From the NCBI GenBank assembly GCA_036141575.1, contig JAYZXF010000017.1, positions 204,077-268,076 on the forward strand: a DNA stretch of 64,000 nt. Direction: 5' to 3'. This document shows positions 1 through 64,000 of the stretch, one piece after another. The DNA comes from Pseudomonadota bacterium. Its GTDB lineage: Bacteria > Pseudomonadota > Alphaproteobacteria > UBA2136 > JAPKEQ01. Position 1 is the stretch's first letter. Each line of letters starts with the position of its first letter. A program made the position numbers and the translations under genes. The notes below the pieces were generated by a model that saw only the letters and a program-made list of their open reading frames with translations, searched no databases and had not been told where the DNA came from.

Positions 1-528
1 GGTCTAGAAGAGTTTGCTAAGCGCGTCGGGGATGTTGATATCCTTGTTAACAACGCAGGTATTACAGAAGACGGTCTGTTTATGCGCCAAAGCGATGAAG
101 CTTGGGATAATGTGCTCGACGTAAACCTGAACTCTGCTGTTAAGCTCACTAAACTTTTCATGCCAGCAATGAGCAAAAAGCGTTGGGGCCGTATTATTAA
201 CGTGACGTCTGTTGTGGCGCACATGGGTAACAATGCACAAACAAACTATGTGGCAAGTAAAGCCGCGATGACAGGTTTCTCAAAAGCGCTTTCTAAAGAA
301 ATGGCGCGTCGTGGTGTAACAGTAAACTGTGTGGCACCAGGCTTTATTGAAACAGACATGACAGAAAAGCTTGATGACGCTGTAAAAGCGAACTTCATTA
401 AAAATATTCCAGCGGCTAAGTTTGGTACAGGGGAAGACATTGCAAATGCGGTGCGTTTCCTTGCAAGTGACGCAGCTGGCTACATGACGGGCACAACGCT
501 CCACGTCAACGGTGGGTTGTACGTTTAA
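1..528 (+). CDS. fabG: 3-oxoacyl-ACP reductase FabG, 5' truncated by window edge
   Basis: Reduces 3-oxoacyl-ACP to 3-hydroxyacyl-ACP with NADPH in the fatty acid elongation cycle in the cytoplasm. The reading frame is open from base 1, so the N-terminal Rossmann glycine motif lies outside. Visible are the SDR motif NNAG (visible residues 17-20), the catalytic serine in INVTSVV, the YxxxK pair in NYVASK, and the C-terminal GGLYV typical of FabG. The 176 visible codons, stop included, are about 70 percent of the usual 245 residues. It is followed by acpP and fabF, the standard fab cluster order. The family call is firm. Confidence 0.96.
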   Translation, partial: GLEEFAKRVGDVDILVNNAGITEDGLFMRQSDEAWDNVLDVNLNSAVKLTKLFMPAMSKKRWGRIINVTSVVAHMGNNAQTNYVASKAAMTGFSKALSKEMARRGVTVNCVAPGFIETDMTEKLDDAVKANFIKNIPAAKFGTGEDIANAVRFLASDAAGYMTGTTLHVNGGLYV

Positions 529-536
529 TTATTAGG

Positions 537-566
537 TTGATAAATTCAATCTTTGAACTATATTAT
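537..566 (+). promoter_or_regulatory. Putative acpP promoter
   Basis: A TTGATA box at 537-542 and TATTAT at 561-566 are separated by 18 bases, about 60 bases before acpP. A separate promoter is expected because acyl carrier protein is made in far larger amounts than FabG. Assigned by eye only. Confidence 0.5.
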
Positions 567-623
567 GGGCACAGACCTCCATTAATCGGGGGCTAAAATT
601 ATTTTTAAAGGAGTTATATAAAA

Positions 624-860
624 ATGAGTGATATCCACGCACGCGTTAAGGACCTAGTTGTAGAAAACCTAGGTGTTGCAGAAGATAAAGTAACAGATGC
701 TGCTAACTTTATTGATGATCTTGGCGCCGACTCTCTAGACACTGTAGAGCTTGTTATGGCTATGGAAGAAGAGTTTGGTATCGAAATTCCAGACAGTGAT
801 GCAGAAAACATCATGACTGTTAAAGACGCTGTTGCGTACGTAGAAAAAGCTGCTGCGTAA
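624..860 (+). CDS. acpP: Acyl carrier protein
   Basis: Small acidic carrier (78 aa) that holds growing acyl chains on a 4'-phosphopantetheine arm. The modified serine is Ser37 in the [10 protein letters not shown] motif, followed by the acidic helix II (VMAMEEEFG) that docks fatty acid synthesis enzymes. Length and sequence match the family along the whole protein. A clear AAGGAG ribosome site lies 11 bases before the ATG. It sits between fabG and fabF with a likely promoter of its own. Confidence 0.98.
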
Positions 861-885
861 CCTTTAACAGAATCTTTCAGGAATC

Positions 886-1169
886 AAAGGCTAGCTCCAT
901 AATCATTGGTTACGAGCGCAGGAGGAAAAAATAGATGAAATTTTTAGATGTGAAGAAGGAGCATAGCTGGAGTTACGTTCCTGATGAGCAGCTGAAAAGT
1001 TCGCTATTTTCACTCCTGTCCGTAGGATGGCATTCAAAATACCACCCAAATCAGTTTATGCAAGGTTCTGTGGAGCCTGCCACACAACCTTTTATAAACA
1101 TAATTTGTTCGCTACGCTGTGCCATTTTGCATAGCCACGCTGTATCAAATGACTATGGAGCTAGCCTCT
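886..1169 (+). repeat. Inverted-repeat-bounded insert upstream of fabF (MITE-like)
   Basis: Bases 886-913 and 1142-1169 are imperfect inverted copies of each other: 24 of 28 positions pair, including an uninterrupted 14-base core (888-901 against 1154-1167). They enclose 228 bases. The right arm ends four bases before the fabF ATG. Terminal inverted repeats around a short spacer resemble a miniature transposable element or a decayed IS. I could not see a convincing target-site duplication. A long-range stem in the acpP-fabF mRNA is the alternative reading. Confidence 0.5.
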
Positions 1170-1171
1170 AA
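935..1171 (+). CDS. Possible small protein inside the inverted-repeat element
   Basis: Open frame of 78 codons starting MKFLDVKKEHSW, with an excellent AGGAGG site nine bases before the ATG and a stop one base before fabF. I recognise no family and see no signal peptide or membrane segment. It lies almost exactly between the two inverted repeats, so it may be the residue of a mobile element or a chance frame whose translation would couple to fabF. The strong ribosome site is the main argument in favour. Confidence 0.35.
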   Translation: MKFLDVKKEHSWSYVPDEQLKSSLFSLLSVGWHSKYHPNQFMQGSVEPATQPFINIICSLRCAILHSHAVSNDYGASL

Positions 1172-1172
1172 T

Positions 1173-2423
1173 ATGAAAAATCCACAAAACCGCCGCGTTG
1201 TTGTTACTGGCCTTGGCATGGTAACGCCTGCGGGTCTTAATGCTGAAAGCACATGGAAAAGCCTGCTTGCAGGTGAAAGCTCAGTTGGACCAATCACAAA
1301 GTTTGATGCGTCTGACTATGCGTGCAAGATTGCAGCAGAAGTGAAGGACTTTGATCCTTTGGTGGCAATGGATGCAAAAGATGTAAAGCGCACAGATGTG
1401 TTTATTCAGTACGGTATGGTGGCAACTGCAGAAGCGATGGCTGATGCGGGGCTAACTGAGCTGACTGAAGAGCAAAAACTGCGTGCTGGTGTGATTCTTG
1501 GAAGTGGTATTGGCGGATTTAATGAAATCGAAAGCACGGTGCTGACCCTGAATGAGCGTGGTCCGCGCCGTGTTTCGCCGTTCTTTATTCCATCAATGCT
1601 GATTAACCTTCTAAGCGGCCAAGTGTCGATCCGTTATGGCCTTAAGGGGCCAAACCTCAGTGTGGTAACAGCCTGTGCAACAGGTGCCCACGCAGTAGGG
1701 GATGCTATGCATATTATTAAGCGTGGCGAAGCGGACATTATGGTGGCTGGTGGTGCCGAGGCTGGTATCACAAAAAGTGCAGTAGCTGGCTTTGGCTCAG
1801 CGCGTGCGCTTTCGACTAACTTTAACGATGAGCCTGAAAAGGCAAGTCGTCCTTACGATAAAGACCGTGACGGCTTTGTGATTGCCGAAGGTGCGGGTGT
1901 ACTTGTACTTGAAGAGTACGAACACGCTAAAGCACGTGGGGCAACAATCTACGCTGAAGTGGCTGGCTTTGGGCAAACAGGTGATGCCTATCACCTAACA
2001 TCTCCAGCTGAAGACGGAGACGGTGCCAAACGTGCCATGTCTCTTGCACTTGAGTATGCAGGCCTAACGGGTAGCGATGTGGATTACACAAACGCACACG
2101 GTACATCTACACCAATGGGTGATGGTATTGAGTCTCGAGCGATTGAAGCCGTTGTTGGCAAGCAAGCTGTCGTAAGTTCTACAAAATCTATGATTGGCCA
2201 CACACTTGGTGCGGCTGGTGGTATTGAAACAGCAATCTGTCTGCTTGCTATGCGTGATGGTATGGCGCCACCAACAATCAACCTAGAGAACCCATCTGAA
2301 GACTGTAACCTAGATTACATCACAGAAGGGGCGCGCACAATGGACATGAATGTTGTATTGAACAACTCATTTGGCTTTGGCGGAACAAACGCTAGCCTAG
2401 TCTTGACTAAGGTTGAGTCATAA
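1173..2423 (+). CDS. fabF: 3-oxoacyl-ACP synthase II (FabF)
   Basis: Condensing enzyme that joins malonyl-ACP to acyl-ACP by decarboxylative Claisen condensation. The Cys-His-His triad is complete: Cys168 in VVTACATG, His309 in TNAHGTSTP and His343 in SMIGHTLGAAGG. Full-length thiolase fold, 416 aa. I chose ATG 1173 (MKNPQNRRVVVTGLG) because family members start just before the RRVVVTG strand. An in-frame ATG at 1149 would add eight residues that lie inside the inverted repeat. The stop at 2423 is one base from mltG, so the two are probably co-transcribed. Confidence 0.97.
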   Translation: MKNPQNRRVVVTGLGMVTPAGLNAESTWKSLLAGESSVGPITKFDASDYACKIAAEVKDFDPLVAMDAKDVKRTDVFIQYGMVATAEAMADAGLTELTEEQKLRAGVILGSGIGGFNEIESTVLTLNERGPRRVSPFFIPSMLINLLSGQVSIRYGLKGPNLSVVTACATGAHAVGDAMHIIKRGEADIMVAGGAEAGITKSAVAGFGSARALSTNFNDEPEKASRPYDKDRDGFVIAEGAGVLVLEEYEHAKARGATIYAEVAGFGQTGDAYHLTSPAEDGDGAKRAMSLALEYAGLTGSDVDYTNAHGTSTPMGDGIESRAIEAVVGKQAVVSSTKSMIGHTLGAAGGIETAICLLAMRDGMAPPTINLENPSEDCNLDYITEGARTMDMNVVLNNSFGFGGTNASLVLTKVES

Positions 2424-2424
2424 T

Positions 2425-3339
2425 ATGCGCTTTGGTGTTGTTCTCCTAAGTGCACTTCTTACATTTAATGCTTACGCTGAGCCTGTAGAGGTTTTGATCC
2501 CAAAAGGATCAAGCGTTAAGTCTATCGCAAAGCAGCTTGATGAAGCAGGTGTGATTGCAAGTCCGCTTATTTTTGAAGGCTGGCTTCGTGTGACACGTCA
2601 AACAGGTGCGCTACATGCGGGCCGTTATGTGTTTGAAACAGAAGACGGCATGCGCGCTGCCATTCATAAAATGGTTGAAGGCGATGTTGCACTTGAAAAA
2701 CTGACGATTCCAGAAGGTCTTACAGTTGCTGAAGTTCTTACAAAGCTCAAGAATGATGAGCGTCTAACAGGGCCGCTTCCACAAGGTGTGCCTGAAGGAA
2801 GCCTTCTGCCAGAAACATACTCGTTCTCAATTGGCACAACGCGTAAAAGTCTTATCACCACTATGCAATACGATATGAAAAATGTTGTAGATGAGGCGTG
2901 GGCAAAGGTAGATCCATTAAGCCCGCTGCTTTCTCGAGATCAAATGGTGACGCTGGCATCTATCATTGAAAAAGAGACAGCTCTTCCACATGAATATGAA
3001 ACAGTTTCAGGCGTTTATACCAACAGGCTCAAAATTAACATGAAGTTGCAAGCTGACCCAACGGTGATCTATGGCCTAGAAGATTACGACGGAGATATTC
3101 GTAAAAAAGATCTACGCAACCCGCACCCGTACAACACCTATGTACATAAAGGCCTTCCGCCAACACCTATTGCTAACCCGGGCCGTGGTGCCATTATGGC
3201 AGCAGCAAACCCTGCCGATGTGCCATATATCTATTTTGTGGCCGACGGGAAGGGCGGACATGTGTTTGCAAAAACACACAACGAGCATAAGAAAAATGTT
3301 CAAGCCTACCTTAAAGCCCTAAGAAGTCGTGCGAAATAG
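2425..3339 (+). CDS. mltG: Endolytic murein transglycosylase MltG
   Basis: Inner-membrane-anchored lytic transglycosylase that cuts nascent glycan strands and so sets their length. 304 aa: an N-terminal hydrophobic segment or signal (residues 3-18), a LysM-like region (VEVLIPKGSSVKSIAKQL), and the YceG catalytic domain with ASIIEKETA around residues 178-186, containing the catalytic Glu, followed by the VYTNRL and QADPTVIYGL signatures. ATG 2425 follows the fabF stop directly. An upstream in-frame ATG (2413) would overlap fabF and precede the signal, so it is less likely. Alphaproteobacteria commonly place mltG after fabF. Confidence 0.94.
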   Translation: MRFGVVLLSALLTFNAYAEPVEVLIPKGSSVKSIAKQLDEAGVIASPLIFEGWLRVTRQTGALHAGRYVFETEDGMRAAIHKMVEGDVALEKLTIPEGLTVAEVLTKLKNDERLTGPLPQGVPEGSLLPETYSFSIGTTRKSLITTMQYDMKNVVDEAWAKVDPLSPLLSRDQMVTLASIIEKETALPHEYETVSGVYTNRLKINMKLQADPTVIYGLEDYDGDIRKKDLRNPHPYNTYVHKGLPPTPIANPGRGAIMAAANPADVPYIYFVADGKGGHVFAKTHNEHKKNVQAYLKALRSRAK

Positions 3340-3364
3340 CCAGTTTCCTCGTAAACTGGAAAGT

Positions 3365-4000
3365 ATGACAAGTACGCAACCATCAGGACATCTGTTCACT
3401 ATCACCGGCCCAAGTGGCGCGGGTAAAGACACGTTGATGCACGCCCTTATTGAGCGTGAAGACACTTTGTCATTTTTCCCAACAGCAACAACACGTGATC
3501 CTCGCGCTGGTGAGGTAGATGGTGTGGATTACCACTTCCTTGATGAAGCTTCATTTAAAGCTAGAATGGATGAGGGTGATATTCTTGAGTGGAGCCACCA
3601 CTATGGAAATTACTACGGCACACTTAAAAGTGTTGTTGAAGAAGGCTTAGATGCTGGGAAAGACCTGATTACTGATATTACTTACAGCGGTGTAGAAGCG
3701 CTTTATAACGCCTTTAGCGATCGCTGCACACGTATTCTTATTTTGCCGCCAAGTATTGAAGAGCTTGAGCGTCGCTTTGCGAACCGTCAAAAGAACAGCA
3801 TGGAACCTGATGAGGCGATTCAGCGGCGCTTGGGTCATATCCGTGATGATCTTCTGAATTTAGAAACAGAAGGTTATATGTTTGCCAATGCAGATATGCG
3901 CGGCTCTAACTTAAATGATTACGATATTGTGATTACAAATGCTGACCTAGAAACAGCAATTAAAGAACTACAACAAGCACTAGTAAAGGTGAGGGGATAG
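3365..4000 (+). CDS. gmk: Guanylate kinase
   Basis: Phosphorylates GMP to GDP with ATP. 211 aa from ATG 3365. The P-loop is GPSGAGKDT (residues 15-23). The Asp after the Lys, where most Gmk have Ser, is also seen in the related PhnN ribose bisphosphokinases. However, the GMP-binding TATTRDPRAGEVDGVDYHF segment and the YGNYYGT motif are those of guanylate kinase. In many alphaproteobacteria a yicC gene separates mltG and gmk; none is present here. The frame is open up to 3329, but the extra residues overlap mltG and precede the first strand. Confidence 0.9.
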   Translation: MTSTQPSGHLFTITGPSGAGKDTLMHALIEREDTLSFFPTATTRDPRAGEVDGVDYHFLDEASFKARMDEGDILEWSHHYGNYYGTLKSVVEEGLDAGKDLITDITYSGVEALYNAFSDRCTRILILPPSIEELERRFANRQKNSMEPDEAIQRRLGHIRDDLLNLETEGYMFANADMRGSNLNDYDIVITNADLETAIKELQQALVKVRG

Positions 4001-4004
4001 AAAC

Positions 4005-4472
4005 ATGAACTATGCAAAACTGATGGCGGTTGCTTTAGCAACGGTATCGCTTTCTGGCTGTATTTTTGGTGGTGAAGCAAACCAGGTTTCTGGTAACTTC
4101 TGTTCTCCTAAACACTTCCGTACTGTGTTTATGAATAACGCAAACATTGCAGGGCTTTATCCTGAGCAAGAAGCTGCTGATGTGCTTTCACGCATGGGTA
4201 AACCTGCAAGCCAAAGTAACTTTAAAATGAGAAACGGCGGAACAGTGACTGCATGGTTCTACCAAATTAACATTGAACCACCATGCCGCGGCTTTGAAGG
4301 GGACTACAAATACGAACCTGTATTTCTTGCTAATGGTCAGCTCATTGGTGTTGGGCACCGTTACTACGCACAGCACATTCGTCCGAATGCGACAATTCCT
4401 CTATGGGGTGACTGGATGGGTGCAAGCCGCGCACCTGCAAACTACAACGGCGGCTTCCAAGAAAACTTCTAA
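4005..4472 (+). CDS. Putative lipoprotein of unknown function
   Basis: 155 aa beginning with a lipoprotein signal (MNYAKLMAVALATVSLSGC): the lipobox LSGC predicts cleavage and acylation at Cys19. The mature part has a stretch (DVLSRMGKPASQSNFKMRNGGTV) recalling the small BamE/SmpA-type outer membrane lipoproteins, where a glycine-proline turn precedes a strand ending in an aromatic. That resemblance is weak. It starts four bases after gmk and overlaps the convergent rsmA stop by four bases. Function unknown. Confidence 0.7.
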   Translation: MNYAKLMAVALATVSLSGCIFGGEANQVSGNFCSPKHFRTVFMNNANIAGLYPEQEAADVLSRMGKPASQSNFKMRNGGTVTAWFYQINIEPPCRGFEGDYKYEPVFLANGQLIGVGHRYYAQHIRPNATIPLWGDWMGASRAPANYNGGFQENF

Positions 4473-5248
4473 ACAAGACTGAGTTTACAGAATAGCTCTA
4501 AGCTGACCGTCTCTGGGCGGTCAGTTGGTTTGATGCCTACTGATTCTAGAGAGTCCTCAACATTATCAAATGCACTCTTTAGGCTGGCGCGTAGCATTTT
4601 GCGGCGTTGGTTGAACGCCATAGCGCTGAGCTCTTCAAGGCGTTTTACATTGCACTCATAGCGCAGTGTTTCTCTTGGCACAATCTCAACAATAGAAGAA
4701 GTGATCTTTGGTGGTGGGTTGAATGCACCACGCGGTACATCAAACAGGCGCTTGCAATCTGCGCGCAGTTGGCAATAGAGCGCAAGACGGCCCCAGTCCT
4801 TATCACCAGGCTTGGCACAGATACGCCCAACAACTTCCTTTTGCAGCATGAATACCATGCGCTCCCAATGCTCAGGTGTTTCCAGAGCTTTGGTCACAAT
4901 CACAGTACCAATGTTGTAAGGTAGGTTACCAACCAGTTGGCTTCCGGCAGGAGTCATATCAGTGTATTTGTCCTTAAGCGCATCTCCCATGTGTAGTGTA
5001 AATGGGTACTGACTTTCAAGCGGACGAAGCACGTCTTCCATGCGGTGGTCTTTTTCAAGAGAGAGAAGGGTCGCGCCAGACTCAAGAAGAGGTTTCGTCA
5101 GTGCACCTGTACCAGGACCAATTTCCATCAGTGGTGTCTCTTCGCGGTTTACGCGAATGGCATCCACAATCTTTTGGATGATGAATTTATCGTGCAGGAA
5201 GTTTTGCCCGAGGGACTTCTTTGCGTCGATTCTAGGTGTGTCTGTCAT
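4469..5248 (-). CDS. rsmA: 16S rRNA (adenine1518/1519-N6)-dimethyltransferase RsmA (KsgA)
   Basis: Dimethylates two adenines in the 3' terminal hairpin of 16S rRNA during small-subunit assembly. 259 aa with the SAM-binding motif EIGPGTGALT (residues 42-51), the acidic motif LSLEKD, and the catalytic NLPYNI (108-113). The N-terminal KKSLGQNFLHD is a family hallmark. It is the last gene of a reverse-strand run lptF-lptG-lptD-surA-rsmA. The usual pdxA between surA and rsmA is missing here. Confidence 0.97.
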   Translation of the reverse strand: MTDTPRIDAKKSLGQNFLHDKFIIQKIVDAIRVNREETPLMEIGPGTGALTKPLLESGATLLSLEKDHRMEDVLRPLESQYPFTLHMGDALKDKYTDMTPAGSQLVGNLPYNIGTVIVTKALETPEHWERMVFMLQKEVVGRICAKPGDKDWGRLALYCQLRADCKRLFDVPRGAFNPPPKITSSIVEIVPRETLRYECNVKRLEELSAMAFNQRRKMLRASLKSAFDNVEDSLESVGIKPTDRPETVSLELFCKLSLV

Positions 5249-5258
5249 CTATGAAGGC

Positions 5259-6410
5259 TTACAGGCGGATATCAATGAAAGCGTCACGGCGTAGGTCACG
5301 CATCATGCGGCGTACTGCAAGGTCTAGACGGCTTTCCATAAGACGGTTACGTACACGCTCGCGGTACTCTTCTAGGCCTTCTGGTAGGGCACGCTTCTTC
5401 TCTAGAAGTGTGTAAGTCACCATGTCTTCACCGTTTTGAATTTTCTTCGTTGTGTCACCAACGTCTAGTTTTGTAATCACATTTTTAAGCTGAGTTGACA
5501 GGTCTGGAGCAGCCACCCATAACTCATCTTCAGTTGTTGTGCCATCTTCTAGGTGTGATGTTTTCTTAAGTTTGTACTCTGTTACCGGCTCTGTTTGGAT
5601 ACCAGGAAGTGAGCGAAGCTCTTTCACTTGTACAATGTGGTAGCCTGTACCACTACGAACAGGTTTAGACACTTCACCGGCTTTTAGGTTTCTGACTGTT
5701 TCTTCTAGCACTGGAACCATTTCCCCTTCACCAAACCAACCAAGGTAGCCGTCTAGTGGTGTACCGCCAGTGTTATAATCTTTAGCAACTGAGGCAAAAT
5801 CAGATTCTGTTGAAGCGCGTTCGTAAGCTGTTTCTGCAAGAGACTTAGCATTGTCTTCAGCGCCTTCAGCTTCACCTACAGGAATAAAGATTTGAGCAAC
5901 TTCCCACTCAGTGCGCATGTTTGCTGCACCAAGCTGACGAATCAACTGATCTACTTCACTGTTTGGAATATTTACGCGGTTTCTAAGAACGCGGTCAATA
6001 ATCTGTTGGAGGACAAGGTCTGATACAATTTGTTGTTCAGCTGTTTCTTCTACACCTGCTGTAATTTTAGCGTATGCGCCACGTGGCAGGTTACGGCTTT
6101 GTTCAAAGCGTGCAATAGCGAGGTCAATATCTGAGCGTTGAATTGTGAAGCCACGGTTAGAAGCGTATTGCTGCAGAAGGCTTTCATCAATCATGCTGTT
6201 GAGTGTACGGAAGAGAAGGAGGCGTTGCTCATCACGTGATGGGTTTTTAGAAAGGCTACGCATAATAAGCTCAAAGCGCGCGTTTAGATCTGATTGTGTA
6301 ATGATATTATCGTTAATAACTGCCACAACTTTATCTACTGTTTTGGCCTCAGAAGCTGCTGAAATCAGGAGCATTGAAGCACCAAGTAGTAGGGTAAATA
6401 GTTTGCGCAT
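5259..6410 (-). CDS. surA: Periplasmic chaperone / peptidyl-prolyl isomerase SurA
   Basis: 383 aa periplasmic chaperone for outer membrane proteins. A signal peptide covers residues 1-22 (MRKLFTLLLGASMLLISAASEA), followed by the SurA N-terminal helical domain (VDKVVAVINDNIITQSDLNAR). One parvulin domain lies around 165-270 (WEVAQIFIP ... GGTPLDGYLGWFGEGEMVP ... GYHIVQVKE). The second region (about 275-345) is parvulin-like but shorter. Its place next to lptD, a main SurA client, is the classic arrangement. The stop is ten bases before the rsmA ATG, so the genes are co-transcribed. Confidence 0.92.
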   Translation of the reverse strand: MRKLFTLLLGASMLLISAASEAKTVDKVVAVINDNIITQSDLNARFELIMRSLSKNPSRDEQRLLLFRTLNSMIDESLLQQYASNRGFTIQRSDIDLAIARFEQSRNLPRGAYAKITAGVEETAEQQIVSDLVLQQIIDRVLRNRVNIPNSEVDQLIRQLGAANMRTEWEVAQIFIPVGEAEGAEDNAKSLAETAYERASTESDFASVAKDYNTGGTPLDGYLGWFGEGEMVPVLEETVRNLKAGEVSKPVRSGTGYHIVQVKELRSLPGIQTEPVTEYKLKKTSHLEDGTTTEDELWVAAPDLSTQLKNVITKLDVGDTTKKIQNGEDMVTYTLLEKKRALPEGLEEYRERVRNRLMESRLDLAVRRMMRDLRRDAFIDIRL

Positions 6411-6468
6411 AGTAAATCCTTTCCTCTTCAGGCGATATAATGCCTAAAAACGTCTAAAGAATCAAGAA

Positions 6469-8565
6469 TTAGAAGAGCTGATCAACATCTACTTTGCTGT
6501 CGCGCCCAAGAGTGAGAAGTTCTACGTTAAATGTGAACTCTGTTGCAGCTGGAGCGCTACGGTTATTATACCCGCGACGGTTAACGCTGAACGTTGCATT
6601 GAAGCAGTTGTGTTGGTAAACCAGACCGATGTCATTCTTAAGAAGCTTACCACCGTCGTTCATGTCACGGTTAAAGGCCCACTCAAGCCCCCAGTTGTCA
6701 GCAAGTTGGTAGTAGGCGTTACCGCTTACTTCATGCTCACCACCATCAAGAAGAGAGTGACGTACAGAAATGTAGTTATTGCCCAGAGCACCAAGGCGCA
6801 GGTTACTATCAATACGACGGATCTCAAATGTGCCATGGTCTAGACGCATGTCTGTACGTGCGCTGAGGTAACGTGTTGGGTCAATTTCAGCAAGTGCAAC
6901 CCAGTCAGATGTTTGGGTCTCAGTACCACCAGTTGTTGTTGTCTCGTGGTGTTTATCAAAACGAATACTCTGACCAAAGAATGTACGGATACCAATTTTA
7001 TCTGGTGTACCCCATTTGTTATCTACACCGTAAACAACGCGTGAGCCACTTTCAATCACATCGTAACCAGCAAAGCGGTCATCAGAGAAGAGGTTGCTAC
7101 TATCAAGCTCAAAACCGGTACCGTCTTCGTTGTTAATTTCATTCGGATTGTTGCCAACAGGTGAAAGCATCAACTTAATACGGGGTGTAATGATATGCCC
7201 TGATGAAGCGTTTACATACGGGCGAGACCAGTCAAGTGTGGCTTGGCCATGTACACGTGACTCGGCGCCATCCTGTGCGCTATTTGCTGTATCAATATTG
7301 TAGTAGTCAGCACGTACGTTAGCGCCAAGTGTGAACTGGTCACCGTACTTGCTTGTAAATGGTTTGCTGTAGCTTGCTTGGGTTGCTAGGCGGTCATGGC
7401 TGTAGCCAAGCTCACGGCTTAGAGAAACGCCATCTACATTAAACTTAAATTCACCACCAATTGACTTAGGTGCGTCCATAACATGCTCAAAGATTAGGCG
7501 AGGTGCCACTTGAGGCGTTGTTTCTGGGGCAATACCGTCACGAAGGTCGTGGTAGTAGCGGCCATAAATCGCAGCATAAGTATCTTCAGTACCTTGCTCT
7601 ACAAAGCCTGTAAATGGTGCAAAGTTTGGTGTACGACCAAAGAACTCGTCAAGGTAGCTATCATCAGAAATAAGAGTACCGTTTACACCAACACGCATGC
7701 CTTGGCGTGGGCGATAAACTGCTTTAACTTCTGCGTGAGAGCGTACTTCACTTGTGTTTGTGTCTGAAATAATAGAGCCGTCTACAATGGCATGAACCTT
7801 ACGGCCAATGTAACGTGTTTGACCAATCAGCATGTTGCCGCGCTCTGTCATGTAGCGGTTACGGATTGTGGCATCAAAGTTTTCAGCAAAGCGTTGGTAG
7901 TAAGAAAGAGTGATTTCTTGACCTGTAACGCTAGAGCTTCCAAATGTTGGAGGCAGCATGCCGCTAATAGGTTTGTTATTCACGCTGTGTGTCATGTAAG
8001 GAAGGTAGAAGACAGGTGTACCGTACACATCAAAGTACATTTTGCTGTATGACATCATTTGCTCTTGCGCGTCATACTTCACTTCACCTGCGCGAATTTG
8101 CCAAACTGGGTTGTGCTCATCGCAAAGTTTACATGGTGTGTAAGCCAGATCAGAAAGGCGGTAAGTTGTACCGTTCTCACGTGTGGCTTGCATAGCCGCA
8201 AACACAGGGCCGTCTTCACCAAGGCGTGCTTTAATACTATCTAGAACAATAAAATTGAAATCATCACTCAGCTCAATTTTGTCAAAGAAGAGGGCGGTCT
8301 TGTTAGAGTCAACAAGTGTTACGTTGCCTTCAGCTGTTGTGATGCCTGTTGCGCTGTCATAGGTCATACGATCAGCCCAAACAGAACCTTGCTCAGCGGT
8401 AATCTTTACGTTGCCTTCTGCTGTTACAACACCTGTTTTAGCGTTAAAGCTAATATCTTCAGAGTCAAATAGGTATGGGGTCACGGCAGCGTGTGACGTC
8501 GCGAAAGCACCTGCTGAAATACCAGCAGCAAGAGTGAGAGTATGAATTGAGCGTAATAGGTTCAT
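6469..8565 (-). CDS. lptD: LPS-assembly protein LptD
   Basis: Outer membrane barrel that inserts lipopolysaccharide into the outer leaflet with LptE. 698 aa: signal peptide (residues 1-27, ending SHAAVTP), an OstA-type jellyroll with the repeats VTAEGNVKITAEQGSVWADRM and TTAEGNVTLVDSN near residues 47-88, then the barrel. A TPCKLCDE motif near residue 140 and a single late Cys in the QHNCFNATF strand are candidates for the disulfides that lock LptD. The last residue is Phe, as in most barrels recognised by the BAM complex. It neighbours surA and lptFG. Confidence 0.94.
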   Translation of the reverse strand: MNLLRSIHTLTLAAGISAGAFATSHAAVTPYLFDSEDISFNAKTGVVTAEGNVKITAEQGSVWADRMTYDSATGITTAEGNVTLVDSNKTALFFDKIELSDDFNFIVLDSIKARLGEDGPVFAAMQATRENGTTYRLSDLAYTPCKLCDEHNPVWQIRAGEVKYDAQEQMMSYSKMYFDVYGTPVFYLPYMTHSVNNKPISGMLPPTFGSSSVTGQEITLSYYQRFAENFDATIRNRYMTERGNMLIGQTRYIGRKVHAIVDGSIISDTNTSEVRSHAEVKAVYRPRQGMRVGVNGTLISDDSYLDEFFGRTPNFAPFTGFVEQGTEDTYAAIYGRYYHDLRDGIAPETTPQVAPRLIFEHVMDAPKSIGGEFKFNVDGVSLSRELGYSHDRLATQASYSKPFTSKYGDQFTLGANVRADYYNIDTANSAQDGAESRVHGQATLDWSRPYVNASSGHIITPRIKLMLSPVGNNPNEINNEDGTGFELDSSNLFSDDRFAGYDVIESGSRVVYGVDNKWGTPDKIGIRTFFGQSIRFDKHHETTTTGGTETQTSDWVALAEIDPTRYLSARTDMRLDHGTFEIRRIDSNLRLGALGNNYISVRHSLLDGGEHEVSGNAYYQLADNWGLEWAFNRDMNDGGKLLKNDIGLVYQHNCFNATFSVNRRGYNNRSAPAATEFTFNVELLTLGRDSKVDVDQLF

Positions 8566-8618
8566 TCAGGTTTTTATTGTTTTTTTTATCGCTATAAATT
8601 CTTAAAAATTTGTACCCA

Positions 8619-9746
8619 CTATTCTTCCCGATAATGCAGGAACAATGCAAGTGCTAAAAGTATCGCAATGCCGGCAGGGGCCCATGCGGCAACCACAAGG
8701 TTCAGGCGACCCGACAAACTGTACGCCCCAACAAAGTTACTAAAGAAGTAAAAGCAGAAGCCAAATACAAGACCAATAAGGACCATTGTTCCCACACCAC
8801 GCTGGCGTGAAAAGTGAAGCGCAAAGGGGATTCCAAGCAGGAACATTGCCATAATAAAGGCAGGTTTAGCCAGCAGCTTATAGAAATGCAACTGGTGCTC
8901 TTCTGATGGGAAACCAACAGCCTTTAGACTGCGAATAAACTCAGGAAGTGAGTAAATGCTGAGCGAGTCTGGTGAGGCAAAACTATTCTGAATTGTTTCC
9001 AAAGTGAGGCTTGTTGGCAACACAAAACGGTTCAGGCGCTCGCTTGGCTTATCAGGCTCAAGCATAATGACGTTTTCCATTTCCCAGCGGTGGCCTTCAA
9101 GGATCATCTTTTCCGCGTCCATACGACGAATAAAACGGCCATCAGGGGCAAAGCGGAAAACACTGACGCCATGTAGGTTACGGCCAAGGTTTTCTAGCTT
9201 TTCAGCATAGATCAGCATTTCATAGCGCTCTTTTTCACTCTGCTTTAACCAAATGCTACCGCCTTCAGTGAGGAGGCCTTCAGCACTGCCGGGGAAGAGT
9301 GTATTCTCAGCACGTTGGTATTTATCGTTGAGGAGTGCGCCTGCTGGGCCAATGGCAAATACATCAAGCAGGCCAAGCATAAGGCAGAGCATCAGCGGAC
9401 CAAGTAGAAAGTGCCTTGCTGGGACACCGCTGCTACGAATGGCAATCAGTTCATGAGACTTTGCAAGGCCTGAAAAACAAATCAAGCTGGCCAGCAGAAT
9501 ACAAAACGGGAACACTTCCAACATAAGAGCAGGAAGCTTGTAAAGCATGAGCAGCACAATGTAAAAGCCATTAATGGTATCAACACCACCAAAGCGACGC
9601 ATCATTTCAAGGCCGTCAATCATGGCAACAAAGGTTGTCATTGCCATCACACTCAAAAGAATGCTCACAAAGAAACGCTTAGACAGGTAGCGTAAAAGAA
9701 TACTACCGCTGTAGCGTGCTTCTGATGGGGCAAACATTTCGGTCAT
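8619..9746 (-). CDS. lptG: LPS export ABC transporter permease LptG
   Basis: 375 aa inner membrane permease of the LptB2FG complex that pulls LPS into the periplasmic bridge. Typical YjgP/YjgQ topology: about three N-terminal membrane helices (roughly 28-130), a periplasmic beta-jellyroll (about 140-270), and three C-terminal helices (about 285-370). The coupling region HELIAIRSSGVPARHFLLGPL is characteristic. Its ATG overlaps the lptF stop by four bases (ATGA), indicating translational coupling. Confidence 0.93.
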   Translation of the reverse strand: MTEMFAPSEARYSGSILLRYLSKRFFVSILLSVMAMTTFVAMIDGLEMMRRFGGVDTINGFYIVLLMLYKLPALMLEVFPFCILLASLICFSGLAKSHELIAIRSSGVPARHFLLGPLMLCLMLGLLDVFAIGPAGALLNDKYQRAENTLFPGSAEGLLTEGGSIWLKQSEKERYEMLIYAEKLENLGRNLHGVSVFRFAPDGRFIRRMDAEKMILEGHRWEMENVIMLEPDKPSERLNRFVLPTSLTLETIQNSFASPDSLSIYSLPEFIRSLKAVGFPSEEHQLHFYKLLAKPAFIMAMFLLGIPFALHFSRQRGVGTMVLIGLVFGFCFYFFSNFVGAYSLSGRLNLVVAAWAPAGIAILLALALFLHYREE

Positions 9747-10846
9747 GGCTTCAGTGTCTTTCCTTTAAGGGATTTTTCTCTTAGCGACCTGAGCGCAAAA
9801 TACGTAAACACAAATGGCAGAGCCCATTGGCCGTAGAGTGCCGCTTGGTTACCACCGCTTGCAAGCGTGTTTGTAGCAATAAGGAGCCCAATATACAGTA
9901 CTGAGAATAGCGTTGCGATCATGCCCGGTCCAAGAAGTGTGGCTTGGCGGTTATGCATGTTTTTAAGCAGGCAGGCTGCCGCAATAAGGACCATTGGAAT
10001 TGGTGTAAGTGGCCATAGTAAACGCTTGTGCGCTTCAGCAATAAACTTGTTACGGTCTTTTTCGCTGTTCGCTGACTCGAGGTTTAGGAGTTCTGGGAGG
10101 TAACGCTCATCAGGCTTTCTATAGCGTGGACCTTTTGGTGTGAACTGCTTCACAATATCAATGGTGTGAGAGTCAAAGCTCAATGTAGAAAGCTGCTTGT
10201 CATTAATTTCTTGGCGAGACCCATACTGGAGCCTTAGGCGAGGGCGGCCTTCAGAATCAAAAGATACTTCACCTGATTGCGCCATCCACGTGATTGGCGC
10301 GCCTTCATTACTGTTATCTTGTACAAGAATTCCTTCAAGGCGTGTTGGTGCTGGTCGTGCTTTTACATAAACCATAAGGTCACTATTTAGCTGATTAAAT
10401 GTGCCTTCACGAATAAGAAGGTTACCACCTGTAGAACGAATCAGGTGCTGGAGGTCTTTAAAGGTTCGCTGCCCAAGTGGCTGCAGGAAGAGACTTAAAA
10501 TGTAGCCAATAATGACAATAAAGCCAGCAAGCTTAATGGCAGGGCCAACAAGTTTAAGACGAGATAAGCCTGAACACAGGCAGATGAGGCTTTCGCGCTC
10601 ATCATTCATACGGCGGAAGTTGTAGCTGGCCCCAGCAAATACGCTGAGAGGCAATACAATCACAAGAAACTGCGGCATAATTAACACGGTAATATAAAGG
10701 AATGTCTTCATCTCTAAGCCGCGGTTAATCATGAAATCAAGGAAGCGCAAGCTTTGGATTAGCCATGTCATAGAAAGCATGACAAAAAGAGCCATAAACG
10801 TAGGCATAATAATGTTTTTGTAGTTATAGCGCTTTAAAAGCTTCAT
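9743..10846 (-). CDS. lptF: LPS export ABC transporter permease LptF
   Basis: 367 aa partner permease of LptG. It shows the same six-helix plus jellyroll layout and the family segment NDERESLICLCSGLSRLKLVGPA (about residues 76-98). The C-terminal helix group starts with RLLWPLTPIPMVLIAA. It is the first gene of the reverse-strand LPS operon and is divergent from pepA across about 170 bases. Confidence 0.93.
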   Translation of the reverse strand: MKLLKRYNYKNIIMPTFMALFVMLSMTWLIQSLRFLDFMINRGLEMKTFLYITVLIMPQFLVIVLPLSVFAGASYNFRRMNDERESLICLCSGLSRLKLVGPAIKLAGFIVIIGYILSLFLQPLGQRTFKDLQHLIRSTGGNLLIREGTFNQLNSDLMVYVKARPAPTRLEGILVQDNSNEGAPITWMAQSGEVSFDSEGRPRLRLQYGSRQEINDKQLSTLSFDSHTIDIVKQFTPKGPRYRKPDERYLPELLNLESANSEKDRNKFIAEAHKRLLWPLTPIPMVLIAAACLLKNMHNRQATLLGPGMIATLFSVLYIGLLIATNTLASGGNQAALYGQWALPFVFTYFALRSLREKSLKGKTLKP

Positions 10847-11016
10847 GAGAAATCTTGAAATATCTCTTTTATTTTATTCTCTTCCCCGTGCCCCAAGTTA
10901 TAGCGCACCTTGCCTTTTTACTAAAGAAAAATCTTGTGAGGATTGCGGCAATCACGCAGACTAAAAGGATATGTAATTCTAAATAAACAATAATAATATT
11001 GAAGGTTCTACCGATC
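10847..11016. other. Divergent intergenic region lptF / pepA
   Basis: AT-rich spacer of 170 bases that must hold both the lptF promoter (reverse) and the pepA promoter (forward). I see no confident sigma70 box pair. A GAAGG element at 11001-11005 is a plausible pepA ribosome site. Confidence 0.4.
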
Positions 11017-12489
11017 ATGCTTTCTTTTGCTGCAAATGAAGCTCTTCCAAAAACGTTTAAAGGCGCAGTTGTTCTGATGCTTGAAGATAAACTTAAACTT
11101 GGTAAAGGTGCAGCGTCGCTGCCTAAGGCCGTACGCGATACAGTTGAATCTGTGCTTGCAAATAGCCGTTTCCAAGGCGGAGCAGGTGAGGTGATCTCAT
11201 TCCCTGTTGCGCATGAGTCTATCCAGCATGTTGTGGCGATTGGCGCTCCTTTTAAAAAGGAAGACGACAGAGGCATTTACACAACTTGGGGCGTACAAGT
11301 TGGTACTGAGCTTGATAAAGCTGGTGTTAAAAACGCAGCGATTCTGTTTGAAACAATTAAAGATAACATTGTCACAAATGTTCTTGAAGGCGTTCACCTT
11401 GGTGCGTACCGTACAGATGATTTTAAGACAGACCTAAAAGCACACCAAAAAGGTATGCTTAAAAAGGTTCATGCAATTCATAAAAAAGCAGCTGACTTTA
11501 AAGGCGAATTAAAAGGCCTTGCGGCACTTATGGGCGGTGTAAGCCTTGGTCGTGAACTTGTGAACCTGCCACCTAACATTGCCAACCCAGATCACATGGT
11601 AAAAGTTGCAAAAGACATTGCAAAACTTCCAGGTATGAAGGTTGAAGTATTTGGCGAAAAGCAGCTAGAGAAGATGGGGCTTAACCTACTTCTTTCTGTT
11701 GGTAAAGCGTCAGCGCAAGAGTCTCGTCTGATTGTGATGAAGTACACAGGTGACAAGAAAAACAAAGATTACAAATGCCTTGTTGGTAAGGGTGTAATGT
11801 TTGATACAGGTGGTTATAACCTAAAGCCAACTGCTGGTATGGGCATGATGAAGTGTGACATGGCTGGTAGTGCTGCTGTTATGGGCGCTATGAAGGCCCT
11901 TGCAGAGCGGGGTTCTAAAGTGAATGTAATTGGTGTGATCGGTACTGTGATGAACATGATCGACGCTGACGGTAACATCCCAAGTGTTATCCATACTGCT
12001 TACAACGGTAAAACTGTAGAAGTGATGAACACAGACGCAGAAGGTCGTTTGGTTCTTGCGGATGCTATGGCTTACACAATTGATAAGCACAAGCCAACTG
12101 AGGTGATTGATATCGCAACGCTGACAGGTGCAATTATGATGGCACTTGGTGGTCAGTATGCTGGTCTGTTTACGCCAAACGAAGATATGGCAAAAGCGCT
12201 AACTGAAACAGGTAAGCGTACAGGTGAGCGTCTGTGGCGCATGCCGATTGATAAGGACTACGCAGCCAAGCCAACACTTGCTGATCTAAACAATGATGGT
12301 GCTCGCTTTGGTGGCGCATCAACAGCAGCAGTCTTTCTACAAAACTTTGTGGGTAAAACACCTTGGGCGCATATTGATATCGCCGGTGTAGCCATGAGCG
12401 AAAAGATCCCAGGTGCGATGCCCGTTAAAGGCGCAAGCGGCTTTGGTGTAAGGCTCTTTGTCGATTACCTAGAGAGCACATCTAAGTAA
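11017..12489 (+). CDS. pepA: Leucyl aminopeptidase (M17 family)
   Basis: Cytosolic metallo-aminopeptidase that removes N-terminal residues from peptides. 490 aa. The two-metal site is visible: Lys and Asp in GKGVMFDTGGYNLKP, where family members more often read GKGITFDSGGISLKP, and the signature NTDAEGRLVLADA. The start ATG 11017 is chosen because GAAGG lies at suitable spacing. A TTG at 10999 is in frame but has no ribosome site. The divergent lptFG-pepA-holC order is common in proteobacteria. Confidence 0.94.
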   Translation: MLSFAANEALPKTFKGAVVLMLEDKLKLGKGAASLPKAVRDTVESVLANSRFQGGAGEVISFPVAHESIQHVVAIGAPFKKEDDRGIYTTWGVQVGTELDKAGVKNAAILFETIKDNIVTNVLEGVHLGAYRTDDFKTDLKAHQKGMLKKVHAIHKKAADFKGELKGLAALMGGVSLGRELVNLPPNIANPDHMVKVAKDIAKLPGMKVEVFGEKQLEKMGLNLLLSVGKASAQESRLIVMKYTGDKKNKDYKCLVGKGVMFDTGGYNLKPTAGMGMMKCDMAGSAAVMGAMKALAERGSKVNVIGVIGTVMNMIDADGNIPSVIHTAYNGKTVEVMNTDAEGRLVLADAMAYTIDKHKPTEVIDIATLTGAIMMALGGQYAGLFTPNEDMAKALTETGKRTGERLWRMPIDKDYAAKPTLADLNNDGARFGGASTAAVFLQNFVGKTPWAHIDIAGVAMSEKIPGAMPVKGASGFGVRLFVDYLESTSK

Positions 12490-12503
12490 CATCTAAAAAC
12501 ATG

Positions 12504-12527
12504 AAAAGCCCCGCAACTGCGGGGCTT
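12504..12527 (+). terminator. Intrinsic terminator after pepA
   Basis: AAAGCCCCGC and GCGGGGCTTT form a 10-bp stem closed by a short ACT-type loop, followed by a T/C tract. Confidence 0.85.
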
Positions 12528-12568
12528 TCTCTCTTGCAAAAGCTCTCCAATCCTGTACATTACTAGGC

Positions 12569-13024
12569 ATGACACATATTGGCTTCTATCAAGTGCGAGA
12601 CCCAATGCCGTCTACGACGGATAAAACACTTGCGCATCTTCTAGAAAAAGTGACCTCTGCAGGGCACCGTGTTCTTGTTGTGTGTCCCAATGCTCAGCGT
12701 GCAGAGCGCATTGATGAAATGCTTTGGACGTATAAAGAGGAGAGCTTTCTTGCACACGGCCTAGAGGCTGATGGTGTGCATGTGGATAAGCATCCTGTAC
12801 TGGTAACCACAAAGCCAGAAAATGCCAATAATGCAGATATTCTTGTGATGGTTAGTGGCGCGCAGGGCGGCTCTATTGCTGAGTATGAAAAAGCCATTGA
12901 TATCTTTGAAGGACATGATAACCAAGTGACCAAAGCACGCCAGCGTTGGAAGCTTTATAAAGATGCAGGGTTTGACCTTTCTTATTTTGAGCATACAGGT
13001 ACTGGATGGCAGAAAAAAGCCTGA
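12569..13024 (+). CDS. holC: DNA polymerase III chi subunit HolC
   Basis: 151 aa clamp-loader accessory protein that contacts single-stranded DNA binding protein. The start THIGFYQV, the segment RVLVVCPNAQRAERIDEMLW, the near-invariant TYKEESFLAH (family WTF..SFIPH) and the C-terminal KARQRWKLYKDAG..LSYFEHTGTGW match the family over its full length. It stands alone after the pepA terminator and before the six-gene array. Confidence 0.93.
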   Translation: MTHIGFYQVRDPMPSTTDKTLAHLLEKVTSAGHRVLVVCPNAQRAERIDEMLWTYKEESFLAHGLEADGVHVDKHPVLVTTKPENANNADILVMVSGAQGGSIAEYEKAIDIFEGHDNQVTKARQRWKLYKDAGFDLSYFEHTGTGWQKKA

Positions 13025-13065
13025 ATTGTATTCAGTTAGTATACTCTTTTAATTCTTTTTCCTGA

Positions 13066-13094
13066 TTGACTGTGTAGTTTTAAATCGATAGCCT
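13066..13094 (+). promoter_or_regulatory. Promoter of the first array gene pair
   Basis: TTGACT (13066-13071), 17 bases, TAGCCT (13089-13094). The same TTGAC-17-TA layout recurs before three more array genes. Just upstream are TTGTATTCAG (13026-13035) and a GTATAC, resembling the palindrome seen at the Ter-type cluster. Confidence 0.6.
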
Positions 13095-13151
13095 CATTCT
13101 CGATTTATGATCTATCGTTTCTTTTCTTTCTCTTTTTTAGGAGACCAATCT

Positions 13152-13538
13152 ATGGGACTTAGTGTTCAAGACACGTTTAATGACCTGAACGAAGCTATTG
13201 ATGAGTTTGGCATGTCGGTTATGACCGTTATGTTTACTCAAGGCCGTGAAGGTATGACTGATCTGGAAGGTTCTGTTGCCAAGTTGAGACGTATTTTGGC
13301 TAAGCTGAATATGCTGCCGCAAGAACATATTGATGGCGTTAAAGACTTGCTGAAAGAAAGTGGAGCTGACGTAGAGTTGAAAATTCTGCTGCAGGAATCC
13401 GCTGGCATGACTGAAGACGACATGAACCAGATTGAAAATGCTCATGTTACTGATGATATGAGCCCTCAACAGCGTATGAATGCCTTCCTTATGATGGCAA
13501 CGCATATCAATATCAAAATCGCAAAGATTTTGACCTGA
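13152..13538 (+). CDS. Unknown small acidic protein, array gene A
   Basis: 128 aa, first gene of a six-gene array. I do not recognise a family. The sequence is rich in Glu/Asp, Met and Leu, and heptad-like spacing suggests several amphipathic helices (for example LEGSVAKLRRILAKLNML and IDGVKDLLKES). There is no signal peptide or membrane segment, so it is probably cytosolic. ATG 13152 is chosen over 13107 because AGGAGA lies 8 bases upstream, after a long pyrimidine tract. Gene B follows after 27 bases without an intervening terminator, so A and B form one unit. Confidence 0.7.
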   Translation: MGLSVQDTFNDLNEAIDEFGMSVMTVMFTQGREGMTDLEGSVAKLRRILAKLNMLPQEHIDGVKDLLKESGADVELKILLQESAGMTEDDMNQIENAHVTDDMSPQQRMNAFLMMATHINIKIAKILT

Positions 13539-13565
13539 CACTCTTTTTTCTGAAGGATATATATT

Positions 13566-13943
13566 ATGTCAGAACTTACACCTTTTGATTGCCAGCAACT
13601 CTCTATTGGTGTTGGTGATTCTTTTGTAAATAATGTCAAGGTGGCCATGGGCGAGTGGGCACAAGAGTTCCAAAAAAGAGGCGCAGTTGCCGCTTCAAAA
13701 ATTATGGGTGACCTGTTCCGTGATCTTGTGAATGAGATGCGCGGTCATGCGGCACTTGTTGAGGCATCGAAGAATGCCTTGCAGGGACATGCTGAATTTC
13801 AGGCTGCGCGTGAAGAGTTCCAGCACACTATTGATATGATCAACATGCTGGATGTGGAAGACCCTCTGACACCTGAGATGGAAGAGCTGTTTGGCAACCT
13901 AGAGCTGATTGAAAGCGTTTACCAAGAGCTGCAGAGGCTTTAA
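13566..13943 (+). CDS. Unknown small acidic protein, array gene B
   Basis: 125 aa, family not recognised. Predicted all-helical from composition: WAQEFQKRG, IMGDLFRDLVNEM and a long C-terminal acidic helix pair around LDVEDPLTPEMEELFGNLE. No export signal. The ribosome site GAAGGA comes after a CTTTTTT tract, the same leader style as the other array genes. It ends in TAA followed by AAGCGAA repeats and then a TGCACCC hairpin terminator. Likely translated from the gene A transcript. Confidence 0.7.
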   Translation: MSELTPFDCQQLSIGVGDSFVNNVKVAMGEWAQEFQKRGAVAASKIMGDLFRDLVNEMRGHAALVEASKNALQGHAEFQAAREEFQHTIDMINMLDVEDPLTPEMEELFGNLELIESVYQELQRL

Positions 13944-13966
13944 AAGCGAAAAAAGCGAATTTGAAG

Positions 13967-13989
13967 TGCACCCTTGTTGGGTGCATTTT
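13967..13989 (+). terminator. Terminator after array gene B
   Basis: TGCACCC-TTGTT-GGGTGCA followed by TTTT. The stem is the same as the one after gene D. Confidence 0.8.
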
Positions 13990-13991
13990 CA

Positions 13992-14020
13992 TTGACAATT
14001 CACCAGCATCAGCTTAGATA
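13992..14020 (+). promoter_or_regulatory. Promoter of array gene C
   Basis: TTGACA (13992-13997), 17 bases, TAGATA (14015-14020), placed seven bases after the preceding terminator stem. Confidence 0.7.
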
Positions 14021-14063
14021 CATGCCAATCAAGAATCTCTTCACCTTTTTAAAGGAGCGTTAC

Positions 14064-14435
14064 ATGCTCGATAGACACGACGTGATGTCTCTACGTAACT
14101 GCGTAAACTCTGTCACTCATGCTTATATTGCGCTGGCAGACGAGATCATCCAAAACCATCCCGCAGTGGATTATGCTGACCTGTATGTGAAGGCGCATCT
14201 GTTGCAACAGTCCATTGAAGATTTGTACCGCAGTGCTGGTCGCTCTGCAGAGGTTAGGGGCTACTTACGCACCTTCTTTGATGATGCCGCCTTTATTGAG
14301 CGCTATAATGCATATCAAACTTTCAGGCAGGAACAGGCCAAACGCTCTCGTAGCACCCCTGAGAAGGACGAGGAAGATGTTCTCGGCTTTCTGGCCTTTT
14401 TTGAAGGGCGCTACAAGCAAATCATGAGCGGTTAA
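14064..14435 (+). CDS. Unknown small protein, array gene C
   Basis: 123 aa, family not recognised. ATG 14064 (MLDRHDVMSL) is preferred because AAAGGAG lies 7 bases upstream and the promoter at 13992-14020 would cut off the longer frame starting at 13974. Helical and charged: a Tyr/Asp-rich middle (VDYADLYVKAHLLQQSIEDL) and a basic patch QAKRSRSTPEKDEED. No membrane segment. TAA is followed at once by ATCGATT and then a terminator hairpin. Confidence 0.68.
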   Translation: MLDRHDVMSLRNCVNSVTHAYIALADEIIQNHPAVDYADLYVKAHLLQQSIEDLYRSAGRSAEVRGYLRTFFDDAAFIERYNAYQTFRQEQAKRSRSTPEKDEEDVLGFLAFFEGRYKQIMSG

Positions 14436-14445
14436 ATCGATTGTT

Positions 14446-14475
14446 AAATGCACCTAAAAAATCAGGTGCATTTTT
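14446..14475 (+). terminator. Terminator after array gene C
   Basis: AAATGCACCT and AGGTGCATTT pair across an eight-base A-rich loop and run into TTTTT. Confidence 0.8.
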
Positions 14476-14486
14476 CATATGATCTC

Positions 14487-14515
14487 TTGACAAGGCTGCG
14501 AAATGATCCTAGATG
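14487..14515 (+). promoter_or_regulatory. Promoter of array gene D
   Basis: TTGACA (14487-14492), 17 bases, TAGATG (14510-14515). It begins within 12 bases of the end of the preceding terminator. A TGTGAATACACA sequence overlaps the start of transcription. Confidence 0.7.
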
Positions 14516-14565
14516 TGAATACACACACTTAAATCTGTCACACCTTTTTTCTTGAAAGGAAACTC

Positions 14566-14901
14566 ATGCGTTCAATGGAGGAATGTCTGCGCCGTCTGGC
14601 GCATGGTGCTGTTGCAAGCTACACTGATGCTGTGCGTCATCTGGAGGAGGATGAAAACAAAGCATCTGCTCATGCAACGTTGGCTCTCATGCTGATTGAG
14701 AAAGCCCACCAAAAATCAAAAGAAGATCGTGAACATATCACAATTGTTCAAGATGAGCTGGGGAAAGATGAAAGCTTTGCTGTCATCATTTCACAGAGGG
14801 AGGAATACCAGGATTCGGCGCCTACGTCAGGCCTGCTTAATGAACTTCATCAAAAGCTCACCCGCTTTGACGTTCTTTATGTCTTGCTTATGCGCCTGTA
14901 A
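14566..14901 (+). CDS. Unknown small acidic protein, array gene D
   Basis: 111 aa, the smallest of the array, family not recognised. Charged helical sequence (RRLAHGAVASYTDAVRHLEE, AHATLALMLIEKAHQKSKED) ending in a hydrophobic FDVLYVLLMRL that is too short for a membrane span. The leader is CCTTTTTTCTTGAAAGGA, with the ribosome site 5-6 bases before ATG. TAA is followed by ATCGATT and a TGCACCC terminator, nearly the same 3' end as gene C. Confidence 0.68.
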   Translation: MRSMEECLRRLAHGAVASYTDAVRHLEEDENKASAHATLALMLIEKAHQKSKEDREHITIVQDELGKDESFAVIISQREEYQDSAPTSGLLNELHQKLTRFDVLYVLLMRL

Positions 14902-14914
14902 ATCGATTCTGCAA

Positions 14915-14937
14915 TGCACCCATCTTGGGTGCATTTT
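14915..14937 (+). terminator. Terminator after array gene D
   Basis: TGCACCC-ATCTT-GGGTGCA followed by TTTT, differing from the gene B terminator only in the loop. Confidence 0.8.
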
Positions 14938-14947
14938 GCTTTTGTGT

Positions 14948-14977
14948 TTGACAGAAAAAAGCAGCTGAGCCTTATAT
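14948..14977 (+). promoter_or_regulatory. Promoter of array gene E
   Basis: TTGACA (14948-14953), 18 bases, TTATAT (14972-14977). The -10 region CTTATATAGG also occurs upstream of the exchanger gene. Confidence 0.65.
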
Positions 14978-15024
14978 AGGGCGAACCTTTATCTTGTTTC
15001 TCTTTTTTCATGAAAGGACCTTTT

Positions 15025-15408
15025 GTGTCTCAGAATCAAAATCCGTCTATGGCGCTGCGTCAGGCAACTGTCGCTTATGAACAGTCCTGGGCTGTTGTGC
15101 GTCACGTGCTTTCACTTATGGATGGTGACCGCTACGATGAAGCCTTTGATTACATCCAAAAGAATGGAGAGCCATTTAATGGCCTTGTAAAGGCACTCCC
15201 AAGCTGCAAACCATCTGATATTCATGCTATGGCTTCTGAGAAGGTTTCTCAAGATGAATGGGTTGGAATGATGATGTCCTTGCAGGCATTTGTGATTTTG
15301 GAGCAGCAGCTCCGTGACACTGACTCAGAAAGCACATTCTACCAAGTGGTTGAGTGGGCACGTGGCTCCCTTGCCATTTTGTTGGCCCTTACAGGGCGCG
15401 GCCGTTAA
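15025..15408 (+). CDS. Unknown small protein, array gene E (GTG start)
   Basis: 127 aa, family not recognised. The GTG at 15025 (VSQNQNPSMAL) is chosen over an ATG at 15010. In the other array genes the leader reads T/C tract, TGAAAGGA, 5-7 bases, start codon; here ATGAAAGGA occupies the ribosome-site position, so that ATG is part of the ribosome site. The protein is helical with hydrophobic patches (WAVVRHVLSLM, WARGSLAILLAL) but no signal. TAA is followed by TCGAAC and a terminator. Confidence 0.66.
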   Translation: MSQNQNPSMALRQATVAYEQSWAVVRHVLSLMDGDRYDEAFDYIQKNGEPFNGLVKALPSCKPSDIHAMASEKVSQDEWVGMMMSLQAFVILEQQLRDTDSESTFYQVVEWARGSLAILLALTGRGR

Positions 15409-15414
15409 TCGAAC

Positions 15415-15444
15415 AAACCCTCACAAATTTGTGGGGGTTTTTCT
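15415..15444 (+). terminator. Terminator after array gene E
   Basis: AAACCCTCACAAA pairs imperfectly with TTTGTGGGGGTTT, then T's. Confidence 0.75.
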
Positions 15445-15452
15445 TATTCTGT

Positions 15453-15481
15453 TTGACAGCGTCAGGAGAGGGGCATACGAT
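15453..15481 (+). promoter_or_regulatory. Promoter of array gene F
   Basis: TTGACA (15453-15458), 17 bases, TACGAT (15476-15481), 9 bases after the preceding terminator. Confidence 0.7.
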
Positions 15482-15529
15482 CTGTCTGATTTTTATCTTA
15501 TTTTCTCTTTTTCTGAAAGGATTTATCCT

Positions 15530-15916
15530 ATGTATAGCGTTGCACAAGCAATGGCTGGTGAACTAAATCAGCTCAAAACCCATTTTGAATTCATGAGCGT
15601 GGCTGCCATGATGCAGGAAGTTGACGTGTTCAATGAGCGTCATGAGAAAGCCAAGGCAATTGTTGCCAGCGTAATAAAAGCGCTGGATGCAGATGATTCC
15701 AACCAGCTTGCAGGCGCAATTATGCGTGAGCTGGAGGGTACTGAAATGGCTGCCGCTTTGAAGGAGATGGCTCAAAGTGAGCCTGAAGATGCCACTGAGG
15801 ACATGAACGCCGTCAAAGAAATGGTTGGTGAAGACAGTGAGCTCTTTACTGTGGTGAAGGAACTTGTTGAATTCTCCGACGAACTGCGTGCTTTGGCCTT
15901 GCGCCTCCTTAACTAA
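15530..15916 (+). CDS. Unknown small acidic protein, array gene F
   Basis: 128 aa, family not recognised. Strongly acidic (for example SEPEDATEDM, EMVGEDSE) and predicted helical throughout, with no export signal. ATG 15530 is fixed by GAAAGGA eight bases upstream. The frame extends to 15314, but that part runs back through the promoter, terminator and gene E. TAA is followed by AATCGAC and a CGCCC hairpin. Last gene of the array, directly before ndk. Confidence 0.68.
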   Translation: MYSVAQAMAGELNQLKTHFEFMSVAAMMQEVDVFNERHEKAKAIVASVIKALDADDSNQLAGAIMRELEGTEMAAALKEMAQSEPEDATEDMNAVKEMVGEDSELFTVVKELVEFSDELRALALRLLN

Positions 15917-15929
15917 AATCGACTTTTGA

Positions 15930-15955
15930 AAACGCCCTGTAAAAAGGGCGTTTTT
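15930..15955 (+). terminator. Terminator after array gene F
   Basis: AAACGCCCT and AGGGCGTTT stem, then TT-rich tail. Confidence 0.8.
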
Positions 15956-16047
15956 GTTTTGTCTGGCACTTGAAAAATGCGTTGCCAATCCCTAAAAAAT
16001 ACGTTACAAAACCTGAATACACTAAAAGTTTAAGGAGTATATAAATT

Positions 16048-16473
16048 ATGGAACGTACGTTCTCTATTATCAAACCAGACGCAGTTTCTAAAAACGTTGT
16101 TGGTGCAATCGTTGACCGTTTCGAGAAAAACGGCCTACGTCCAGTAGCGATGAAAAAAGCAAGGCTATCTAAAGAGCAGGCTGAACTATTTTACGCTGAG
16201 CACAAAGAGCGCCCATTCTTCGGCGAGCTTGTAGGCTTCATGACAAGTGGTCCAGTTGTTCTTCAAGTACTTGAAGGCGAGAGCGCGATCACTAAAAACC
16301 GTGAGCTAATGGGTGCAACTAACCCTAACAACGCTGAAGAAGGCACAATCCGTTACGACTTCGCTCGTGGCAACGATGACCTTTCAGCGAACGCTGTACA
16401 CGGTTCTGACTCTCCAGAGGCAGCTGCTCGTGAAATCTCTTTCTTCTTTAAAGATGAAGAGCTAGTAGGTTAG
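16048..16473 (+). CDS. ndk: Nucleoside diphosphate kinase
   Basis: Transfers the gamma phosphate of ATP to nucleoside diphosphates through a phosphohistidine. 141 aa. The active-site histidine is in [10 protein letters not shown] (about residue 117). The N-terminal [12 protein letters not shown] and the middle [16 protein letters not shown] are standard. An AAGGAG site precedes ATG by 11 bases. In alphaproteobacteria ndk often lies near holC; here the six-gene array separates them, as if inserted. Confidence 0.97.
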
Positions 16474-16487
16474 TAGATAACCTAAGC

Positions 16488-16516
16488 AAAAAGGCTCCCA
16501 AGCGGGAGCCTTTTTT
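16488..16516 (+). terminator. Terminator after ndk
   Basis: AAGGCTCCC-AAGC-GGGAGCCTT followed by TTTT. The reverse-strand genes next to it read towards it, so it may serve both strands. Confidence 0.85.
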
Positions 16517-16531
16517 ATGTCGAATGTCAGG

Positions 16532-16690
16532 TCAGTTTTGCTGCTCGTCTTTTGCTTCTTTTTTGATGACGGCAATAACCAGAGCCATACCAGAAACAAA
16601 TGAGAGCGCTGCGGCAATGGGAAGGCCAAACACCAACAGGGCAGGGCCTCCGCCTACAAGTAGACCAGCCAGGAGTTTAAGAAATTCCAT
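16532..16690 (-). CDS. Small membrane protein (52 aa), unknown
   Basis: Translated by hand: starts MEFLKLLAGLL and ends KKEAKDEQQN. Two hydrophobic stretches (about residues 4-22 and 24-42, rich in Gly/Ala/Leu/Val) are followed by a charged tail, so a two-helix inner membrane hairpin is likely. AAGGAGG stands 10 bases before the ATG, one of the best ribosome sites in the window. It follows another small membrane gene by 15 bases and converges on the ndk terminator. Family not recognised. Confidence 0.7.
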   Translation of the reverse strand: MEFLKLLAGLLVGGGPALLVFGLPIAAALSFVSGMALVIAVIKKEAKDEQQN

Positions 16691-16705
16691 AATGTGGAGA
16701 CCTCC

Positions 16706-16807
16706 TTATTTCAGGCGAAAGTATACGGCAAACCAGATGTACAAGCCAATGGCAGCGACAGCAACACCGATAACAATGCCAAGAATCACCAGAAGTGCGG
16801 TAGACAT
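16706..16807 (-). CDS. Small single-span membrane protein (33 aa), unknown
   Basis: Peptide beginning MSTALLVILGIVIGVAV and ending in a basic YFRLK: one membrane helix over almost its whole length. AAGGAG sits 8 bases before ATG 16807, which I prefer over a longer frame start at 16891. Together with the 52-aa gene behind it, it forms a two-gene unit divergent from the DUF2066 gene. A GTGTATACAA element lies 75 bases upstream. Function unknown; size and shape resemble small stress or regulatory membrane peptides. Confidence 0.62.
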   Translation of the reverse strand: MSTALLVILGIVIGVAVAAIGLYIWFAVYFRLK

Positions 16808-16960
16808 GATCGTCTCCTTAGATTGAGATTTGTGAAAAGTAACATGTGGTTCAGGAATCTTTTTAATAGCATGAGGGTTTGGTGTATACAAGCCTTTTTT
16901 GCCATTTTTACAAAGCCTTTTTTGTTGTTGAATACACCTATCTCCGTTAAAGTTCCATCC

Positions 16961-18034
16961 ATGATAAAAAAATACAAAGTCTTAAAACTTCTTGTTTTGT
17001 TTGCCCTGTTGCTGAGCCTAAGTTTCAGTAGCTTTGCTGTGGAAAATGTCTATCGTCTTCATAACTTCTCAGGTACAACGACGGATGCCTCTAAACGTGC
17101 TGAGCTTTTAGACCGTCTTGGGCGTGATGCCATTGTAGATGTTCTTGAGCGACTTATTCCTGCTGGAAATGATCAAATGGTGAACATTATCGCCAGCGAA
17201 ATCCCTTCAGCAACCGTTGTGCGTTCTGTTGAGGTTGTGGATGAGAATCGAAAAAAGGGGGCTTACACCCTCACTGTAAATATTACACTTGAGCGTGACC
17301 CAATCCGTAAAGCCATTCTGCGCCGCGGTGTTCCATACACAGATATGCGCCCAGTAACGGTTGCTGTTGTTCCACTATGGAAAGAAGGTCGTACGCTTTA
17401 CCCGGCATCAAGCGCCACAGATTGGCGCACACTGCTTGAGGAGTACAATGACACAGCCACACTATTCACGTACAAAGTTGTAGAGCCAGAGCTGATCAAA
17501 CAGTCAGGTATTAAGACAGATCTATTTGAGTTTGGGGCCGCAGATGCATTGGATGAAATTGCAGCTATTGCAGGCACGGATCAGGCTGTCGTGTTTATGG
17601 CTGAACATAACTTAAGCGATGATATTGTGACATTGTCTGTCTTTTCAAATGCATCAGATATTGCGCGCGAGCAAACAGTCTTCGCGCTGTCTGAAGGGTT
17701 AGAGAAAATGGCTGATACAGCACTGCGCGGCTATGAGGTTGCTTACCGTAACGCCCGTATGATGAGCCCAGAAGATGAGAATAACTTCCTGCTTCGTTAT
17801 AAAGCTGAATCTGTGAAGGATATCCAAAAGGTTGAGAAGCTTCTTGAGAATGCTTCATTCATTCAGCAAGTGGGTATCCGCCTCATGAGCCGTAGCGAAA
17901 CAGTATTTGTCATTAACATGCAAACAGACCATGTGGCACTTGGCAAATACCTTAAAAAGCATGACCTTTACCTCGAAGATACAAATATCCGTAATGTTTG
18001 GCGCCTAAATGGTAAAGAGGAGCAGATGTTCTAA
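16961..18034 (+). CDS. DUF2066-type exported protein
   Basis: 357 aa with an N-terminal signal (MIKKYKVLKLLVLFALLLSL to about residue 26, SSFA). The mature part has the DUF2066 pattern: an opening AVENVYRLHNFSGTTTDASKR, then RDAIVDVLERLI..G and the YTLTVNI strand. Function is unknown in the family; its usual position next to hda in proteobacteria is kept here. ATG 16961 is taken because the signal starts there. The stop overlaps the hda ATG (TAATG), so translation is probably coupled. Confidence 0.75.
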   Translation: MIKKYKVLKLLVLFALLLSLSFSSFAVENVYRLHNFSGTTTDASKRAELLDRLGRDAIVDVLERLIPAGNDQMVNIIASEIPSATVVRSVEVVDENRKKGAYTLTVNITLERDPIRKAILRRGVPYTDMRPVTVAVVPLWKEGRTLYPASSATDWRTLLEEYNDTATLFTYKVVEPELIKQSGIKTDLFEFGAADALDEIAAIAGTDQAVVFMAEHNLSDDIVTLSVFSNASDIAREQTVFALSEGLEKMADTALRGYEVAYRNARMMSPEDENNFLLRYKAESVKDIQKVEKLLENASFIQQVGIRLMSRSETVFVINMQTDHVALGKYLKKHDLYLEDTNIRNVWRLNGKEEQMF

Positions 18035-18672
18035 TGAACCAGATGCTGCTGGATTTCCCAAAGTTTGAGGATTACTCACCTGAGAGTTTTCTACCGCTTG
18101 CTCACGTGCAGGGGGCCCTTCAGGCTTTGCAGAATCTTGGCAATGGTTTAGTAATTTACGGTGAAGAAGGCGTTGGTAAAACCCATCTTCTTAAATCATG
18201 GGTGAGTGAATCTGGCGCATTTTACGTGAAAGCTTCTGAGCTAGATGACATTGCAGAGCTTGACTTTCCATCTCTAGCGCTTGACCTAGATAGCCTTAAG
18301 CATCAAGAAACATGCTTTGCGCTGATTAACCACTGCCTGACTGAAAGTAAGCCTTGTGTTGTCACAAGTGAGATGCCAATTGCGCAGCGCAGTGATCTGA
18401 TTCCAGAGCTTAAATCTCGCTTGCTTCTGCTCAGCCAAGTTGCCATTGAGAAGCCATCTGAGTCAGATCTAGAAATCCTTATTGTAAAGTGGGCGTCTGA
18501 TCGACAGATGACACTTAGCCCTGATGTAATTCAATACCTGCTTATGCGCTGTGCCCGTGATGTGGGCGTGCTGCGCGGTATTTTGAACCACTTGGATGAA
18601 ACGGCTCTTGCTGAAAAGCGTGCCATTACAAAACCACTTGTTCGCCAAGTTCTAGAAGGAGAGAACGCGTGA
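18034..18672 (+). CDS. hda: DnaA-related ATPase, Hda/HdaA type
   Basis: 212 aa AAA+ protein that, with the DNA-loaded sliding clamp, stimulates ATP hydrolysis on DnaA to limit re-initiation. The N-terminal QMLLDFP is close to the clamp-binding QLxLxF pentapeptide motif. Walker A is GEEGVGKTH (about residues 43-51). Walker B, LALDLDSL, is degenerate. The sensor region LKSRLLLL and the C-terminal VGVLRGILNHLDE lid fit the family. It lacks the DnaA DNA-binding domain. Overlaps ppx by four bases. Confidence 0.88.
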   Translation: MNQMLLDFPKFEDYSPESFLPLAHVQGALQALQNLGNGLVIYGEEGVGKTHLLKSWVSESGAFYVKASELDDIAELDFPSLALDLDSLKHQETCFALINHCLTESKPCVVTSEMPIAQRSDLIPELKSRLLLLSQVAIEKPSESDLEILIVKWASDRQMTLSPDVIQYLLMRCARDVGVLRGILNHLDETALAEKRAITKPLVRQVLEGENA

Positions 18673-20165
18673 AATCTTTAGATCTACGTTTTAGAGATAT
18701 GAGTATTCCTCCGTTTAACGGTAAGCGTATTGCCGTGATTGATATCGGCTCAAGCATGGTCCGTATGATTATTGTTGAAACAGAAGCCATGTACCCACAC
18801 CTGCTTGTGCACCACAAGGTATGGACAGCCCTTGCAAAAGGGAAGGGTGAAGGTAAGTTTGTTCTTTCTGATAAAGCCATGAAACGCACCAAAGATGCCC
18901 TGAACTGGTTTGCATGGACAGCGGGGCAAGTTGGCGCTGAAGGGATTGTTGCCGTTGCAAGTAGCGCGATGCGTGAAGCTGAAAATGGTGAAGCCTTTGC
19001 AAAAGAGATTGAAGCAGAGTACGGCTTTGAGGTTCATATTATTAGTGGTGAAGAAGAGGCTGCTCTTGCTGGTGAAGGTGCTCTTGCTGGTATGCCTGAT
19101 GCCAGCGGTATTGTGCTAGACCTAGGTGGCGGTAGCCTTGAGCTTTCTGAGTGTAGTGGCCGTAGACGCCTAGCCACATTCCCGCTTGGTATTCTTTCAC
19201 TTAAAGAGCTGAGTAACCATACCCCACGTAAAGCACAAGAGATTGTAGAAAAAGCGATCAGTGAACATGACTGGTTGCCATCAGCTGAAGGGCGAGATTT
19301 GATTGTTCTTGGTTCAGGTATGCGCACACTGGCGCGTATGCACATGTCTCTTATTGGTTACCCGCTTAATATTCTGCATGATTACCGCATTAAAAAAGAT
19401 GATGCTGCCGCTGTATTTGGTGACCTTGTAGACGGTAAACTTATGATGGATGGCCTTTCAGGCATGACACCTGAGTGGAAAGAGGTTCTGCCTTATCGTG
19501 CAGCTGCTCTCATCGCGCTTATGAATGCAACAGGCATGGAAAACGTGCGCTTTGGTACATTTGGTCTGCGTGAAGGAGTACTGTTTACCCAGTGTGGTTA
19601 TGAGACAGAAGATAATGACCTGCTCCTCACTTACGCAACAGAGTGGGCAAACCGCAGTGGCTTTGGGGCTGAGGTTGGCCTTAAGCGTGCGCGCTGGATT
19701 CTCGATCATTTCTCATGCCTGCCTGACCGTCTAGTTATGGCGGCGTCACTTATGGTGGAGTGCGGCTGGCGTGAACAAGCCACAGGCCGAGGCCATACCG
19801 TATTTGAACGTATTCTTGAAGGCCCTTATGTAGGCTGTAGCCATAAAGACCGTATGTTTATTGGCCTGTGCACATACTTCCGCCATGAAGATGAGCTGCT
19901 ACCAAGCATGATGCCACTTGTACATAGCGTCCATAGTGAGCGTGTTATTCAACAAGCCAAGCTTGTAGGCGCACTTCTGCGCCTATGTGGTTACCTGAAC
20001 CCAGCCGGGGGCGGTGACCTTGAAAACGTAAAACTCCACTGCGGTGGCGATTACTGTGAAATTATGAATAGTCATATGCCAGAAACAGACGAAAAAGGCC
20101 CTGTACAAAGTGTGCTGAAGCGCATTGCGAGCCTTTGGGAGTCTGGTATGGCACCTTGCATGTAA
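18669..20165 (+). CDS. ppx: Exopolyphosphatase / pppGpp phosphohydrolase (Ppx/GppA)
   Basis: 498 aa of the ASKHA fold that hydrolyses polyphosphate or pppGpp. Motifs: the phosphate 1 loop AVIDIGSSMVRMIIVE (family DxGSNS; here GSSM), the AVASSAMREAENGEAF region, ISGEEEAALAGEGAL, and phosphate 2 VLDLGGGSLELSE. A C-terminal HD-like helical part follows. The GTG at 18669 is chosen because AAGGAG lies 7 bases upstream and the start overlaps the hda stop. Without assay, Ppx and GppA activity cannot be separated. Confidence 0.9.
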   Translation: MKSLDLRFRDMSIPPFNGKRIAVIDIGSSMVRMIIVETEAMYPHLLVHHKVWTALAKGKGEGKFVLSDKAMKRTKDALNWFAWTAGQVGAEGIVAVASSAMREAENGEAFAKEIEAEYGFEVHIISGEEEAALAGEGALAGMPDASGIVLDLGGGSLELSECSGRRRLATFPLGILSLKELSNHTPRKAQEIVEKAISEHDWLPSAEGRDLIVLGSGMRTLARMHMSLIGYPLNILHDYRIKKDDAAAVFGDLVDGKLMMDGLSGMTPEWKEVLPYRAAALIALMNATGMENVRFGTFGLREGVLFTQCGYETEDNDLLLTYATEWANRSGFGAEVGLKRARWILDHFSCLPDRLVMAASLMVECGWREQATGRGHTVFERILEGPYVGCSHKDRMFIGLCTYFRHEDELLPSMMPLVHSVHSERVIQQAKLVGALLRLCGYLNPAGGGDLENVKLHCGGDYCEIMNSHMPETDEKGPVQSVLKRIASLWESGMAPCM

Positions 20166-20185
20166 TAACTAAGGAAAACAATAAA

Positions 20186-21562
20186 ATGAAAAACTATCTT
20201 AAGCTAGTACTTGCACTTTATCTTATCGTTATCCCTGCTCAGGCAGCTGTGACTATGGGGGATGTTCGCACATCTTTTAAAGATGTGGTGAAAAAGGTGT
20301 CTCCTGCGGTTGTGAACATCTATACCAAAAAGGTTGTACGTGAGCGTGTCAGCATGTTTAACGATCCTTTCTTTGATATGTTCTTTGGTCAAACGGGCCC
20401 GGTGCGTCAACGTGTTGAACGCTCTCTTGGCTCAGGCGTTATTGTCACGCCAGACGGTCATATGATTACAAACCTGCATGTTATCCAAGGCTCTAAAAAA
20501 GTGAAGGTCATGTTTGGTGACAAACGTGAGCGTGACGCAGAGTTTATTGCGGGTGATAAACGTACTGACCTTGCACTGCTTCGTATTATTCCTAAAAATG
20601 GTGAGCGTTTTGAAGCGGTACGCTTTGCAGACAGTGACAGTGTAGAGGTTGGTGACGTGGTGCTCGCAATTGGTAACCCTTATGGGGTTGGGCAGAGTGT
20701 AAGTATGGGTATTGTCTCTGCGCTTGGCCGAAGTGGCCTAGGGAGTGCAGCAGCTGAAAACTTTATTCAAACAGATGCAGCCATTAACCCGGGTAACAGT
20801 GGTGGTGCCCTTATTGACTCAAACGGGCAACTAATTGGTATTAATACCGCGATTTTTAGCCGTAGTGGAGGGAACCAAGGGATTGGGTTTGCCATTCCTT
20901 CAAATATGGCAGATACAGTGATTCAGAGTGTGCTAAGTACAGGTCGTATTACACGCCCATGGCTTGGTATTGGCAGCCAAAACCTTACAGGGCAACTTGC
21001 TTCTAAGCTGGGTATGGATCGTGTCACTGGCGTACTTGTGAATGATGTACTTGATGGTGGTCCAGCAGATAAGAACGGTCTTAAAATTGGTGATATTCTT
21101 GTAAAAATGAATGGCGAAGATATTCTCAATAAAGGATCTCTAGAAGCTCTTCTGGCAAGCGAGCGTATTGGCTCACGTATTGATCTGCTTGTATTTAGAG
21201 GCGGCCGTACCCTTAACTTTGATATGAAGCTTGAAGGTCTGCCAGATCGTGATCCCACGAAACGTGTCACGCTTGGTGGCTCAGGTCCACTTGCTGGCTA
21301 TATGGTAGAAGAGCTTTCTCCATCTCTAAACAATGAGCTTGGTCTTGCCTTTACAGAAAAAGGTGTCGCGGTTGTGAATGCCCCACATGGCAGCAGCACA
21401 TTCAGTATGTTGAAGCTTCAAAAAGGTGACATTATTCAACAAGTGAATAGCAAAGCCATCCAAACAGTGGACGACCTTGTAGAAGTAAGCCGTCGCCGTC
21501 CGCGCGCATGGCAGGTTGTTTACGAACGAGGCGGGCGTACTGTCCGTGCACTGGTGAGGTGA
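20186..21562 (+). CDS. Do/DegP-type periplasmic serine protease
   Basis: 458 aa HtrA family protease for periplasmic quality control. Signal peptide residues 1-20 (ending AQAA). Catalytic triad: His in NLHVIQG, Asp in RTDLALLRI, Ser in GNSGGALID. Two PDZ domains follow: the first around TRPWLGIGSQNL..GVLVNDVLDGGPADKNGL, the second near LSPSLNNELGL..GVAVVNAP. ATG 20186 follows AAGGAA and starts at the signal. Downstream of ppx and upstream of rarA, a common alphaproteobacterial order. Confidence 0.92.
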   Translation: MKNYLKLVLALYLIVIPAQAAVTMGDVRTSFKDVVKKVSPAVVNIYTKKVVRERVSMFNDPFFDMFFGQTGPVRQRVERSLGSGVIVTPDGHMITNLHVIQGSKKVKVMFGDKRERDAEFIAGDKRTDLALLRIIPKNGERFEAVRFADSDSVEVGDVVLAIGNPYGVGQSVSMGIVSALGRSGLGSAAAENFIQTDAAINPGNSGGALIDSNGQLIGINTAIFSRSGGNQGIGFAIPSNMADTVIQSVLSTGRITRPWLGIGSQNLTGQLASKLGMDRVTGVLVNDVLDGGPADKNGLKIGDILVKMNGEDILNKGSLEALLASERIGSRIDLLVFRGGRTLNFDMKLEGLPDRDPTKRVTLGGSGPLAGYMVEELSPSLNNELGLAFTEKGVAVVNAPHGSSTFSMLKLQKGDIIQQVNSKAIQTVDDLVEVSRRRPRAWQVVYERGGRTVRALVR

Positions 21563-21569
21563 GCGTACT

Positions 21570-22862
21570 TTGAGTCTCTTTGCAGATACAATGCCTGACA
21601 CAAGGCCGCTGGCTGAAAAGCTGCGGCCTCAGTCTTTAGATGAGGTGGTTGGGCAATCTCATATCACAGGTAAGGATAGCCTGCTGTCTCGTACAGCAGA
21701 AACAGGCCGTCCTGTCTCTGTGCTGCTTTGGGGGCCTCCGGGCTGTGGAAAAACCACGCTTGCGCGCCTTTATGCGGGTGCTTTTGATGCAGATTTTCAG
21801 CCATTAAGCGCTGTACTCAGTGGTGTAGCTGATGTTCGTAAAGTTGTAGATACGGCCAAAGCCAACGCTGAGGTTGGTAGGCGCACAGTGGTGTTTATTG
21901 ATGAGATTCACCGTTTCAATAAAGCCCAGCAAGATGCTTTCCTCCCTTATGTAGAAGACGGCACGTTCTTCTGTATTGGTGCAACGACAGAAAACCCAAG
22001 CTTTGAAGTGAATGCCGCACTGCTTTCACGTATGCAGGTGTTAACACTCAACCCTCTGACTGAAGAGGATATGGCAGGTCTGATTCAGCGTGCTGAAGAG
22101 ATGGAAGGGGAGATTCCTCTCACTAAGGAAGCAAAAGAGACTCTTGCTCGCATGGCACTTGGAGATGGTCGTATGCTCCTCAATATGGCGGAAGCCATTT
22201 ATGCAAGTGCACCAGCAAAGCCTTTGGATGAAGATGGCCTAACAAATTTGATACAAAAGCGTGCCAGCAGCCATGATAAAGGCGGGGACGCGCACTATAA
22301 CCTCATTAGTGCTTTGCATAAGTCTATCCGAGGCAGTGACCCTCAAGCCGCTCTATACTGGCTCTGTCGTATGTTAGAGGGTGGGGATGATCCACTTTAT
22401 CTCGCACGTAGGCTTATTCGTATTGCCAATGAAGACATTGGCCTTGCTGACCCGAATGCAGTCACGCAAGCGGTGGCTGCTCGAGATGCTTACCAAATGC
22501 TCGGCACACCAGAAGGTGAGCTTGCTCTTGCACAGTGTGCTGTTTACCTTGCCCTTGCACCAAAGAGCATTGGTATCTATAAAGCCTATAAGCAAGCTCG
22601 TGTTCATGCCGCTGAAACCAGCCATATGATGCCGCCAAAGATTATTCTAAACGCGCCAACAAAGTTGATGAAAGAGCAGGGGTATGGTGACGGCTATGCT
22701 TACGACCCTGATACGCCTGATGGCTTTAGTGGGCAGAACTACTTCCCAGATGGGATGGATCGCCCGCATTACTACCAGCCCGTAGAGCTCGGATTTGAGC
22801 GTGACATGGGCAAGAGAATGGCGTATTTTGACGCTTTAAGAAAGAAGTTGAACAATGTCTGA
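21570..22862 (+). CDS. rarA: Replication-associated recombination protein RarA (MgsA)
   Basis: 430 aa AAA+ ATPase acting at stalled replication forks. Walker A GPPGCGKTT, Walker B VVFIDEIHRF, sensor 1 GATTENPSF, then the RarA tetramerisation and C-terminal parts (HYNLISALHKSIRGSDPQAA). TTG at 21570 is used as start because family members begin with (M)S-x-LFAD before RPLAEKLRP and because AGGTGAG lies upstream. The alternative is ATG 21591. It overlaps rluC by eight bases. Confidence 0.93.
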   Translation: MSLFADTMPDTRPLAEKLRPQSLDEVVGQSHITGKDSLLSRTAETGRPVSVLLWGPPGCGKTTLARLYAGAFDADFQPLSAVLSGVADVRKVVDTAKANAEVGRRTVVFIDEIHRFNKAQQDAFLPYVEDGTFFCIGATTENPSFEVNAALLSRMQVLTLNPLTEEDMAGLIQRAEEMEGEIPLTKEAKETLARMALGDGRMLLNMAEAIYASAPAKPLDEDGLTNLIQKRASSHDKGGDAHYNLISALHKSIRGSDPQAALYWLCRMLEGGDDPLYLARRLIRIANEDIGLADPNAVTQAVAARDAYQMLGTPEGELALAQCAVYLALAPKSIGIYKAYKQARVHAAETSHMMPPKIILNAPTKLMKEQGYGDGYAYDPDTPDGFSGQNYFPDGMDRPHYYQPVELGFERDMGKRMAYFDALRKKLNNV

Positions 22863-23811
22863 TGCTGTTGAAAACAAGCCTAAGCTCGAGCCAATTGAAG
22901 TTCCTAAAGGGGATGATGGCCAACGCCTAGACCGTTTTATTACAAACATTTGTAAGTCTGTAAGCTTTACAGATGTTCGTCGCCTGTGCCGTAAAGGGCA
23001 AATTCGCCTGAATGGTTCTCGTGTGAGAGGGGGGGAAACAGTTAAAGCAGAGGACAAACTTCGCTTGCCTCCATTTATGATTGATGAAGCCCGTGAAAGC
23101 ATTCGCAAAGCACCTGCTGGCGGCCGTAAAGGGCAAGCCTTTGCAGAGCTTATTCTGTATGAAGATGATTACTTTGTGGTGATCAACAAGCCTGCAGGTA
23201 TTTCTAGCCAAGGTGGTTCTAAGCAAGCAGATAGCCTAGATGCATGGGCAAAAGCATATGATGAAACATTGAAGCTTGTGCACCGCCTAGATAAAGACAC
23301 GACAGGCTGCCTGACCTTTGCAAAAGGCCGTGAGATGGCTCAAGTGCTTGGTGATGTCTTTAAAACACGCGAAATGCAGAAGACATACTGGGCGATTGGT
23401 GCTGGTGAAATGAACCACGAGCAAGATATTTGTGACCGCCGCCTCAAAAAAGCCGGCCCTCCAGGGCAGCAACGCGTTGTTGTGGCAAAAGATGGCCAAG
23501 ACGCACTGACTAAATACTGGCGCCTTGGTGTTGGTGAGGGGCTAACATGGCTAGCTCTACACCCAGTAACAGGTCGCATGCACCAAATTCGCGTACATAT
23601 GCAGTTTATGGGGCACCCAATTGTCGGTGATCTTAAATACGGTGGCAGCGCATCTGCCATTGCTGATATTACAGGATATGGCGCACTGTTTTTACATGCC
23701 CGTCAAATCTCTTTCCCGCACCCGGTTAAGAAGGATAAACCTGTGCTTATTGATGCGCCTGCGCCAGAGCATTTTCAGGCCTTATTTAAAATTATGGACT
23801 GGTCAGAGTAA
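22855..23811 (+). CDS. 23S rRNA pseudouridine synthase, RluC/RluD family
   Basis: 318 aa. An N-terminal S4 RNA-binding domain (GQRLDRFITNI..VRRLCRKGQIRLNG, residues 22-62) is followed by the synthase core with LVHRLDKDTTGCL (catalytic Asp) and GRMHQIRVHMQFMGHPIVGDLKYG. Order rarA-rluC in alphaproteobacteria supports RluC (23S positions 955/2504/2580 in E. coli numbering), but RluD-like specificity cannot be excluded from sequence. Confidence 0.88.
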   Translation: MSDAVENKPKLEPIEVPKGDDGQRLDRFITNICKSVSFTDVRRLCRKGQIRLNGSRVRGGETVKAEDKLRLPPFMIDEARESIRKAPAGGRKGQAFAELILYEDDYFVVINKPAGISSQGGSKQADSLDAWAKAYDETLKLVHRLDKDTTGCLTFAKGREMAQVLGDVFKTREMQKTYWAIGAGEMNHEQDICDRRLKKAGPPGQQRVVVAKDGQDALTKYWRLGVGEGLTWLALHPVTGRMHQIRVHMQFMGHPIVGDLKYGGSASAIADITGYGALFLHARQISFPHPVKKDKPVLIDAPAPEHFQALFKIMDWSE

Positions 23812-23816
23812 GAATT

Positions 23817-24281
23817 ATGACGTGCCCATATAAGCTTGTCGCATGGGATATAAGTGGCACTCTTCAGAACCCAAGAACAGGGGTGCTGTTTGATGGCATT
23901 CGTGAGGTTGTTGAAGCCCTGCATAACCAAGGTGTAAAGCAAGCAATTTGCACAGACCTTGGTAACCGTAGAGCCCATGCATTTGTTGAAGAAAACCGCT
24001 TGGCTCACATTATTGATAGCGTGCAACATACAGGTATAAATGCATTTAAACCTGCAAAAGAAATGTTGGAAATGGCTATGATTGAATGCGCTGTTGAAGA
24101 CCCGTCTGATGTTTGCATGATTGGTGATAATGGCTGTGATATTGCGCTGGCACATGCGGTAAAATCTGCTAGTATTTATGCAAGTTACGGCAGTTTTAAT
24201 GAATCTGTTCTGCATGAAGAGCCACACCACGTGGCTCGCAGTGTGGAGTGTTTAAAGGAAATACTAAAAATAAAGGTGTAA
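23817..24281 (+). CDS. HAD-superfamily protein with altered first motif
   Basis: 154 aa HAD fold, usually a phosphatase. Motif I reads VAWDISGTL: the nucleophile Asp is present, but the second Asp of DxDGT is Ser. Motif II has ICTDLG, motif III a Lys in AFKPAKEM, motif IV MIGDNGCDIALA. The rarA-rluC-HAD order is usual in alphaproteobacteria, where the HAD member normally has DxDGT. The Asp-to-Ser change removes the usual acid/base, so it may be slow, specialised or a binding protein. Rather short, with a minimal cap. Confidence 0.75.
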   Translation: MTCPYKLVAWDISGTLQNPRTGVLFDGIREVVEALHNQGVKQAICTDLGNRRAHAFVEENRLAHIIDSVQHTGINAFKPAKEMLEMAMIECAVEDPSDVCMIGDNGCDIALAHAVKSASIYASYGSFNESVLHEEPHHVARSVECLKEILKIKV

Positions 24282-24282
24282 C

Positions 24283-26286
24283 ATGAAGTTCCTTAAATAT
24301 CTATTTGTATCTGTTTTTGTTTTGGTTGCAATTGTAGCCATTCTTGCAGTTGTAATTCTTCCAATGATTGACTTCACAAAGTATAAGGAACAGATTGAAG
24401 CCAAAGCTTCAACAGCACTTGATACACCTGTCAAGCTTGCAGCAATTCGTGAGCTTAAAGTATTTCCAAAACCATCTATTCTTATAGAAGGTGTTGAGAT
24501 TGAGAGCCATCTGGGTGGTAAGCCACTTCTCACAGCTGATAAAGTTGCAGTACGCTTAAGTATCACAAGTTTACTCGCTATGAAGGTTGGTATTGATGAA
24601 ATTGAAGTTGTGCGACCTGATGTCAACCTTATCAATACAGCTAAAGGTTCATCTTGGGCTGGCAAGCCTGAAACATCAGGACGCGCTCCAGGTAGCGAAA
24701 GTGGTACTCCTGCCAAGAAAAGCAGTGGTAACCCAATGGAGAAACTGACGTCTCTTGGTACAATTTCCATTCAAAATGCCAACTTACTTTATAATGACAA
24801 AGTTGCTGGTGTGAAGCATTCTGTAGAAAATCTGAATATTAACCTTGGTGCAGGTGATCTGGCAAAAACACAAATTGATGCTTCTGTACGTTATAACACA
24901 GTGCCAATCAAGGTAGCTGGTGCCCTAGACCTACGTAAGCTGAAGAATATCCCTATGGATATGAAGGTAGATATGGACGGTAACACTGTACATGCACAAG
25001 GTCGTCTACGTTACCTAATGGACGAGCCAACATTTAGCGGTACGCTCACAGCTAAGGCAACAACACTAATGACAACGCTCAACAAGATGCTAGGCCTAGA
25101 GCTAACTGAAATGCCGTTTGAAGTTGAAGGGGACATTCTTGCTTCACCAGTGGTATTTAAAACATCTCAGCTTGTTCTAAAGGCAAATAATACATCTGCG
25201 CATGTGGTTGCTGATATCACAAACCGCGGAAACGACATGATTACAGGTACAGCCACTGTAAGCGTGCCAGAGTTTGATGGCATGAATTGGGGTGCCTGCG
25301 GTGCAGAAACGCCAAAAGGCTCAACCTCTGAGCCTGCATCAAGTGCGCCTGCTGCTAAAAAGGGGGAACGCTTCTCTAAAGAGCCGCTTGATTTCTCAGC
25401 GCTACATAACCTAAGCCTGACCCTAAACACTGCAATGGATACAGTAAAGTGCGGTGCAGCGACAATTGAAGCTGTAAACGCAAAAGTGAATATTCATAAA
25501 GGTCTTCTTAAAGTTGAACCATTTAGCTTTAAAGCTGATGATGGCTCATTTGTGACTGAGTTCCTGCTTGATGCAACAAAAGAGACTGCAACAGGTAACC
25601 TGAAGATGAACATCAACGCTCTTAACCTTGCTAAGATTATTGAAGGTAAGGTGAAGGCTGATATTCCTCTCAATGGTTTGGTACGATTTGACTTTATAGG
25701 TCGTAGTGCACATGACCTTGTAAACAGTATTCAAGGTACAGCAAACATTAAAGCGACCGAGGGTGAAGTTGTGGGTGTGCCTCTCGGTGCCCTTAAACTG
25801 GGTGTAGAAACATTCTCAGGCCTTGCTTTTGGTGGGGGTGAAAACTACGAGCTACAGGAGTTAAGCTTCCCGTTTGTAGCGGAGAATGGTGTCTTTACAA
25901 CTGAATCCTCTATTGTGAAGCTGTCAAGCCAAGCGCTAAGTGCAAAAGGTAAGATCGATCTGCCTAAATGGCGTATCAACATGGATATTACACCAGAGAT
26001 TGGTTCAGGGCAGGGTACGCTCATGACACTTCCTCTTAAGCTTTCTGGCCCGCTTGATAAGCCTAAAATTAAACCAGACCTCAACTCACCACAAGGTATT
26101 GGTGCGGCCATCGGCACAGCCGTAGGTGGCCCTCTTGGCACAGGTGTGGGTGCTGCGGTTGGCTCTATGCTGAGCGGCCAGAACAAAGACGCTCAGAAGA
26201 AAAAAATTAACGAGACAACCAACAAAGTTAAGGAAGAGCTTAACAAGGCTGTTCCTAATGAACTGAAAGGTCTTCTAGGATTCTAG
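24283..26286 (+). CDS. AsmA family envelope protein
   Basis: 667 aa. One N-terminal membrane helix (residues 7-28, LFVSVFVLVAIVAILAVVILP) anchors a large periplasmic part of AsmA type (YKEQIEAKASTALDTPVKL near the start, LSQALSAKGKIDLPKWRINMDITP near the end). AsmA-like proteins are thought to form bridges that move phospholipid to the outer membrane. A Ser/Pro/Ala linker (about 343-365) and a glycine-rich C-terminal stretch (GAAIGTAVGGPLGTGVGAAV) are visible. It starts one base after the HAD stop. Confidence 0.85.
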   Translation: MKFLKYLFVSVFVLVAIVAILAVVILPMIDFTKYKEQIEAKASTALDTPVKLAAIRELKVFPKPSILIEGVEIESHLGGKPLLTADKVAVRLSITSLLAMKVGIDEIEVVRPDVNLINTAKGSSWAGKPETSGRAPGSESGTPAKKSSGNPMEKLTSLGTISIQNANLLYNDKVAGVKHSVENLNINLGAGDLAKTQIDASVRYNTVPIKVAGALDLRKLKNIPMDMKVDMDGNTVHAQGRLRYLMDEPTFSGTLTAKATTLMTTLNKMLGLELTEMPFEVEGDILASPVVFKTSQLVLKANNTSAHVVADITNRGNDMITGTATVSVPEFDGMNWGACGAETPKGSTSEPASSAPAAKKGERFSKEPLDFSALHNLSLTLNTAMDTVKCGAATIEAVNAKVNIHKGLLKVEPFSFKADDGSFVTEFLLDATKETATGNLKMNINALNLAKIIEGKVKADIPLNGLVRFDFIGRSAHDLVNSIQGTANIKATEGEVVGVPLGALKLGVETFSGLAFGGGENYELQELSFPFVAENGVFTTESSIVKLSSQALSAKGKIDLPKWRINMDITPEIGSGQGTLMTLPLKLSGPLDKPKIKPDLNSPQGIGAAIGTAVGGPLGTGVGAAVGSMLSGQNKDAQKKKINETTNKVKEELNKAVPNELKGLLGF

Positions 26287-26302
26287 AAACCTATCCAATA
26301 AA

Positions 26303-26330
26303 AACAGCCCCCGCTTGGGGGCTGTTCTAT
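26303..26330 (+). terminator. Terminator after AsmA gene
   Basis: AACAGCCCCC-GCTT-GGGGGCTGTT followed by a T-rich tail. Confidence 0.85.
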
Positions 26331-26409
26331 TTCGATGCTCTTACTTAGCGTAAGAGGTATGATGAGGGATATTAATGTATAGGTAATGCTCTGTTCAGTA
26401 AAAGTGGAG

Positions 26410-26778
26410 TTACTTTGTGAACTTAATTGCAGTTCCTTCAGCTTTCATGCGCCCCCATGAGTCAAGTGCAATGCCTGAGTCATAAGTCACATCAATCACA
26501 GCATCTGCATCTAGCTTTTTCGCTTCATGAGAAAGAATGATATTTGCTTGCTCTTGTGTTGGGTTTTTGTGGAAAGCAGTTAGTTTTTTGATAGATGCCT
26601 TAACAGTGCCAAGCTCATCGTATTTTTTACCAGTTACATCAATGCCAATTGGAAGTAGGTTTGCAGTATGTGCAGGTAAGGCATCTGTTGAGTCAAAGCT
26701 CATATCTGAGTTTGTACGGTAAGAAGAGCAGCCAGAAAGGGCAATTAGGCATACAGCTAAGGTAAGTTGTTTTTTCAT
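26410..26778 (-). CDS. Small lipoprotein, unknown
   Basis: 122 aa with lipobox ALSGC (Cys16) after MKKQLTLAVCLI. The mature domain (IGIDVTGKKYDELGTVKASIKKLTAFHKNPTQEQANIILSHEAKKLDADAVIDVTYDSG) resembles small heavy-metal-binding or YbjQ-like folds in which a strand-helix-strand ends in ADAVI(D/G)V. That is a loose match. Single gene on the reverse strand; no Asp at +2, so the outer membrane is the likely destination. Confidence 0.65.
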   Translation of the reverse strand: MKKQLTLAVCLIALSGCSSYRTNSDMSFDSTDALPAHTANLLPIGIDVTGKKYDELGTVKASIKKLTAFHKNPTQEQANIILSHEAKKLDADAVIDVTYDSGIALDSWGRMKAEGTAIKFTK

Positions 26779-26850
26779 TTTTTAAGACCTCTTTAGGGTT
26801 GTGTTTGCAGGTATGATAGGTGATGGATAGAAAATGTCTAGAGGGGAATA

Positions 26851-26877
26851 TAAAAAAGCGCCTTAGTAAGGCGCCTT
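26851..26877 (-). terminator. Terminator after GlsB/YeaQ gene
   Basis: GCGCCTTA and TAAGGCGC pair; reading the reverse strand the stem is followed by TTTTTT. Confidence 0.75.
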
Positions 26878-26893
26878 TTATGCATAAAGCAGC

Positions 26894-27145
26894 TTATTTT
26901 TTCTTCTTTTTAAGGAAGTCGATAATCCATAGAAGGAGAACAGCACCAAGAGTCGCTGTAATCATGCTACCGATAATACCTGAACCAAGGCTAATACCTA
27001 CAAGGCCAAGTGCAAATCCACCAATAACACCACCAACAATACCGATGATAATGTTTTTAACCATACCGTGGCCGAAGTCTTTCATGATGTTGCCAGCAAG
27101 CCAACCTGCGACACCACCAATAATCAATGAAACAATAAGAGACAT
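26894..27145 (-). CDS. GlsB/YeaQ/YmgE family small membrane protein
   Basis: 83 aa, almost wholly hydrophobic: three predicted helices (about 3-20, 29-52, 55-76) with the family's GGVAGWLAGNIMK and GIVGGVIGGFALG motifs and a lysine-rich C-terminus. Family members are linked to envelope or general stress; the exact role is unknown. ATG 27145 (MSLIVSLIIGG) matches the family N-terminus; the frame is open further upstream. Confidence 0.85.
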   Translation of the reverse strand: MSLIVSLIIGGVAGWLAGNIMKDFGHGMVKNIIIGIVGGVIGGFALGLVGISLGSGIIGSMITATLGAVLLLWIIDFLKKKKK

Positions 27146-27228
27146 TTCATCTATCTTTCTATTATTTAAATATATCGGAAGGGATGTTAGCAGGGGGAGA
27201 AGTATGAGGATATAAAAAACGCCCAAGA

Positions 27229-27385
27229 GGGTGTTCTTTTAATGGTCGGGGATAGAGGATTGCCAGTCGCTTTGCTCCTTGCGCTTTACATGCGTAAAGC
27301 TTACGGGCGCTATGCTTTTGAACCAGAGGTTCTCATCCACCCACTCAAACCATCAAAAAAGCACCCATAAAGGGTGCTCTTTTAA
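27229..27385 (-). repeat. tRNA-Pro 3'-end duplication and associated repeat
   Basis: Bases 27229-27261 repeat 27372-27404 with one mismatch in 33, covering the 3' part of tRNA-Pro (half T arm, acceptor, CCA) and flank. Between them lie the tRNA terminator and three blocks shared with the tRNA-Ser locus: GCCAGTCGCTTTGCTCCTT (27262-27280), GCTTACGGGCGCT (27299-27311) and GAACC-AGA-GGTTCTCATCC (27320-27338). The layout recalls an attachment-site duplication or a tRNA-associated repeat family. No integrase gene is present nearby. Confidence 0.7.
27355..27379 (-). terminator. Terminator after tRNA-Pro
   Basis: On the reverse strand AGCACCC-TTTAT-GGGTGCT followed by TTTTT, just after the encoded CCA. 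Confidence 0.8.
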
Positions 27386-27462
27386 TGGTCGGGGATAGAG
27401 GATTCGAACCTCTGACCTTCTGGTCCCAAACCAGACGCGCTACCAGGCTGCGCTAATCCCCG
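27386..27462 (-). tRNA. tRNA-Pro (anticodon TGG)
   Basis: 77 bases with encoded CCA. Acceptor stem CGGGGAT / ATCCCCG, D arm with GCGCAGCCTGGTAGCGC, anticodon loop TTTGGGA (anticodon TGG), T arm AGAGGTTCGAATCCTCT, discriminator A. All stems pair. Reads CCN proline codons, chiefly CCA and CCG. Confidence 0.97.
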
Positions 27463-27599
27463 ACGGACTGAGATGTTTTATCGCAATCCCTGCATTCTTG
27501 CAACGACTTTTTTTGCCCTTTTTGAAATTCTTTAAAATTATCGTGTAAAAGCGCTGTTTTTCTATATCATATCTACAGATTTAAAAAGGGAATACCGTA

Positions 27600-28457
27600 T
27601 TGGAAACACTTCTTCAAAGCCAATTTATTGTAATGCTGATTCTGTTTTTGTGCGCGTTTTCACGCCCAATTGTTTTGCGTCCAGTTGCAAGGATGCGCCG
27701 CGCAGGTGATGCAGCTTACTTTATTGGTCTATGGATGTGTATTGGTGCGCTGGCGATGATGCCGTTTTACTGGGATGAAACTGTGCATGCTTCAACGCTG
27801 TCTCCAGTTATTTGGCTCGTGTCTTTCTTTAAAGGGTTTACCTTGTGGTCAACTATTGTGATTATGCAGAAGATCCGTACGCACTCTTCATCAAGTGCAG
27901 AGTTTAGAGGCATGATGACGATTGCTGTGCTGGCTTGTATGAACATGTTCCTTGGTGAGGCTTTAAGTGGCCTTCAGTGGGTGAGTGTAGGGCTTCTATT
28001 TGTGCTTGGCCTGTTCTTTACGGTAAAAGGGCACCTATCCGAACTTCCAAAAGAGTACAAATGGCTTTTCTTCCTTCTCATTTTTATCTCGGCACTACCA
28101 GGTGTAACGGATCAAATTGTGCTTTCAGAAGCACACTGGTATGTTCATTTCGCACTTTCTGGCTTTGGGATTTATTTCACGTCTCTCTTTATTGGACGTA
28201 GCCGCATGCCGATTCTGGAGCGTCTATCCGATAAAAGTGCAATGATTGCAGGTGTTACATGGTTGATTTCTGAGGCGATTATTCTAAGCCTTCTTGTCAC
28301 TTATATCCCTGTGACTCTTGCTGTTATGGCGATGACAATGTCTGTACCGCTGACAATGCTGATTTCCTCAGTTTTCTGGGGAGAAGGGCGCTGGCAGCAA
28401 CAGGCTCTTATTGGTGGACTCTCTTACCTTGCGGTTCTGCCAATCATTTGGGGATAA
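27600..28457 (+). CDS. Drug/metabolite-transporter-like membrane protein
   Basis: 285 aa with about nine to ten hydrophobic helices in a two-half layout like EamA/DMT exporters: the first half ends near GMMTIAVLACMNMFLGEALSGLQWVSVGLLFVLGLFF and the second near LAVMAMTMSVPLTMLISSVFWGEGRWQQQALIGG, both typical of the fourth and fifth helices of each half. Substrate unknown. The start is a TTG at 27600 preceded by AAAGGGA; no ATG fits without losing the first helix. Confidence 0.7.
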   Translation: METLLQSQFIVMLILFLCAFSRPIVLRPVARMRRAGDAAYFIGLWMCIGALAMMPFYWDETVHASTLSPVIWLVSFFKGFTLWSTIVIMQKIRTHSSSSAEFRGMMTIAVLACMNMFLGEALSGLQWVSVGLLFVLGLFFTVKGHLSELPKEYKWLFFLLIFISALPGVTDQIVLSEAHWYVHFALSGFGIYFTSLFIGRSRMPILERLSDKSAMIAGVTWLISEAIILSLLVTYIPVTLAVMAMTMSVPLTMLISSVFWGEGRWQQQALIGGLSYLAVLPIIWG

Positions 28458-28483
28458 CTTCGCCATGTGCTACCCTTTTGGGT

Positions 28484-29077
28484 ATGAAAACGATTTTTAC
28501 ATTTATGTTTACGCTACTTCTTCCATGCATCGTGTGGGCCAAGGGCGATGTGATTGGGTATGTGACTAAAATTGAAGGTGGTGCTTACACAGTAGATGGC
28601 ATGCAGCTTCGTAAAGGCGCAGAGATCTTCCAAGAAGATATGATTACAACAAGCTCTAACGGTAAGGTTCTTGTACGCCTTCTTGAAGGGACTGAGCTGA
28701 CTGTTGGTAGCAACTCTGCGATTTCTCTAGAAGACTTTAAACTTGAAGAAGATAAGCAGATTCTTAAAGTGCTGAAAGGTGCTTACCTATACGTAACAGG
28801 TAAAGGCAAAAAACAAACGTCCCAGCGTGAGATTAAAACTGAGTTTGCAACAGTGGGTATCCGCGGCACAACGGTATGGGGCGGCATGCTTGAGACGACA
28901 TGTGAAGTGTTTGTTGTAGATGGTGAAGTCTCTGTTAAGAGTGATGGTGGAGAAGTGATTCTAAAGCCGGGTGAAGGTACAGCGACAGCGTCTATGTCTA
29001 TGGCACCAACACCAGCGAAGAAATGGCCTGAGAAGAAAGTAAAGCGTGCTGTAGCAACAGTAACCTTTGCTGAGTAA
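28484..29077 (+). CDS. FecR-domain exported protein
   Basis: 197 aa: signal peptide (residues 1-18, ending VWA), then a FecR-type beta domain: IFQEDMITTSSNGKVLVRLLEGTELTVGSNSAI, LKVLKGAYLYVTG, then TEFATVGIRGTTVW and VFVVDGEVSV. This form without a sigma factor partner is common in exported FecR-domain proteins of unknown ligand. ATG 28484 is taken at the signal start, 27 bases after the preceding gene. Confidence 0.82.
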   Translation: MKTIFTFMFTLLLPCIVWAKGDVIGYVTKIEGGAYTVDGMQLRKGAEIFQEDMITTSSNGKVLVRLLEGTELTVGSNSAISLEDFKLEEDKQILKVLKGAYLYVTGKGKKQTSQREIKTEFATVGIRGTTVWGGMLETTCEVFVVDGEVSVKSDGGEVILKPGEGTATASMSMAPTPAKKWPEKKVKRAVATVTFAE

Positions 29078-29093
29078 ATTAGATCTGTATGAG

Positions 29094-29118
29094 AAAGCGC
29101 CCTTCGGGGCGCTTTTTT
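29094..29118 (+). terminator. Terminator after FecR-domain gene
   Basis: AAAGCGCCC-TTCG-GGGCGCTTT with T-run; stable TTCG tetraloop. Confidence 0.85.
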
Positions 29119-29650
29119 ACTGCGAGGCTGATATGTTAAAAGTTCCAGTATTTCTGTACGCCTTGTAAGCGTAGTAGCTTACAGTCACGAGGTGAACAGC
29201 AGCCATAATGGCACATGTCACCATCATTGTGTGCATGCCTGTTAGGTATGAGTGCATGATCCATAGAATTTGTGACAGGATAACGAAGCTACGGTACGCA
29301 TAAAAGTTATCACGATTTTTCTGAGAGAAGGCGATAGAAGTTGCTGCAAATGCAATAAGAATATCATAAGGGAATTTTAAATAATAAAGTGTTGCACCCC
29401 AAACAAGGCTCAAGCTAGCAATCATCGCGTAGCGTAATACTTTATCAGATGCGTAAATAGCGCATACAGCTCGAATGGTATTTAATGTAATAGAAAGCGC
29501 GCCCACCCATTGCATAGAAAGCGTATAAAGCAGAATATTAAAACATTCACCAATTGTTGTAATTTTCATTGTGTTACGCGGAATTCTGCACAAGGGTGCA
29601 ATCAGGTAAATCACCAGTGCTGCCCAACCCAAGTATTGAATGTTTTCCAT
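29117..29650 (-). CDS. YgjV-like inner membrane protein
   Basis: 177 aa with about five to six membrane helices. Residues RIPRNTMKITTIGECFNILLYTLSMQWVGALSITLNTIRAVCAIY match the pattern of the YgjV group, where a small hydrophobic protein carries a conserved Asn-Arg segment after the third helix. Role unknown. The reverse-strand gene starts at an ATG after a GGAGAAAAC ribosome site. Confidence 0.6.
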   Translation of the reverse strand: MENIQYLGWAALVIYLIAPLCRIPRNTMKITTIGECFNILLYTLSMQWVGALSITLNTIRAVCAIYASDKVLRYAMIASLSLVWGATLYYLKFPYDILIAFAATSIAFSQKNRDNFYAYRSFVILSQILWIMHSYLTGMHTMMVTCAIMAAVHLVTVSYYAYKAYRNTGTFNISASQ

Positions 29651-30029
29651 GGTTTTCTCCTACCCTAAAACATCATGCCTTAAAAATTTATGAGCCCTTG
29701 AAAAAGCATGCAGTGCAAAAAAGTGACAAGAAGCTGTCAGAACCTACAAAAAGCTTTACAAATACACATAAATCAGTAGGCTATGGGCCAGTGCTGAATA
29801 AATAAATCAAGTACGCAGTGCGAGGCAGTTGCCGAGCCAAAAGCTTCAGAGCTTTTGAGCGGTTTAAAACAACTCAAAAACAGGGTGTAGACACTGTTTT
29901 TAAAAAGACTAAGTTTTAAACCAAGATAAATTTTGCGGAGGCATTTTATTTTATGAATTTAATATTCAAAAAATAAAGGGCAGGGAGCAAAAGAAGAGAA
30001 TTTTTAAAAAGAAGGATGGGGTAAACCGC
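29651..30029 (+). other. Long structured leader region upstream of tig
   Basis: 379 bases without a gene. From about 29830 it holds nested hairpins: CAAAAGC-TTCAGA-GCTTTTG (29838-29857); GGTTTAAAAC (29861-29870) with GTTTTAAACC (29913-29922); and an inner AAAAACA/TGTTTTT. An AT-rich block (29941-29988) closely resembles one before dusB (50569-50617). Probably the tig 5' untranslated region or a small RNA. A GAAGGATGGGG stretch precedes the tig ATG. Confidence 0.55.
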
Positions 30030-31370
30030 ATGCAACAGGCCGAAATGCCAATGGACATTAAAGTAGAAGAAATTAGCGAACTTGAGCGTCGTGTCACTGT
30101 GACGATTCCTGCTGAGGAAATCGATAAAATGGCTGATGCACGTTTTGGTTACCTAGCTCAAACACAAAAGATTGACGGTTTCCGCCAAGGTCACATTCCT
30201 GTAGACGTAATCCGCCAACGTTTTGGCTCTAAAGTTTATGGTGAGCTTAAAGAGCAAATCATCCAAACAACTGCTATGGACGCACTTAACAAGAACGAAA
30301 TCCGCGCTGCCGGCATGCCAGCCATTGAAGAGGCTGGTGAAGTTCTTGCAGGTCAAGCAATGTCTTACACAATGAAGGTCGACCTTTTCCCAACAATCGA
30401 ACCTAAAGGTTTTGAGGGTCTAAAGCTTGAGCGTGAAACTGCTGAGCCAAACGAAGATCTAGTAAACGGCGTTATCGATCGTCTACGTGACATGCGTAAG
30501 ACATTTGAAGCAAAAGACGGTGCTGTAGAAGCAGCTGACCGTATTACGCTGAACGCAACAGGTATTCTAGAAGGCGAGAAAGAAGCTTTCCCTGGTGGTG
30601 AAATGAAAGACCAAACAGTTGAGCTAGGTCAAGGCATGCTTATCCCAGGTTTTGAAGATCACATCGTTGGTATGAAAGCAGGCGAAACAAAAGAGTTCAC
30701 ACACGCATACCCGAAAGACTTCCATAATGCTGAGCTTGCAGGCAAGAAATCTACATTCACTGTTGAAGTGACAAAGGTTGAATCTGTAACACTTCCAGAA
30801 ATTGATGAAGCTTTCGCTAAAGAATCTGGTGCAGACTCTGTAGACGCTCTTAAGACACAAATTACAGAGCACCTCACACGTGACCTGCAAAACGCTTCAG
30901 AGCAACGCCTAAAGCGTACAATGTTTGATAAACTAGATGAGAAGAACGCATTCACAGTCCCATCAGGTCTTGTGGACATGGAGTTCAATAGCATTTGGAA
31001 TCAGCAACTACAAGAGCTACAACAGCGCGGCATGGGCCTTGAGCACATGGGCAAGAGCGAAGATGAACTTCGTGCTGAGTACCGTGGTCTTGCAGAGCGC
31101 CGTGTACGTCTAGGCCTTCTACTTGCTGAAATCGGTAAAGTACAAGACATCCAAGTGAGCGATGCTGAAATCGATGAAGAAGTTGCTAAAATCTCTGCAC
31201 AGTTTGCAGACCGTAAGGACGAAGTAGAGAAGTTCTACGCAAACCCAGAGAAGCGTAACCAAATCGCTGGTCCACTTTACGAGAAGAAAGTGACTGACTG
31301 GTTGATGAGCAAATCTGAGATCAAAGACAAGACTGTTGATCCGAAAGAGCTTATCCAAGAACTTGGTTAA
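30030..31370 (+). CDS. tig: Trigger factor
   Basis: Ribosome-bound chaperone and prolyl isomerase, 446 aa. The N-terminal ribosome-binding domain has the GFRQGHIPVDVIRQRFG signature (family GFRxGKxP). The FKBP-type domain (about 165-245) shows ADRITLNATG..PGFEDHIVGMKAGETKEF, and a long helical C-domain follows. Start ATG 30030; an in-frame ATG at 30051 (MDIKVEEIS) fits the family start equally well. It precedes clpP as usual, separated by a terminator. Confidence 0.95.
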   Translation: MQQAEMPMDIKVEEISELERRVTVTIPAEEIDKMADARFGYLAQTQKIDGFRQGHIPVDVIRQRFGSKVYGELKEQIIQTTAMDALNKNEIRAAGMPAIEEAGEVLAGQAMSYTMKVDLFPTIEPKGFEGLKLERETAEPNEDLVNGVIDRLRDMRKTFEAKDGAVEAADRITLNATGILEGEKEAFPGGEMKDQTVELGQGMLIPGFEDHIVGMKAGETKEFTHAYPKDFHNAELAGKKSTFTVEVTKVESVTLPEIDEAFAKESGADSVDALKTQITEHLTRDLQNASEQRLKRTMFDKLDEKNAFTVPSGLVDMEFNSIWNQQLQELQQRGMGLEHMGKSEDELRAEYRGLAERRVRLGLLLAEIGKVQDIQVSDAEIDEEVAKISAQFADRKDEVEKFYANPEKRNQIAGPLYEKKVTDWLMSKSEIKDKTVDPKELIQELG

Positions 31371-31384
31371 TAGACCTCTATAAT

Positions 31385-31414
31385 AAAAACACCCCGCAAT
31401 AGCGGGGTGTTTTT
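31385..31414 (+). terminator. Terminator after tig
   Basis: AACACCCCGC-AATA-GCGGGGTGTT followed by TTT. Confidence 0.88.
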
Positions 31415-31541
31415 ATGCATAAAGGCCGCACCCCCTTAAGCATTAAAGAGGACGGGCATTTGCAAACGCCCCAATGCAAGCTATACTGAGGTATTATTAA
31501 GTTTTAATTACTGGCTCAAGAATAAGAAAGAAACAAACGCC

Positions 31542-32201
31542 ATGACATTTAGATCATTTCTAGAAAATCACACAGACCCATCAATGAGCGGGCTTGTCCC
31601 AATGGTTGTGGAGCAGTCTCCACGTGGAGAGCGTGCTTTTGATATTTACTCACGCCTTCTTAAAGAGCGTGTGATCTTCCTAACAGGTCAAGTTGAAGAC
31701 CATATGGCAAACCTGATTGTGGCGCAGCTTCTGTTTCTTGAGAGTGAAGATCCTGAGAGCGATATCTCAATTTACATCAACAGCCCTGGTGGCGTAGTTA
31801 CAGCTGGTTTCGCAATCCACGACACAATGCAGTTCATCCGTCCAGACGTAGCAACAATCTGTATTGGTCAAGCGGCAAGCATGGGTGCGTTCCTTCTGGC
31901 TGCTGGTGCAAAAGGCAAGCGTTATGCTCTGCCTAACTCACGTGTAATGATTCACCAGCCACTAGGTGGTTTCCAAGGGCAGGCGAGTGACATTGAAATT
32001 CACGCCCGTGAAATTCTAGAACTTAAAGACCGCTTGAACCAAATCATCGCTGATAACACAGGCAAAGATAAGAAGACTGTTGCGAAGGACACTGACCGTG
32101 ACAACTTCATGACTGCTGAAGAAGCGAAGAAATACGGCCTTATTGATGAAGTGCTTGAGCACCGTGACGGCGCTAAGCCAAAGGCAACTAAGAAGAAGTA
32201 G
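31542..32201 (+). CDS. clpP: ATP-dependent Clp protease proteolytic subunit
   Basis: Serine protease barrel, 219 aa. Ser in [15 protein letters not shown] and His in [11 protein letters not shown] complete the site with Asp in the [11 protein letters not shown] region. The N-terminal [32 protein letters not shown] is typical. ClpP needs an unfoldase such as ClpX, but the next gene is not clpX, unlike the widely conserved tig-clpP-clpX-lon order. A lysine-rich tail (KPKATKKK) ends the protein. Confidence 0.97.
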
Positions 32202-32221
32202 TTCTTTATATACTGCAAAAG

Positions 32222-32249
32222 AAAAGGAGCCCACACAGGGCTCCTTTTC
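32222..32249. terminator. Bidirectional terminator between clpP and the RlpA-like gene
   Basis: AAAAGGAGCCC-ACACA-GGGCTCCTTTT is nearly symmetric and lies between convergent stops, so it can serve both. Confidence 0.85.
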
Positions 32250-32262
32250 ATACTGCTCGATT

Positions 32263-32775
32263 TTACATCTTACGGGTTTCAATCCCGCGGCCTGGCCAGT
32301 GTGGGCACAGGTCGGTGTTTTCCACCAGACGAATTTCTACGTCCATGGTTCCTTTATCAGTGTCTTGCAGTTTCGCAAAAGCGCCCATGGAAAGGTCCAA
32401 GACGCGGTCATATTTTGCAAAGCCGCCGGTATCGTTGATCCGGACGAAAATGCTTTCGCCAGTTTCAATACGGGTGACCAGTGCACAGCTGTTCAGCGGA
32501 AGGTTGTTCGACGCCGCTGTCATCAGCGTTGGGTCGAAGACTTCGCACTTGCCGTCCCAGTAACGAACACAGGTCTGGAGAACTTCCTTTACTGCGTTTT
32601 CACCGTAGTAGCTGGATTCACCAGCGTCGTCGGCTTCAGGTTGCGTTTCAAGGATGATTGCCTTGTGTGCTGCCAACATTTCATCTTCGTCCATGTAGGC
32701 GAAGGTCAGAAAGGTAGCGCTTGCAACGAGAAGAAGAAAAGCGGTCATTGCCGCACGTTTGATCCATTTGATCAT
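32263..32775 (-). CDS. RlpA-like double-psi beta-barrel protein
   Basis: 170 aa. An N-terminal membrane segment or signal (residues 8-27, AAMTAFLLLVASATFLTFAY) precedes a DPBB domain with SSYYGE, FDPTLMTAASNNLPLNSCALVTR and GESIFVRINDTGGFAKYDRVLDLSMGAFAKL, the RlpA hallmarks, including the Asp used for glycan cleavage in this fold. There is no SPOR domain. Two extra cysteines (CVRYWDGKC) may form a disulfide. Codon use (CCG, GTC, GCC) is richer in G+C than in clpP, and TAA is followed by AATCGAG, both marks of the accessory class here. Confidence 0.8.
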   Translation of the reverse strand: MIKWIKRAAMTAFLLLVASATFLTFAYMDEDEMLAAHKAIILETQPEADDAGESSYYGENAVKEVLQTCVRYWDGKCEVFDPTLMTAASNNLPLNSCALVTRIETGESIFVRINDTGGFAKYDRVLDLSMGAFAKLQDTDKGTMDVEIRLVENTDLCPHWPGRGIETRKM

Positions 32776-32816
32776 TGGATTGCCTCAAAAGTTAAAGATA
32801 CTCGATAAGTAAAGTT

Positions 32817-32836
32817 ATGGGGGCATTTGCCCCCAT
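32817..32836 (-). terminator. Hairpin after chemoreceptor gene
   Basis: ATGGGGGC-ATTT-GCCCCCAT stem, 20 bases downstream of the reverse-strand stop; the tail is only moderately T-rich. Confidence 0.6.
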
Positions 32837-32856
32837 TTTCAAGTGTATGAATCAAA

Positions 32857-34299
32857 TTAAATGATGTCTTTAATCGAGCGGATAAACGCACCCACTTTAA
32901 TCTGTAGGCGGCTGGCTGTTTCACCAACGTCGTCTGTGCTTTGCTCAAGCCTAAATGCGTCGTCTCCAACCATTTGCGCCATCTGAATCACTTCGCTCAT
33001 GTCAGCATTAATCTGAGAGGTCGCAGAGGTCATCTCTGTCACGCTGCCACGAATACTACCCGTAATGTGGCTTTGCTCTGTTACGGCTTGGCTCACTTGG
33101 TGGGCAATAGAGTTTGTCTCTTCAATCGTTTGTGCTGTCATTCTAATCGAGTCAGACATTTGCGATGTAATATCTTGGATAGATTCAATCTGCGTCACAA
33201 TATCTTCTGTGGCTTCGTTTGTTTGGTTGGCAAGGGCACGAACCTCTTCAGCAACCACGGCAAACCCTCGACCTGCATCACCAGCACGTGCAGCCTCAAT
33301 AGCAGCGTTAAGGGCGAGGAGGTTGGTTTGCTCAGCAATATCACTAATCAGCTCAACAACGCTTCCAATCTTCTCTACTTCTTTACGCAGGTCATTTCCT
33401 AGGCGGCTGTTGGCGTGAGACTGCTCAATTGCTTGGCCTGCAATGCTGTTAGATTGGTCAACCTGCTTACTGATCTCTGTAGCAGCTGTGGCCATCTTCT
33501 CAATTGCTGATGAAAGATGTGTCATTGTTTCTGTGCTCTTTTCAGTGGCAATAGAAACGTTCTGAATATTCTCAACAGAAGCAACGGCGCGCTTTGTCAT
33601 GCCGCCTGTGAGGGTCTTACTATCGTTAGAGCTCTCAACCACTTGCTTAAGGAGGTTTTGTACATCACTGAGGAGAAGGACTGTCTTGCGGTTATCTGTG
33701 TTGCGCATACGAGAGCTGATCATACCGCCTGCAAATACCACAGCCATAATAGCGAGAACACCAAATAGAAGTGTGTTTTGTGCCCGCTGTGCTTGGTCTT
33801 CAAATAGAGTGAGGCTCATATCAGATGAGTTCATAGCACCTTTTTGATGGGCCGTAATACCATTCTCAATCAGATCAAACGTTTTAAGAATTTTACCGTC
33901 TAGGTAAACGCCAGCTTTATCCTTTTCACTGTTACGCAGCAGTTTAAAGTATTCATCGTAAGAGGTTTTAAGCTCTTTAGTTGGGTTGGCAAGCTCATTA
34001 GAGCCCATACTGAGGGCAAGGAGAATGCTTTTATCAACCTCTTTGTTCAGCTTTGTATGGAGCTGATTGCGCATATCTGCATCGCTCACACCCTTAGCTT
34101 TTAAAATGTCTGCTTTTTGCGTCTCAATCATCAGGGTAAATTCAGCGTTTTGTGCCATCTTTTTTGTGCCCATACGGTACACATCTCTACCGGCATCACC
34201 GAGGGCACCAACCGCAAAGTAGGAGAGGGTAGAAAGAACGATAAGGCCCGCAATGCTTAGCGCAAGCAGCCCATGCTGACGTAGAAACACTTGAATCAT
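32857..34299 (-). CDS. Methyl-accepting chemotaxis protein
   Basis: 480 aa chemoreceptor. A membrane helix at residues 8-29, a short periplasmic sensing region of about 140 residues, a second helix near 175-197 ([18 protein letters not shown]), then a coiled-coil signalling domain whose hairpin tip [37 protein letters not shown] is the classic CheA/CheW contact. I see no clear HAMP domain. ATG 34299 is preferred; GTG 34308 is in frame. No ligand can be inferred. No che genes are in the window. Confidence 0.9.
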
Positions 34300-34366
34300 G
34301 AAACTCACAAATTTTTATTGTTTTTATATTTGGAAACCATAGTAGCAAAAAACGGGCCTATTTAAC

Positions 34367-34399
34367 AAAAAAAAGGGCGGGCAAATAATTGCCCGCCTT
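34367..34399 (-). terminator. Terminator after NTP pyrophosphatase gene
   Basis: On the reverse strand GGCGGGCAAT-TATT-TGCCCGCC followed by a run of eight T's. It lies about 190 bases beyond the stop. Confidence 0.75.
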
Positions 34400-34467
34400 A
34401 AGCCCATAGAGTGCCCACATGAAGAGGGGGAAGTAAAAACTGTACAGCACCCTATCTCGCTGAGATC

Positions 34468-34539
34468 AAAACCAACTAAACCCTAAACACCATGTCAATT
34501 AGTTCCAGCCTCTTGTAATTAAGTTATGGTGTTGGTTTT
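34468..34539 (-). promoter_or_regulatory. Alternative-hairpin segment downstream of the NTP pyrophosphatase gene
   Basis: AAAACCAAC (34468-34476) and AACACCAT (34486-34493) can each pair with overlapping parts of 34526-34539 (ATGGTGTT and GTTGGTTTT). The two pairings share three bases, so they compete. Lies in the 3' untranslated part of the reverse-strand transcript. Purpose unknown. Confidence 0.3.
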
Positions 34540-34590
34540 CCGCCATTTCAAGTGGGGGAAGCAACTTTTTTTTACATACCTCGCCAAAGC

Positions 34591-35148
34591 CTACTGTGAG
34601 CTTAGAAATTCAGCAAAATCTCTATAATGTTGCAGCTGCTCAACCCAGTACTTTTCAAGCTTTTCCTTAGGGGCTGTGCCGACTGTTTCCGTAAAACCCG
34701 GTAAAATGAGGATATTATCAATGCTAGAACGCTCTCCAGAGGCTTCAGTTGCCAATGTGGCCTTCTGCTCAGATGTGAAGGTTACAGGCTCGCTGCCCGG
34801 TGCACAGTAAGCCAGACACTCTTTAACCGTTACACTGCGGTTCTCATGATCTTTCATCATATTGAGAATGTCATTGCTGGTCAGTGTATCATTCACATGC
34901 TTGACCAGCGGACCCGGAAAGCCCTTAAGTGCCTCAATGTAAAAGCCTGCATCTGTCACAATAACAGGGGCGTCCAACGTGGCTGCTGCAAAATAAGCAG
35001 AGAAGGCGGCCACATCCTCCACCTGAAGCGATTGTACCTCGGGTGTCTCAATTGCTTTACGACTCACCAAAATGCCGTAGCCACCCAGAATATCCTGAGC
35101 TGTTTTCCACTTCTGATCATTACCAGTAATATATGTAATATTTTTCAT
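34591..35148 (-). CDS. Non-canonical purine NTP pyrophosphatase, Ham1/RdgB-like
   Basis: 185 aa protein of the fold that hydrolyses dITP/XTP to monophosphates. It begins KNITYITGNDQKWKTAQDIL (family xFaTgNxxKxxE), has PVIVTDAGFYIEALKGFPGPLVKHV (family VxxDDSGLxVxALxGxPGVyS) and a C-terminal KEKLEKYWVEQLQHYRDFAEFL. Several usual positions differ, so it is a divergent member and the substrate may differ. ATG 35148 is used; the frame continues upstream but into terB. No strong ribosome site is seen. Confidence 0.72.
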   Translation of the reverse strand: MKNITYITGNDQKWKTAQDILGGYGILVSRKAIETPEVQSLQVEDVAAFSAYFAAATLDAPVIVTDAGFYIEALKGFPGPLVKHVNDTLTSNDILNMMKDHENRSVTVKECLAYCAPGSEPVTFTSEQKATLATEASGERSSIDNILILPGFTETVGTAPKEKLEKYWVEQLQHYRDFAEFLSSQ

Positions 35149-35186
35149 AAGGGGGATTGTAGCAATAAACAGAAAGCAGGGCACAA

Positions 35187-35216
35187 GAAAAAATGGAAGC
35201 CGTGAGGCTTCCATTT
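35187..35216 (-). terminator. Terminator after terB
   Basis: AATGGAAGCC-GTGA-GGCTTCCATT with a T-rich tail on the reverse strand; preceded by AATCGATT. Confidence 0.8.
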
Positions 35217-35248
35217 CTTGAATCGATTTGCATCGGAGTCTGGGTGGT

Positions 35249-35704
35249 TTAAATACCCAGATCGGCCGGGTTGATACCAACCAGCTTTGCGAAGTCGGAG
35301 ATCAGTGCCTTTTCGTCGTCGTCGAAGTCGCCGTCGGCGCCGCCGATCGCACAGCCGATGGCCAGAGCATACTGCTGCTTTTCGTTGTCGAGCGCTTTCA
35401 GCAGTTTCTGGGTTTCCATCTTGCCGATCGCAGGAGCGATTTTCCATTTGCCGACACCGGCGGAAACTGCGTCCATGATCTCGTCGTCGCCATAGGCCTT
35501 CAGCTCTTCCATGTCGCGCATGACCGCAACCAGAACCTGAACTTCGCTGTCGTCGATGGAGCCATCAGCTGCAGCAACGCCGGCGCCCAGGAATGCACAT
35601 GCTTTCAGATAGTCCGGACCCAGGTGGCGGTTGCCTGCGGCTTTTGCACCCTGAACAACACTGTCGAAAGCTTTGGAAGCATTTTTGAAGAGTTTACCAA
35701 ACAT
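35249..35704 (-). CDS. terB: TerB-family tellurite resistance protein
   Basis: 151 aa helical metal-binding protein of the Ter stress system. Two TerB half-repeats are visible: ACAFLGAGVAAADGSIDDSEVQVLVAV (about residues 35-61) and LAIGCAIGGADGDFDDDEKALISDFAKLVG (about 113-142), each with the acidic ADGxxDDxE signature that binds divalent cations in TerB. An AAGGAG site precedes the ATG. Codon use is G+C-rich compared with neighbouring core genes. No terC, terD or terE is in the window. Divergent from the exchanger gene across 400 bases. Confidence 0.88.
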   Translation of the reverse strand: MFGKLFKNASKAFDSVVQGAKAAGNRHLGPDYLKACAFLGAGVAAADGSIDDSEVQVLVAVMRDMEELKAYGDDEIMDAVSAGVGKWKIAPAIGKMETQKLLKALDNEKQQYALAIGCAIGGADGDFDDDEKALISDFAKLVGINPADLGI

Positions 35705-35882
35705 GAGATTCTCCTTGAGGTTTGGTGGAAGTGATTTGCACGCAGCGGAATTGCCTTGTGCGGTGATACTGCTTTGAGCACACGCGCGTGTGAACTCTCA
35801 CAATCAATGTGTCATCTAGAGGATGCCGTTAAGCAACTTAGATTAAACGTTAATTAAGATATGTGCCGTAGCAGATGACCAA

Positions 35883-35911
35883 CATATAAGACGGTCAATG
35901 GAAGCCGTCAA
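35883..35911 (-). promoter_or_regulatory. terB promoter
   Basis: TTGACG and TATATG on the reverse strand, 17 bases apart. The inverted repeat GACGG/CCGTC overlaps the spacer and -35. Confidence 0.6.
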
Positions 35912-35981
35912 GTGTTGAATACAATTTTTTTGCATTTTTTTTACTTTTTCTAAAAAAGGCTAAAAAATATAGAGGTTTCCC

Positions 35982-36010
35982 TTGTATTGTTTGTATACAG
36001 AGGCTATAGT
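35982..36010 (+). promoter_or_regulatory. Exchanger promoter with palindrome in the spacer
   Basis: TTGTAT (35982-35987), 17 bases, TATAGT (36005-36010). The spacer contains TTGTATACAG, a position where a bound repressor would block polymerase. A second copy lies about 20 bases past the -10. Confidence 0.55.
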
Positions 36011-36104
36011 CTGGATGCTTTATGATTTTGTATACTTTTTTTCGCATGCTTCCTTATATAGGGAAGCGACTTTTCCTCCCACTTGGCACGAAAGGAGATC
36101 TTCT

Positions 36105-37214
36105 GTGCTACACTTTATCAATACACTTCCCTTTCTGTGGCAACTCGCCGTTTTGGCAGTTGTGTTTGGGGTGGTTACGGTAGGCATTGCCTGGGTCTGT
36201 AACTTCTTTGAAGACGCTGCTGATTATCTCGGACGTAACATGCCGCCGGGCGTAAAAGGGGCAACCTACTATGCGATGGGGTCCTCAATGCCCGAGTTCT
36301 GGACAACTATGGCTCTGCTTTTCTTCATTGTTTCTCCGGCATCTTTTGCCGCGGGGATCAGTGTAACGGCGGGTTCGGCTGTCTTTAACGGCAACATCAT
36401 TCCGATGCTGTCGATCATGGCTGTCATGTCGCCGTTCTTGCTGCGCATTGCTACCTTTGGCATTGTGTCGGTTGTGGCCGGTGAAAAGATCTCTGAAATT
36501 GAGATTGACCGTAAAGCCATGCTGCGTGACGGTATTGCACTGATCATTGCTGAAGCAGCGCTGATTGTTGTTCTGGGTTTTGAGACCCTGACAATTTGGG
36601 CAGGTGCAGGCCTTGTTGGCTTGTATATTCCTTATGTGCTCTACATGTGGTGGCAAGCCAAAAACCACACGGTTGAAGAAGCAGAAGAGGATGATGACGA
36701 GGATGATGACGGTGAGCCGATGACCACAGGTAAAGCCTGGCGTTGGCTGATCCTGAGCACTGGTGCTCTGGTTGTTCTTTGCTTCGTCCTTGGTGAAGGC
36801 ATCATGGAAAGTGCTCATGTCATGGGCGTTCACCCGATGGTGACCGCACTGATTCTGGGTGCTGCAGCTTCGTCTGTTCCGGATACAATCCTGTCTGTTA
36901 AAGACGCTCTGAAAGGCAACTATGAGGATGCTGTGGCCAACGCATTTGGCTCCAACACCTTTGACATCTGTATTGCTCTCGGCCTTCCGCTGCTGATCTT
37001 TACCGCTGTCAATGGCTCCATTGCCATGCCGACAGATGCTGACATCCAGTCGCTGCGTATTGCTCTTCTGGTGGTTTCAACTCTGACCGTTATGGTTCTA
37101 TTGATTCCGCGCAAGATCAAGCTGGTTCACGGCTTCATGATGGGGCTTCTGTACATTGCATTCGTGGGCTATGCCCTGAACAATGAACTGAACTGGGTCA
37201 CCTTGCCCTTCTAA
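36105..37214 (+). CDS. Sodium/calcium exchanger (CaCA) family membrane protein
   Basis: 369 aa with about ten to eleven membrane helices in two halves. The alpha repeats are visible: first AMGSSMPEFWTTMALLF..ISVTAGSAVFNGNI, second GAAASSVPDTILSVKDAL..AVANAFGSNTFDICIALGLP. Between them is a strongly acidic cytoplasmic loop (EEAEEDDDEDDDGEP), as in cation-regulated exchangers. GTG 36105 is the start: AAAGGAG lies 7 bases upstream, and the longer frame would read through the promoter. Cation efflux beside terB suggests metal or calcium stress; the ion is not known. Confidence 0.85.
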   Translation: MLHFINTLPFLWQLAVLAVVFGVVTVGIAWVCNFFEDAADYLGRNMPPGVKGATYYAMGSSMPEFWTTMALLFFIVSPASFAAGISVTAGSAVFNGNIIPMLSIMAVMSPFLLRIATFGIVSVVAGEKISEIEIDRKAMLRDGIALIIAEAALIVVLGFETLTIWAGAGLVGLYIPYVLYMWWQAKNHTVEEAEEDDDEDDDGEPMTTGKAWRWLILSTGALVVLCFVLGEGIMESAHVMGVHPMVTALILGAAASSVPDTILSVKDALKGNYEDAVANAFGSNTFDICIALGLPLLIFTAVNGSIAMPTDADIQSLRIALLVVSTLTVMVLLIPRKIKLVHGFMMGLLYIAFVGYALNNELNWVTLPF

Positions 37215-37224
37215 ACGAAACAAG

Positions 37225-37254
37225 AAACACCCCCGTAACAGGGGGTGTTTTTTT
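37225..37254 (+). terminator. Terminator after exchanger gene
   Basis: AACACCCCC-GTAACA-GGGGGTGTT then T's. Confidence 0.85.
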
Positions 37255-37277
37255 ACACTGTATATACCCTTATATAG

Positions 37278-37302
37278 AAAAACCCCCGCATAAAGCGGGG
37301 GA
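37278..37302 (-). terminator. Terminator after TRSP gene
   Basis: On the reverse strand CCCCCGC-TTTAT-GCGGGGG followed by TTTTT. Confidence 0.85.
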
Positions 37303-37317
37303 AATTCCTATCGTTTA

Positions 37318-38511
37318 TCAGGCTGCAGCCACGTTCATGATCTGGGTAGGTGCAACCACCCGCAAAGGTGGAAGATTGCTCACAGCACCGCGCTCAGGCA
37401 GAACCATCGGCACCAAATCAGGAATCACTTCCCGCAGGCCCGAAACTTCGGCTTGTTCCTGGTTTTCATAGCAAACCAGACAGGCACGCCCCATCATGGG
37501 AACATTGTACAGGTAGTTCACAGGGCTGGTATTGTCGCCATATGTCCCGTTGAATGTCACCTTGTTCTCAATGGCATCGCCAAGGGCAATTGGGGTGCGT
37601 GTGGTTGCCAAAAACTTGACGTTGTGGCCAAGCCATTCCAGGCGTTCTGCAAACAGAAACGGTTCGAACGTGAATTCGGCCGTGCCCACCACCAGCAGCG
37701 GTACCTGAGGCTGTTCAAAGCCGCGGGTATCATATTGGATGGTCTGATGAGGCATCAGCAGGCCTGTACGGCCCGTGTCCAAACGTGCATTGGAGCTGGA
37801 GATTTCACTCTCAGTCCGTGTCGGCAGGTCTGCTTTGTAGTTCGGGTTCTTCTCAAACGAGAATTCGCCGGCCAGCAGGTTGCGGAACACGGTGGGGCAG
37901 GGCATCGTTGCAGCGATTTCCTGTTCCCGTTCTTCGGAGATCCAGCTGATGAGAGACATGATCGTGATGCGCTCCACAGAGGGCATACGCTCGGCCACCT
38001 TTTCAGCAAGCAGGCTGATGGTGCGGCCGGTGGTCATCTCGTCATCAATCAACACCAAGTGTTTGGCGCGGTTGAACATCTGCTTTTTGTAGCCCTGAGG
38101 CTCATACAGAATGTGATTGGGCGCATGGCTGTGAACCTCGTCAAAGGTACACAGGATCTCCTGATCGACAGCTTGCCGCGTGCTGTACATGTACAGAACT
38201 TGCGGATGAGACATGCGATGGCTGAGGCTGTCTGCCACGCCGGCGCCGAGGCCCGTTGCTGCTTCGCCAAGCCCAATGATGAGCGTCGGCTCATGCGGCT
38301 GGTCAATCATGTTGGCCAGATTTTCATAGGCTTGACGCATCTTGGACGGCTGGCAGGGGATGTGCTTGCCCATCACTTTTGAAACAAAATAGAAGCCACG
38401 CTTGGGATTTTCACGCGAGGCAAAGGTGATCAGCTGATCCATCGGCATCGCTTGATGGCGAAGGGAAATGCTCATTTCACCAGATTGGATGGTATTCTGA
38501 AAAATCGTCAT
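37318..38511 (-). CDS. TRSP-domain phosphoribosyltransferase (Ter-associated)
   Basis: 397 aa. A phosphoribosyltransferase domain (about residues 60-215) shows TLIIGLGEAATGLGAGVAD and the PRPP loop LVLIDDEMTTGRTI. The C-terminal region with SSNARLDTGRTGLL and PLLVVGTAEFTFEPFLFAERLEWLGH is that of the TRSP domain, found in Ter-linked gene clusters predicted to make a nucleoside-like metabolite. AAAGGAG lies 8 bases before ATG. It diverges from HAD-StiP, so the pair of phosphoribosyltransferases flanks one control region. TGA is backed by TAA, then ACGATA. Confidence 0.85.
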   Translation of the reverse strand: MTIFQNTIQSGEMSISLRHQAMPMDQLITFASRENPKRGFYFVSKVMGKHIPCQPSKMRQAYENLANMIDQPHEPTLIIGLGEAATGLGAGVADSLSHRMSHPQVLYMYSTRQAVDQEILCTFDEVHSHAPNHILYEPQGYKKQMFNRAKHLVLIDDEMTTGRTISLLAEKVAERMPSVERITIMSLISWISEEREQEIAATMPCPTVFRNLLAGEFSFEKNPNYKADLPTRTESEISSSNARLDTGRTGLLMPHQTIQYDTRGFEQPQVPLLVVGTAEFTFEPFLFAERLEWLGHNVKFLATTRTPIALGDAIENKVTFNGTYGDNTSPVNYLYNVPMMGRACLVCYENQEQAEVSGLREVIPDLVPMVLPERGAVSNLPPLRVVAPTQIMNVAAA

Positions 38512-38568
38512 AGGACGACTCCTTTATCCAGAGGGAAAAATGGAAGGGTAAGATTCAATAGTGAAAAG

Positions 38569-38597
38569 ACAATACAATATCTTGTATACAATGTAAA
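38569..38597 (-). promoter_or_regulatory. TRSP promoter with TTGTATACAA operator candidate
   Basis: Reverse strand TTTACA (38592-38597), 17 bases, TATTGT (38569-38574). The perfect palindrome TTGTATACAA (38582-38591) fills the upstream part of the spacer, as at the exchanger promoter. Confidence 0.55.
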
Positions 38598-38613
38598 TGG
38601 TTTTTTTACGCAC

Positions 38614-38642
38614 TTGAAATAAATCCGCCTTGTTCCTATATA
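38614..38642 (+). promoter_or_regulatory. HAD-StiP promoter
   Basis: TTGAAA (38614-38619), 17 bases, TATATA (38637-38642), about 50 bases before the HAD start. Confidence 0.6.
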
Positions 38643-38691
38643 AGGCCTACAACTCACCTATCTTTACTTTTTGGAAAAAGGAAACTCCCCC

Positions 38692-39423
38692 ATGACCACA
38701 TGGATCTTTGTGGATTTGGATGACACGTTCATGCAAACCAAAAGGAAATGTCCGCCTGAGGGGCCGCTGTTTACCGCAGCGCTCGACAGGCATGGGAACG
38801 ACTGCAACTTCCAAACCATGGAACAGCTGATGTTCTGGCAGCACCTCAATGCTATGGGTACCGTGGTACCTGTAACCTTGAGGGATCGTGTGCGTACAAT
38901 TGACCGCATGAAGCTGAACTTCTCCTCGTACAAGATCATCAACTCTGGTGCAACCCTCTTGGATGCAAACAACCAGATTGATGCCGCTTGGCAGGATCAC
39001 ATCGGCAAAGAGCAAGAAGAATGGGCAGCCAAACTTCATCAGGTTCTTGCAAGCTTTGAAAAAGAGCTGAAACACCTGGAAGCCGATTGTCGTCTTGAAC
39101 TTGTTCATGACTTTGGTGTGCCGCTGTATATCACCATGCGTGGTGATGATGCATCTGATGTAGATGCAGTGGCAAGACATCTCTTTCATAATTTCTGGCC
39201 AATCAATTCTGGCCTGCATATTAATGGAAGAGGGGCATCGTTCCTCCCGCCGTGCGTTCGTAAAGAGCGCGCAACGCAGTTCCTTATGGACAACATCCAA
39301 CAACAGAGCAGGCAAACGCCTCTCTTCATCGGTGCAGGAGATAGCTTGACGGATCTTCCGTTCATGCAGCTGTGTCACTACACCATCGTTCCCCCAAAAT
39401 CTCAAATCATGGAGCATATCTAA
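38692..39423 (+). CDS. HAD-superfamily phosphatase of the Ter-type cluster
   Basis: 243 aa. Motif I FVDLDDTFMQT (residues 5-15; both Asp present), a large inserted cap of about 130 residues, and motif IV FIGAGDSLTDLPFM near the end, as in sucrose-phosphatase or Cof-like HADs. In Ter-linked clusters a HAD phosphatase is thought to dephosphorylate the product of the phosphoribosyltransferases. ATG 38692 follows AAAAGGAA. The stop overlaps the StiP ATG by one base (TAATG), so the two are translationally coupled. Confidence 0.82.
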   Translation: MTTWIFVDLDDTFMQTKRKCPPEGPLFTAALDRHGNDCNFQTMEQLMFWQHLNAMGTVVPVTLRDRVRTIDRMKLNFSSYKIINSGATLLDANNQIDAAWQDHIGKEQEEWAAKLHQVLASFEKELKHLEADCRLELVHDFGVPLYITMRGDDASDVDAVARHLFHNFWPINSGLHINGRGASFLPPCVRKERATQFLMDNIQQQSRQTPLFIGAGDSLTDLPFMQLCHYTIVPPKSQIMEHI

Positions 39424-40541
39424 TGACTCAATCCCAAGCACTCCGCCTGGAAAACCCGCTGCCGTTCTCTGGTAGCTATCACCCGTCTGATGCCATCTTC
39501 CTGCTGCGTCCCATTCCCATGCCCGAAAAGGCTGTGATGGACGCCAGCGCACGGGAAAAGGCCATTCAGTCCGGCAAGGCACACTACAGCGAAACCATTC
39601 CGAAGGAAGGGGCGCCGCTGCCTGAATACATGACTCTGTTCAACCAGATGCATGAGCGTTACAAAGAGCGCATGGCTGCAGAAATTCTGCGGCTGGCCGA
39701 AGAGGTGAAGCAGCGCCGTGGTACCACGGTCACCATCCTCTCGCTTGCGCGGGCCGGCACACCCATTGGTGCGCTGCTCCAGCGGGCTCTGCGTAACAAA
39801 GCCTACAAAATGGACGTGGCGCACTATGCGGTTTCCATCATTCGTGACCGCGGTCTGGATGAAGAAGCCATTCGCCATGTGCTGGAAGTTGAAGGTCGTC
39901 CGGCGGAGAGTATCATCTTCGTTGACGGCTGGACTGCCAAAGGCGCCATCACCCGTGAACTGAAAAGCGCTGTTGCCAAATGGAACGCCGAAAACACCGC
40001 ACAGATCTCTGATGAGCTGTATGTGGTTTCGGACATTGGCGGCACTGCTGATGTTTGCGCCACCACCGATGACTACGTAATGCCTTCGGGTATTCTCAAC
40101 TCGGTGGTGTCGGGTCTGGTTTCGCGCTCAGCTCTGATTGACATGAAACCCGGCAGCTTCCACACCTGTGTCTACTACAGCCACCTGCAGCCGCATGACA
40201 TCTCCACCAAGTTCTTGGATGATGTGCATCAGCAAATGTGGCGTGTGCAAACGGCGCCGGCCGTAACTGCGGATCGGGATGCCCGTCACCAGGAGGTGAT
40301 GGCGTATCTGGAGAATGTTCAGCGCACCTATGGCGTGAGCGACCTGAACCGCATCAAGCCCGGCATTGCTGAGGCGACGCGGGCGCTGCTGCGTCGGGAA
40401 CCTGACATCCTGATGCTCAAGGACCCGAACGACGTGAACGTTCAGCACTCGCTGCTGGCCGCACAGGCGAAAGGCATTCAGGTCATCACTGACCCTAACA
40501 TGCCCTTCAACGCGCTGACGCTCATCCGTGACGTCACCTAA
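39423..40541 (+). CDS. StiP-family protein with PELOTA-like RNA-binding domain
   Basis: 372 aa. The opening FSGSYHPSDAIFLLRPIPM is diagnostic of the StiP group (predicted cysteine protease, or phosphoribosyltransferase-like domain). Within it are VTILSLARAGTPIGALLQRAL and SIIFVDGWTAKGAITREL, which read like a PRPP-loop variant. The C-terminal about 75 residues (RIKPGIAEATRALLRREPDILMLKDPNDVNVQHSLLAAQAKGIQVI) match a PELOTA RNA-binding module. Family members occur with TRSP and Ter genes. TAA is followed by AACGAA and a terminator. The catalytic function is unresolved. Confidence 0.83.
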   Translation: MTQSQALRLENPLPFSGSYHPSDAIFLLRPIPMPEKAVMDASAREKAIQSGKAHYSETIPKEGAPLPEYMTLFNQMHERYKERMAAEILRLAEEVKQRRGTTVTILSLARAGTPIGALLQRALRNKAYKMDVAHYAVSIIRDRGLDEEAIRHVLEVEGRPAESIIFVDGWTAKGAITRELKSAVAKWNAENTAQISDELYVVSDIGGTADVCATTDDYVMPSGILNSVVSGLVSRSALIDMKPGSFHTCVYYSHLQPHDISTKFLDDVHQQMWRVQTAPAVTADRDARHQEVMAYLENVQRTYGVSDLNRIKPGIAEATRALLRREPDILMLKDPNDVNVQHSLLAAQAKGIQVITDPNMPFNALTLIRDVT

Positions 40542-40553
40542 AACGAAACTGAA

Positions 40554-40577
40554 AAAGGCCCTGCAAGGGGCCTTTTT
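40554..40577 (+). terminator. Terminator after StiP gene
   Basis: AAAGGCCC-TGCAA-GGGGCCTTT plus T-run. Confidence 0.85.
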
Positions 40578-40659
40578 TGTTGTACAAAGATAATGCCTGC
40601 ATCTTATAGTTGTTTTTTTGATGTAAGCGCTTTAATGAAACAAAAGGAGAGGACGACAA

Positions 40660-41358
40660 TTGGGATGCAAAAATATTAAAAAGGAAAAATTGAGTCCAGA
40701 AGGCTGGGAATGCAGGTCTGTGGTCAATAAATCAAGTGGACAAGTTATTTATAGCTATTTTTTCAAAAGAAAGCGGGTTCCTCATAAATATATAAAAACT
40801 CAAATAGCTAAAAGAGCTGTTGGCTACACCTTATTAAAGAAAGATATTAAAAATATTAAATATTGGGCTAACTTATCTCAGGCTATGCATGAAGAAAATG
40901 GCCATGATTTCAGCCAAAACTTCCAGAGAAGCAGCGAAATATACACAGACTTAAATTTGAACCTGAAAGCTATCCTTGTTGCAACGGTAACATTTTATGG
41001 GAAACTATTTACAACAGCAGATGGTAGAAAGGTTAAACTCGAGAAGAAGATGTTTTCTGGTGAAATGCTTGATACTCATAATAGATTAATGGGTTTTAGA
41101 AATCATTTTGCAGCTCATAGCGGTGATGAAGGTATTGAGTGGGCAAGACTAGCATTTGCTATTTCGAAAAAGAAAGGAAGTTTTTCAGCGCCATATATTG
41201 GAACAGAGCTATTTCAACCATCATCAGTGCATTTTGAAGATAAGCACTTTGAATTATTTGATTTCATAGAAAAGCATATTGATACAAAGAGAGAGCAAGT
41301 CATGCAAAAAGTACTTGATGCTGAACTAGATAAAATTGGTTTAACTCTAATAAAATGA
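40660..41358 (+). CDS. AT-rich orphan gene, possible HEPN-type protein
   Basis: 232 aa with no family I can name with confidence. Lys/Ile/Asn-rich and encoded by clearly more AT-rich codons than both neighbours, so probably a recent arrival. FRNHFAAHSG (about residues 146-155) fits the RNxxx(A)H motif of HEPN ribonuclease or nucleic acid-binding helical domains. The start is TTG 40660 after AAAGGAG (11-base gap); the nearby ATG is out of frame. Its 3' end is 40 bases from the CCA end of initiator tRNA. A defence or stress role is only a guess. Confidence 0.6.
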   Translation: MGCKNIKKEKLSPEGWECRSVVNKSSGQVIYSYFFKRKRVPHKYIKTQIAKRAVGYTLLKKDIKNIKYWANLSQAMHEENGHDFSQNFQRSSEIYTDLNLNLKAILVATVTFYGKLFTTADGRKVKLEKKMFSGEMLDTHNRLMGFRNHFAAHSGDEGIEWARLAFAISKKKGSFSAPYIGTELFQPSSVHFEDKHFELFDFIEKHIDTKREQVMQKVLDAELDKIGLTLIK

Positions 41359-41360
41359 AA

Positions 41361-41390
41361 AAGGACTTAATTAGAAATGATTAAGTCCTT
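41361..41390. terminator. Hairpin between the AT-rich gene and tRNA-fMet
   Basis: AAGGACTTAAT and ATTAAGTCCTT form a long stem. T-rich flank on the reverse strand makes it a terminator for the tRNA, and it can also end the forward gene. Confidence 0.75.
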
Positions 41391-41398
41391 GATCTAAT

Positions 41399-41475
<77 letters not shown>

Positions 41476-41494
41476 GTAAACGATTTAGAAAAGC

Positions 41495-41803
41495 TTACTT
41501 TTCAGCTGATTCAGCTTCAGTACGCTTGATGATAAGCTTACGAAGGCGAGTCGCTTCACGTGAGAACGCTTTTGTGTTGCGGTTCTTAACGTTACGCATG
41601 AACTCATCTAGGCCACCGAACTTATCGATAGTACGCATAGCGTTTGTGCAAAGGCGAAGACGAACTGTCTGGCCTAGGATTGGGCTAGCGAAAGATTTCT
41701 CTTGTAGGTTAGGCATGAAGCGGCGCTTTGTGTGCACGTTAGAGTGAGACACGTTGTGTCCAGACATTGGGCGCTTACCAGTGATTTCACATACTTTAGC
41801 CAT
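41495..41803 (-). CDS. rpmB: 50S ribosomal protein L28
   Basis: 102 aa. N-terminal AKVCEITGKRPMSGHNVSHSNVHTKRRFMPN and LRLCTNAMRTIDKFGG are standard L28. No zinc-type CxxC pairs. Single gene on the reverse strand, 20 bases before the initiator tRNA in the same direction. Confidence 0.97.
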   Translation of the reverse strand: MAKVCEITGKRPMSGHNVSHSNVHTKRRFMPNLQEKSFASPILGQTVRLRLCTNAMRTIDKFGGLDEFMRNVKNRNTKAFSREATRLRKLIIKRTEAESAEK

Positions 41804-41934
41804 AATCTTTATCCTTAATTTATTCAGTGCCCCGAGGGCTGAATTAAAACTTCTTTTCGGCGTGTTTCCGCCAGTAACAAGTGCTTTTACCGAACTGAGG
41901 CCTGAATGTCAAGCCTCAAATTCGGGAAAATGCG

Positions 41935-43086
41935 TTATTTTTGCTCTTCTGAGCTCTTCATTGGGTATCTTCCAATAGGGGTGTGGTCAATATATCCCAC
42001 ATTAGGATTGACGTGGAATGTGTACCATTCGCCAACAATGTTCATTTGTGTGTAGCGTCCAATGACGATCTTCATCGGGTTCTCGTCACTTTTAGGGATA
42101 CGAATACGCTCACCCGCTTTAAGACGTACGTCAGCGCTTTCACACTTCATCTTTCTAAAGAGACCAAAACCTGTATCCATAGACACCTTCATTTGGCTTT
42201 CTGAGAGCTTAACGTTACTAATAGGGGCGCCAGCACCTGTAACCGTTGCCTTAAAGTAGCTTTCATCATTATCAGCAAGGATGTTGATGTGGTCACATGT
42301 AAAGGTGAGGTCATATCTATCAGAAATAGGCTCAATAGATACATTGATTCTAAAGTCATTAAAGAGAACGACACATAGAGCTGCTAGACCGAGAACAGGG
42401 AGAGTGATCTTATTGCTGAGATCTCTGTTTGCAAAAATAGGTGTTACAAAGGCTGCTGTTCCGATCACAAACACGTAAGCCCAGATGTTATCTGTTAAGA
42501 AGTGGGCACCAAGTACCATGCGGCTGTAAGCAATAAGGCCTGCGTAAGCTGTACCTGCTGCAAAAACAATCATCGCGGCTTTACGACGACGTGCACCCCA
42601 TAGTGCAAAGAAAGGTACGGCAAGCATCGCTGCTGTAGCTGTATGACCACTTACAAATGACTTACCAACGATTTCAGCGGCGTTGCCTTTAGTTGTGATT
42701 GTTGCGTCAAGAGTTCCTTCAGTCAGCACGGTATCGCGTGGGCGAGGGCGCTCAACAAAGTCTTTTGTAATCACACTACAGATAAGCCCTGTACCAATTG
42801 CCATTGTCACAATCCATGCAGCAGCGGCTGTGCGCAGCATTTCTGACTTGCGGCGCAGCGGCACAATGATTGTGTAAACAAGAGAGAGAAGGGTGATGAG
42901 CATCACTGGCCATGTACCGTATTGGCGAAGGGTCCAGCTCAAGCTATCATCAGGGTTGTAAATGTGAGTTGCGATTTGGTTTTCGTAACCATAATGCATC
43001 ACGACCCATGTGAGAATCATAGCCGCAGCTACCATAGGAAATACGAAACATAGCCCGCATTTGAAATCGTCTTTGTTTTGTGCCAT
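41935..43086 (-). CDS. PAP2-family membrane phosphatase with extra C-terminal domain
   Basis: 383 aa. About seven membrane helices carry the three PAP2 motifs: KDFVERPRPRD (motif 1), SFVSGHTAT (motif 2; Ser-Gly-His) and SRMVLGAHFLTDN (motif 3). Such enzymes dephosphorylate lipid phosphates such as undecaprenyl diphosphate or the lipid A 1-position. A soluble, probably periplasmic domain of about 140 residues follows (from ISDRYDLTFTCDHINILADNDE), ending in charged residues. Divergent from a GT39-type glycosyltransferase, which would fit lipid A or carrier-lipid modification. Confidence 0.85.
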   Translation of the reverse strand: MAQNKDDFKCGLCFVFPMVAAAMILTWVVMHYGYENQIATHIYNPDDSLSWTLRQYGTWPVMLITLLSLVYTIIVPLRRKSEMLRTAAAAWIVTMAIGTGLICSVITKDFVERPRPRDTVLTEGTLDATITTKGNAAEIVGKSFVSGHTATAAMLAVPFFALWGARRRKAAMIVFAAGTAYAGLIAYSRMVLGAHFLTDNIWAYVFVIGTAAFVTPIFANRDLSNKITLPVLGLAALCVVLFNDFRINVSIEPISDRYDLTFTCDHINILADNDESYFKATVTGAGAPISNVKLSESQMKVSMDTGFGLFRKMKCESADVRLKAGERIRIPKSDENPMKIVIGRYTQMNIVGEWYTFHVNPNVGYIDHTPIGRYPMKSSEEQK

Positions 43087-43142
43087 TCTTTTTCTTGCTC
43101 CTTAACAGTGAGATAAAAATAATAATTTTGGGGGACAGCATA

Positions 43143-44693
43143 ATGCCAGCCATTCAATTTATCAAGACGCTTTCTACTTGCCAGAAGGTTCTTGGTGCAA
43201 CTCTTATCTTCATGCTCTTGAGGCTTCTTTATATAGGGCTTGGCCCACTAGATCTTGGGCCTGATGAAGCACAGTACTGGGATTGGTCGCGTACCCTTCA
43301 ATTAAGCTATTACAGTAAGCCAGCCATGGTGACATGGATTCATGCGCTATTTGCGAACACATTTGGCCTGATTGGTATTTCAGGTGAAGTGCTTGTACGT
43401 TTGCCAGCAGTGCTTATTCATGGTTTGAGTGCGATGCTTGTGTATAAACTTGCAGCCGATTTTAAAGGCGAGAAGGCGGGTGTATGGGCCTTTGCCATGT
43501 ATCAAGTTGTTCCTATTTTTGCAGCTGGTGGCCTTCTTATGGTACCGGATGTTGTGACAGGCCTGTTCTGGCTAATGGCTCTTGGTATGCTCGCTAAGAT
43601 GGATTGGCATTGGACAGATAAGCCTCTTAAGCCATTTATTATGCTTGGCCTTGTAATTGGTCTTGCGGGCCTTTCTAAGTACAGTGCAGGTATCTTTTAC
43701 CCACTACTCTTCCTATTCCTTCTTGTGGATGAGAACCGTCGTAAGTGGCTATTCCACTCACACATTTACGTAGCAGGTTTAACATCTCTTATTGTAATGC
43801 TTCCTGTATGGATCTGGAACTACCAAAACGCAGGTGTAGGCCTTAAGCACCTTGCTGGACAAGCTGGTGGTGAGTCTGGCTCTAAATGGATGGAAACCAT
43901 GCCTGAGTTTCTTGCAGGGCAAGCTGGCGTATGGGGCGGCATTCTCTTTATTATGCTTCTTATGGCATGGTGGTGCACTAAGTGTAAATCTTGCAAAAAG
44001 GATGAGAAGGCACAGCTATACTTCTGGATGAGTTTCCCGATCTTTGCCATCTTCTTTGTATTGTCATTTAGCTCAAAAGTACAAGCCAACTGGCCAGTGC
44101 TTGCATGCCTTGGTGGTGTGATCCTTCTTGCAGGCTACATTGCTGATAGAGGTAAAGTGGCGAAGAAATTTGCCATTGCAGGTATTCTGCTTGCGGCCTT
44201 TGTGACATCTGCTTTGCATGACACATCTATTATGCGCGCAACGTTTAAGGTTGTGGGCGCAGAAAGCGCGATCCCTAAGAAAGACCCAATGGTGACTCTT
44301 AAAGGTTGGGAGACAACAGCGCACATGATTGATGTTTTGAAATCTCGTATTGCTGGCGACCCTGTTGTCATGGTGCGCAGCTACGGTGACGCTGCAGTAC
44401 TCAGCTACTACCTAAAAGGTCAGCCACGTGTTGCTTACGCTAACCCAGGTGGTAACCGTATGAACCAATACGACCTATGGGAATGGCCTGTAGAGCAAAT
44501 GAAGCAGAATCTTACTATGTTTGTAGTTGATGCGAACCGTGTTCCACCACGTGTAGCAAGCCTGTTTGCGTCTTGTGGTTTCATGCAGCGTATTGTTGTG
44601 ACGGATGCAAATAACATCCATCTGCGTAACCGCAATGTCTTTCTGTGTGGAGGATATAAGGGCGGTCGACCAGAAATGGCCACAACTTACTAA
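43143..44693 (+). CDS. GT39/ArnT-type membrane glycosyltransferase
   Basis: 516 aa with about ten to twelve helices. The first periplasmic loop holds LGPDEAQYWDWSRTLQLSYYSKPAMVTWIHALF, the Asp-Glu-aromatic signature of dolichyl/undecaprenyl-phosphate sugar transferases (GT-C fold). It would move a sugar from a polyprenyl phosphate to lipid or protein on the periplasmic side. A CTKCKSCKK cysteine cluster near residue 280 lies on a cytoplasmic loop and is unusual. ATG 43143 is taken at MPAIQF after GGGGGA. Acceptor unknown. Confidence 0.82.
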   Translation: MPAIQFIKTLSTCQKVLGATLIFMLLRLLYIGLGPLDLGPDEAQYWDWSRTLQLSYYSKPAMVTWIHALFANTFGLIGISGEVLVRLPAVLIHGLSAMLVYKLAADFKGEKAGVWAFAMYQVVPIFAAGGLLMVPDVVTGLFWLMALGMLAKMDWHWTDKPLKPFIMLGLVIGLAGLSKYSAGIFYPLLFLFLLVDENRRKWLFHSHIYVAGLTSLIVMLPVWIWNYQNAGVGLKHLAGQAGGESGSKWMETMPEFLAGQAGVWGGILFIMLLMAWWCTKCKSCKKDEKAQLYFWMSFPIFAIFFVLSFSSKVQANWPVLACLGGVILLAGYIADRGKVAKKFAIAGILLAAFVTSALHDTSIMRATFKVVGAESAIPKKDPMVTLKGWETTAHMIDVLKSRIAGDPVVMVRSYGDAAVLSYYLKGQPRVAYANPGGNRMNQYDLWEWPVEQMKQNLTMFVVDANRVPPRVASLFASCGFMQRIVVTDANNIHLRNRNVFLCGGYKGGRPEMATTY

Positions 44694-44698
44694 ATAGA

Positions 44699-44722
44699 AG
44701 CCCCCAGCTGGGGGCTTTCTTA
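44699..44722 (+). terminator. Terminator after GT39 gene
   Basis: AAGCCCCC-AGCT-GGGGGCTT with a T-rich tail. Confidence 0.85.
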
Positions 44723-44771
44723 TTCCTTAAAACAGGAGTAAGGTGAGGGCGTAATAACAAAGGAATTTTTC

Positions 44772-45947
44772 ATGAAAGCCTTACCAGTCCTGTCTATCGG
44801 TTTTAGGCCATTCTTTTTACTCGCGGCTCTTTATGCTGTTCTATCCATTGTGCTATGGGTGCTGACTTATACTGGCGCTCATGCCCTACCTACATTATGG
44901 AACCCTGTGCTGTGGCACGGCCATGAGATGATCTTTGGGTTTACCATGGCAGTGGTTGCTGGTTTTTTGCTGACTGCTTCAGCTAACTGGACAGGACAGC
45001 CGCCCGTACGCTCATGGACACTGCTCGGCCTTGTTGTGCTTTGGATGGCTGGTCGCGCTGCTATGTTGAGTGACTTTCTACCGGCTCATTATGCGGCTAT
45101 TATTGAGGGGGCGTTCCTTCCTGCTGTTATTCTCAGCCTTGCGCCTATGCTTATTAGGGCTGAGCAGCTCAGGAACATGGCCTTTCTTGTTATTCTTACT
45201 CTCTTCACGCTCCTCAACATTGGCATCCACTTATCTGTTCTTGGTGTTATAGAAACCTCAGCAAGCAACCTTCTATATCTTGCGGTGCATGTTGTTATCT
45301 TTCTTATCGCTGTGATTGGTGGGCGCGTTCTGCCATTCTTTACACGTAATGGCCTTACGCAACGCGGGCATGATATAGAGATCAAAGCTTTCCCGTATAT
45401 AAATGAAATATCGTTGAGCATTTTGCTTGTCACGTGCCTCTATGGCTATATAAGTGCTTTCTCAGGCGTCGTGTTTGGTATCCTTGCGCTTTGTACATCT
45501 GCATTGCACCTTGCAAGGCTTACTCAATGGAAAAGTCACAAAACATTGAGCGTGCCTATCATTTGGATTCTGCATTTTGGCTACTTTTGGCTGGTACTAG
45601 GGTTTTTCCTAGAGGGCCTTTATGCGCTTGGCGTGCTGGTTTCTTTCCAAGCCGTTTTACATACATTTACCATTGGCGCGATTGGCACCATGATTCTCGG
45701 CATGATGACACGAGTCTGCCTTGGCCATACAGGCAGACCCATTGTTTCACTCAAATCTATGGTTATAGCTTATGTTCTTTTGCAGGGAGCTGCTCTCTCA
45801 AGACTTATTGGAGAAACAGTATTGGTAAATTACTATACAGAGTCTGTACAGGTATCAGGCTACCTATGGGCAGCTTCTTTTGGACTCTTTGCTATCAGAT
45901 ATGCACGAATGCTTCTTACCAAGAGACCTGATGGTAAAAGCGCTTAA
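44772..45947 (+). CDS. NnrS family membrane protein
   Basis: 391 aa with about twelve helices. FRPFFLLAALYAVLSI at the start, PVLWHGHEMIFGFTMAVVAGFLLTA (His pair on helix 2) and GGRVLPFFTRNG are the NnrS signature; NnrS binds haem and copper and protects against nitric oxide stress. Histidines in HTFTIGAIGTMILGMMTRVCLGHTGR are further ligand candidates. No denitrification genes lie nearby. It overlaps the convergent DUF1223 gene by four bases. Confidence 0.9.
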   Translation: MKALPVLSIGFRPFFLLAALYAVLSIVLWVLTYTGAHALPTLWNPVLWHGHEMIFGFTMAVVAGFLLTASANWTGQPPVRSWTLLGLVVLWMAGRAAMLSDFLPAHYAAIIEGAFLPAVILSLAPMLIRAEQLRNMAFLVILTLFTLLNIGIHLSVLGVIETSASNLLYLAVHVVIFLIAVIGGRVLPFFTRNGLTQRGHDIEIKAFPYINEISLSILLVTCLYGYISAFSGVVFGILALCTSALHLARLTQWKSHKTLSVPIIWILHFGYFWLVLGFFLEGLYALGVLVSFQAVLHTFTIGAIGTMILGMMTRVCLGHTGRPIVSLKSMVIAYVLLQGAALSRLIGETVLVNYYTESVQVSGYLWAASFGLFAIRYARMLLTKRPDGKSA

Positions 45948-46636
45948 AGATTGTTCGCTGAAATAATCTGCCTCTGTCCAGGCTTTTGAATCAAGATCGC
46001 GTAGCCTTCGCTTTTACCGCGCGGGATATTAAACGTCTGTGCACTACCGTCCCAAGTGCCAACTTTATAGAATCGATCTACAATATTTACGTTGGTCAGC
46101 TTGCGGTTACGGTTTTCACCGCGCAGCACATCTGTGCGTTCATGCGGGGTATATTCAACAGCAATAATATCGCCATTGCCTTCACCCGCACCAATGCTCA
46201 CGGTAATATCTTTGGCATTCTGAATCAGCGTTACATCAGGGCGTTCATCAAGCATTTTTACTTCTGTATGTACGGCGGTAAATACGTCATTCTTGTATGA
46301 ACCCACCATCTCACGCTTACCATTAATAACGGCTTGTGGCGTGTAGATACTGCTGCGTCCAAATACCTCGCGGTATTTACGCTGCCTTTGGGTGTTTTCT
46401 TCTGATGAAAACGGATCTTCCCAGCCAATGTAGTTCCAATAGTCAACGTGGAAGGAAAGCGGAAGTACTAGCTTTTCGTGTCTTTCGGAGAGCTCTTGTA
46501 AAACTTTATCTGCTGGCGGACAAGATGAACACCCTTGCGATGTGTATAACTCAACCACAATCTTGGATTTCGGGGCTGCTTCTGCATATGCAGTCCCGCC
46601 TGCAAGGCTTGCTAAAATCGCCAGCATGTACTTCAT
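45944..46636 (-). CDS. DUF1223 thioredoxin-fold exported protein
   Basis: 230 aa: signal peptide (residues 1-20, ending AEA) followed by VVELYTSQGCSSCPPADKVLQEL, a thioredoxin-like CxxC (CSSC) typical of DUF1223, and LSFHVDYWNYIGWEDPFSS and YTPQAVINGKREMVGS. Likely a periplasmic oxidoreductase; substrate unknown. Convergent with NnrS. Confidence 0.88.
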   Translation of the reverse strand: MKYMLAILASLAGGTAYAEAAPKSKIVVELYTSQGCSSCPPADKVLQELSERHEKLVLPLSFHVDYWNYIGWEDPFSSEENTQRQRKYREVFGRSSIYTPQAVINGKREMVGSYKNDVFTAVHTEVKMLDERPDVTLIQNAKDITVSIGAGEGNGDIIAVEYTPHERTDVLRGENRNRKLTNVNIVDRFYKVGTWDGSAQTFNIPRGKSEGYAILIQKPGQRQIISANNL

Positions 46637-46803
46637 TATTATCCTTCCACGTATTCTTTCAGGGTCTACATACTTATACGGGACTGCAACAGTACTGGTT
46701 ACAAACCTTTTTGAAAAAATGACACGCCCTTGCTTAGACCTTTGTGTGTGCTACACTTTTTGGGCATTAAGCACTTAATAATAAAAGAACAGGTTTTATA
46801 CTT

Positions 46804-47373
46804 ATGGAATTTTCATTCAGCACAATTTTTTGGATCGCGCTTGCGGCCATTGCAGCTTACGGCGTATTGATCTACAACCGCTTGGTTGCGCTGAGACAAA
46901 CACGTAAAAACGCATTCAGTGATATCGATGTTCAGCTGAAACAACGCTACGACCTTATCCCGCAACTTCTAGAAACCGTTAAAGGCTACATGAAGCATGA
47001 AGAAAAGCTTCTCACAGAAGTAACAGAAGCCCGTACACGTGTTGGTAAAGCAGGGAGCATGGATGAACGCGTAGCTGCGGAAGGCATGCTTGGCGGCGCG
47101 ATGATGAACCTTTTTGCTGTAGCTGAAAACTACCCAGACCTGAAAGCAAGTGAGAACTTTAAAGAGCTACAAACTGAAATGAGCGATATTGAAAACAAGA
47201 TCGCTGCAGCGCGCCGTTTCTTTAACAATGCTACAAGTGAACTCAACACCTATGTAGAGCAGTTCCCGAACGTTCTTATTGCACGCATGATGAACTTCCA
47301 GCAGCAGGCTTTCTTTGAGCTGAACGCTGATGAAGCTGAAGCAGCGCACAAAGCACCAAAGGTTGAGTTCTAA
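46804..47373 (+). CDS. LemA family protein
   Basis: 189 aa. One N-terminal membrane helix (residues 5-25) followed by an all-helical LemA domain: YNRLVALRQTRKNAFSDIDVQLKQRYDLIPQL, then LMNL-like AENYPDLKASENFKELQTEMSDIENKIAAARRFFNNATSELN. Function is not settled. The following gene, six bases on, is an M48 protease; this LemA-M48 pairing is common. Confidence 0.93.
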   Translation: MEFSFSTIFWIALAAIAAYGVLIYNRLVALRQTRKNAFSDIDVQLKQRYDLIPQLLETVKGYMKHEEKLLTEVTEARTRVGKAGSMDERVAAEGMLGGAMMNLFAVAENYPDLKASENFKELQTEMSDIENKIAAARRFFNNATSELNTYVEQFPNVLIARMMNFQQQAFFELNADEAEAAHKAPKVEF

Positions 47374-47378
47374 TACAC

Positions 47379-48371
47379 ATGACACAATACGCATCTGTTG
47401 GCCTTAAGCAGCATATCTGGAAGAACAATACCCGTTCTATTATGCTGCTGTGTGGCTTTCCGCTTCTTATCTTTGTGACCTGCTATCTCATTCTGTCACT
47501 CTCTACATTCTGGATTCAGAGTGAAATGGGGCAGGTGGATGCAGGGGCCATCTTTAGCGGTTCGTTCTACACGGTATTGCAATACACGCCACATATTGCT
47601 GGGGCGTGCCTTGTTTGGTTCCTGATTGCTTACCGTTTAAACACGCGTATTGTCAATAAAATGGCCAATGCAGACTTGGTGGGTAGAGACAAATACCCAG
47701 AACTCTACAACATGCTTGAAAATCTTTGTATCTCTCGCGGGCTACCTATGCCATGGCTTGCTGTTATTGAAAGTGATGCTCTTAATGCTTTTGCAAGTGG
47801 TATCAACCGAAATACCTATACAGTCACAGTCACCACAGGCCTTATAGAGGCTTTAGATGATGACGAAATGGAAACGGTACTGGCACACGAACTCACGCAT
47901 ATTATGAATGGTGACGTCAGGCTCCTGATCATCTCTATCGTGTTTGTGGGCATCTTTAGTATTCTTTTAGAGTACATCAGTCTGTTCCACCGTAATAGAC
48001 GTTACCGCGTCCGCTCAAGCAGTAGTAAAAAAGGCAAGGAGAACCAGTTATTCATCTTTATGATTGTGGCTTATATCGTTCTACAGTTTGCAAGCCTGCT
48101 TGCGCTACTGATTCGTTTTTCGCTCTCTCGTAAACGTGAATACCTAGCCGACGCTGGTGCGGTCGAACTCACCAAAAATCCACTAGCCCTCGCATCTGCT
48201 CTCGAAAAAATCTCAGGAAAATCTAAAATTGAACACTTGCCAGATGAGTTAGACGCCATGTGTATTGAGCACCCACCATATATGAAAGGCCTCAACTCAG
48301 GACTCTTCTCTGTCTTCGCAACCCACCCCCCAATTGAAAGACGTATCCGAATTTTAAGGGGTATGGCTTAA
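47379..48371 (+). CDS. HtpX-like membrane zinc metalloprotease (M48)
   Basis: 330 aa. Two N-terminal helices (about residues 20-45 and 70-90), then a zinc motif VLAHELTHIMNGDV (HExxH written HELTH), two more helices, and a second ligand region SRKREYLADAGAVELTKNP with the Glu of ExxxD. Typical of HtpX-type proteases that clear damaged membrane proteins. A terminator follows the stop closely. Confidence 0.88.
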   Translation: MTQYASVGLKQHIWKNNTRSIMLLCGFPLLIFVTCYLILSLSTFWIQSEMGQVDAGAIFSGSFYTVLQYTPHIAGACLVWFLIAYRLNTRIVNKMANADLVGRDKYPELYNMLENLCISRGLPMPWLAVIESDALNAFASGINRNTYTVTVTTGLIEALDDDEMETVLAHELTHIMNGDVRLLIISIVFVGIFSILLEYISLFHRNRRYRVRSSSSKKGKENQLFIFMIVAYIVLQFASLLALLIRFSLSRKREYLADAGAVELTKNPLALASALEKISGKSKIEHLPDELDAMCIEHPPYMKGLNSGLFSVFATHPPIERRIRILRGMA

Positions 48372-48374
48372 AGA

Positions 48375-48400
48375 AAAAGCTCCCTCTAGGGGAGCTTTCT
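48375..48400. terminator. Shared terminator between M48 and NADAR-like genes
   Basis: AAAGCTCCC-TCTA-GGGGAGCTTT between two convergent stops; serves both strands. Confidence 0.82.
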
Positions 48401-48407
48401 CAATCGA

Positions 48408-49046
48408 TTAATTAAAGGGATCTTTGTACTTTGGGTCCGTTGCATAGGCACCGGGATTCTTGATCAACGTATCCCGGAAGCTTTGAAGCGCCTTGCCGTA
48501 CTGGTTTTCACCAGTCCACGTTTCAGGCTTGAAGATATTGGTATTGTCATATGAAAAGCCAATGCCAAATGCCTTATCCGTGCATGTATAGGCAAGCGCG
48601 TTACTACCGCTCAGATCGATAACCTCGTCAAAGAACTTACGGCCTGCATCCGTGCAGTAGTAGGTCAGCAGGATGGTTTGCCACGTATGCGCATGGTTTG
48701 CTTCCCAGCGTTCCACGGTAGCATAGGGGACATTGCCAAGGGCCCTTGTCACAAAGCTGTCAGCTGCCAAATGGAGGGACGACCACATAAACCAATCGCC
48801 GTCACCATGGGGGCGTGCTTCGTGAATTTTGGTCATAAAGCCTTCATACGTGCTACGGGCTTGCTCTTTAAAGGCTTCGTCACCCGCAAGGCAAGCTGTA
48901 AGCTTACGGTAAAGGTAGGCCGTCAAAAAGGATGGGCAGTTCACCTGAGAAGGCACAGGATGCGTAATTGAAAAATCACGCGGTGCCATCAGGCTCATAA
49001 AACAGCCTGCGTTACTCAGGACAAAGAAGGGGGAAGGGGCCTGCAT
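48408..49046 (-). CDS. NADAR-like (YbiA-type) protein
   Basis: 212 aa. The C-terminal ACTDKAFGIGFSYDN..WTGENQYGKALQSFRDTL-like stretch has the NADAR pattern (D..WGIG ... GxNxxGKALMxxR). The N-terminal PFFVLSNAGCFMSLM fits the opening SNF segment, and EANHAHTWQTIL the middle helix. NADAR enzymes act as N-glycosidases on riboflavin intermediates or remove ADP-ribose. The Trp of WGIG is Phe here. ATG 49046 follows AGGAGA; the longer frame reads through the terminator upstream. Accessory-type codon use and TAA-TCGATT end. Confidence 0.6.
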   Translation of the reverse strand: MQAPSPFFVLSNAGCFMSLMAPRDFSITHPVPSQVNCPSFLTAYLYRKLTACLAGDEAFKEQARSTYEGFMTKIHEARPHGDGDWFMWSSLHLAADSFVTRALGNVPYATVERWEANHAHTWQTILLTYYCTDAGRKFFDEVIDLSGSNALAYTCTDKAFGIGFSYDNTNIFKPETWTGENQYGKALQSFRDTLIKNPGAYATDPKYKDPFN

Positions 49047-49093
49047 AGAGGTCTCCTGTGTTTGAAATTGAAAGAAGATGGGTAGATACTCTT

Positions 49094-49122
49094 TGTATAC
49101 ACTGAAATATGTAGAATCACAA
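49094..49122 (-). promoter_or_regulatory. Promoter of NADAR-like gene
   Basis: Reverse strand TTGTGA, 17 bases, TATACA (49094-49099). The -10 lies within GTGTATACAA, the same sequence found upstream of the small membrane genes at 16.8 kb. Confidence 0.5.
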
Positions 49123-49160
49123 CAAATAAAAAAAAGCCTCCCGAAGGAAGCTTCTTTACG

Positions 49161-49405
49161 TGGCGGGCACAGAGGGATTGCCAGTCGCTTTGCTCCTTTG
49201 AGCTTCACTTACGTTCGCTTACGGGCGCTCTCATAGAGGCTTTGGTTCGTCCTGTTAGTCCTTACCTTGCGCTCTCATAGAGGTTTTGGTTCGTCCTGTT
49301 AGTCCTTACCTTGCGCTCTCCATGTTCACTTTCGAACCTTAGGTTCTCATCCCTTTATGAAATGCACACATGAAAAAACCACCCATAAGGGTGGTTTTCA
49401 TAAAC
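49161..49405 (-). repeat. tRNA-Ser 3'-end duplication, associated repeat and 44-bp tandem
   Basis: 49161-49179 repeats the tRNA-Ser 3' end (49406-49424) with one mismatch in 19. Then come the same blocks as at tRNA-Pro: GCCAGTCGCTTTGCTCCTT (49180-49198), GCTTACGGGCGCT (49217-49229) and GAACC-TTA-GGTTCTCATCC (49334-49352). Inside, a 44-base unit (49225-49268 and 49269-49312, one difference) is tandemly duplicated, with the start of a third copy. A terminator at 49127-49155 closes the unit on the reverse strand. Confidence 0.72.
49373..49397 (-). terminator. Terminator after tRNA-Ser
   Basis: On the reverse strand AACCACCC-TTAT-GGGTGGTT followed by TTTT. Confidence 0.82.
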
Positions 49406-49495
49406 TGGCGGGTACAGAGGGATTCGAACCCCCGAAGGGCGTTAACCCTTGCCGGTTTTCAAGACCGGTGCATTCAACCGCTCTGCCATGTACCC
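49406..49495 (-). tRNA. tRNA-Ser (anticodon TGA)
   Basis: 90 bases with encoded CCA. Acceptor GGGTACA / TGTACCC, discriminator G, D arm GGCAGAGCGGTTGAATGC, anticodon stem-loop CCGGT-CTTGAAA-ACCGG, a long variable arm of class II type (AAGGGTTAACGCCCTT), and T arm GGGGGTTCGAATCCCTC. Confidence 0.96.
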
Positions 49496-49652
49496 GTCGG
49501 CGAGAATAGGGTCGAGAGGGGTATCTGTCAAGCGTGAATTTTCAAAAAATGAAGTTCACTGCCTGAATGCTAGGCAGCAGCTATATAGAGCTCTGTTTTT
49601 AATAGGTGAAACTTCAAGTGACAACCTGCGGAAAACCTTATAATATGCGCCT

Positions 49653-50348
49653 ATGTTTGATTACACATTCACAAAGAGCGCGCGTTCAAAAAGCTTTAAG
49701 CTCAAAATCAGCCTTGAAAAAGGCCTTGAGGTTGTTGGCCCAAGAGAGCCAAGCGCACGTATGGTGAAAGGTATGTTTCTACATAATGAAGGCTGGATCA
49801 AATCAAACCTAGAACGCCTTAAGCACATGCCCAAACCGAAAGATCCTCTGGACGCGTTGCCACCAGAGAAGATTCAATTCCCATGTGGTGAGCTTTGTTA
49901 CACTGTCCAGATGTTAGAACCTGCTCTTGTGGCGCGTGTAAAAGAGCAGGGGGAAACACTCTATATTACCCCAGATGAAAACGGCCTTTGGCAAGAAGCG
50001 CTTTCTAAATGGGTCAATAAACGTGTGCCGAGCATCCTTACGCCAATGCTTGAGGAACTCAGTGAGCGCACAGGCCTTAAGTTTGCTCGTACTCAATACC
50101 GTAACCAGAAGACCCGCTGGGCAAGTTGCTCAACCACAGGCACCATTAGTATGAACCGTAGCCTTGTGTTTCTAAGTGAGCCTCTGGTTCGTTACGTGAT
50201 GATTCATGAGCTTTGCCATACCATCCATATGGATCACAGCCAAGATTTTTGGGATTTGGTTGGGACGCATGACCCGTTCTATAAAAGTTTAGATGCCGAA
50301 CTCAAAACAGCACGCGCCGATTTTGTACCTGATTGGTATGTGTCTTAG
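49653..50348 (+). CDS. YgjP-type metallopeptidase
   Basis: 231 aa of the DUF45/YgjP group of M48-like zinc peptidases. Catalytic VMIHELCHTIHMDHSQDFW (HExxH plus a downstream His and Asp), preceded by the family YRNQKTRWASCSTTGTISMNRSLVFL. Cytosolic, no signal. Physiological substrate unknown. Forward gene after tRNA-Ser; no obvious partner. Confidence 0.9.
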   Translation: MFDYTFTKSARSKSFKLKISLEKGLEVVGPREPSARMVKGMFLHNEGWIKSNLERLKHMPKPKDPLDALPPEKIQFPCGELCYTVQMLEPALVARVKEQGETLYITPDENGLWQEALSKWVNKRVPSILTPMLEELSERTGLKFARTQYRNQKTRWASCSTTGTISMNRSLVFLSEPLVRYVMIHELCHTIHMDHSQDFWDLVGTHDPFYKSLDAELKTARADFVPDWYVS

Positions 50349-50760
50349 TATTCAGGGCAAGGAATCTATTTTACGGGCTACAGAAGAGTTATATTCTTTT
50401 TGATGTCTTTTCTGCATGTATAGCTCTTGAAAGCTTGCTTTTCTTACTTATATTTACCCCTAACTAAGTTTTGTTTCTCTACGAGAGGGCGAACAACGTG
50501 AGACAAAAGGTTCAGGCCTTTTGGCGAAATAGCAAAAAAGTTGCTATTTCAAGACAGTAAATCGCGTCGCATTTATTTTTGTAAATTTTATATTTTCAAA
50601 ATATAAAGGCGGGAAGCGGTAAAGATTAATGTCAAGCTAAAAAATGCACAAAATTTAAGCATAAAGTGCTTGAAAATGAGGCAGGTTTTCAGTAGTGTTG
50701 ATCACCGTTACTCCGAGTTCGGAAAACACTCAAAACCACCATGAAGAAAGTACGCGCATA
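50349..50760 (+). other. Long structured leader region upstream of dusB
   Basis: 412 bases without a gene. Hairpins CAAAAGG-TTCAGG-CCTTTTG (50504-50523) and GAAATAGC...GCTATTTC (50526-50550) are followed by an AT-rich block (50569-50617) similar to that before tig (29941-29988). In dusB-fis operons the leader is a known control point in enterobacteria, so regulation here is plausible. Confidence 0.55.
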
Positions 50761-51843
50761 ATGCAGTCTCCATCTATTGGACACATTGCTCTGGACAACC
50801 CGGTCGCCCTAGCGCCAATGTCGGGTATTTCTGATGCGCCATTCCGCCTAATTTGTAAAGAGTTTGGTGCGGGCTGGGTTGTGAGTGAAATGGTCGCTTG
50901 TGAAGCGACAGTACGTGAAGACGATATCTCTCGTCAAAAAGCAACTTTCCATGAAGGTCAAGGGCTAGTGAGTGTTCAGATTGTAGGGGCGAACCCGAAG
51001 AACATGGCCATTGCTGCACGCGTAAACGAAGAAGCCGGTGCCGAAGTTATTGATATCAACATGGGGTGCCCAGTTCGTAAGATTGTCAACCAGATGTCTG
51101 GTTCTGCTCTTATGAAGGACCCTGAACTTGTTGAAGAGATTCTGACAAGTGTTGTTGAAGCGGTAAACATTCCTGTGACCCTTAAAATCCGTACAGGCTG
51201 GTCTGAAGAAATGAAGAACGGCGCAGAAATCGCAAAGATCGCTGAGCGTTGCGGTATTAAAAAACTTTCTGTGCACGGTCGCACACGCCAACAAATGTAT
51301 AAAGGCAAAGCCGACTGGGCTGAAATTAAAAAGATTAAAGATGCTGTGAGCATTCCTGTGATTGCGAATGGTGACATCATTACCCTGAATGATGCAGTCA
51401 AAGCGCTTGAGCTTTCAGGCTGTGACGGTGTGATGATTGGTCGTGCAACACAAGGTCGCCCATGGTTCCTTGGACAAGTGGCACATTACCTGCAAACAGG
51501 TGATGTCCTTCCAGAGCCTGATGCTGAAACACAATGGAATGTGGTGAAGCAGCATTACAATATGTCTTTGGATCTATACGGGGAAAACAAATGTGTTCGC
51601 CTGATGCGTAAAAACATGGGCTGGTACACTAAGGGGTATCCTGGCGGTGCTGAATACCGCAGAGCGATGAATCAGATGACAACAGCTGATGAAGTGCTCG
51701 GCCTCACTGAAGAGTTTTACAACACGGCGGTTCAAAAAGGTTTTGTACCTGTGAACCCACACGTGTCTTCTACTGAAGATACAGTAGATACATGCCTGCC
51801 TAAAGGCGGTTCCAGCGATAGCTTTAGTGGCTTCGCTTTATAA
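50761..51843 (+). CDS. dusB: tRNA-dihydrouridine synthase B
   Basis: Flavoenzyme that reduces uridines in the tRNA D loop. 360 aa TIM barrel: [14 protein letters not shown], the catalytic Cys in [10 protein letters not shown] (about residue 101), [19 protein letters not shown] and [14 protein letters not shown] 50761 ([20 protein letters not shown]) is preferred; a TTG at 50695 is in frame but has little support. A short basic C-terminal helical domain follows. Upstream of fis, as in gammaproteobacteria, rather than ntrB as in most alphaproteobacteria. Confidence 0.94.
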
Positions 51844-51847
51844 AGGA

Positions 51848-51867
51848 AGCTTCCCCATGGAGGGGGA
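51848..51867 (+). promoter_or_regulatory. Hairpin between dusB and fis
   Basis: CTTCCCC-ATGGA-GGGGGAAG, no T-run. Likely an mRNA stability or processing element within the dusB-fis transcript rather than a full terminator. Confidence 0.5.
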
Positions 51868-51912
51868 AGTGGATAAACAACAATAAAAATAAGAATAAGG
51901 GGAGAAACAAGA

Positions 51913-52233
51913 ATGACAACGACACAACAACAGGCTAAGCCAAGCATTTTTCCAGTTGTAAACGCAAGCGAAGGTATTTCTGAAAACCTTCCAGATGCAG
52001 TTAATTCTTGCCTAACACAATACTTCAACAGCCTTGGTGGCATGACACCTGCGCCAGGCCTACATGGTAAAATTATTGAACAAGTAGAAAAGCCACTGAT
52101 TGAGCATGTTCTACGTTACGCACGTGGTAACCAAATCCGTGCGGCTAAAATCCTCGGTATTAACCGAAACACACTTCGTAAGAAGATCACTGAACTTGAG
52201 ATTGTGATTCCTAAGAACAACAACCTTCACTAA
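51913..52233 (+). CDS. fis: Fis-like nucleoid / DNA-binding protein
   Basis: 106 aa. The C-terminal half (IEHVLRYARGNQIRAAKILGINRNTLRKKITEL) is the Fis helix-turn-helix, also found at the end of NtrC-type regulators. The N-terminal half is short and unlike a receiver or AAA+ domain, so it is a stand-alone Fis. GGGGAGA lies before the ATG. As dusB partner it could be a genuine Fis, or a shrunken NtrC remnant at the position where alphaproteobacteria carry ntrC. Confidence 0.85.
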   Translation: MTTTQQQAKPSIFPVVNASEGISENLPDAVNSCLTQYFNSLGGMTPAPGLHGKIIEQVEKPLIEHVLRYARGNQIRAAKILGINRNTLRKKITELEIVIPKNNNLH

Positions 52234-52297
52234 GAGAAATTTAAAATTTCTTAATGGATACTCCCTTAAACTCGCTAGACAGAGGCGAAAAGTCATG

Positions 52298-52369
52298 GCT
52301 TATAAAAGCTGCACCACAGTGTACTTTTGTACATGAGGAGCGGAAGTTTATAAGCTGTGGCTTTGCAGC
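52298..52369 (+). promoter_or_regulatory. Competing-stem or pseudoknot leader before the resB-like gene
   Basis: GCTTATAAA (52298-52306) pairs with TTTATAAGC (52347-52355). GCTGC-A-CCACAG (52308-52319) pairs with CTGTGG-CTTT-GCAGC (52355-52369). The two pairings cross, so they form a pseudoknot or are alternatives; between them is a GTAC-TTTT-GTAC hairpin. The element ends 20 bases before the ATG, next to the GGAGAG ribosome site. Confidence 0.5.
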
Positions 52370-52388
52370 CCTGTATGGAGAGATTTAA

Positions 52389-53939
52389 ATGCAGGCCATT
52401 CTATGGGTATTGAGTCGTATGACCACAGCCATATATGGCCTGCTTCTTATTGCGCTGGCCTCAGTGGCGGGTACGCTCCTTGTACAAGGGGAGAGTGCGG
52501 CAAACTACGATATGCGCTTTGGTGAATTCTGGTCAGCGGTCTTTCAGCTTTCAGGGCTTACTCAGCTGTTTAGCTCTTGGTGGTTCCTTGGGTGCTGCTT
52601 CTTTGTAGGGCTCAGCGTTGCGGCTTGCCTGACACAAAGTGGTCGTCAAATTCTCAAAAAGCTCCTCACGACACCAGTTGTTCCTAAATCTATTCCTAAG
52701 CGTTTAGAAGAAGTGCAGATTGATTCTCATACAATGGCCCTCATTGATCGTTATACAAAACGTACATTCAGCCTTAAACAGACATCACAAGAAGGCTTTA
52801 CAGTTTACCGCCTTGGTAAGCTGAACCGTATTGGTTACTTTGTGCTGCACATCAGCATCCTTGGTGTCATTGGCAGCGGGTTTGTCTCAGGTGTATTTGG
52901 ATATAGAGGGATCGTGAATCTGACTGAAGGGAAGGGATCTGCTGAAATCATCGTGCCACAAGGTGGCGAAATGCGCTTTGAAACACTACCGTTTACTATT
53001 GTGAATCGTGGCTTTAAAGTAGATTACTACGCCTCAGGGCTTCCTAAGTTTTATGAAACCAAGCTAGATATCATTAAAGATAATGGCCTTGTCCTTAATA
53101 AGAACATCCAAGTGAACAAGCCTATTAATGTAGGTTCTTACACGCTTTACCAATCTGATTTTGGTGATGCTGGTTCAGAAGTAAACGGGCGTATTCGTTA
53201 TACATTTTCAAATGATAGCAGTGAGTTAAATGCTAAAATTCATGAAGTGCATGAGAAAGATGATGTGCGCATTGAGTTCATGAATTCAACAGCGCATGTA
53301 GCGTCTAAGGTGCTTGCTGAAGGAACTAGTATCCCAAGCATGCAAAGTGATGGCGCCGCAGTAGACTACGTTGTAAAAACACCAACTAAATCCCCAATGG
53401 GCTTTAGAAGTTTTACTGGTCAGCCTGATGTAATTGGTGTTCAGGTAGAAACAGATGTTTATCAACCTATCTTTCTCGGTCTTAGCCTTGCGGATGATAC
53501 AGGCTGGGATATTGTTGAAACCGTCATGAATGGCCTTACTAAGAACGATGACGTGCCACTTTCGCCACAGCGTTTTAGTGAGCTTGCAGATACGGCTGTA
53601 AAGGCTTACCCAAAGGAAGAGCGTCTCACTCTTGCATTAAAAGCCTTACAAACTGTGCGCGTTTTACAACAGTTTGATATAGAGGTTTTATACTATGCAG
53701 AAAGCATAGAACCCAAGCTATTTAGCGGTGTTCAGGTCAGTTTCGACCCTGCTGTTCATGCCTTCTGGGTGTTCTCTATCCTGCTTCTTGTGGGGGTTAT
53801 GCTGATGATTTACTTTCCGCACGGAACAGTTTATTGTGTGGATTACAAAACAAAAGCCCACATTTTTGTTGATGCAGGGCGCTATACTGGTCGAATAACA
53901 GCATGGATTTTAAACCTAGATGCGACGCATAAATCTTAA
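52389..53939 (+). CDS. ResB-like cytochrome c biogenesis membrane protein
   Basis: 516 aa. Three N-terminal helices (about residues 12-30, 55-78, 155-175), a large periplasmic part and one C-terminal helix (about 455-480, HAFWVFSILLLVGVMLMIYFPHG) give ResB/Ccs1 topology. Family-like segments are the opening SRMTTAIYGLLLIALASVAGTLLVQ, LGCCFFVGLSVAACLTQSGR, and GYFVLHISILGVIGSGFVSGVFGYRG with the His on helix 3. ResB moves haem with CcsA in system II, but no ccsA is nearby, so a role beside ntrYX is unclear. Confidence 0.78.
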   Translation: MQAILWVLSRMTTAIYGLLLIALASVAGTLLVQGESAANYDMRFGEFWSAVFQLSGLTQLFSSWWFLGCCFFVGLSVAACLTQSGRQILKKLLTTPVVPKSIPKRLEEVQIDSHTMALIDRYTKRTFSLKQTSQEGFTVYRLGKLNRIGYFVLHISILGVIGSGFVSGVFGYRGIVNLTEGKGSAEIIVPQGGEMRFETLPFTIVNRGFKVDYYASGLPKFYETKLDIIKDNGLVLNKNIQVNKPINVGSYTLYQSDFGDAGSEVNGRIRYTFSNDSSELNAKIHEVHEKDDVRIEFMNSTAHVASKVLAEGTSIPSMQSDGAAVDYVVKTPTKSPMGFRSFTGQPDVIGVQVETDVYQPIFLGLSLADDTGWDIVETVMNGLTKNDDVPLSPQRFSELADTAVKAYPKEERLTLALKALQTVRVLQQFDIEVLYYAESIEPKLFSGVQVSFDPAVHAFWVFSILLLVGVMLMIYFPHGTVYCVDYKTKAHIFVDAGRYTGRITAWILNLDATHKS

Positions 53940-54525
53940 AGCTTATTTTGCAGCCCTGGTTCTGGGTGTTACTTTGCTATGCGCGACGCCATCTATTGCT
54001 GATATTGAGCACTACGAATTTTCCAAAGAAGATAATGGTGAAATCACGCTAACAGGTATCTTTAGAGATAATGACAACTTCTACGATGCCATTGTGAGCC
54101 AATTGAAAACAGGTGAGCTACTGGAAGTCATGCTCACAATTGATGTACGCCCGCAAGGTTGGTGGAGCAAAACAAAGTCATACTTTACCAAGCGTCGCCA
54201 TACTGTGCATAAGCGTTTATCACTCGACCTTCTTACAGATGAAGTCTCTCTTCATCGCAATGAAACATACACAACCATCCTTCCATTGAAGGACCTTATG
54301 CCGTCTATCCTTTCATTCTCAAACGTAACCATCATTCACCCAGAAGATGTAGAGAAGGGCGAAACATACTTGGTTGATGTGGAACTGTCTTTCCACCGTG
54401 GCACATTTGAAGAAGGCGATGTATGGCAGAAAATTAGCCACTTGCCACGTTACGCTATGCGTTACATTCCAGAAAGTTTACTCAACCCAACACTGGGCAC
54501 ATCGCTCAGCTATAAGTACAAATAA
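53920..54525 (+). CDS. DUF4390-type exported protein
   Basis: 201 aa: signal peptide (residues 1-27, ending SIA), then EHYEFSKEDNGEITLTGIFRDNDNFYDAIVSQLKTGELLEVMLTIDV, matching the DUF4390 layout (predicted beta-rich, periplasmic) often encoded beside ntrYX-like sensor genes in betaproteobacteria. It overlaps the ResB-like gene by 20 bases. Function unknown; a periplasmic partner of the NtrY sensor is a reasonable guess. Confidence 0.72.
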   Translation: MRRINLKAYFAALVLGVTLLCATPSIADIEHYEFSKEDNGEITLTGIFRDNDNFYDAIVSQLKTGELLEVMLTIDVRPQGWWSKTKSYFTKRRHTVHKRLSLDLLTDEVSLHRNETYTTILPLKDLMPSILSFSNVTIIHPEDVEKGETYLVDVELSFHRGTFEEGDVWQKISHLPRYAMRYIPESLLNPTLGTSLSYKYK

Positions 54526-54538
54526 TAAGAGGCACCTT

Positions 54539-56680
54539 TTGAAAACGTCTGTTCGTGCAATTATGAGTCGAGTCATTCAAGCCAGCAGCTGGTTTGTTAT
54601 GGCAATTCTGATCTTCTTGATTATCGCATCAGTCGCAGGCGTTATGATTGCCCCAACCATTTCAGGGCCCATTTTCCTTGGCATTATTACACTGAACATC
54701 CTGCTTATTCTTGTGGCTTCACTTTATATTGGCCGCAAATTAGTAGATGTCTTCCTGAATAAAACCAATTCACTCATTGGCGCTAAGCTTCATGTCAGGC
54801 TTGTGGGTATCTTTAGTACGCTGGCGTTTATGCCAGCACTTGTGGTTTCAGTAGCGTCTATCTTTGTCCTAAACCAGGGCCTAGAAACATGGTTCTCAGA
54901 TCGTGTCACGCGTGCCCTTGATGGCTCGCTTGAAGTGGCGCAGTCATACCTAAAAGAGCAACAGAAAACACTCCTTCTTGAAAACAAATCTATTCTTGGT
55001 GAACGTCCAGTAGCAGATGCACTTCTTCTGCTAGATGAACGTGGGCTTACTGAAGCTCTGGAAGATCAACGACGCGAACGCCTGATGAGTGAAGTTTATG
55101 TCTTCCAAACAGACGGGGCACTCTTTGGCCAGAACATTGGTGAAGATATTATTCTACCAACAGCGGTTCTGAGTGCGATTCGTCAGCCTGTTCCAAATGG
55201 TGAAACACACCTTTCATTCCAGAACAACCGTATCTATGCCGTATCTCCAGTGGGGACACGTAAGGTTCTTGTAAGCTCTCGTCCGATTGAGCCAATTCTT
55301 GTTGCCCGCATGAACGAGACTGAAGAAACATATCGTGACTACTATGAGCTACGCACACATAGAAGCGAAGTAAGATTCACACTCACGCTCACTATGCTTG
55401 CGCTTGGTCTTGTTGGTCTTGCTGCTGCGATTTGGGTGGGTATTACACTTGCCGGTAAGATCGTAACACCAGTTACAGACCTTGTTTATGCAACCAACAA
55501 AGTGAGTGCAGGGGAGTTAGATGTTCGTCTGATTCCACAAGACGATGATGAAATTGGTATTCTCACCCAGTCCTTTAACCGCATGACAGGGCAGCTACGC
55601 CAAAACCGTGAACTGCTTGAGAAGAAGAACAAAGAACTTGATGAACGCCGCCGCGGTATGGAAGCCGTACTTACAGGTGTAACATCAGCTGTTGTGGCAC
55701 TTGATAATAACGGTAATGTGATTCTGAGTAACCGTATTGCTGAAGAGCGCTTTGGCCTTTCTCAAGGAGAAAGTCTTGGGAACCATAGTGCTGAACTCCA
55801 AGATGTCTTTGAAGAGTTTGTGGCTAAACTTCCTGAGATTGATGAGCGTAAGATTACACTGAATGTAGACGGGGAAGAGCGTCGCATGCTGCTGCGCCTT
55901 GTTCCAATGCGTCAAAGCCGTGCCAAAACACAAGCTGTTGTGATGACACTGGATGACATCAGTGATCTTCTAAGTGCACAGAAGGTTGCAGCTTGGGCAG
56001 ATGTGGCCCGTCGCCTTGCACATGAGATTAAAAACCCTCTCACGCCGATTCAGGTGAGTGCTGAGCGATTGAAGCGCAAATATACGAAAATCATGCCAGA
56101 AGATGATAGAGAGCTGTTTGGGCAACTTACAGGCACAATTGTCGGACGCGTAGAAGATTTGCGTGAGATGCTCAACGAATTTAGCGACTTTGCCCGAATG
56201 CCTGCGGCAAAACAAGAAGTTGCGGATATTATGCCTCTTATCAAGGAAGAAATTCTGCTTCAACAGCAAGGCCGCGAAAATATCGCATACGAAAAAAATA
56301 TTTCGGTTGAGCATGCTGAAGTCAATATGGATAAAAGCCATATCAGACGGGCATTTACCAACCTTTTGGAGAACGCTGCAAACGCCGTAAGTGAGCATCC
56401 AGATGCAAAAAATCGTATCGGATTGATAAAAGTTGTTGTAGATATGTCACAAAGTGGTAGACTGTTGTTGTCGATTGAGGACAACGGGGTCGGCATCTCT
56501 GAAGATGTAGACCTAGACAAGCTTTTTGATCCTTACGTGACAACGCGTAAGAAAGGGACAGGACTTGGACTTGCGATTGTAAGACGAGTGATGGACCAGC
56601 ACGGTGGCCAAATCAAACTCTCAAGAAGAGAAGAGGGCGGCACCAAAGTAGAATTAAGTTTGCCTGTGGTTGAACAATAG
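54539..56680 (+). CDS. ntrY: NtrY-type sensor histidine kinase
   Basis: 713 aa nitrogen/redox sensor. Membrane helices near residues 15-37, 45-65, 82-105 and 283-305; HAMP (VTDLVYATNKVSAGELDVRLIPQDDDEIGILTQSFNRM); PAS (about 375-470); HisKA with phospho-His in ARRLAHEIKNPLTPIQVSAERLKRKY; HATPase with NLLENAANAV, DNGVGIS and GTGLGLAIV. The start is TTG 54539, set by AGAGG upstream; ATG 54563 is an alternative. Followed by ntrX at 40 bases. Confidence 0.93.
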   Translation: MKTSVRAIMSRVIQASSWFVMAILIFLIIASVAGVMIAPTISGPIFLGIITLNILLILVASLYIGRKLVDVFLNKTNSLIGAKLHVRLVGIFSTLAFMPALVVSVASIFVLNQGLETWFSDRVTRALDGSLEVAQSYLKEQQKTLLLENKSILGERPVADALLLLDERGLTEALEDQRRERLMSEVYVFQTDGALFGQNIGEDIILPTAVLSAIRQPVPNGETHLSFQNNRIYAVSPVGTRKVLVSSRPIEPILVARMNETEETYRDYYELRTHRSEVRFTLTLTMLALGLVGLAAAIWVGITLAGKIVTPVTDLVYATNKVSAGELDVRLIPQDDDEIGILTQSFNRMTGQLRQNRELLEKKNKELDERRRGMEAVLTGVTSAVVALDNNGNVILSNRIAEERFGLSQGESLGNHSAELQDVFEEFVAKLPEIDERKITLNVDGEERRMLLRLVPMRQSRAKTQAVVMTLDDISDLLSAQKVAAWADVARRLAHEIKNPLTPIQVSAERLKRKYTKIMPEDDRELFGQLTGTIVGRVEDLREMLNEFSDFARMPAAKQEVADIMPLIKEEILLQQQGRENIAYEKNISVEHAEVNMDKSHIRRAFTNLLENAANAVSEHPDAKNRIGLIKVVVDMSQSGRLLLSIEDNGVGISEDVDLDKLFDPYVTTRKKGTGLGLAIVRRVMDQHGGQIKLSRREEGGTKVELSLPVVEQ

Positions 56681-56720
56681 GCAGACCAATAAAAACAATA
56701 TTAAAAAATGGGGTTATACG

Positions 56721-58043
56721 ATGAGCAATTACGTGCTGATTGTCGATGACGAAGGGGACATTCGTTCCTCTCTTTCAGGACTACTAGAAGATGAAGGTTA
56801 TAAAACTGCAACTGCGTCAAGCGGTGAAGAATGTCTTGATATTGTAAGTCAGAAACTTCCTGATCTTGTTCTTCTTGATATTTGGATGGAAGGCATGGAC
56901 GGTCTTGAGACTCTATCTCGTCTTAAGCGTCGTGCACCAGACCTACCAGTTATTATGATTAGTGGTCACGGTACAATTGAAACTGCGGTAACAGCGACAC
57001 AGAAGGGTGCTTACGACTTTATTGAGAAGCCACCTTCAGTTGACCGTCTACTTCTCACAGCAAGCCGTGCAATTCGCGAAACACAACTACGTCGTGAGAA
57101 CATGCTTCTTCGTAGCCGAGGTGGTGAAGTTCAAGAACTTCTTGGTATCTCATCTGAGATCGCAACTGTGCGCCAAACAATTAAGCAAGTTGCCAGCGGT
57201 GAAAGCCGTATCATGGTAACGGGTGAAAGTGGTGCTGGTAAGGAAGTTGTTGGTCGCCTGATCCACAAAGGCTCTCGCCGTGCAGATCGTCCATTTATGT
57301 CAATCGCACCAGGTGCTGTATCTGATGCTACATTTGACATGGCCCTCACAAGTACACTTGTACAAGCTGCTGGTGGTTCACTCTTCCTTGATGAAGTTGC
57401 TGACCTAACGCCACACATGCAAGCACGCCTTCTGAAGTTCCTGCAAGATGGTCGCATTCACGATCCTAAGAGCGGTGGCCAAATTGAAGCCGACGTTCGC
57501 GTGATTAGCGGAACATCTAAAGACATTAAAGAAATGGTTGATGCTGGTAAATTCCGCGCAGACCTATTCTACCGTCTAAACGTAGTGCCAATTCATGTGC
57601 CTGAACTACGTAAGCGCAACACAGATATCCCAACACTGGTTCAGAACTTCCTTAAAGTTCTTTCTCCAGATAGCGGTTCTGTGCCAAAGATCGCGCCTGC
57701 AACAATGGCAATCATGACAAGCTACACATGGCCGGGTAACGTGCGCCAGCTACGTAACCTTATTGAATGGCTGATCATCATGCACCCTGGCAAGATGATT
57801 GTTCCAGACATGCTACCACCAGAACTGATGCGTGGTGACGGTTTAGACACAGATATGATGGAAAAAGCGGTACAAATGCCACTACGCCAAGCGCGTGAGC
57901 TATTTGAGAAGAATTACCTAAGCAACCAGCTGGTTCGCTTTAGTGGTAATGTTTCAAGAACCGCAGATTTCGTAGGGATGGAGCGCAGTGCACTGCACCG
58001 TAAGCTTAAGTCTCTTGGTGTCGAAACACGCGGCGAAGCTTAA
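56721..58043 (+). CDS. ntrX: NtrX-type response regulator
   Basis: 440 aa. The receiver domain has VDDEGDIR, phospho-acceptor Asp in LVLLDIWM and Lys in FIEKPPS. The AAA+ domain has Walker A GESGAGKEVVG and Walker B GGSLFLDEVADL. The C-terminus is a Fis-type HTH (LVRFSGNVSRTADFVGMERSALHRKLKSLG). The GAFTGA loop for sigma54 contact is absent and that segment is shortened, as in other NtrX, so it is unlikely to drive sigma54 directly. ATG 56721. Terminator follows. Confidence 0.93.
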   Translation: MSNYVLIVDDEGDIRSSLSGLLEDEGYKTATASSGEECLDIVSQKLPDLVLLDIWMEGMDGLETLSRLKRRAPDLPVIMISGHGTIETAVTATQKGAYDFIEKPPSVDRLLLTASRAIRETQLRRENMLLRSRGGEVQELLGISSEIATVRQTIKQVASGESRIMVTGESGAGKEVVGRLIHKGSRRADRPFMSIAPGAVSDATFDMALTSTLVQAAGGSLFLDEVADLTPHMQARLLKFLQDGRIHDPKSGGQIEADVRVISGTSKDIKEMVDAGKFRADLFYRLNVVPIHVPELRKRNTDIPTLVQNFLKVLSPDSGSVPKIAPATMAIMTSYTWPGNVRQLRNLIEWLIIMHPGKMIVPDMLPPELMRGDGLDTDMMEKAVQMPLRQARELFEKNYLSNQLVRFSGNVSRTADFVGMERSALHRKLKSLGVETRGEA

Positions 58044-58062
58044 TATTTAAGCGAAACCTTTT

Positions 58063-58092
58063 AAGAGCCTCCTTGTCAGGGGGCTCTTTTTT
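58063..58092 (+). terminator. Terminator after ntrX
   Basis: AGAGCC-T-CC and GG-G-GGCTCT stem with loop TTGTCA, then TTTTTT. Confidence 0.85.
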
Positions 58093-58140
58093 GTGGGAAA
58101 ATAACTGGCTAGCAAAAATAAAAAATAAGTTTATAAATTT

Positions 58141-59499
58141 ATGTTAAATGCCATTGTCGTTGGTGCAGGTGAAGTCGGGATCTCTATTGCGCAAAACCTG
58201 AGCGCAGAAAACCATAACGTTGTGATGATTGATAGCGATGCACACAAGTTGCAGCAAGTGCTTGATGTTGTCGATGTACAAATTGTGGAAGGGGTAGGGT
58301 CTCACCCTGATGTTCTTGAGCAAGCAGGCGCCGACCGCGCACACCTCATTATTGCGGTAACTCAATCTGATGAAGTGAACATGATTGCCTGCCAAGTCGC
58401 GCATAGCCTCTTTGGTATTAACAAGAAAATTGCCCGCGTACGTGATATGGCGTACCTCAACATTACCCACAACCGCCTATATAACCGTGAGGACATGCCA
58501 GTTGATGTGGTGATTAGTCCAGAGAAAGAGGTAGCTGACGCTGTTGTACGTGCGGCTGAAGTTTCAGGGGCGTTTGATGTTACGTATATGGCAGACAGCT
58601 CGCTTTGTCTGATTGGCGTTAAAATCCCACATGCTTGTACATATAGGGGTATCAAACTTCGTGAGGTCCTTGAGCGCATGGAGTACGAATTCCGCATCAT
58701 GTCAATCTTCAGAAACGAGCGTATTATTTACCCACGCGGTGAAGACCACCTTGAAGAAAACGATGAAGTTTACCTTCTGTGCAAAACAAATGATCGCAAC
58801 ATGATTATGGAAGAGCTTGGCTACATGGATAAGCCAATGCAGGATGTCATGATTATTGGGGGCGGACACATTGGTTATGAGATTGCTCTACAAATGGAGC
58901 ACCAAGGTGTAAATATCCGCATTGTAGAAAATAATATTGATCGCGCAAACTACCTTGCACACCACCTCAACCATGCTGTTGTTCTACATGGTGACGCTCT
59001 TGATAGCGACCTACTTGTTCAAGAGAATATTTCATCAATGGACGCCGTGTTTGTGATGACAAGTAATGACCCAAGTAATATTCTGTCATCTATTAGTGCG
59101 CGTAAGTTTGGTGTAGAAAACATTATTACACGTGTCAGCAGCCGTATGCTGATGCCACTGGCAGATACACTGCGTCTTGATAAAGTCATTTCACCACGTG
59201 AAATTACAGCCTCTCGTATTCTTCAGCATGTGCGCCGCAGTAAGTCTCGCGTAGAAGATCTACACACAATTCACCAAGGCCGCTTAGAAGTGATGGAGCT
59301 GAAGGTGACATACAACTCTCCATCTCATGGCCGTACAGTGGGTAGCCTTGGACTTTCTGATGGTGTGAAAGTATCCGCAGTTCTTAAAGGTGATGGATCT
59401 ATCATCTTTGCAGATGCGCACGTTGGTATTGAGGAGGGCGATACACTTATTATGGTCTCTCGCGCTGAGTGTATTACTGAAATTGAGCAAATGGTGTAA
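58141..59499 (+). CDS. trkA: Trk potassium uptake regulatory subunit TrkA
   Basis: 452 aa peripheral NAD(H)-binding gate of the Trk channel. Two RCK (TrkA-N plus TrkA-C) halves: first nucleotide motif IVVGAGEVGISIAQNL (residues 5-20) with acidic MIDSD; second MIIGGGHIGYEIALQM (about 238-253) with IVENN. Works with TrkH, which follows nine bases later. ntrYX-trkAH-hfq-hflX is a conserved alphaproteobacterial block. Confidence 0.95.
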   Translation: MLNAIVVGAGEVGISIAQNLSAENHNVVMIDSDAHKLQQVLDVVDVQIVEGVGSHPDVLEQAGADRAHLIIAVTQSDEVNMIACQVAHSLFGINKKIARVRDMAYLNITHNRLYNREDMPVDVVISPEKEVADAVVRAAEVSGAFDVTYMADSSLCLIGVKIPHACTYRGIKLREVLERMEYEFRIMSIFRNERIIYPRGEDHLEENDEVYLLCKTNDRNMIMEELGYMDKPMQDVMIIGGGHIGYEIALQMEHQGVNIRIVENNIDRANYLAHHLNHAVVLHGDALDSDLLVQENISSMDAVFVMTSNDPSNILSSISARKFGVENIITRVSSRMLMPLADTLRLDKVISPREITASRILQHVRRSKSRVEDLHTIHQGRLEVMELKVTYNSPSHGRTVGSLGLSDGVKVSAVLKGDGSIIFADAHVGIEEGDTLIMVSRAECITEIEQMV

Positions 59500-59508
59500 G
59501 GGGACGTC

Positions 59509-60960
59509 GTGCATTACCGTATGATCTTTTACGTTCTGGGAGTTTTCGTCTGCGGCTTTGGCGCATTGATGTCTATCCCTGCATTTGTCGCACTATTTTT
59601 CCAAGAAGGTATGGCCGCAAAAATCTTCCTTGAAGTCTCTTTTGCAACCATGGTTTCTGGTGGTGCTGCCATTATTATGATGCGCGGGACAAGCAAAGCA
59701 ATGAACCATAAAGATGCGTTTCTCTTAACGTTTCTCACATGGTCTATACTCTCGGTTATTGGGAGTTTGCCTCTCTACTTTACAGGCGCAGCCCCAACCT
59801 TTGTAGATGGACTGTTTGAATCCGTTGCAGGGATTACCACAACAGGCGCCAGTGTTTTGAGTGGCTTAGACCAGATGGATCACGGTGTTCTCCTGTGGCG
59901 CTCCATGCTTCAGTGGATTGGTGGTATGGGTATTATTGTCCTCGCCGTTGCCGTTCTCCCGTTCCTTGGAATTGGTGGTATGCAGCTCTACCGTAGTGAA
60001 ATGCCTGGAGTTACAAAAGATAAACTCCAGCCTCGCATTAAAGAGACAGCTAAACTTCTTTGGATCGTATATCTAGTTCTTACAATTCTATGTGCGGCAG
60101 CTTATAGTGTCGCAGGGATGCATACGTTTGATGCTGTAGCGCACGCCTTTACAACAGTTGCAACAGGCGGCTTTTCAACCCATGATGCTTCCTTGGGGTA
60201 CTATAACTCTTTAGCTATTGAAATGGTGGCTGTACTCTTTATGTTCCTTGGTGCGGTAAACTTTAGTTTGCACTACATGTTCCTGACAACAAGCGGACGT
60301 GTGGTTTATGCCCGTGATGCTGAGTTTAAGATGTTCGTTGTACTTGTTGCTGGGGCCGTGATTGTACTGAGCCTCATGCTGACACTCCTTGATGTCTATG
60401 AACTTACAGAATCTATCCGTTACTCACTGTTTAACGTCATGGCCGTAATTACCACAACAGGTTACGCGACAGCAGATTACAACGCTTGGCCAGTGCTAGC
60501 ACCTATGACGATGCTTGTCCTGATGTTCTGGGGTGGGTGCTCTGGTTCTACATCTGGTGGTATGAAGATTCTGCGTATTATGATGATTGTAAAGCAAAGT
60601 CAAACAGAGCTGATGCGTCTATTGCACCCAAGTGGGGTTGTGCGCGCTAAAATTGGTAACCGTACCATTTCAAGCGATGTGATGCAGGCAGTATGGGCCT
60701 TTGCAGGTTTATACCTTGTTACGTTTATTATCATTTCTATTATTATGGCAGCCTTTGGGCTAGACCTTGAAACAGCCTTTAGTGCCGCTGGGGCAACCCT
60801 AACAGGCCTTGGCCCTGGTCTGGGTGAAGTGGGGCCTGCCAGTAACTACGCAGGGCTACCACAAGCTGCTAAAGTGGTCCTCTGTTTCTCTATGCTTCTT
60901 GGGCGTTTAGAACTGCTTACTCTTCTTGTGCTCCTTATGCCTGCATTCTGGCGTAAATAA
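59509..60960 (+). CDS. trkH: Trk potassium uptake channel TrkH
   Basis: 483 aa membrane channel with four pore loops. Selectivity filter-like segments are ESVAGITTTGASVL, AFTTVATGGFSTHD, NVMAVITTTGYATAD and SAAGATLTGLGPGLGEVGPASNY. The loop GGCSGSTSGGMKILR, family-typical on the intracellular side, is present. GTG 59509 is preferred as start (GGGGA five bases upstream); ATG 59521 is in frame. Confidence 0.95.
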   Translation: MHYRMIFYVLGVFVCGFGALMSIPAFVALFFQEGMAAKIFLEVSFATMVSGGAAIIMMRGTSKAMNHKDAFLLTFLTWSILSVIGSLPLYFTGAAPTFVDGLFESVAGITTTGASVLSGLDQMDHGVLLWRSMLQWIGGMGIIVLAVAVLPFLGIGGMQLYRSEMPGVTKDKLQPRIKETAKLLWIVYLVLTILCAAAYSVAGMHTFDAVAHAFTTVATGGFSTHDASLGYYNSLAIEMVAVLFMFLGAVNFSLHYMFLTTSGRVVYARDAEFKMFVVLVAGAVIVLSLMLTLLDVYELTESIRYSLFNVMAVITTTGYATADYNAWPVLAPMTMLVLMFWGGCSGSTSGGMKILRIMMIVKQSQTELMRLLHPSGVVRAKIGNRTISSDVMQAVWAFAGLYLVTFIIISIIMAAFGLDLETAFSAAGATLTGLGPGLGEVGPASNYAGLPQAAKVVLCFSMLLGRLELLTLLVLLMPAFWRK

Positions 60961-61114
60961 AGTTGTGGTCTAGTGTGTTATTTTTTTCACAGGGGAAACA
61001 CTTTTGTAAGGAGATATAAGGGGTAAGGCTTGAGTGAGGGCGTGTTGTTGTTTACGATAAACCATCTCGCAAAAAGTCGGGGTCAATAATAAAGACAAAG
61101 AAAGTGTGCCGCAA

Positions 61115-61381
61115 ATGGCTAAAAAGGACGATAAGACAAATAATGTCCAGGACGTGTTTCTGAACCATCTTAGAAAAACACGTCAACCTTGTACGGTGTT
61201 TCTAACAAACGGTGTTAAGCTTCAAGGCAAAGTAACATGGTTTGATAACTTCTGCGTAACGCTCACACGCGATGGTATTACTCAGCTTGTTTACAAGCAT
61301 GCCATTTCTACTGTGATGCCTGCAGATGCGTTCCAAATGCATGACATCCTCGATATCGATAACGTTGGTAACGAAGCTTAA
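61115..61381 (+). CDS. hfq: RNA chaperone Hfq
   Basis: 88 aa Sm-like hexamer that pairs small RNAs with mRNAs. Sm1 ([34 protein letters not shown]) and Sm2 ([13 protein letters not shown], with the YKHA motif) are intact; the C-terminal tail is short. ATG 61115 (MAKKDDK) is preferred over GTG 61106. Between trkH and hfq are 154 bases with an AT-rich stretch where a promoter is expected; no box pair is convincing. Confidence 0.97.
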
Positions 61382-61383
61382 GC

Positions 61384-62697
61384 GTGGACGAACAACATTT
61401 TACTGGCACAAACTGTTATGTGCTACACGTAGAATCTCCTCCTCTAGGGGGGGAGGATAAACTACCTTCTTTACGTTCCTCTGAAGATAAACTCGCAGAG
61501 GCCATCAATCTGACTGAAGCTCTTAACCTAGAGGTTGTTGGCTCTTCTTCTGTTACGCTCAAGCGTATTAACCCTAAATCCTATGTAGGTGGCGGTAAAA
61601 TAGAAGAGGTGGCTGAGTTCTGCCATGAGAATGGCGTAGATATTGTTGTGGTGAATACCCAGCTGTCTCCCTCTCAGCAGCGTAACCTAGAGCTTATGAT
61701 GGAACTGAAGGTGGTTGATAGAACGCACCTTATTCTTGAAATTTTTGCGGATCGCGCCCGTACCAAAGCTGGTCGACTGCAGGTTGAACTTGCACACTGC
61801 ATGTTCCAACAGAGTAGACTTGTTCGTACATGGACCCACCTTGAGCGTCAACGTGGTGGCCTTGGTAAAACAGGTGGACCTGGTGAGCGTCAGATTGAGC
61901 TTGATAGACGTATGATTCAAGAACGTATTATCAATATTAAAAAGCAGTTGGTAAGTGTTGAGAAGGAAAGGGAGCTTCATCGTAAGACCCGTAAGAAATC
62001 TCGCATTCCTGTGGTTGCACTCGTAGGTTATACCAACGCTGGTAAATCAACGCTCTTTAATGCACTTGTGGGTGATGAAGCCGAAGCCAAAGACATGCTC
62101 TTTGCAACGCTAGATCCACTCATGCGTCGTTTCTTACTTCCAAATAATGAGCCGATTATTCTGTCTGACACTGTAGGGTTTGTGAGCGACCTTCCTCACC
62201 AACTTGTTGATGCCTTTGCAGCAACGCTAGAAGAAGTGGCTGGCGCAGATCTTCTACTCATTGTCCATGATGCCAGCAGCCCTGATGCTGACGCACAATA
62301 CCAAGACGTCTGTGAAGTTCTCAAGAACATTAAGGCAGATAAGGTACCAATGCTCCATGTAGGGAACAAAATGGATATGGTTGAGGGTGGCTTTAACTTC
62401 CACCTGCCAAAAGGTACACTTCCAACATCAGCAATCTCTGGTGAAGGTGTAGAAGAGCTTGTACAAAAGATGACTGAAAACCTATTCGGTGAAGAGAAAA
62501 CCTTTGTGTTTGATGTTCATGCGTCAGAAGGAAAATGGATGGCATGGCTCCATGCTCATGGTGATGTATTGAGTAGTAGTCTAAACGAAGATATCTGGCA
62601 TATTGAGGTGACGCTAAACAGCGCAACGGCAACCATTCTTCAAGAAGAAGCCCCTCATATTTACGAGACACGACAAAACATGAAAAAGCCTGCTTAA
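61384..62697 (+). CDS. hflX: GTPase HflX
   Basis: 437 aa ribosome-binding GTPase that rescues stalled or stressed ribosomes. HflX N-domain (NPKSYVGGGKIEEVAEF, VVVNTQLSPSQQRNLE, RGGLGKTGGPGERQIELDRR), then the G domain: G1 GYTNAGKST, G2/G3 ATLDP..LSDTVGF, G4 NKMD, G5 SAIS. GTG 61384 directly after the hfq stop; overlap-type coupling with hfq is standard. Confidence 0.95.
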   Translation: MDEQHFTGTNCYVLHVESPPLGGEDKLPSLRSSEDKLAEAINLTEALNLEVVGSSSVTLKRINPKSYVGGGKIEEVAEFCHENGVDIVVVNTQLSPSQQRNLELMMELKVVDRTHLILEIFADRARTKAGRLQVELAHCMFQQSRLVRTWTHLERQRGGLGKTGGPGERQIELDRRMIQERIINIKKQLVSVEKERELHRKTRKKSRIPVVALVGYTNAGKSTLFNALVGDEAEAKDMLFATLDPLMRRFLLPNNEPIILSDTVGFVSDLPHQLVDAFAATLEEVAGADLLLIVHDASSPDADAQYQDVCEVLKNIKADKVPMLHVGNKMDMVEGGFNFHLPKGTLPTSAISGEGVEELVQKMTENLFGEEKTFVFDVHASEGKWMAWLHAHGDVLSSSLNEDIWHIEVTLNSATATILQEEAPHIYETRQNMKKPA

Positions 62698-62710
62698 ACG
62701 CAGGCTTTTC
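62683..62710. terminator. Bidirectional terminator after hflX
   Basis: AAAGCCTGC-TTAAAC-GCAGGCTTT between convergent genes, T-rich on both sides. Confidence 0.85.
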
Positions 62711-62719
62711 TTTGATCGA

Positions 62720-63070
62720 TTACTTGCCAATGGCCAGTTTAATATCATGCTTTTCCGCAACAGTTTTAGCCATAAAAACATACAAGCCAAGAACCAGCAG
62801 TAGCAAAATGCTACCAGTCATTGCAGAGAAAGCAAGAACAGCACCAGCGCCAATGCCACATTGAATCAGCTTCAACGTGCCGACAGATTGATACATCGGC
62901 AGATAGCCTGTTTGCTTCACTTCTTTTGCGGCTTTGAATTCAAAGTAGACGGCTGCAACATAAGCAGCAAACACTAAAATAAGTGCAAAACCAGACAAAG
63001 CCATTGCCACAACAGTTGTTGCGCCGACAAGTTGGTACTTTTCCTGAGTTGTCAAAATACGTTGAGTCAT
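62720..63070 (-). CDS. Small membrane protein, unknown
   Basis: 116 aa with three predicted membrane helices (about residues 15-42, 66-82, 84-102) joined by a charged loop (EFKAAKEVKQTG). Family not recognised. Its promoter at 63115-63143 and pyrimidine-rich leader match the accessory gene class, and TAA is followed by TCGATC and the terminator. Located between hflX and nadK, both core genes, so it may be a later insertion. Confidence 0.65.
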   Translation of the reverse strand: MTQRILTTQEKYQLVGATTVVAMALSGFALILVFAAYVAAVYFEFKAAKEVKQTGYLPMYQSVGTLKLIQCGIGAGAVLAFSAMTGSILLLLVLGLYVFMAKTVAEKHDIKLAIGK

Positions 63071-63114
63071 AGGAGATCTCCATAGAAAACGGAAGACAAA
63101 GTTGGATTGCTTTT

Positions 63115-63143
63115 GTTCTATCTGAAAGAGTGGGACTGGTCAA
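63115..63143 (-). promoter_or_regulatory. Promoter of the small membrane gene
   Basis: Reverse strand TTGACC (63138-63143), 17 bases, TAGAAC (63115-63120), the same form as the array promoters. Confidence 0.6.
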
Positions 63144-63154
63144 TCGGAATAAGA

Positions 63155-63182
63155 AAAAGCCCGCTTATGCAGCAGGCTTTTC
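63155..63182 (-). terminator. Terminator after nadK
   Basis: Reverse strand AAAGCCTGCT-GCATA-AGCGGGCTTT (one G-T pair) followed by TT-rich bases. Confidence 0.8.
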
Positions 63183-63191
63183 CAGTATCGT

Positions 63192-63998
63192 TTACGTGAG
63201 TTTTTGATGATAACGCTCAAAGTAGCTGAGCTCTTTGGTGGTGACCAATGGGAAGGTATAAGGGCTTTTGCCCACACAAAGCGCTTGCCCTGCAAGAACA
63301 GAGCAAGGGCCGGCTTGCCCATCAAACATAAGCATGCCACCCTGTGCGCCAGCTGCATTCAAACTCATCCGAATTTCAAAATGATCCGGCAAAACATGAG
63401 GCCGAACAGCACGAGACTGCGCACAAACTGGTGTCATGATCATAGCTTTGAGAGATGGGTGCATCACAGCACCAGCCGCAGAGCGGCTATACCCTGTAGA
63501 GCCTGTGGGGCTCGCAAAGATCATTCCGTCACCACGGTAGTCTTGTAAGACAAGCTCACCTTCCACATAAATATCAAAATCCAGAGGGCGCTCATGCGGA
63601 TGACGGTTCACAGCCACCTCATTCACAAAGGCAAACTGTGTTTCACCAACAGTCGCAAGAAAGTATGGACGGTGCTCAACATTATATTGACCTTCCAGGA
63701 CTTGCTGGAGGGTAATGTAAGCATACTTCGGCGAGGTATCGGTCAAAAAACCAATGGTGCCAAAGTCAATCCCAATCATAGGGATATCTAACCCCATAAG
63801 AGGTGTTGCAGCATGTAGAAATGTGCCATCACCACCCATAATCACAGCAAGGCTGTTGGAGGGTAGATCTTTTACATCCATGCGCGGGAAAGGTACCACA
63901 GGCATCAGACTTTCATCTGGCCCACACAGTACAACTGATACGCCAAACTTTTTGGCCAGCTCATTGAGTTCATCAAAAACAGGATAAGAGAAATCCAT
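63192..63998 (-). CDS. nadK: NAD kinase, possibly cut by window edge
   Basis: Phosphorylates NAD to NADP. The 268 visible residues have the GGDGTFLHAA motif (about residues 55-64), GIDFGTIGFLTD, the NE motif in FAFVNEVAVNR, and SPTGSTGYSRSAAGAVMHP. The ATG at 63998 is the last possible codon in the window and family members usually start further upstream, so the true start may lie beyond. TAA is followed by ACGATA and a terminator. Confidence 0.9.
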   Translation of the reverse strand: MDFSYPVFDELNELAKKFGVSVVLCGPDESLMPVVPFPRMDVKDLPSNSLAVIMGGDGTFLHAATPLMGLDIPMIGIDFGTIGFLTDTSPKYAYITLQQVLEGQYNVEHRPYFLATVGETQFAFVNEVAVNRHPHERPLDFDIYVEGELVLQDYRGDGMIFASPTGSTGYSRSAAGAVMHPSLKAMIMTPVCAQSRAVRPHVLPDHFEIRMSLNAAGAQGGMLMFDGQAGPCSVLAGQALCVGKSPYTFPLVTTKELSYFERYHQKLT

Positions 63999-64000
63999 CT

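Follow-up and report, generated by a model that had tools for sequence, protein, structure and literature searches.

A probable array of fast-diverging paralogous genes between holC and ndk in one alphaproteobacterial genus

In an uncultured alphaproteobacterium, probably of marine origin, the interval that separates holC from ndk holds six consecutive open reading frames (A-F), all on the plus strand and with no other gene among them. This raises the question of whether they are paralogues that diverged in place or unrelated orphan genes that share an expression style. We analyzed the locus within a stretch of 64,000 nucleotides (the window; contig C17, positions 204077-268076) from a genome of 1.85 Mb in 19 contigs (97.7% complete). 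A first-pass annotation had described six small genes of 111-128 codons, and these are confirmed as A-F in the following layout:

12569..13024, +: holC, upstream border (PF04364, 2.6e-35)
13026..13151, +: promoter of unit A-B (TTGACT, weak -10) and pyrimidine-rich leader
13152..13538, +: A, 128 aa, acidic, predicted helical; placed in neither paralogue group
13566..13943, +: B, 125 aa; group {B,C,D}; one unit with A (27-nt gap, terminator absent)
13944..14063, +: B-C spacer with CGA motif, TGCACCC...GGGTGCA terminator, TTGACA promoter and leader
14064..14435, +: C, 123 aa; group {B,C,D}
14436..14565, +: C-D spacer with ATCGA motif, TGCACC...GGTGCA terminator, TTGACA promoter, leader and GAAAGGA
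14566..14901, +: D, 111 aa; group {B,C,D}; predicted model with five helices
14902..15024, +: D-E spacer with ATCGA motif, TGCACCC...GGGTGCA terminator, TTGACA promoter, leader and GAAAGGA
15025..15408, +: E, 127 aa, GTG start; sister-species orthologue at the same locus (46% identity)
15409..15529, +: E-F spacer with TCGA motif, terminator, TTGACA/TACGAT promoter, leader and GAAAGGA
15530..15916, +: F, 128 aa; forms a paralogue family together with sister-species X1-X3; predicted model with six helices
15917..15956, +: array end before ndk, with AATCGA motif and terminator
16048..16473, +: ndk, downstream border (98% identity to ndk of the sister species)

By composition, the six products are soluble and, as had been proposed, acidic (pI 4.34-5.52; GRAVY -0.10 to -0.50). 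BLAST comparisons of all pairs among A-F return nothing significant, which agrees with the earlier impression that they show no clear pairwise identity. The statement that they belong to no recognized family also held: scans of A-F against Pfam, PHROGs, NCBIfam and PADLOC gave chance-level matches only, as did a PDB sequence search. The individual assignments discarded here are F as phrog_846 (E-value 0.003, judged chance-level), F as HEC-01B of PADLOC (E-value 0.0036, 15 bits, unconvincing) and C as OrfB_IS605 (E-value 0.0055, under that model's cut-off). For the candidate functions suggested in the first-pass annotation (stress buffer, phage defence, anti-defence or effector set), these scans thus gave no convincing match to a defence or phage family.

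In a genome of the same order (G006), pepA, holC and ndk are immediate neighbors (about 105 nt), with no array among them. A gain at the holC-ndk site is therefore the simplest reading, and the first-pass claim of an insertion is supported. GC content across the array (40-47%) is similar to that of the flanking DNA. Another genome of this order (G012, locus L044) has a holC-ndk gap of ~520 nt holding an opposite-strand ORF of 127 aa; hence, other lineages may also accommodate insertions here. A separate observation concerns the region just 3' of ndk, where very short single-membrane-helix genes occur on the opposite strand in both the window and the sister species. In the window, this is an ATG ORF at 16700-16830 (-) behind a AAGGAGACGATC ribosome-binding site near 16808 (-); in the sister species, an ORF of like kind (MELLVIAAVVAVIVVVVMRKKKD) lies at about 1299-1370 of locus L033.

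The comparison within the genus is based on one genome, the sister species MAG ANT-120 (JAPKEQ010000061.1), an Antarctic marine MAG of unusually deep position (RED 0.66) and of a lifestyle described as not determinable (PMC10232865). Its interval before ndk contains E, followed by X1, X2 and X3. The E proteins of the two species share 46% identity (E-value 7e-34), X1 and X2 42% (1e-30), and F and X3 33% (5e-8), while the matches of F to X1 (0.002) and X2 (0.004) are weaker yet significant. The F family thus has one copy in the window genome versus three in ANT-120. The spacer upstream of F is most like the one upstream of X3 (score 44), which fits an orthology of F and X3, with X1 and X2 as additional copies. 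Only 11 nt and no terminator separate E from X1 in ANT-120; together with the presence of X1-X3, this means that the sister species have come to differ in both the number of cassettes and the structure of the units. A search of the ANT-120 genome with the A-D proteins found none of them, its contig stopping at E, short of the A-D position.

As judged from codon comparisons, E and F behave as coding, constrained genes, with pS above pN in each pair: E versus its ANT-120 counterpart (pS 0.79, pN 0.38, dN 0.53), X1/X2 (pS 0.67, pN 0.38) and F/X3 (pS 0.71, pN 0.53). In seven downstream neighbors dN lies between 0.08 and 0.18, and in ndk at 0.01; the divergence of E is about 3-6 times that of the seven neighbors, a rough ratio because synonymous sites are saturated. 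The family diverges so fast that sister-species counterparts share 30-46% identity, compared with 98% for the adjacent ndk. Loci diverging at such a pace often signal conflict with phages or rivals. The same divergence bears on the idea that A-F are cytosolic proteins for buffering or stress, expressed strongly and subject to dosage selection. Separate promoters with a near-consensus -35, pyrimidine-rich leaders and acidic helical products would suit such proteins, but dosage selection would preserve likeness, whereas the array copies have diverged below BLAST detection; we regard this idea as quite improbable.

What is more demanding is the kinship among the array genes themselves. Profile tests were scored against 129 helical decoys and 200 shuffles. 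A profile of D and C detects B with 9.0 bits, a score exceeded by 0/129 decoys and 0/200 shuffles. The F-family profile detects E of ANT-120 with 10.9 bits (higher: 1/129 decoys, 0/200 shuffles), and the E profile detects F with 7.5 bits (higher: 2/129 decoys, 1/200 shuffles); the F profile gives only 0.9 bits for the window's own E, and comparing the E-family and F-family profiles with each other gives a weak result. These scores support two paralogue groups at the sequence level, {B,C,D} and {E,F,X1-X3}. In the same tests, A joins neither of them. The view of the genes as fast-diverging paralogues is consequently supported for both groups, with A left outside.

The bridge between the groups is the predicted helix order alone, in D and F. 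AlphaFold models were obtained for D (pLDDT 81, pTM 0.76, alignment of 2 sequences) and F (pLDDT 86, pTM 0.75, alignment of 4 sequences). The helices of D span residues 4-24, 30-53, 55-66, 70-82 and 89-110, those of F residues 4-27, 31-54, 59-68, 72-82, (88-99) and 104-127. Compared without superposition, the two models agree closely in helix order and lengths, with one extra helix in F. Structure prediction had been named beforehand as a check, and clear unrelated known folds as the outcome that would speak against kinship; for D and F the prediction yields similar helical layouts and no known fold. Foldseek searches against the PDB and viral models gave no match at E < 0.001 for either of them.

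Among the weak PDB fold matches of F are the flagellar chaperones 5maw, 5krw, 6gow and 3k1i, of which 5krw also appears for D. Small acidic helical proteins that each serve one substrate, in the manner of secretion or flagellar chaperones, would account for these entries, and the genome has a gene for an export protein of the FlhA family. However, the matches have E-values of 0.5-2.6 and TM-scores < 0.5 and are interspersed with designed bundles, the array adjoins no substrate or export gene, and rapid turnover is atypical of flagellar chaperones, so that we attach only a very slight probability to this function. Phasins, likewise small, variable and helical, were rejected: there is no Pfam phasin match among the products and no PhaC in the genome.

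The layout points to five transcription units, A+B, C, D, E and F, as the first-pass annotation had claimed: A and B lie 27 nt apart without a terminator, the others are separately bounded, and 4/5 gaps between A-F are spacers of 120-130 nt with a terminator and a promoter. The promoter, leader and CGA elements it had listed were all found in the array. TTGACA stands before each of C-F, and A has the weaker TTGACT; a leader rich in pyrimidines (12 or more of 14 bases) is present in 6/6 array genes versus 7/56 other genes of the window; and a CGA motif follows the stop codon in 5/5 terminated array genes, compared with 8/24 terminated and 4/34 unterminated genes elsewhere in the window. Window-wide, the motif (ATCGA, ACGA, TCGA) stands between stop codon and terminator in 13/29 terminated genes; examples outside the array are at 37317, 48407, 62719 and 63191 on the minus strand and at 37215 and 40542 on the plus strand.

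The further proposal that near-identical expression cassettes are a special mark of the array did not hold, apart from the terminators. A consensus promoter scan of the array region yields 6 hits versus 4.6 +/- 2.1 in shuffles, i.e. not above them. The pattern TTGACA-N30-60-TYTYTTTTTY has 10 exact matches in the genome versus 0 for a control pattern, and 8/10 lie outside the array; behind these eight are seven genes without a Pfam match and one that is acyltransferase-like (by eye). Mean leader scores are 23.0 within the array, 20.9 between array and elsewhere, and 21.4 among the leaders elsewhere. Promoter and leader likeness was accordingly rejected as array-specific: the design precedes at least eight other genes, and leader scores are barely higher within the array. 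It may instead be a genome-wide mark of orphan single-gene units. The eight outside sites are spread over contigs C2, C3, C8, C11, C16, C17 and C19, and the seven Pfam-less proteins among them span 61-329 aa.

The terminators are a different matter. A scan of the array region finds 6 versus 2.8 +/- 1.4 in shuffles, i.e. above them, and the terminators of B and D have the stem TGCACCC/GGGTGCA in common but not the loop, exactly as had been noted. In the whole 1.85-Mb genome, the terminator TGCACC N3-14 GGTGCATTT occurs only after B, C and D, the fourth match listed being the C site on the opposite strand. Direct repeats span the gene end and terminator of B, C and D, with spacings of 482 and 466 nt. 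Rfam matches near the F terminator scored under the gathering threshold and were discounted.

These results bear most directly on the reading of A-F as unrelated lineage-specific orphans at a permissive site that owe their uniform look to a genome-wide expression style. The recurrence of the design at eight other genes, seven of which encode Pfam-less proteins, is in its favor, as are the absence of BLAST-level identity among the six and the unplaced A. Yet the F family consists of genuine paralogues, the B/C/D terminator occurs at no site outside the array, the profiles link B, C and D, and the helix order of D and F agrees; on balance, unrelated orphans appear unlikely. A caution nevertheless follows: a genome-wide promoter and terminator style can make genes appear to be kin.

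Outside the genus, the E profile finds nothing significant in 385 genomes of the class or in 94 relatives (overlapping samples), and the F profile has weak partial matches at most (E-values of at least 0.002), the best of them within long frames. The C/D profile has no significant match in 91 genomes besides its own. When E was compared with contigs of 85,000 species, ANT-120 was the sole match. In the sampled data, the array is so far restricted to one genus, in which two genomes carry it. Searches of viral contigs with E, F, C/D, A and B, and of phage and plasmid sets with E, gave no match. Small orphans without relatives outside the genus could in principle be remnants of a phage or mobile element, i.e. 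anti-defence or accessory genes. Against such an origin stand the unconvincing PHROG and PADLOC matches, the lack of hits in viral contigs, the absence of E from phages and plasmids, the absence of attC-like pairs, a GC content of 40-47% like that of the flanks, and the same site in the sister species; we therefore think it very unlikely. An integron gene-cassette array resembles the locus in its consecutive small orphans of single orientation, but array genes have their own promoters and terminators; with 0 RYYYAAC/GTTRRRY pairs (attC-like sites), it was rejected.

Closer likenesses exist to lineage-specific tandem clusters of orphan paralogues, which share with the array the confinement to one genus, the fast divergence and the differing copy numbers between sister species, except that most array units are full promoter-leader-gene-terminator cassettes. 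Polyimmunity loci, as described by Zhang et al. (2012, PMC3482391), are tandem sets of small, distantly related paralogues on one strand. No toxin genes intervene, the content varies among relatives, and the genes lie close together, probably in a polycistronic message. The array is likewise tandem and same-strand, has no toxin genes interspersed, forms one locus in the genome and differs in gene number between relatives (F family, one versus three). Unlike such loci, its genes match no immunity family (Pfam, NCBIfam), its gaps of 120-130 nt carry a terminator and a promoter and delimit mostly single-gene units, and no recombinase was identified beside it. Because immunity families and close polycistronic spacing are lacking, we do not class it as a polyimmunity locus; by analogy, it may work like one.

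Overall, we consider it likely that A-F are a paralogous array. The fuller explanation, which we favor by a narrow measure, is a genus-restricted tandem array that arose by repeated local duplication and divergence, encodes soluble all-helical proteins and is perhaps polyimmunity-like. Small genes for such proteins would have been duplicated repeatedly in place between holC and ndk and would then have diverged. Direct support comes from the E and F families at the same site in ANT-120 with one versus three F-family copies, from the terminator unique to B, C and D, from the far faster divergence of E than of its neighbors, and from the coding character of E and F. A single ancestor of all six is suggested by the two sequence groups together with the likeness of D and F in predicted helix order. 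Each product could be a soluble binding protein with a fast-changing partner, as in biological conflict, a functional step that we infer from the divergence rate, the copy-number change and the lack of conserved partners. The most likely mode would be a standing set of paralogous neutralizing or partner-binding proteins, separately promoted. Several points count against this explanation: A is unplaced, the E-F profile link is weak, the models derive from 4 and 2 sequences, the array occurs in just two genomes and has no toxin, target or phenotype tied to it, and most genes have separate promoters, unlike in described polyimmunity loci.

By analogy, then, a conflict-type, polyimmunity-like function of the array is possible, if doubtful. 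More tentative still is the suggestion of a new family of small helical proteins that diversifies by duplication of whole promoter-gene-terminator units, a conflict system built from individually controlled modules. If true, the binding or neutralizing proteins, each under separate regulation, would form a distinct set in every genome of the genus.
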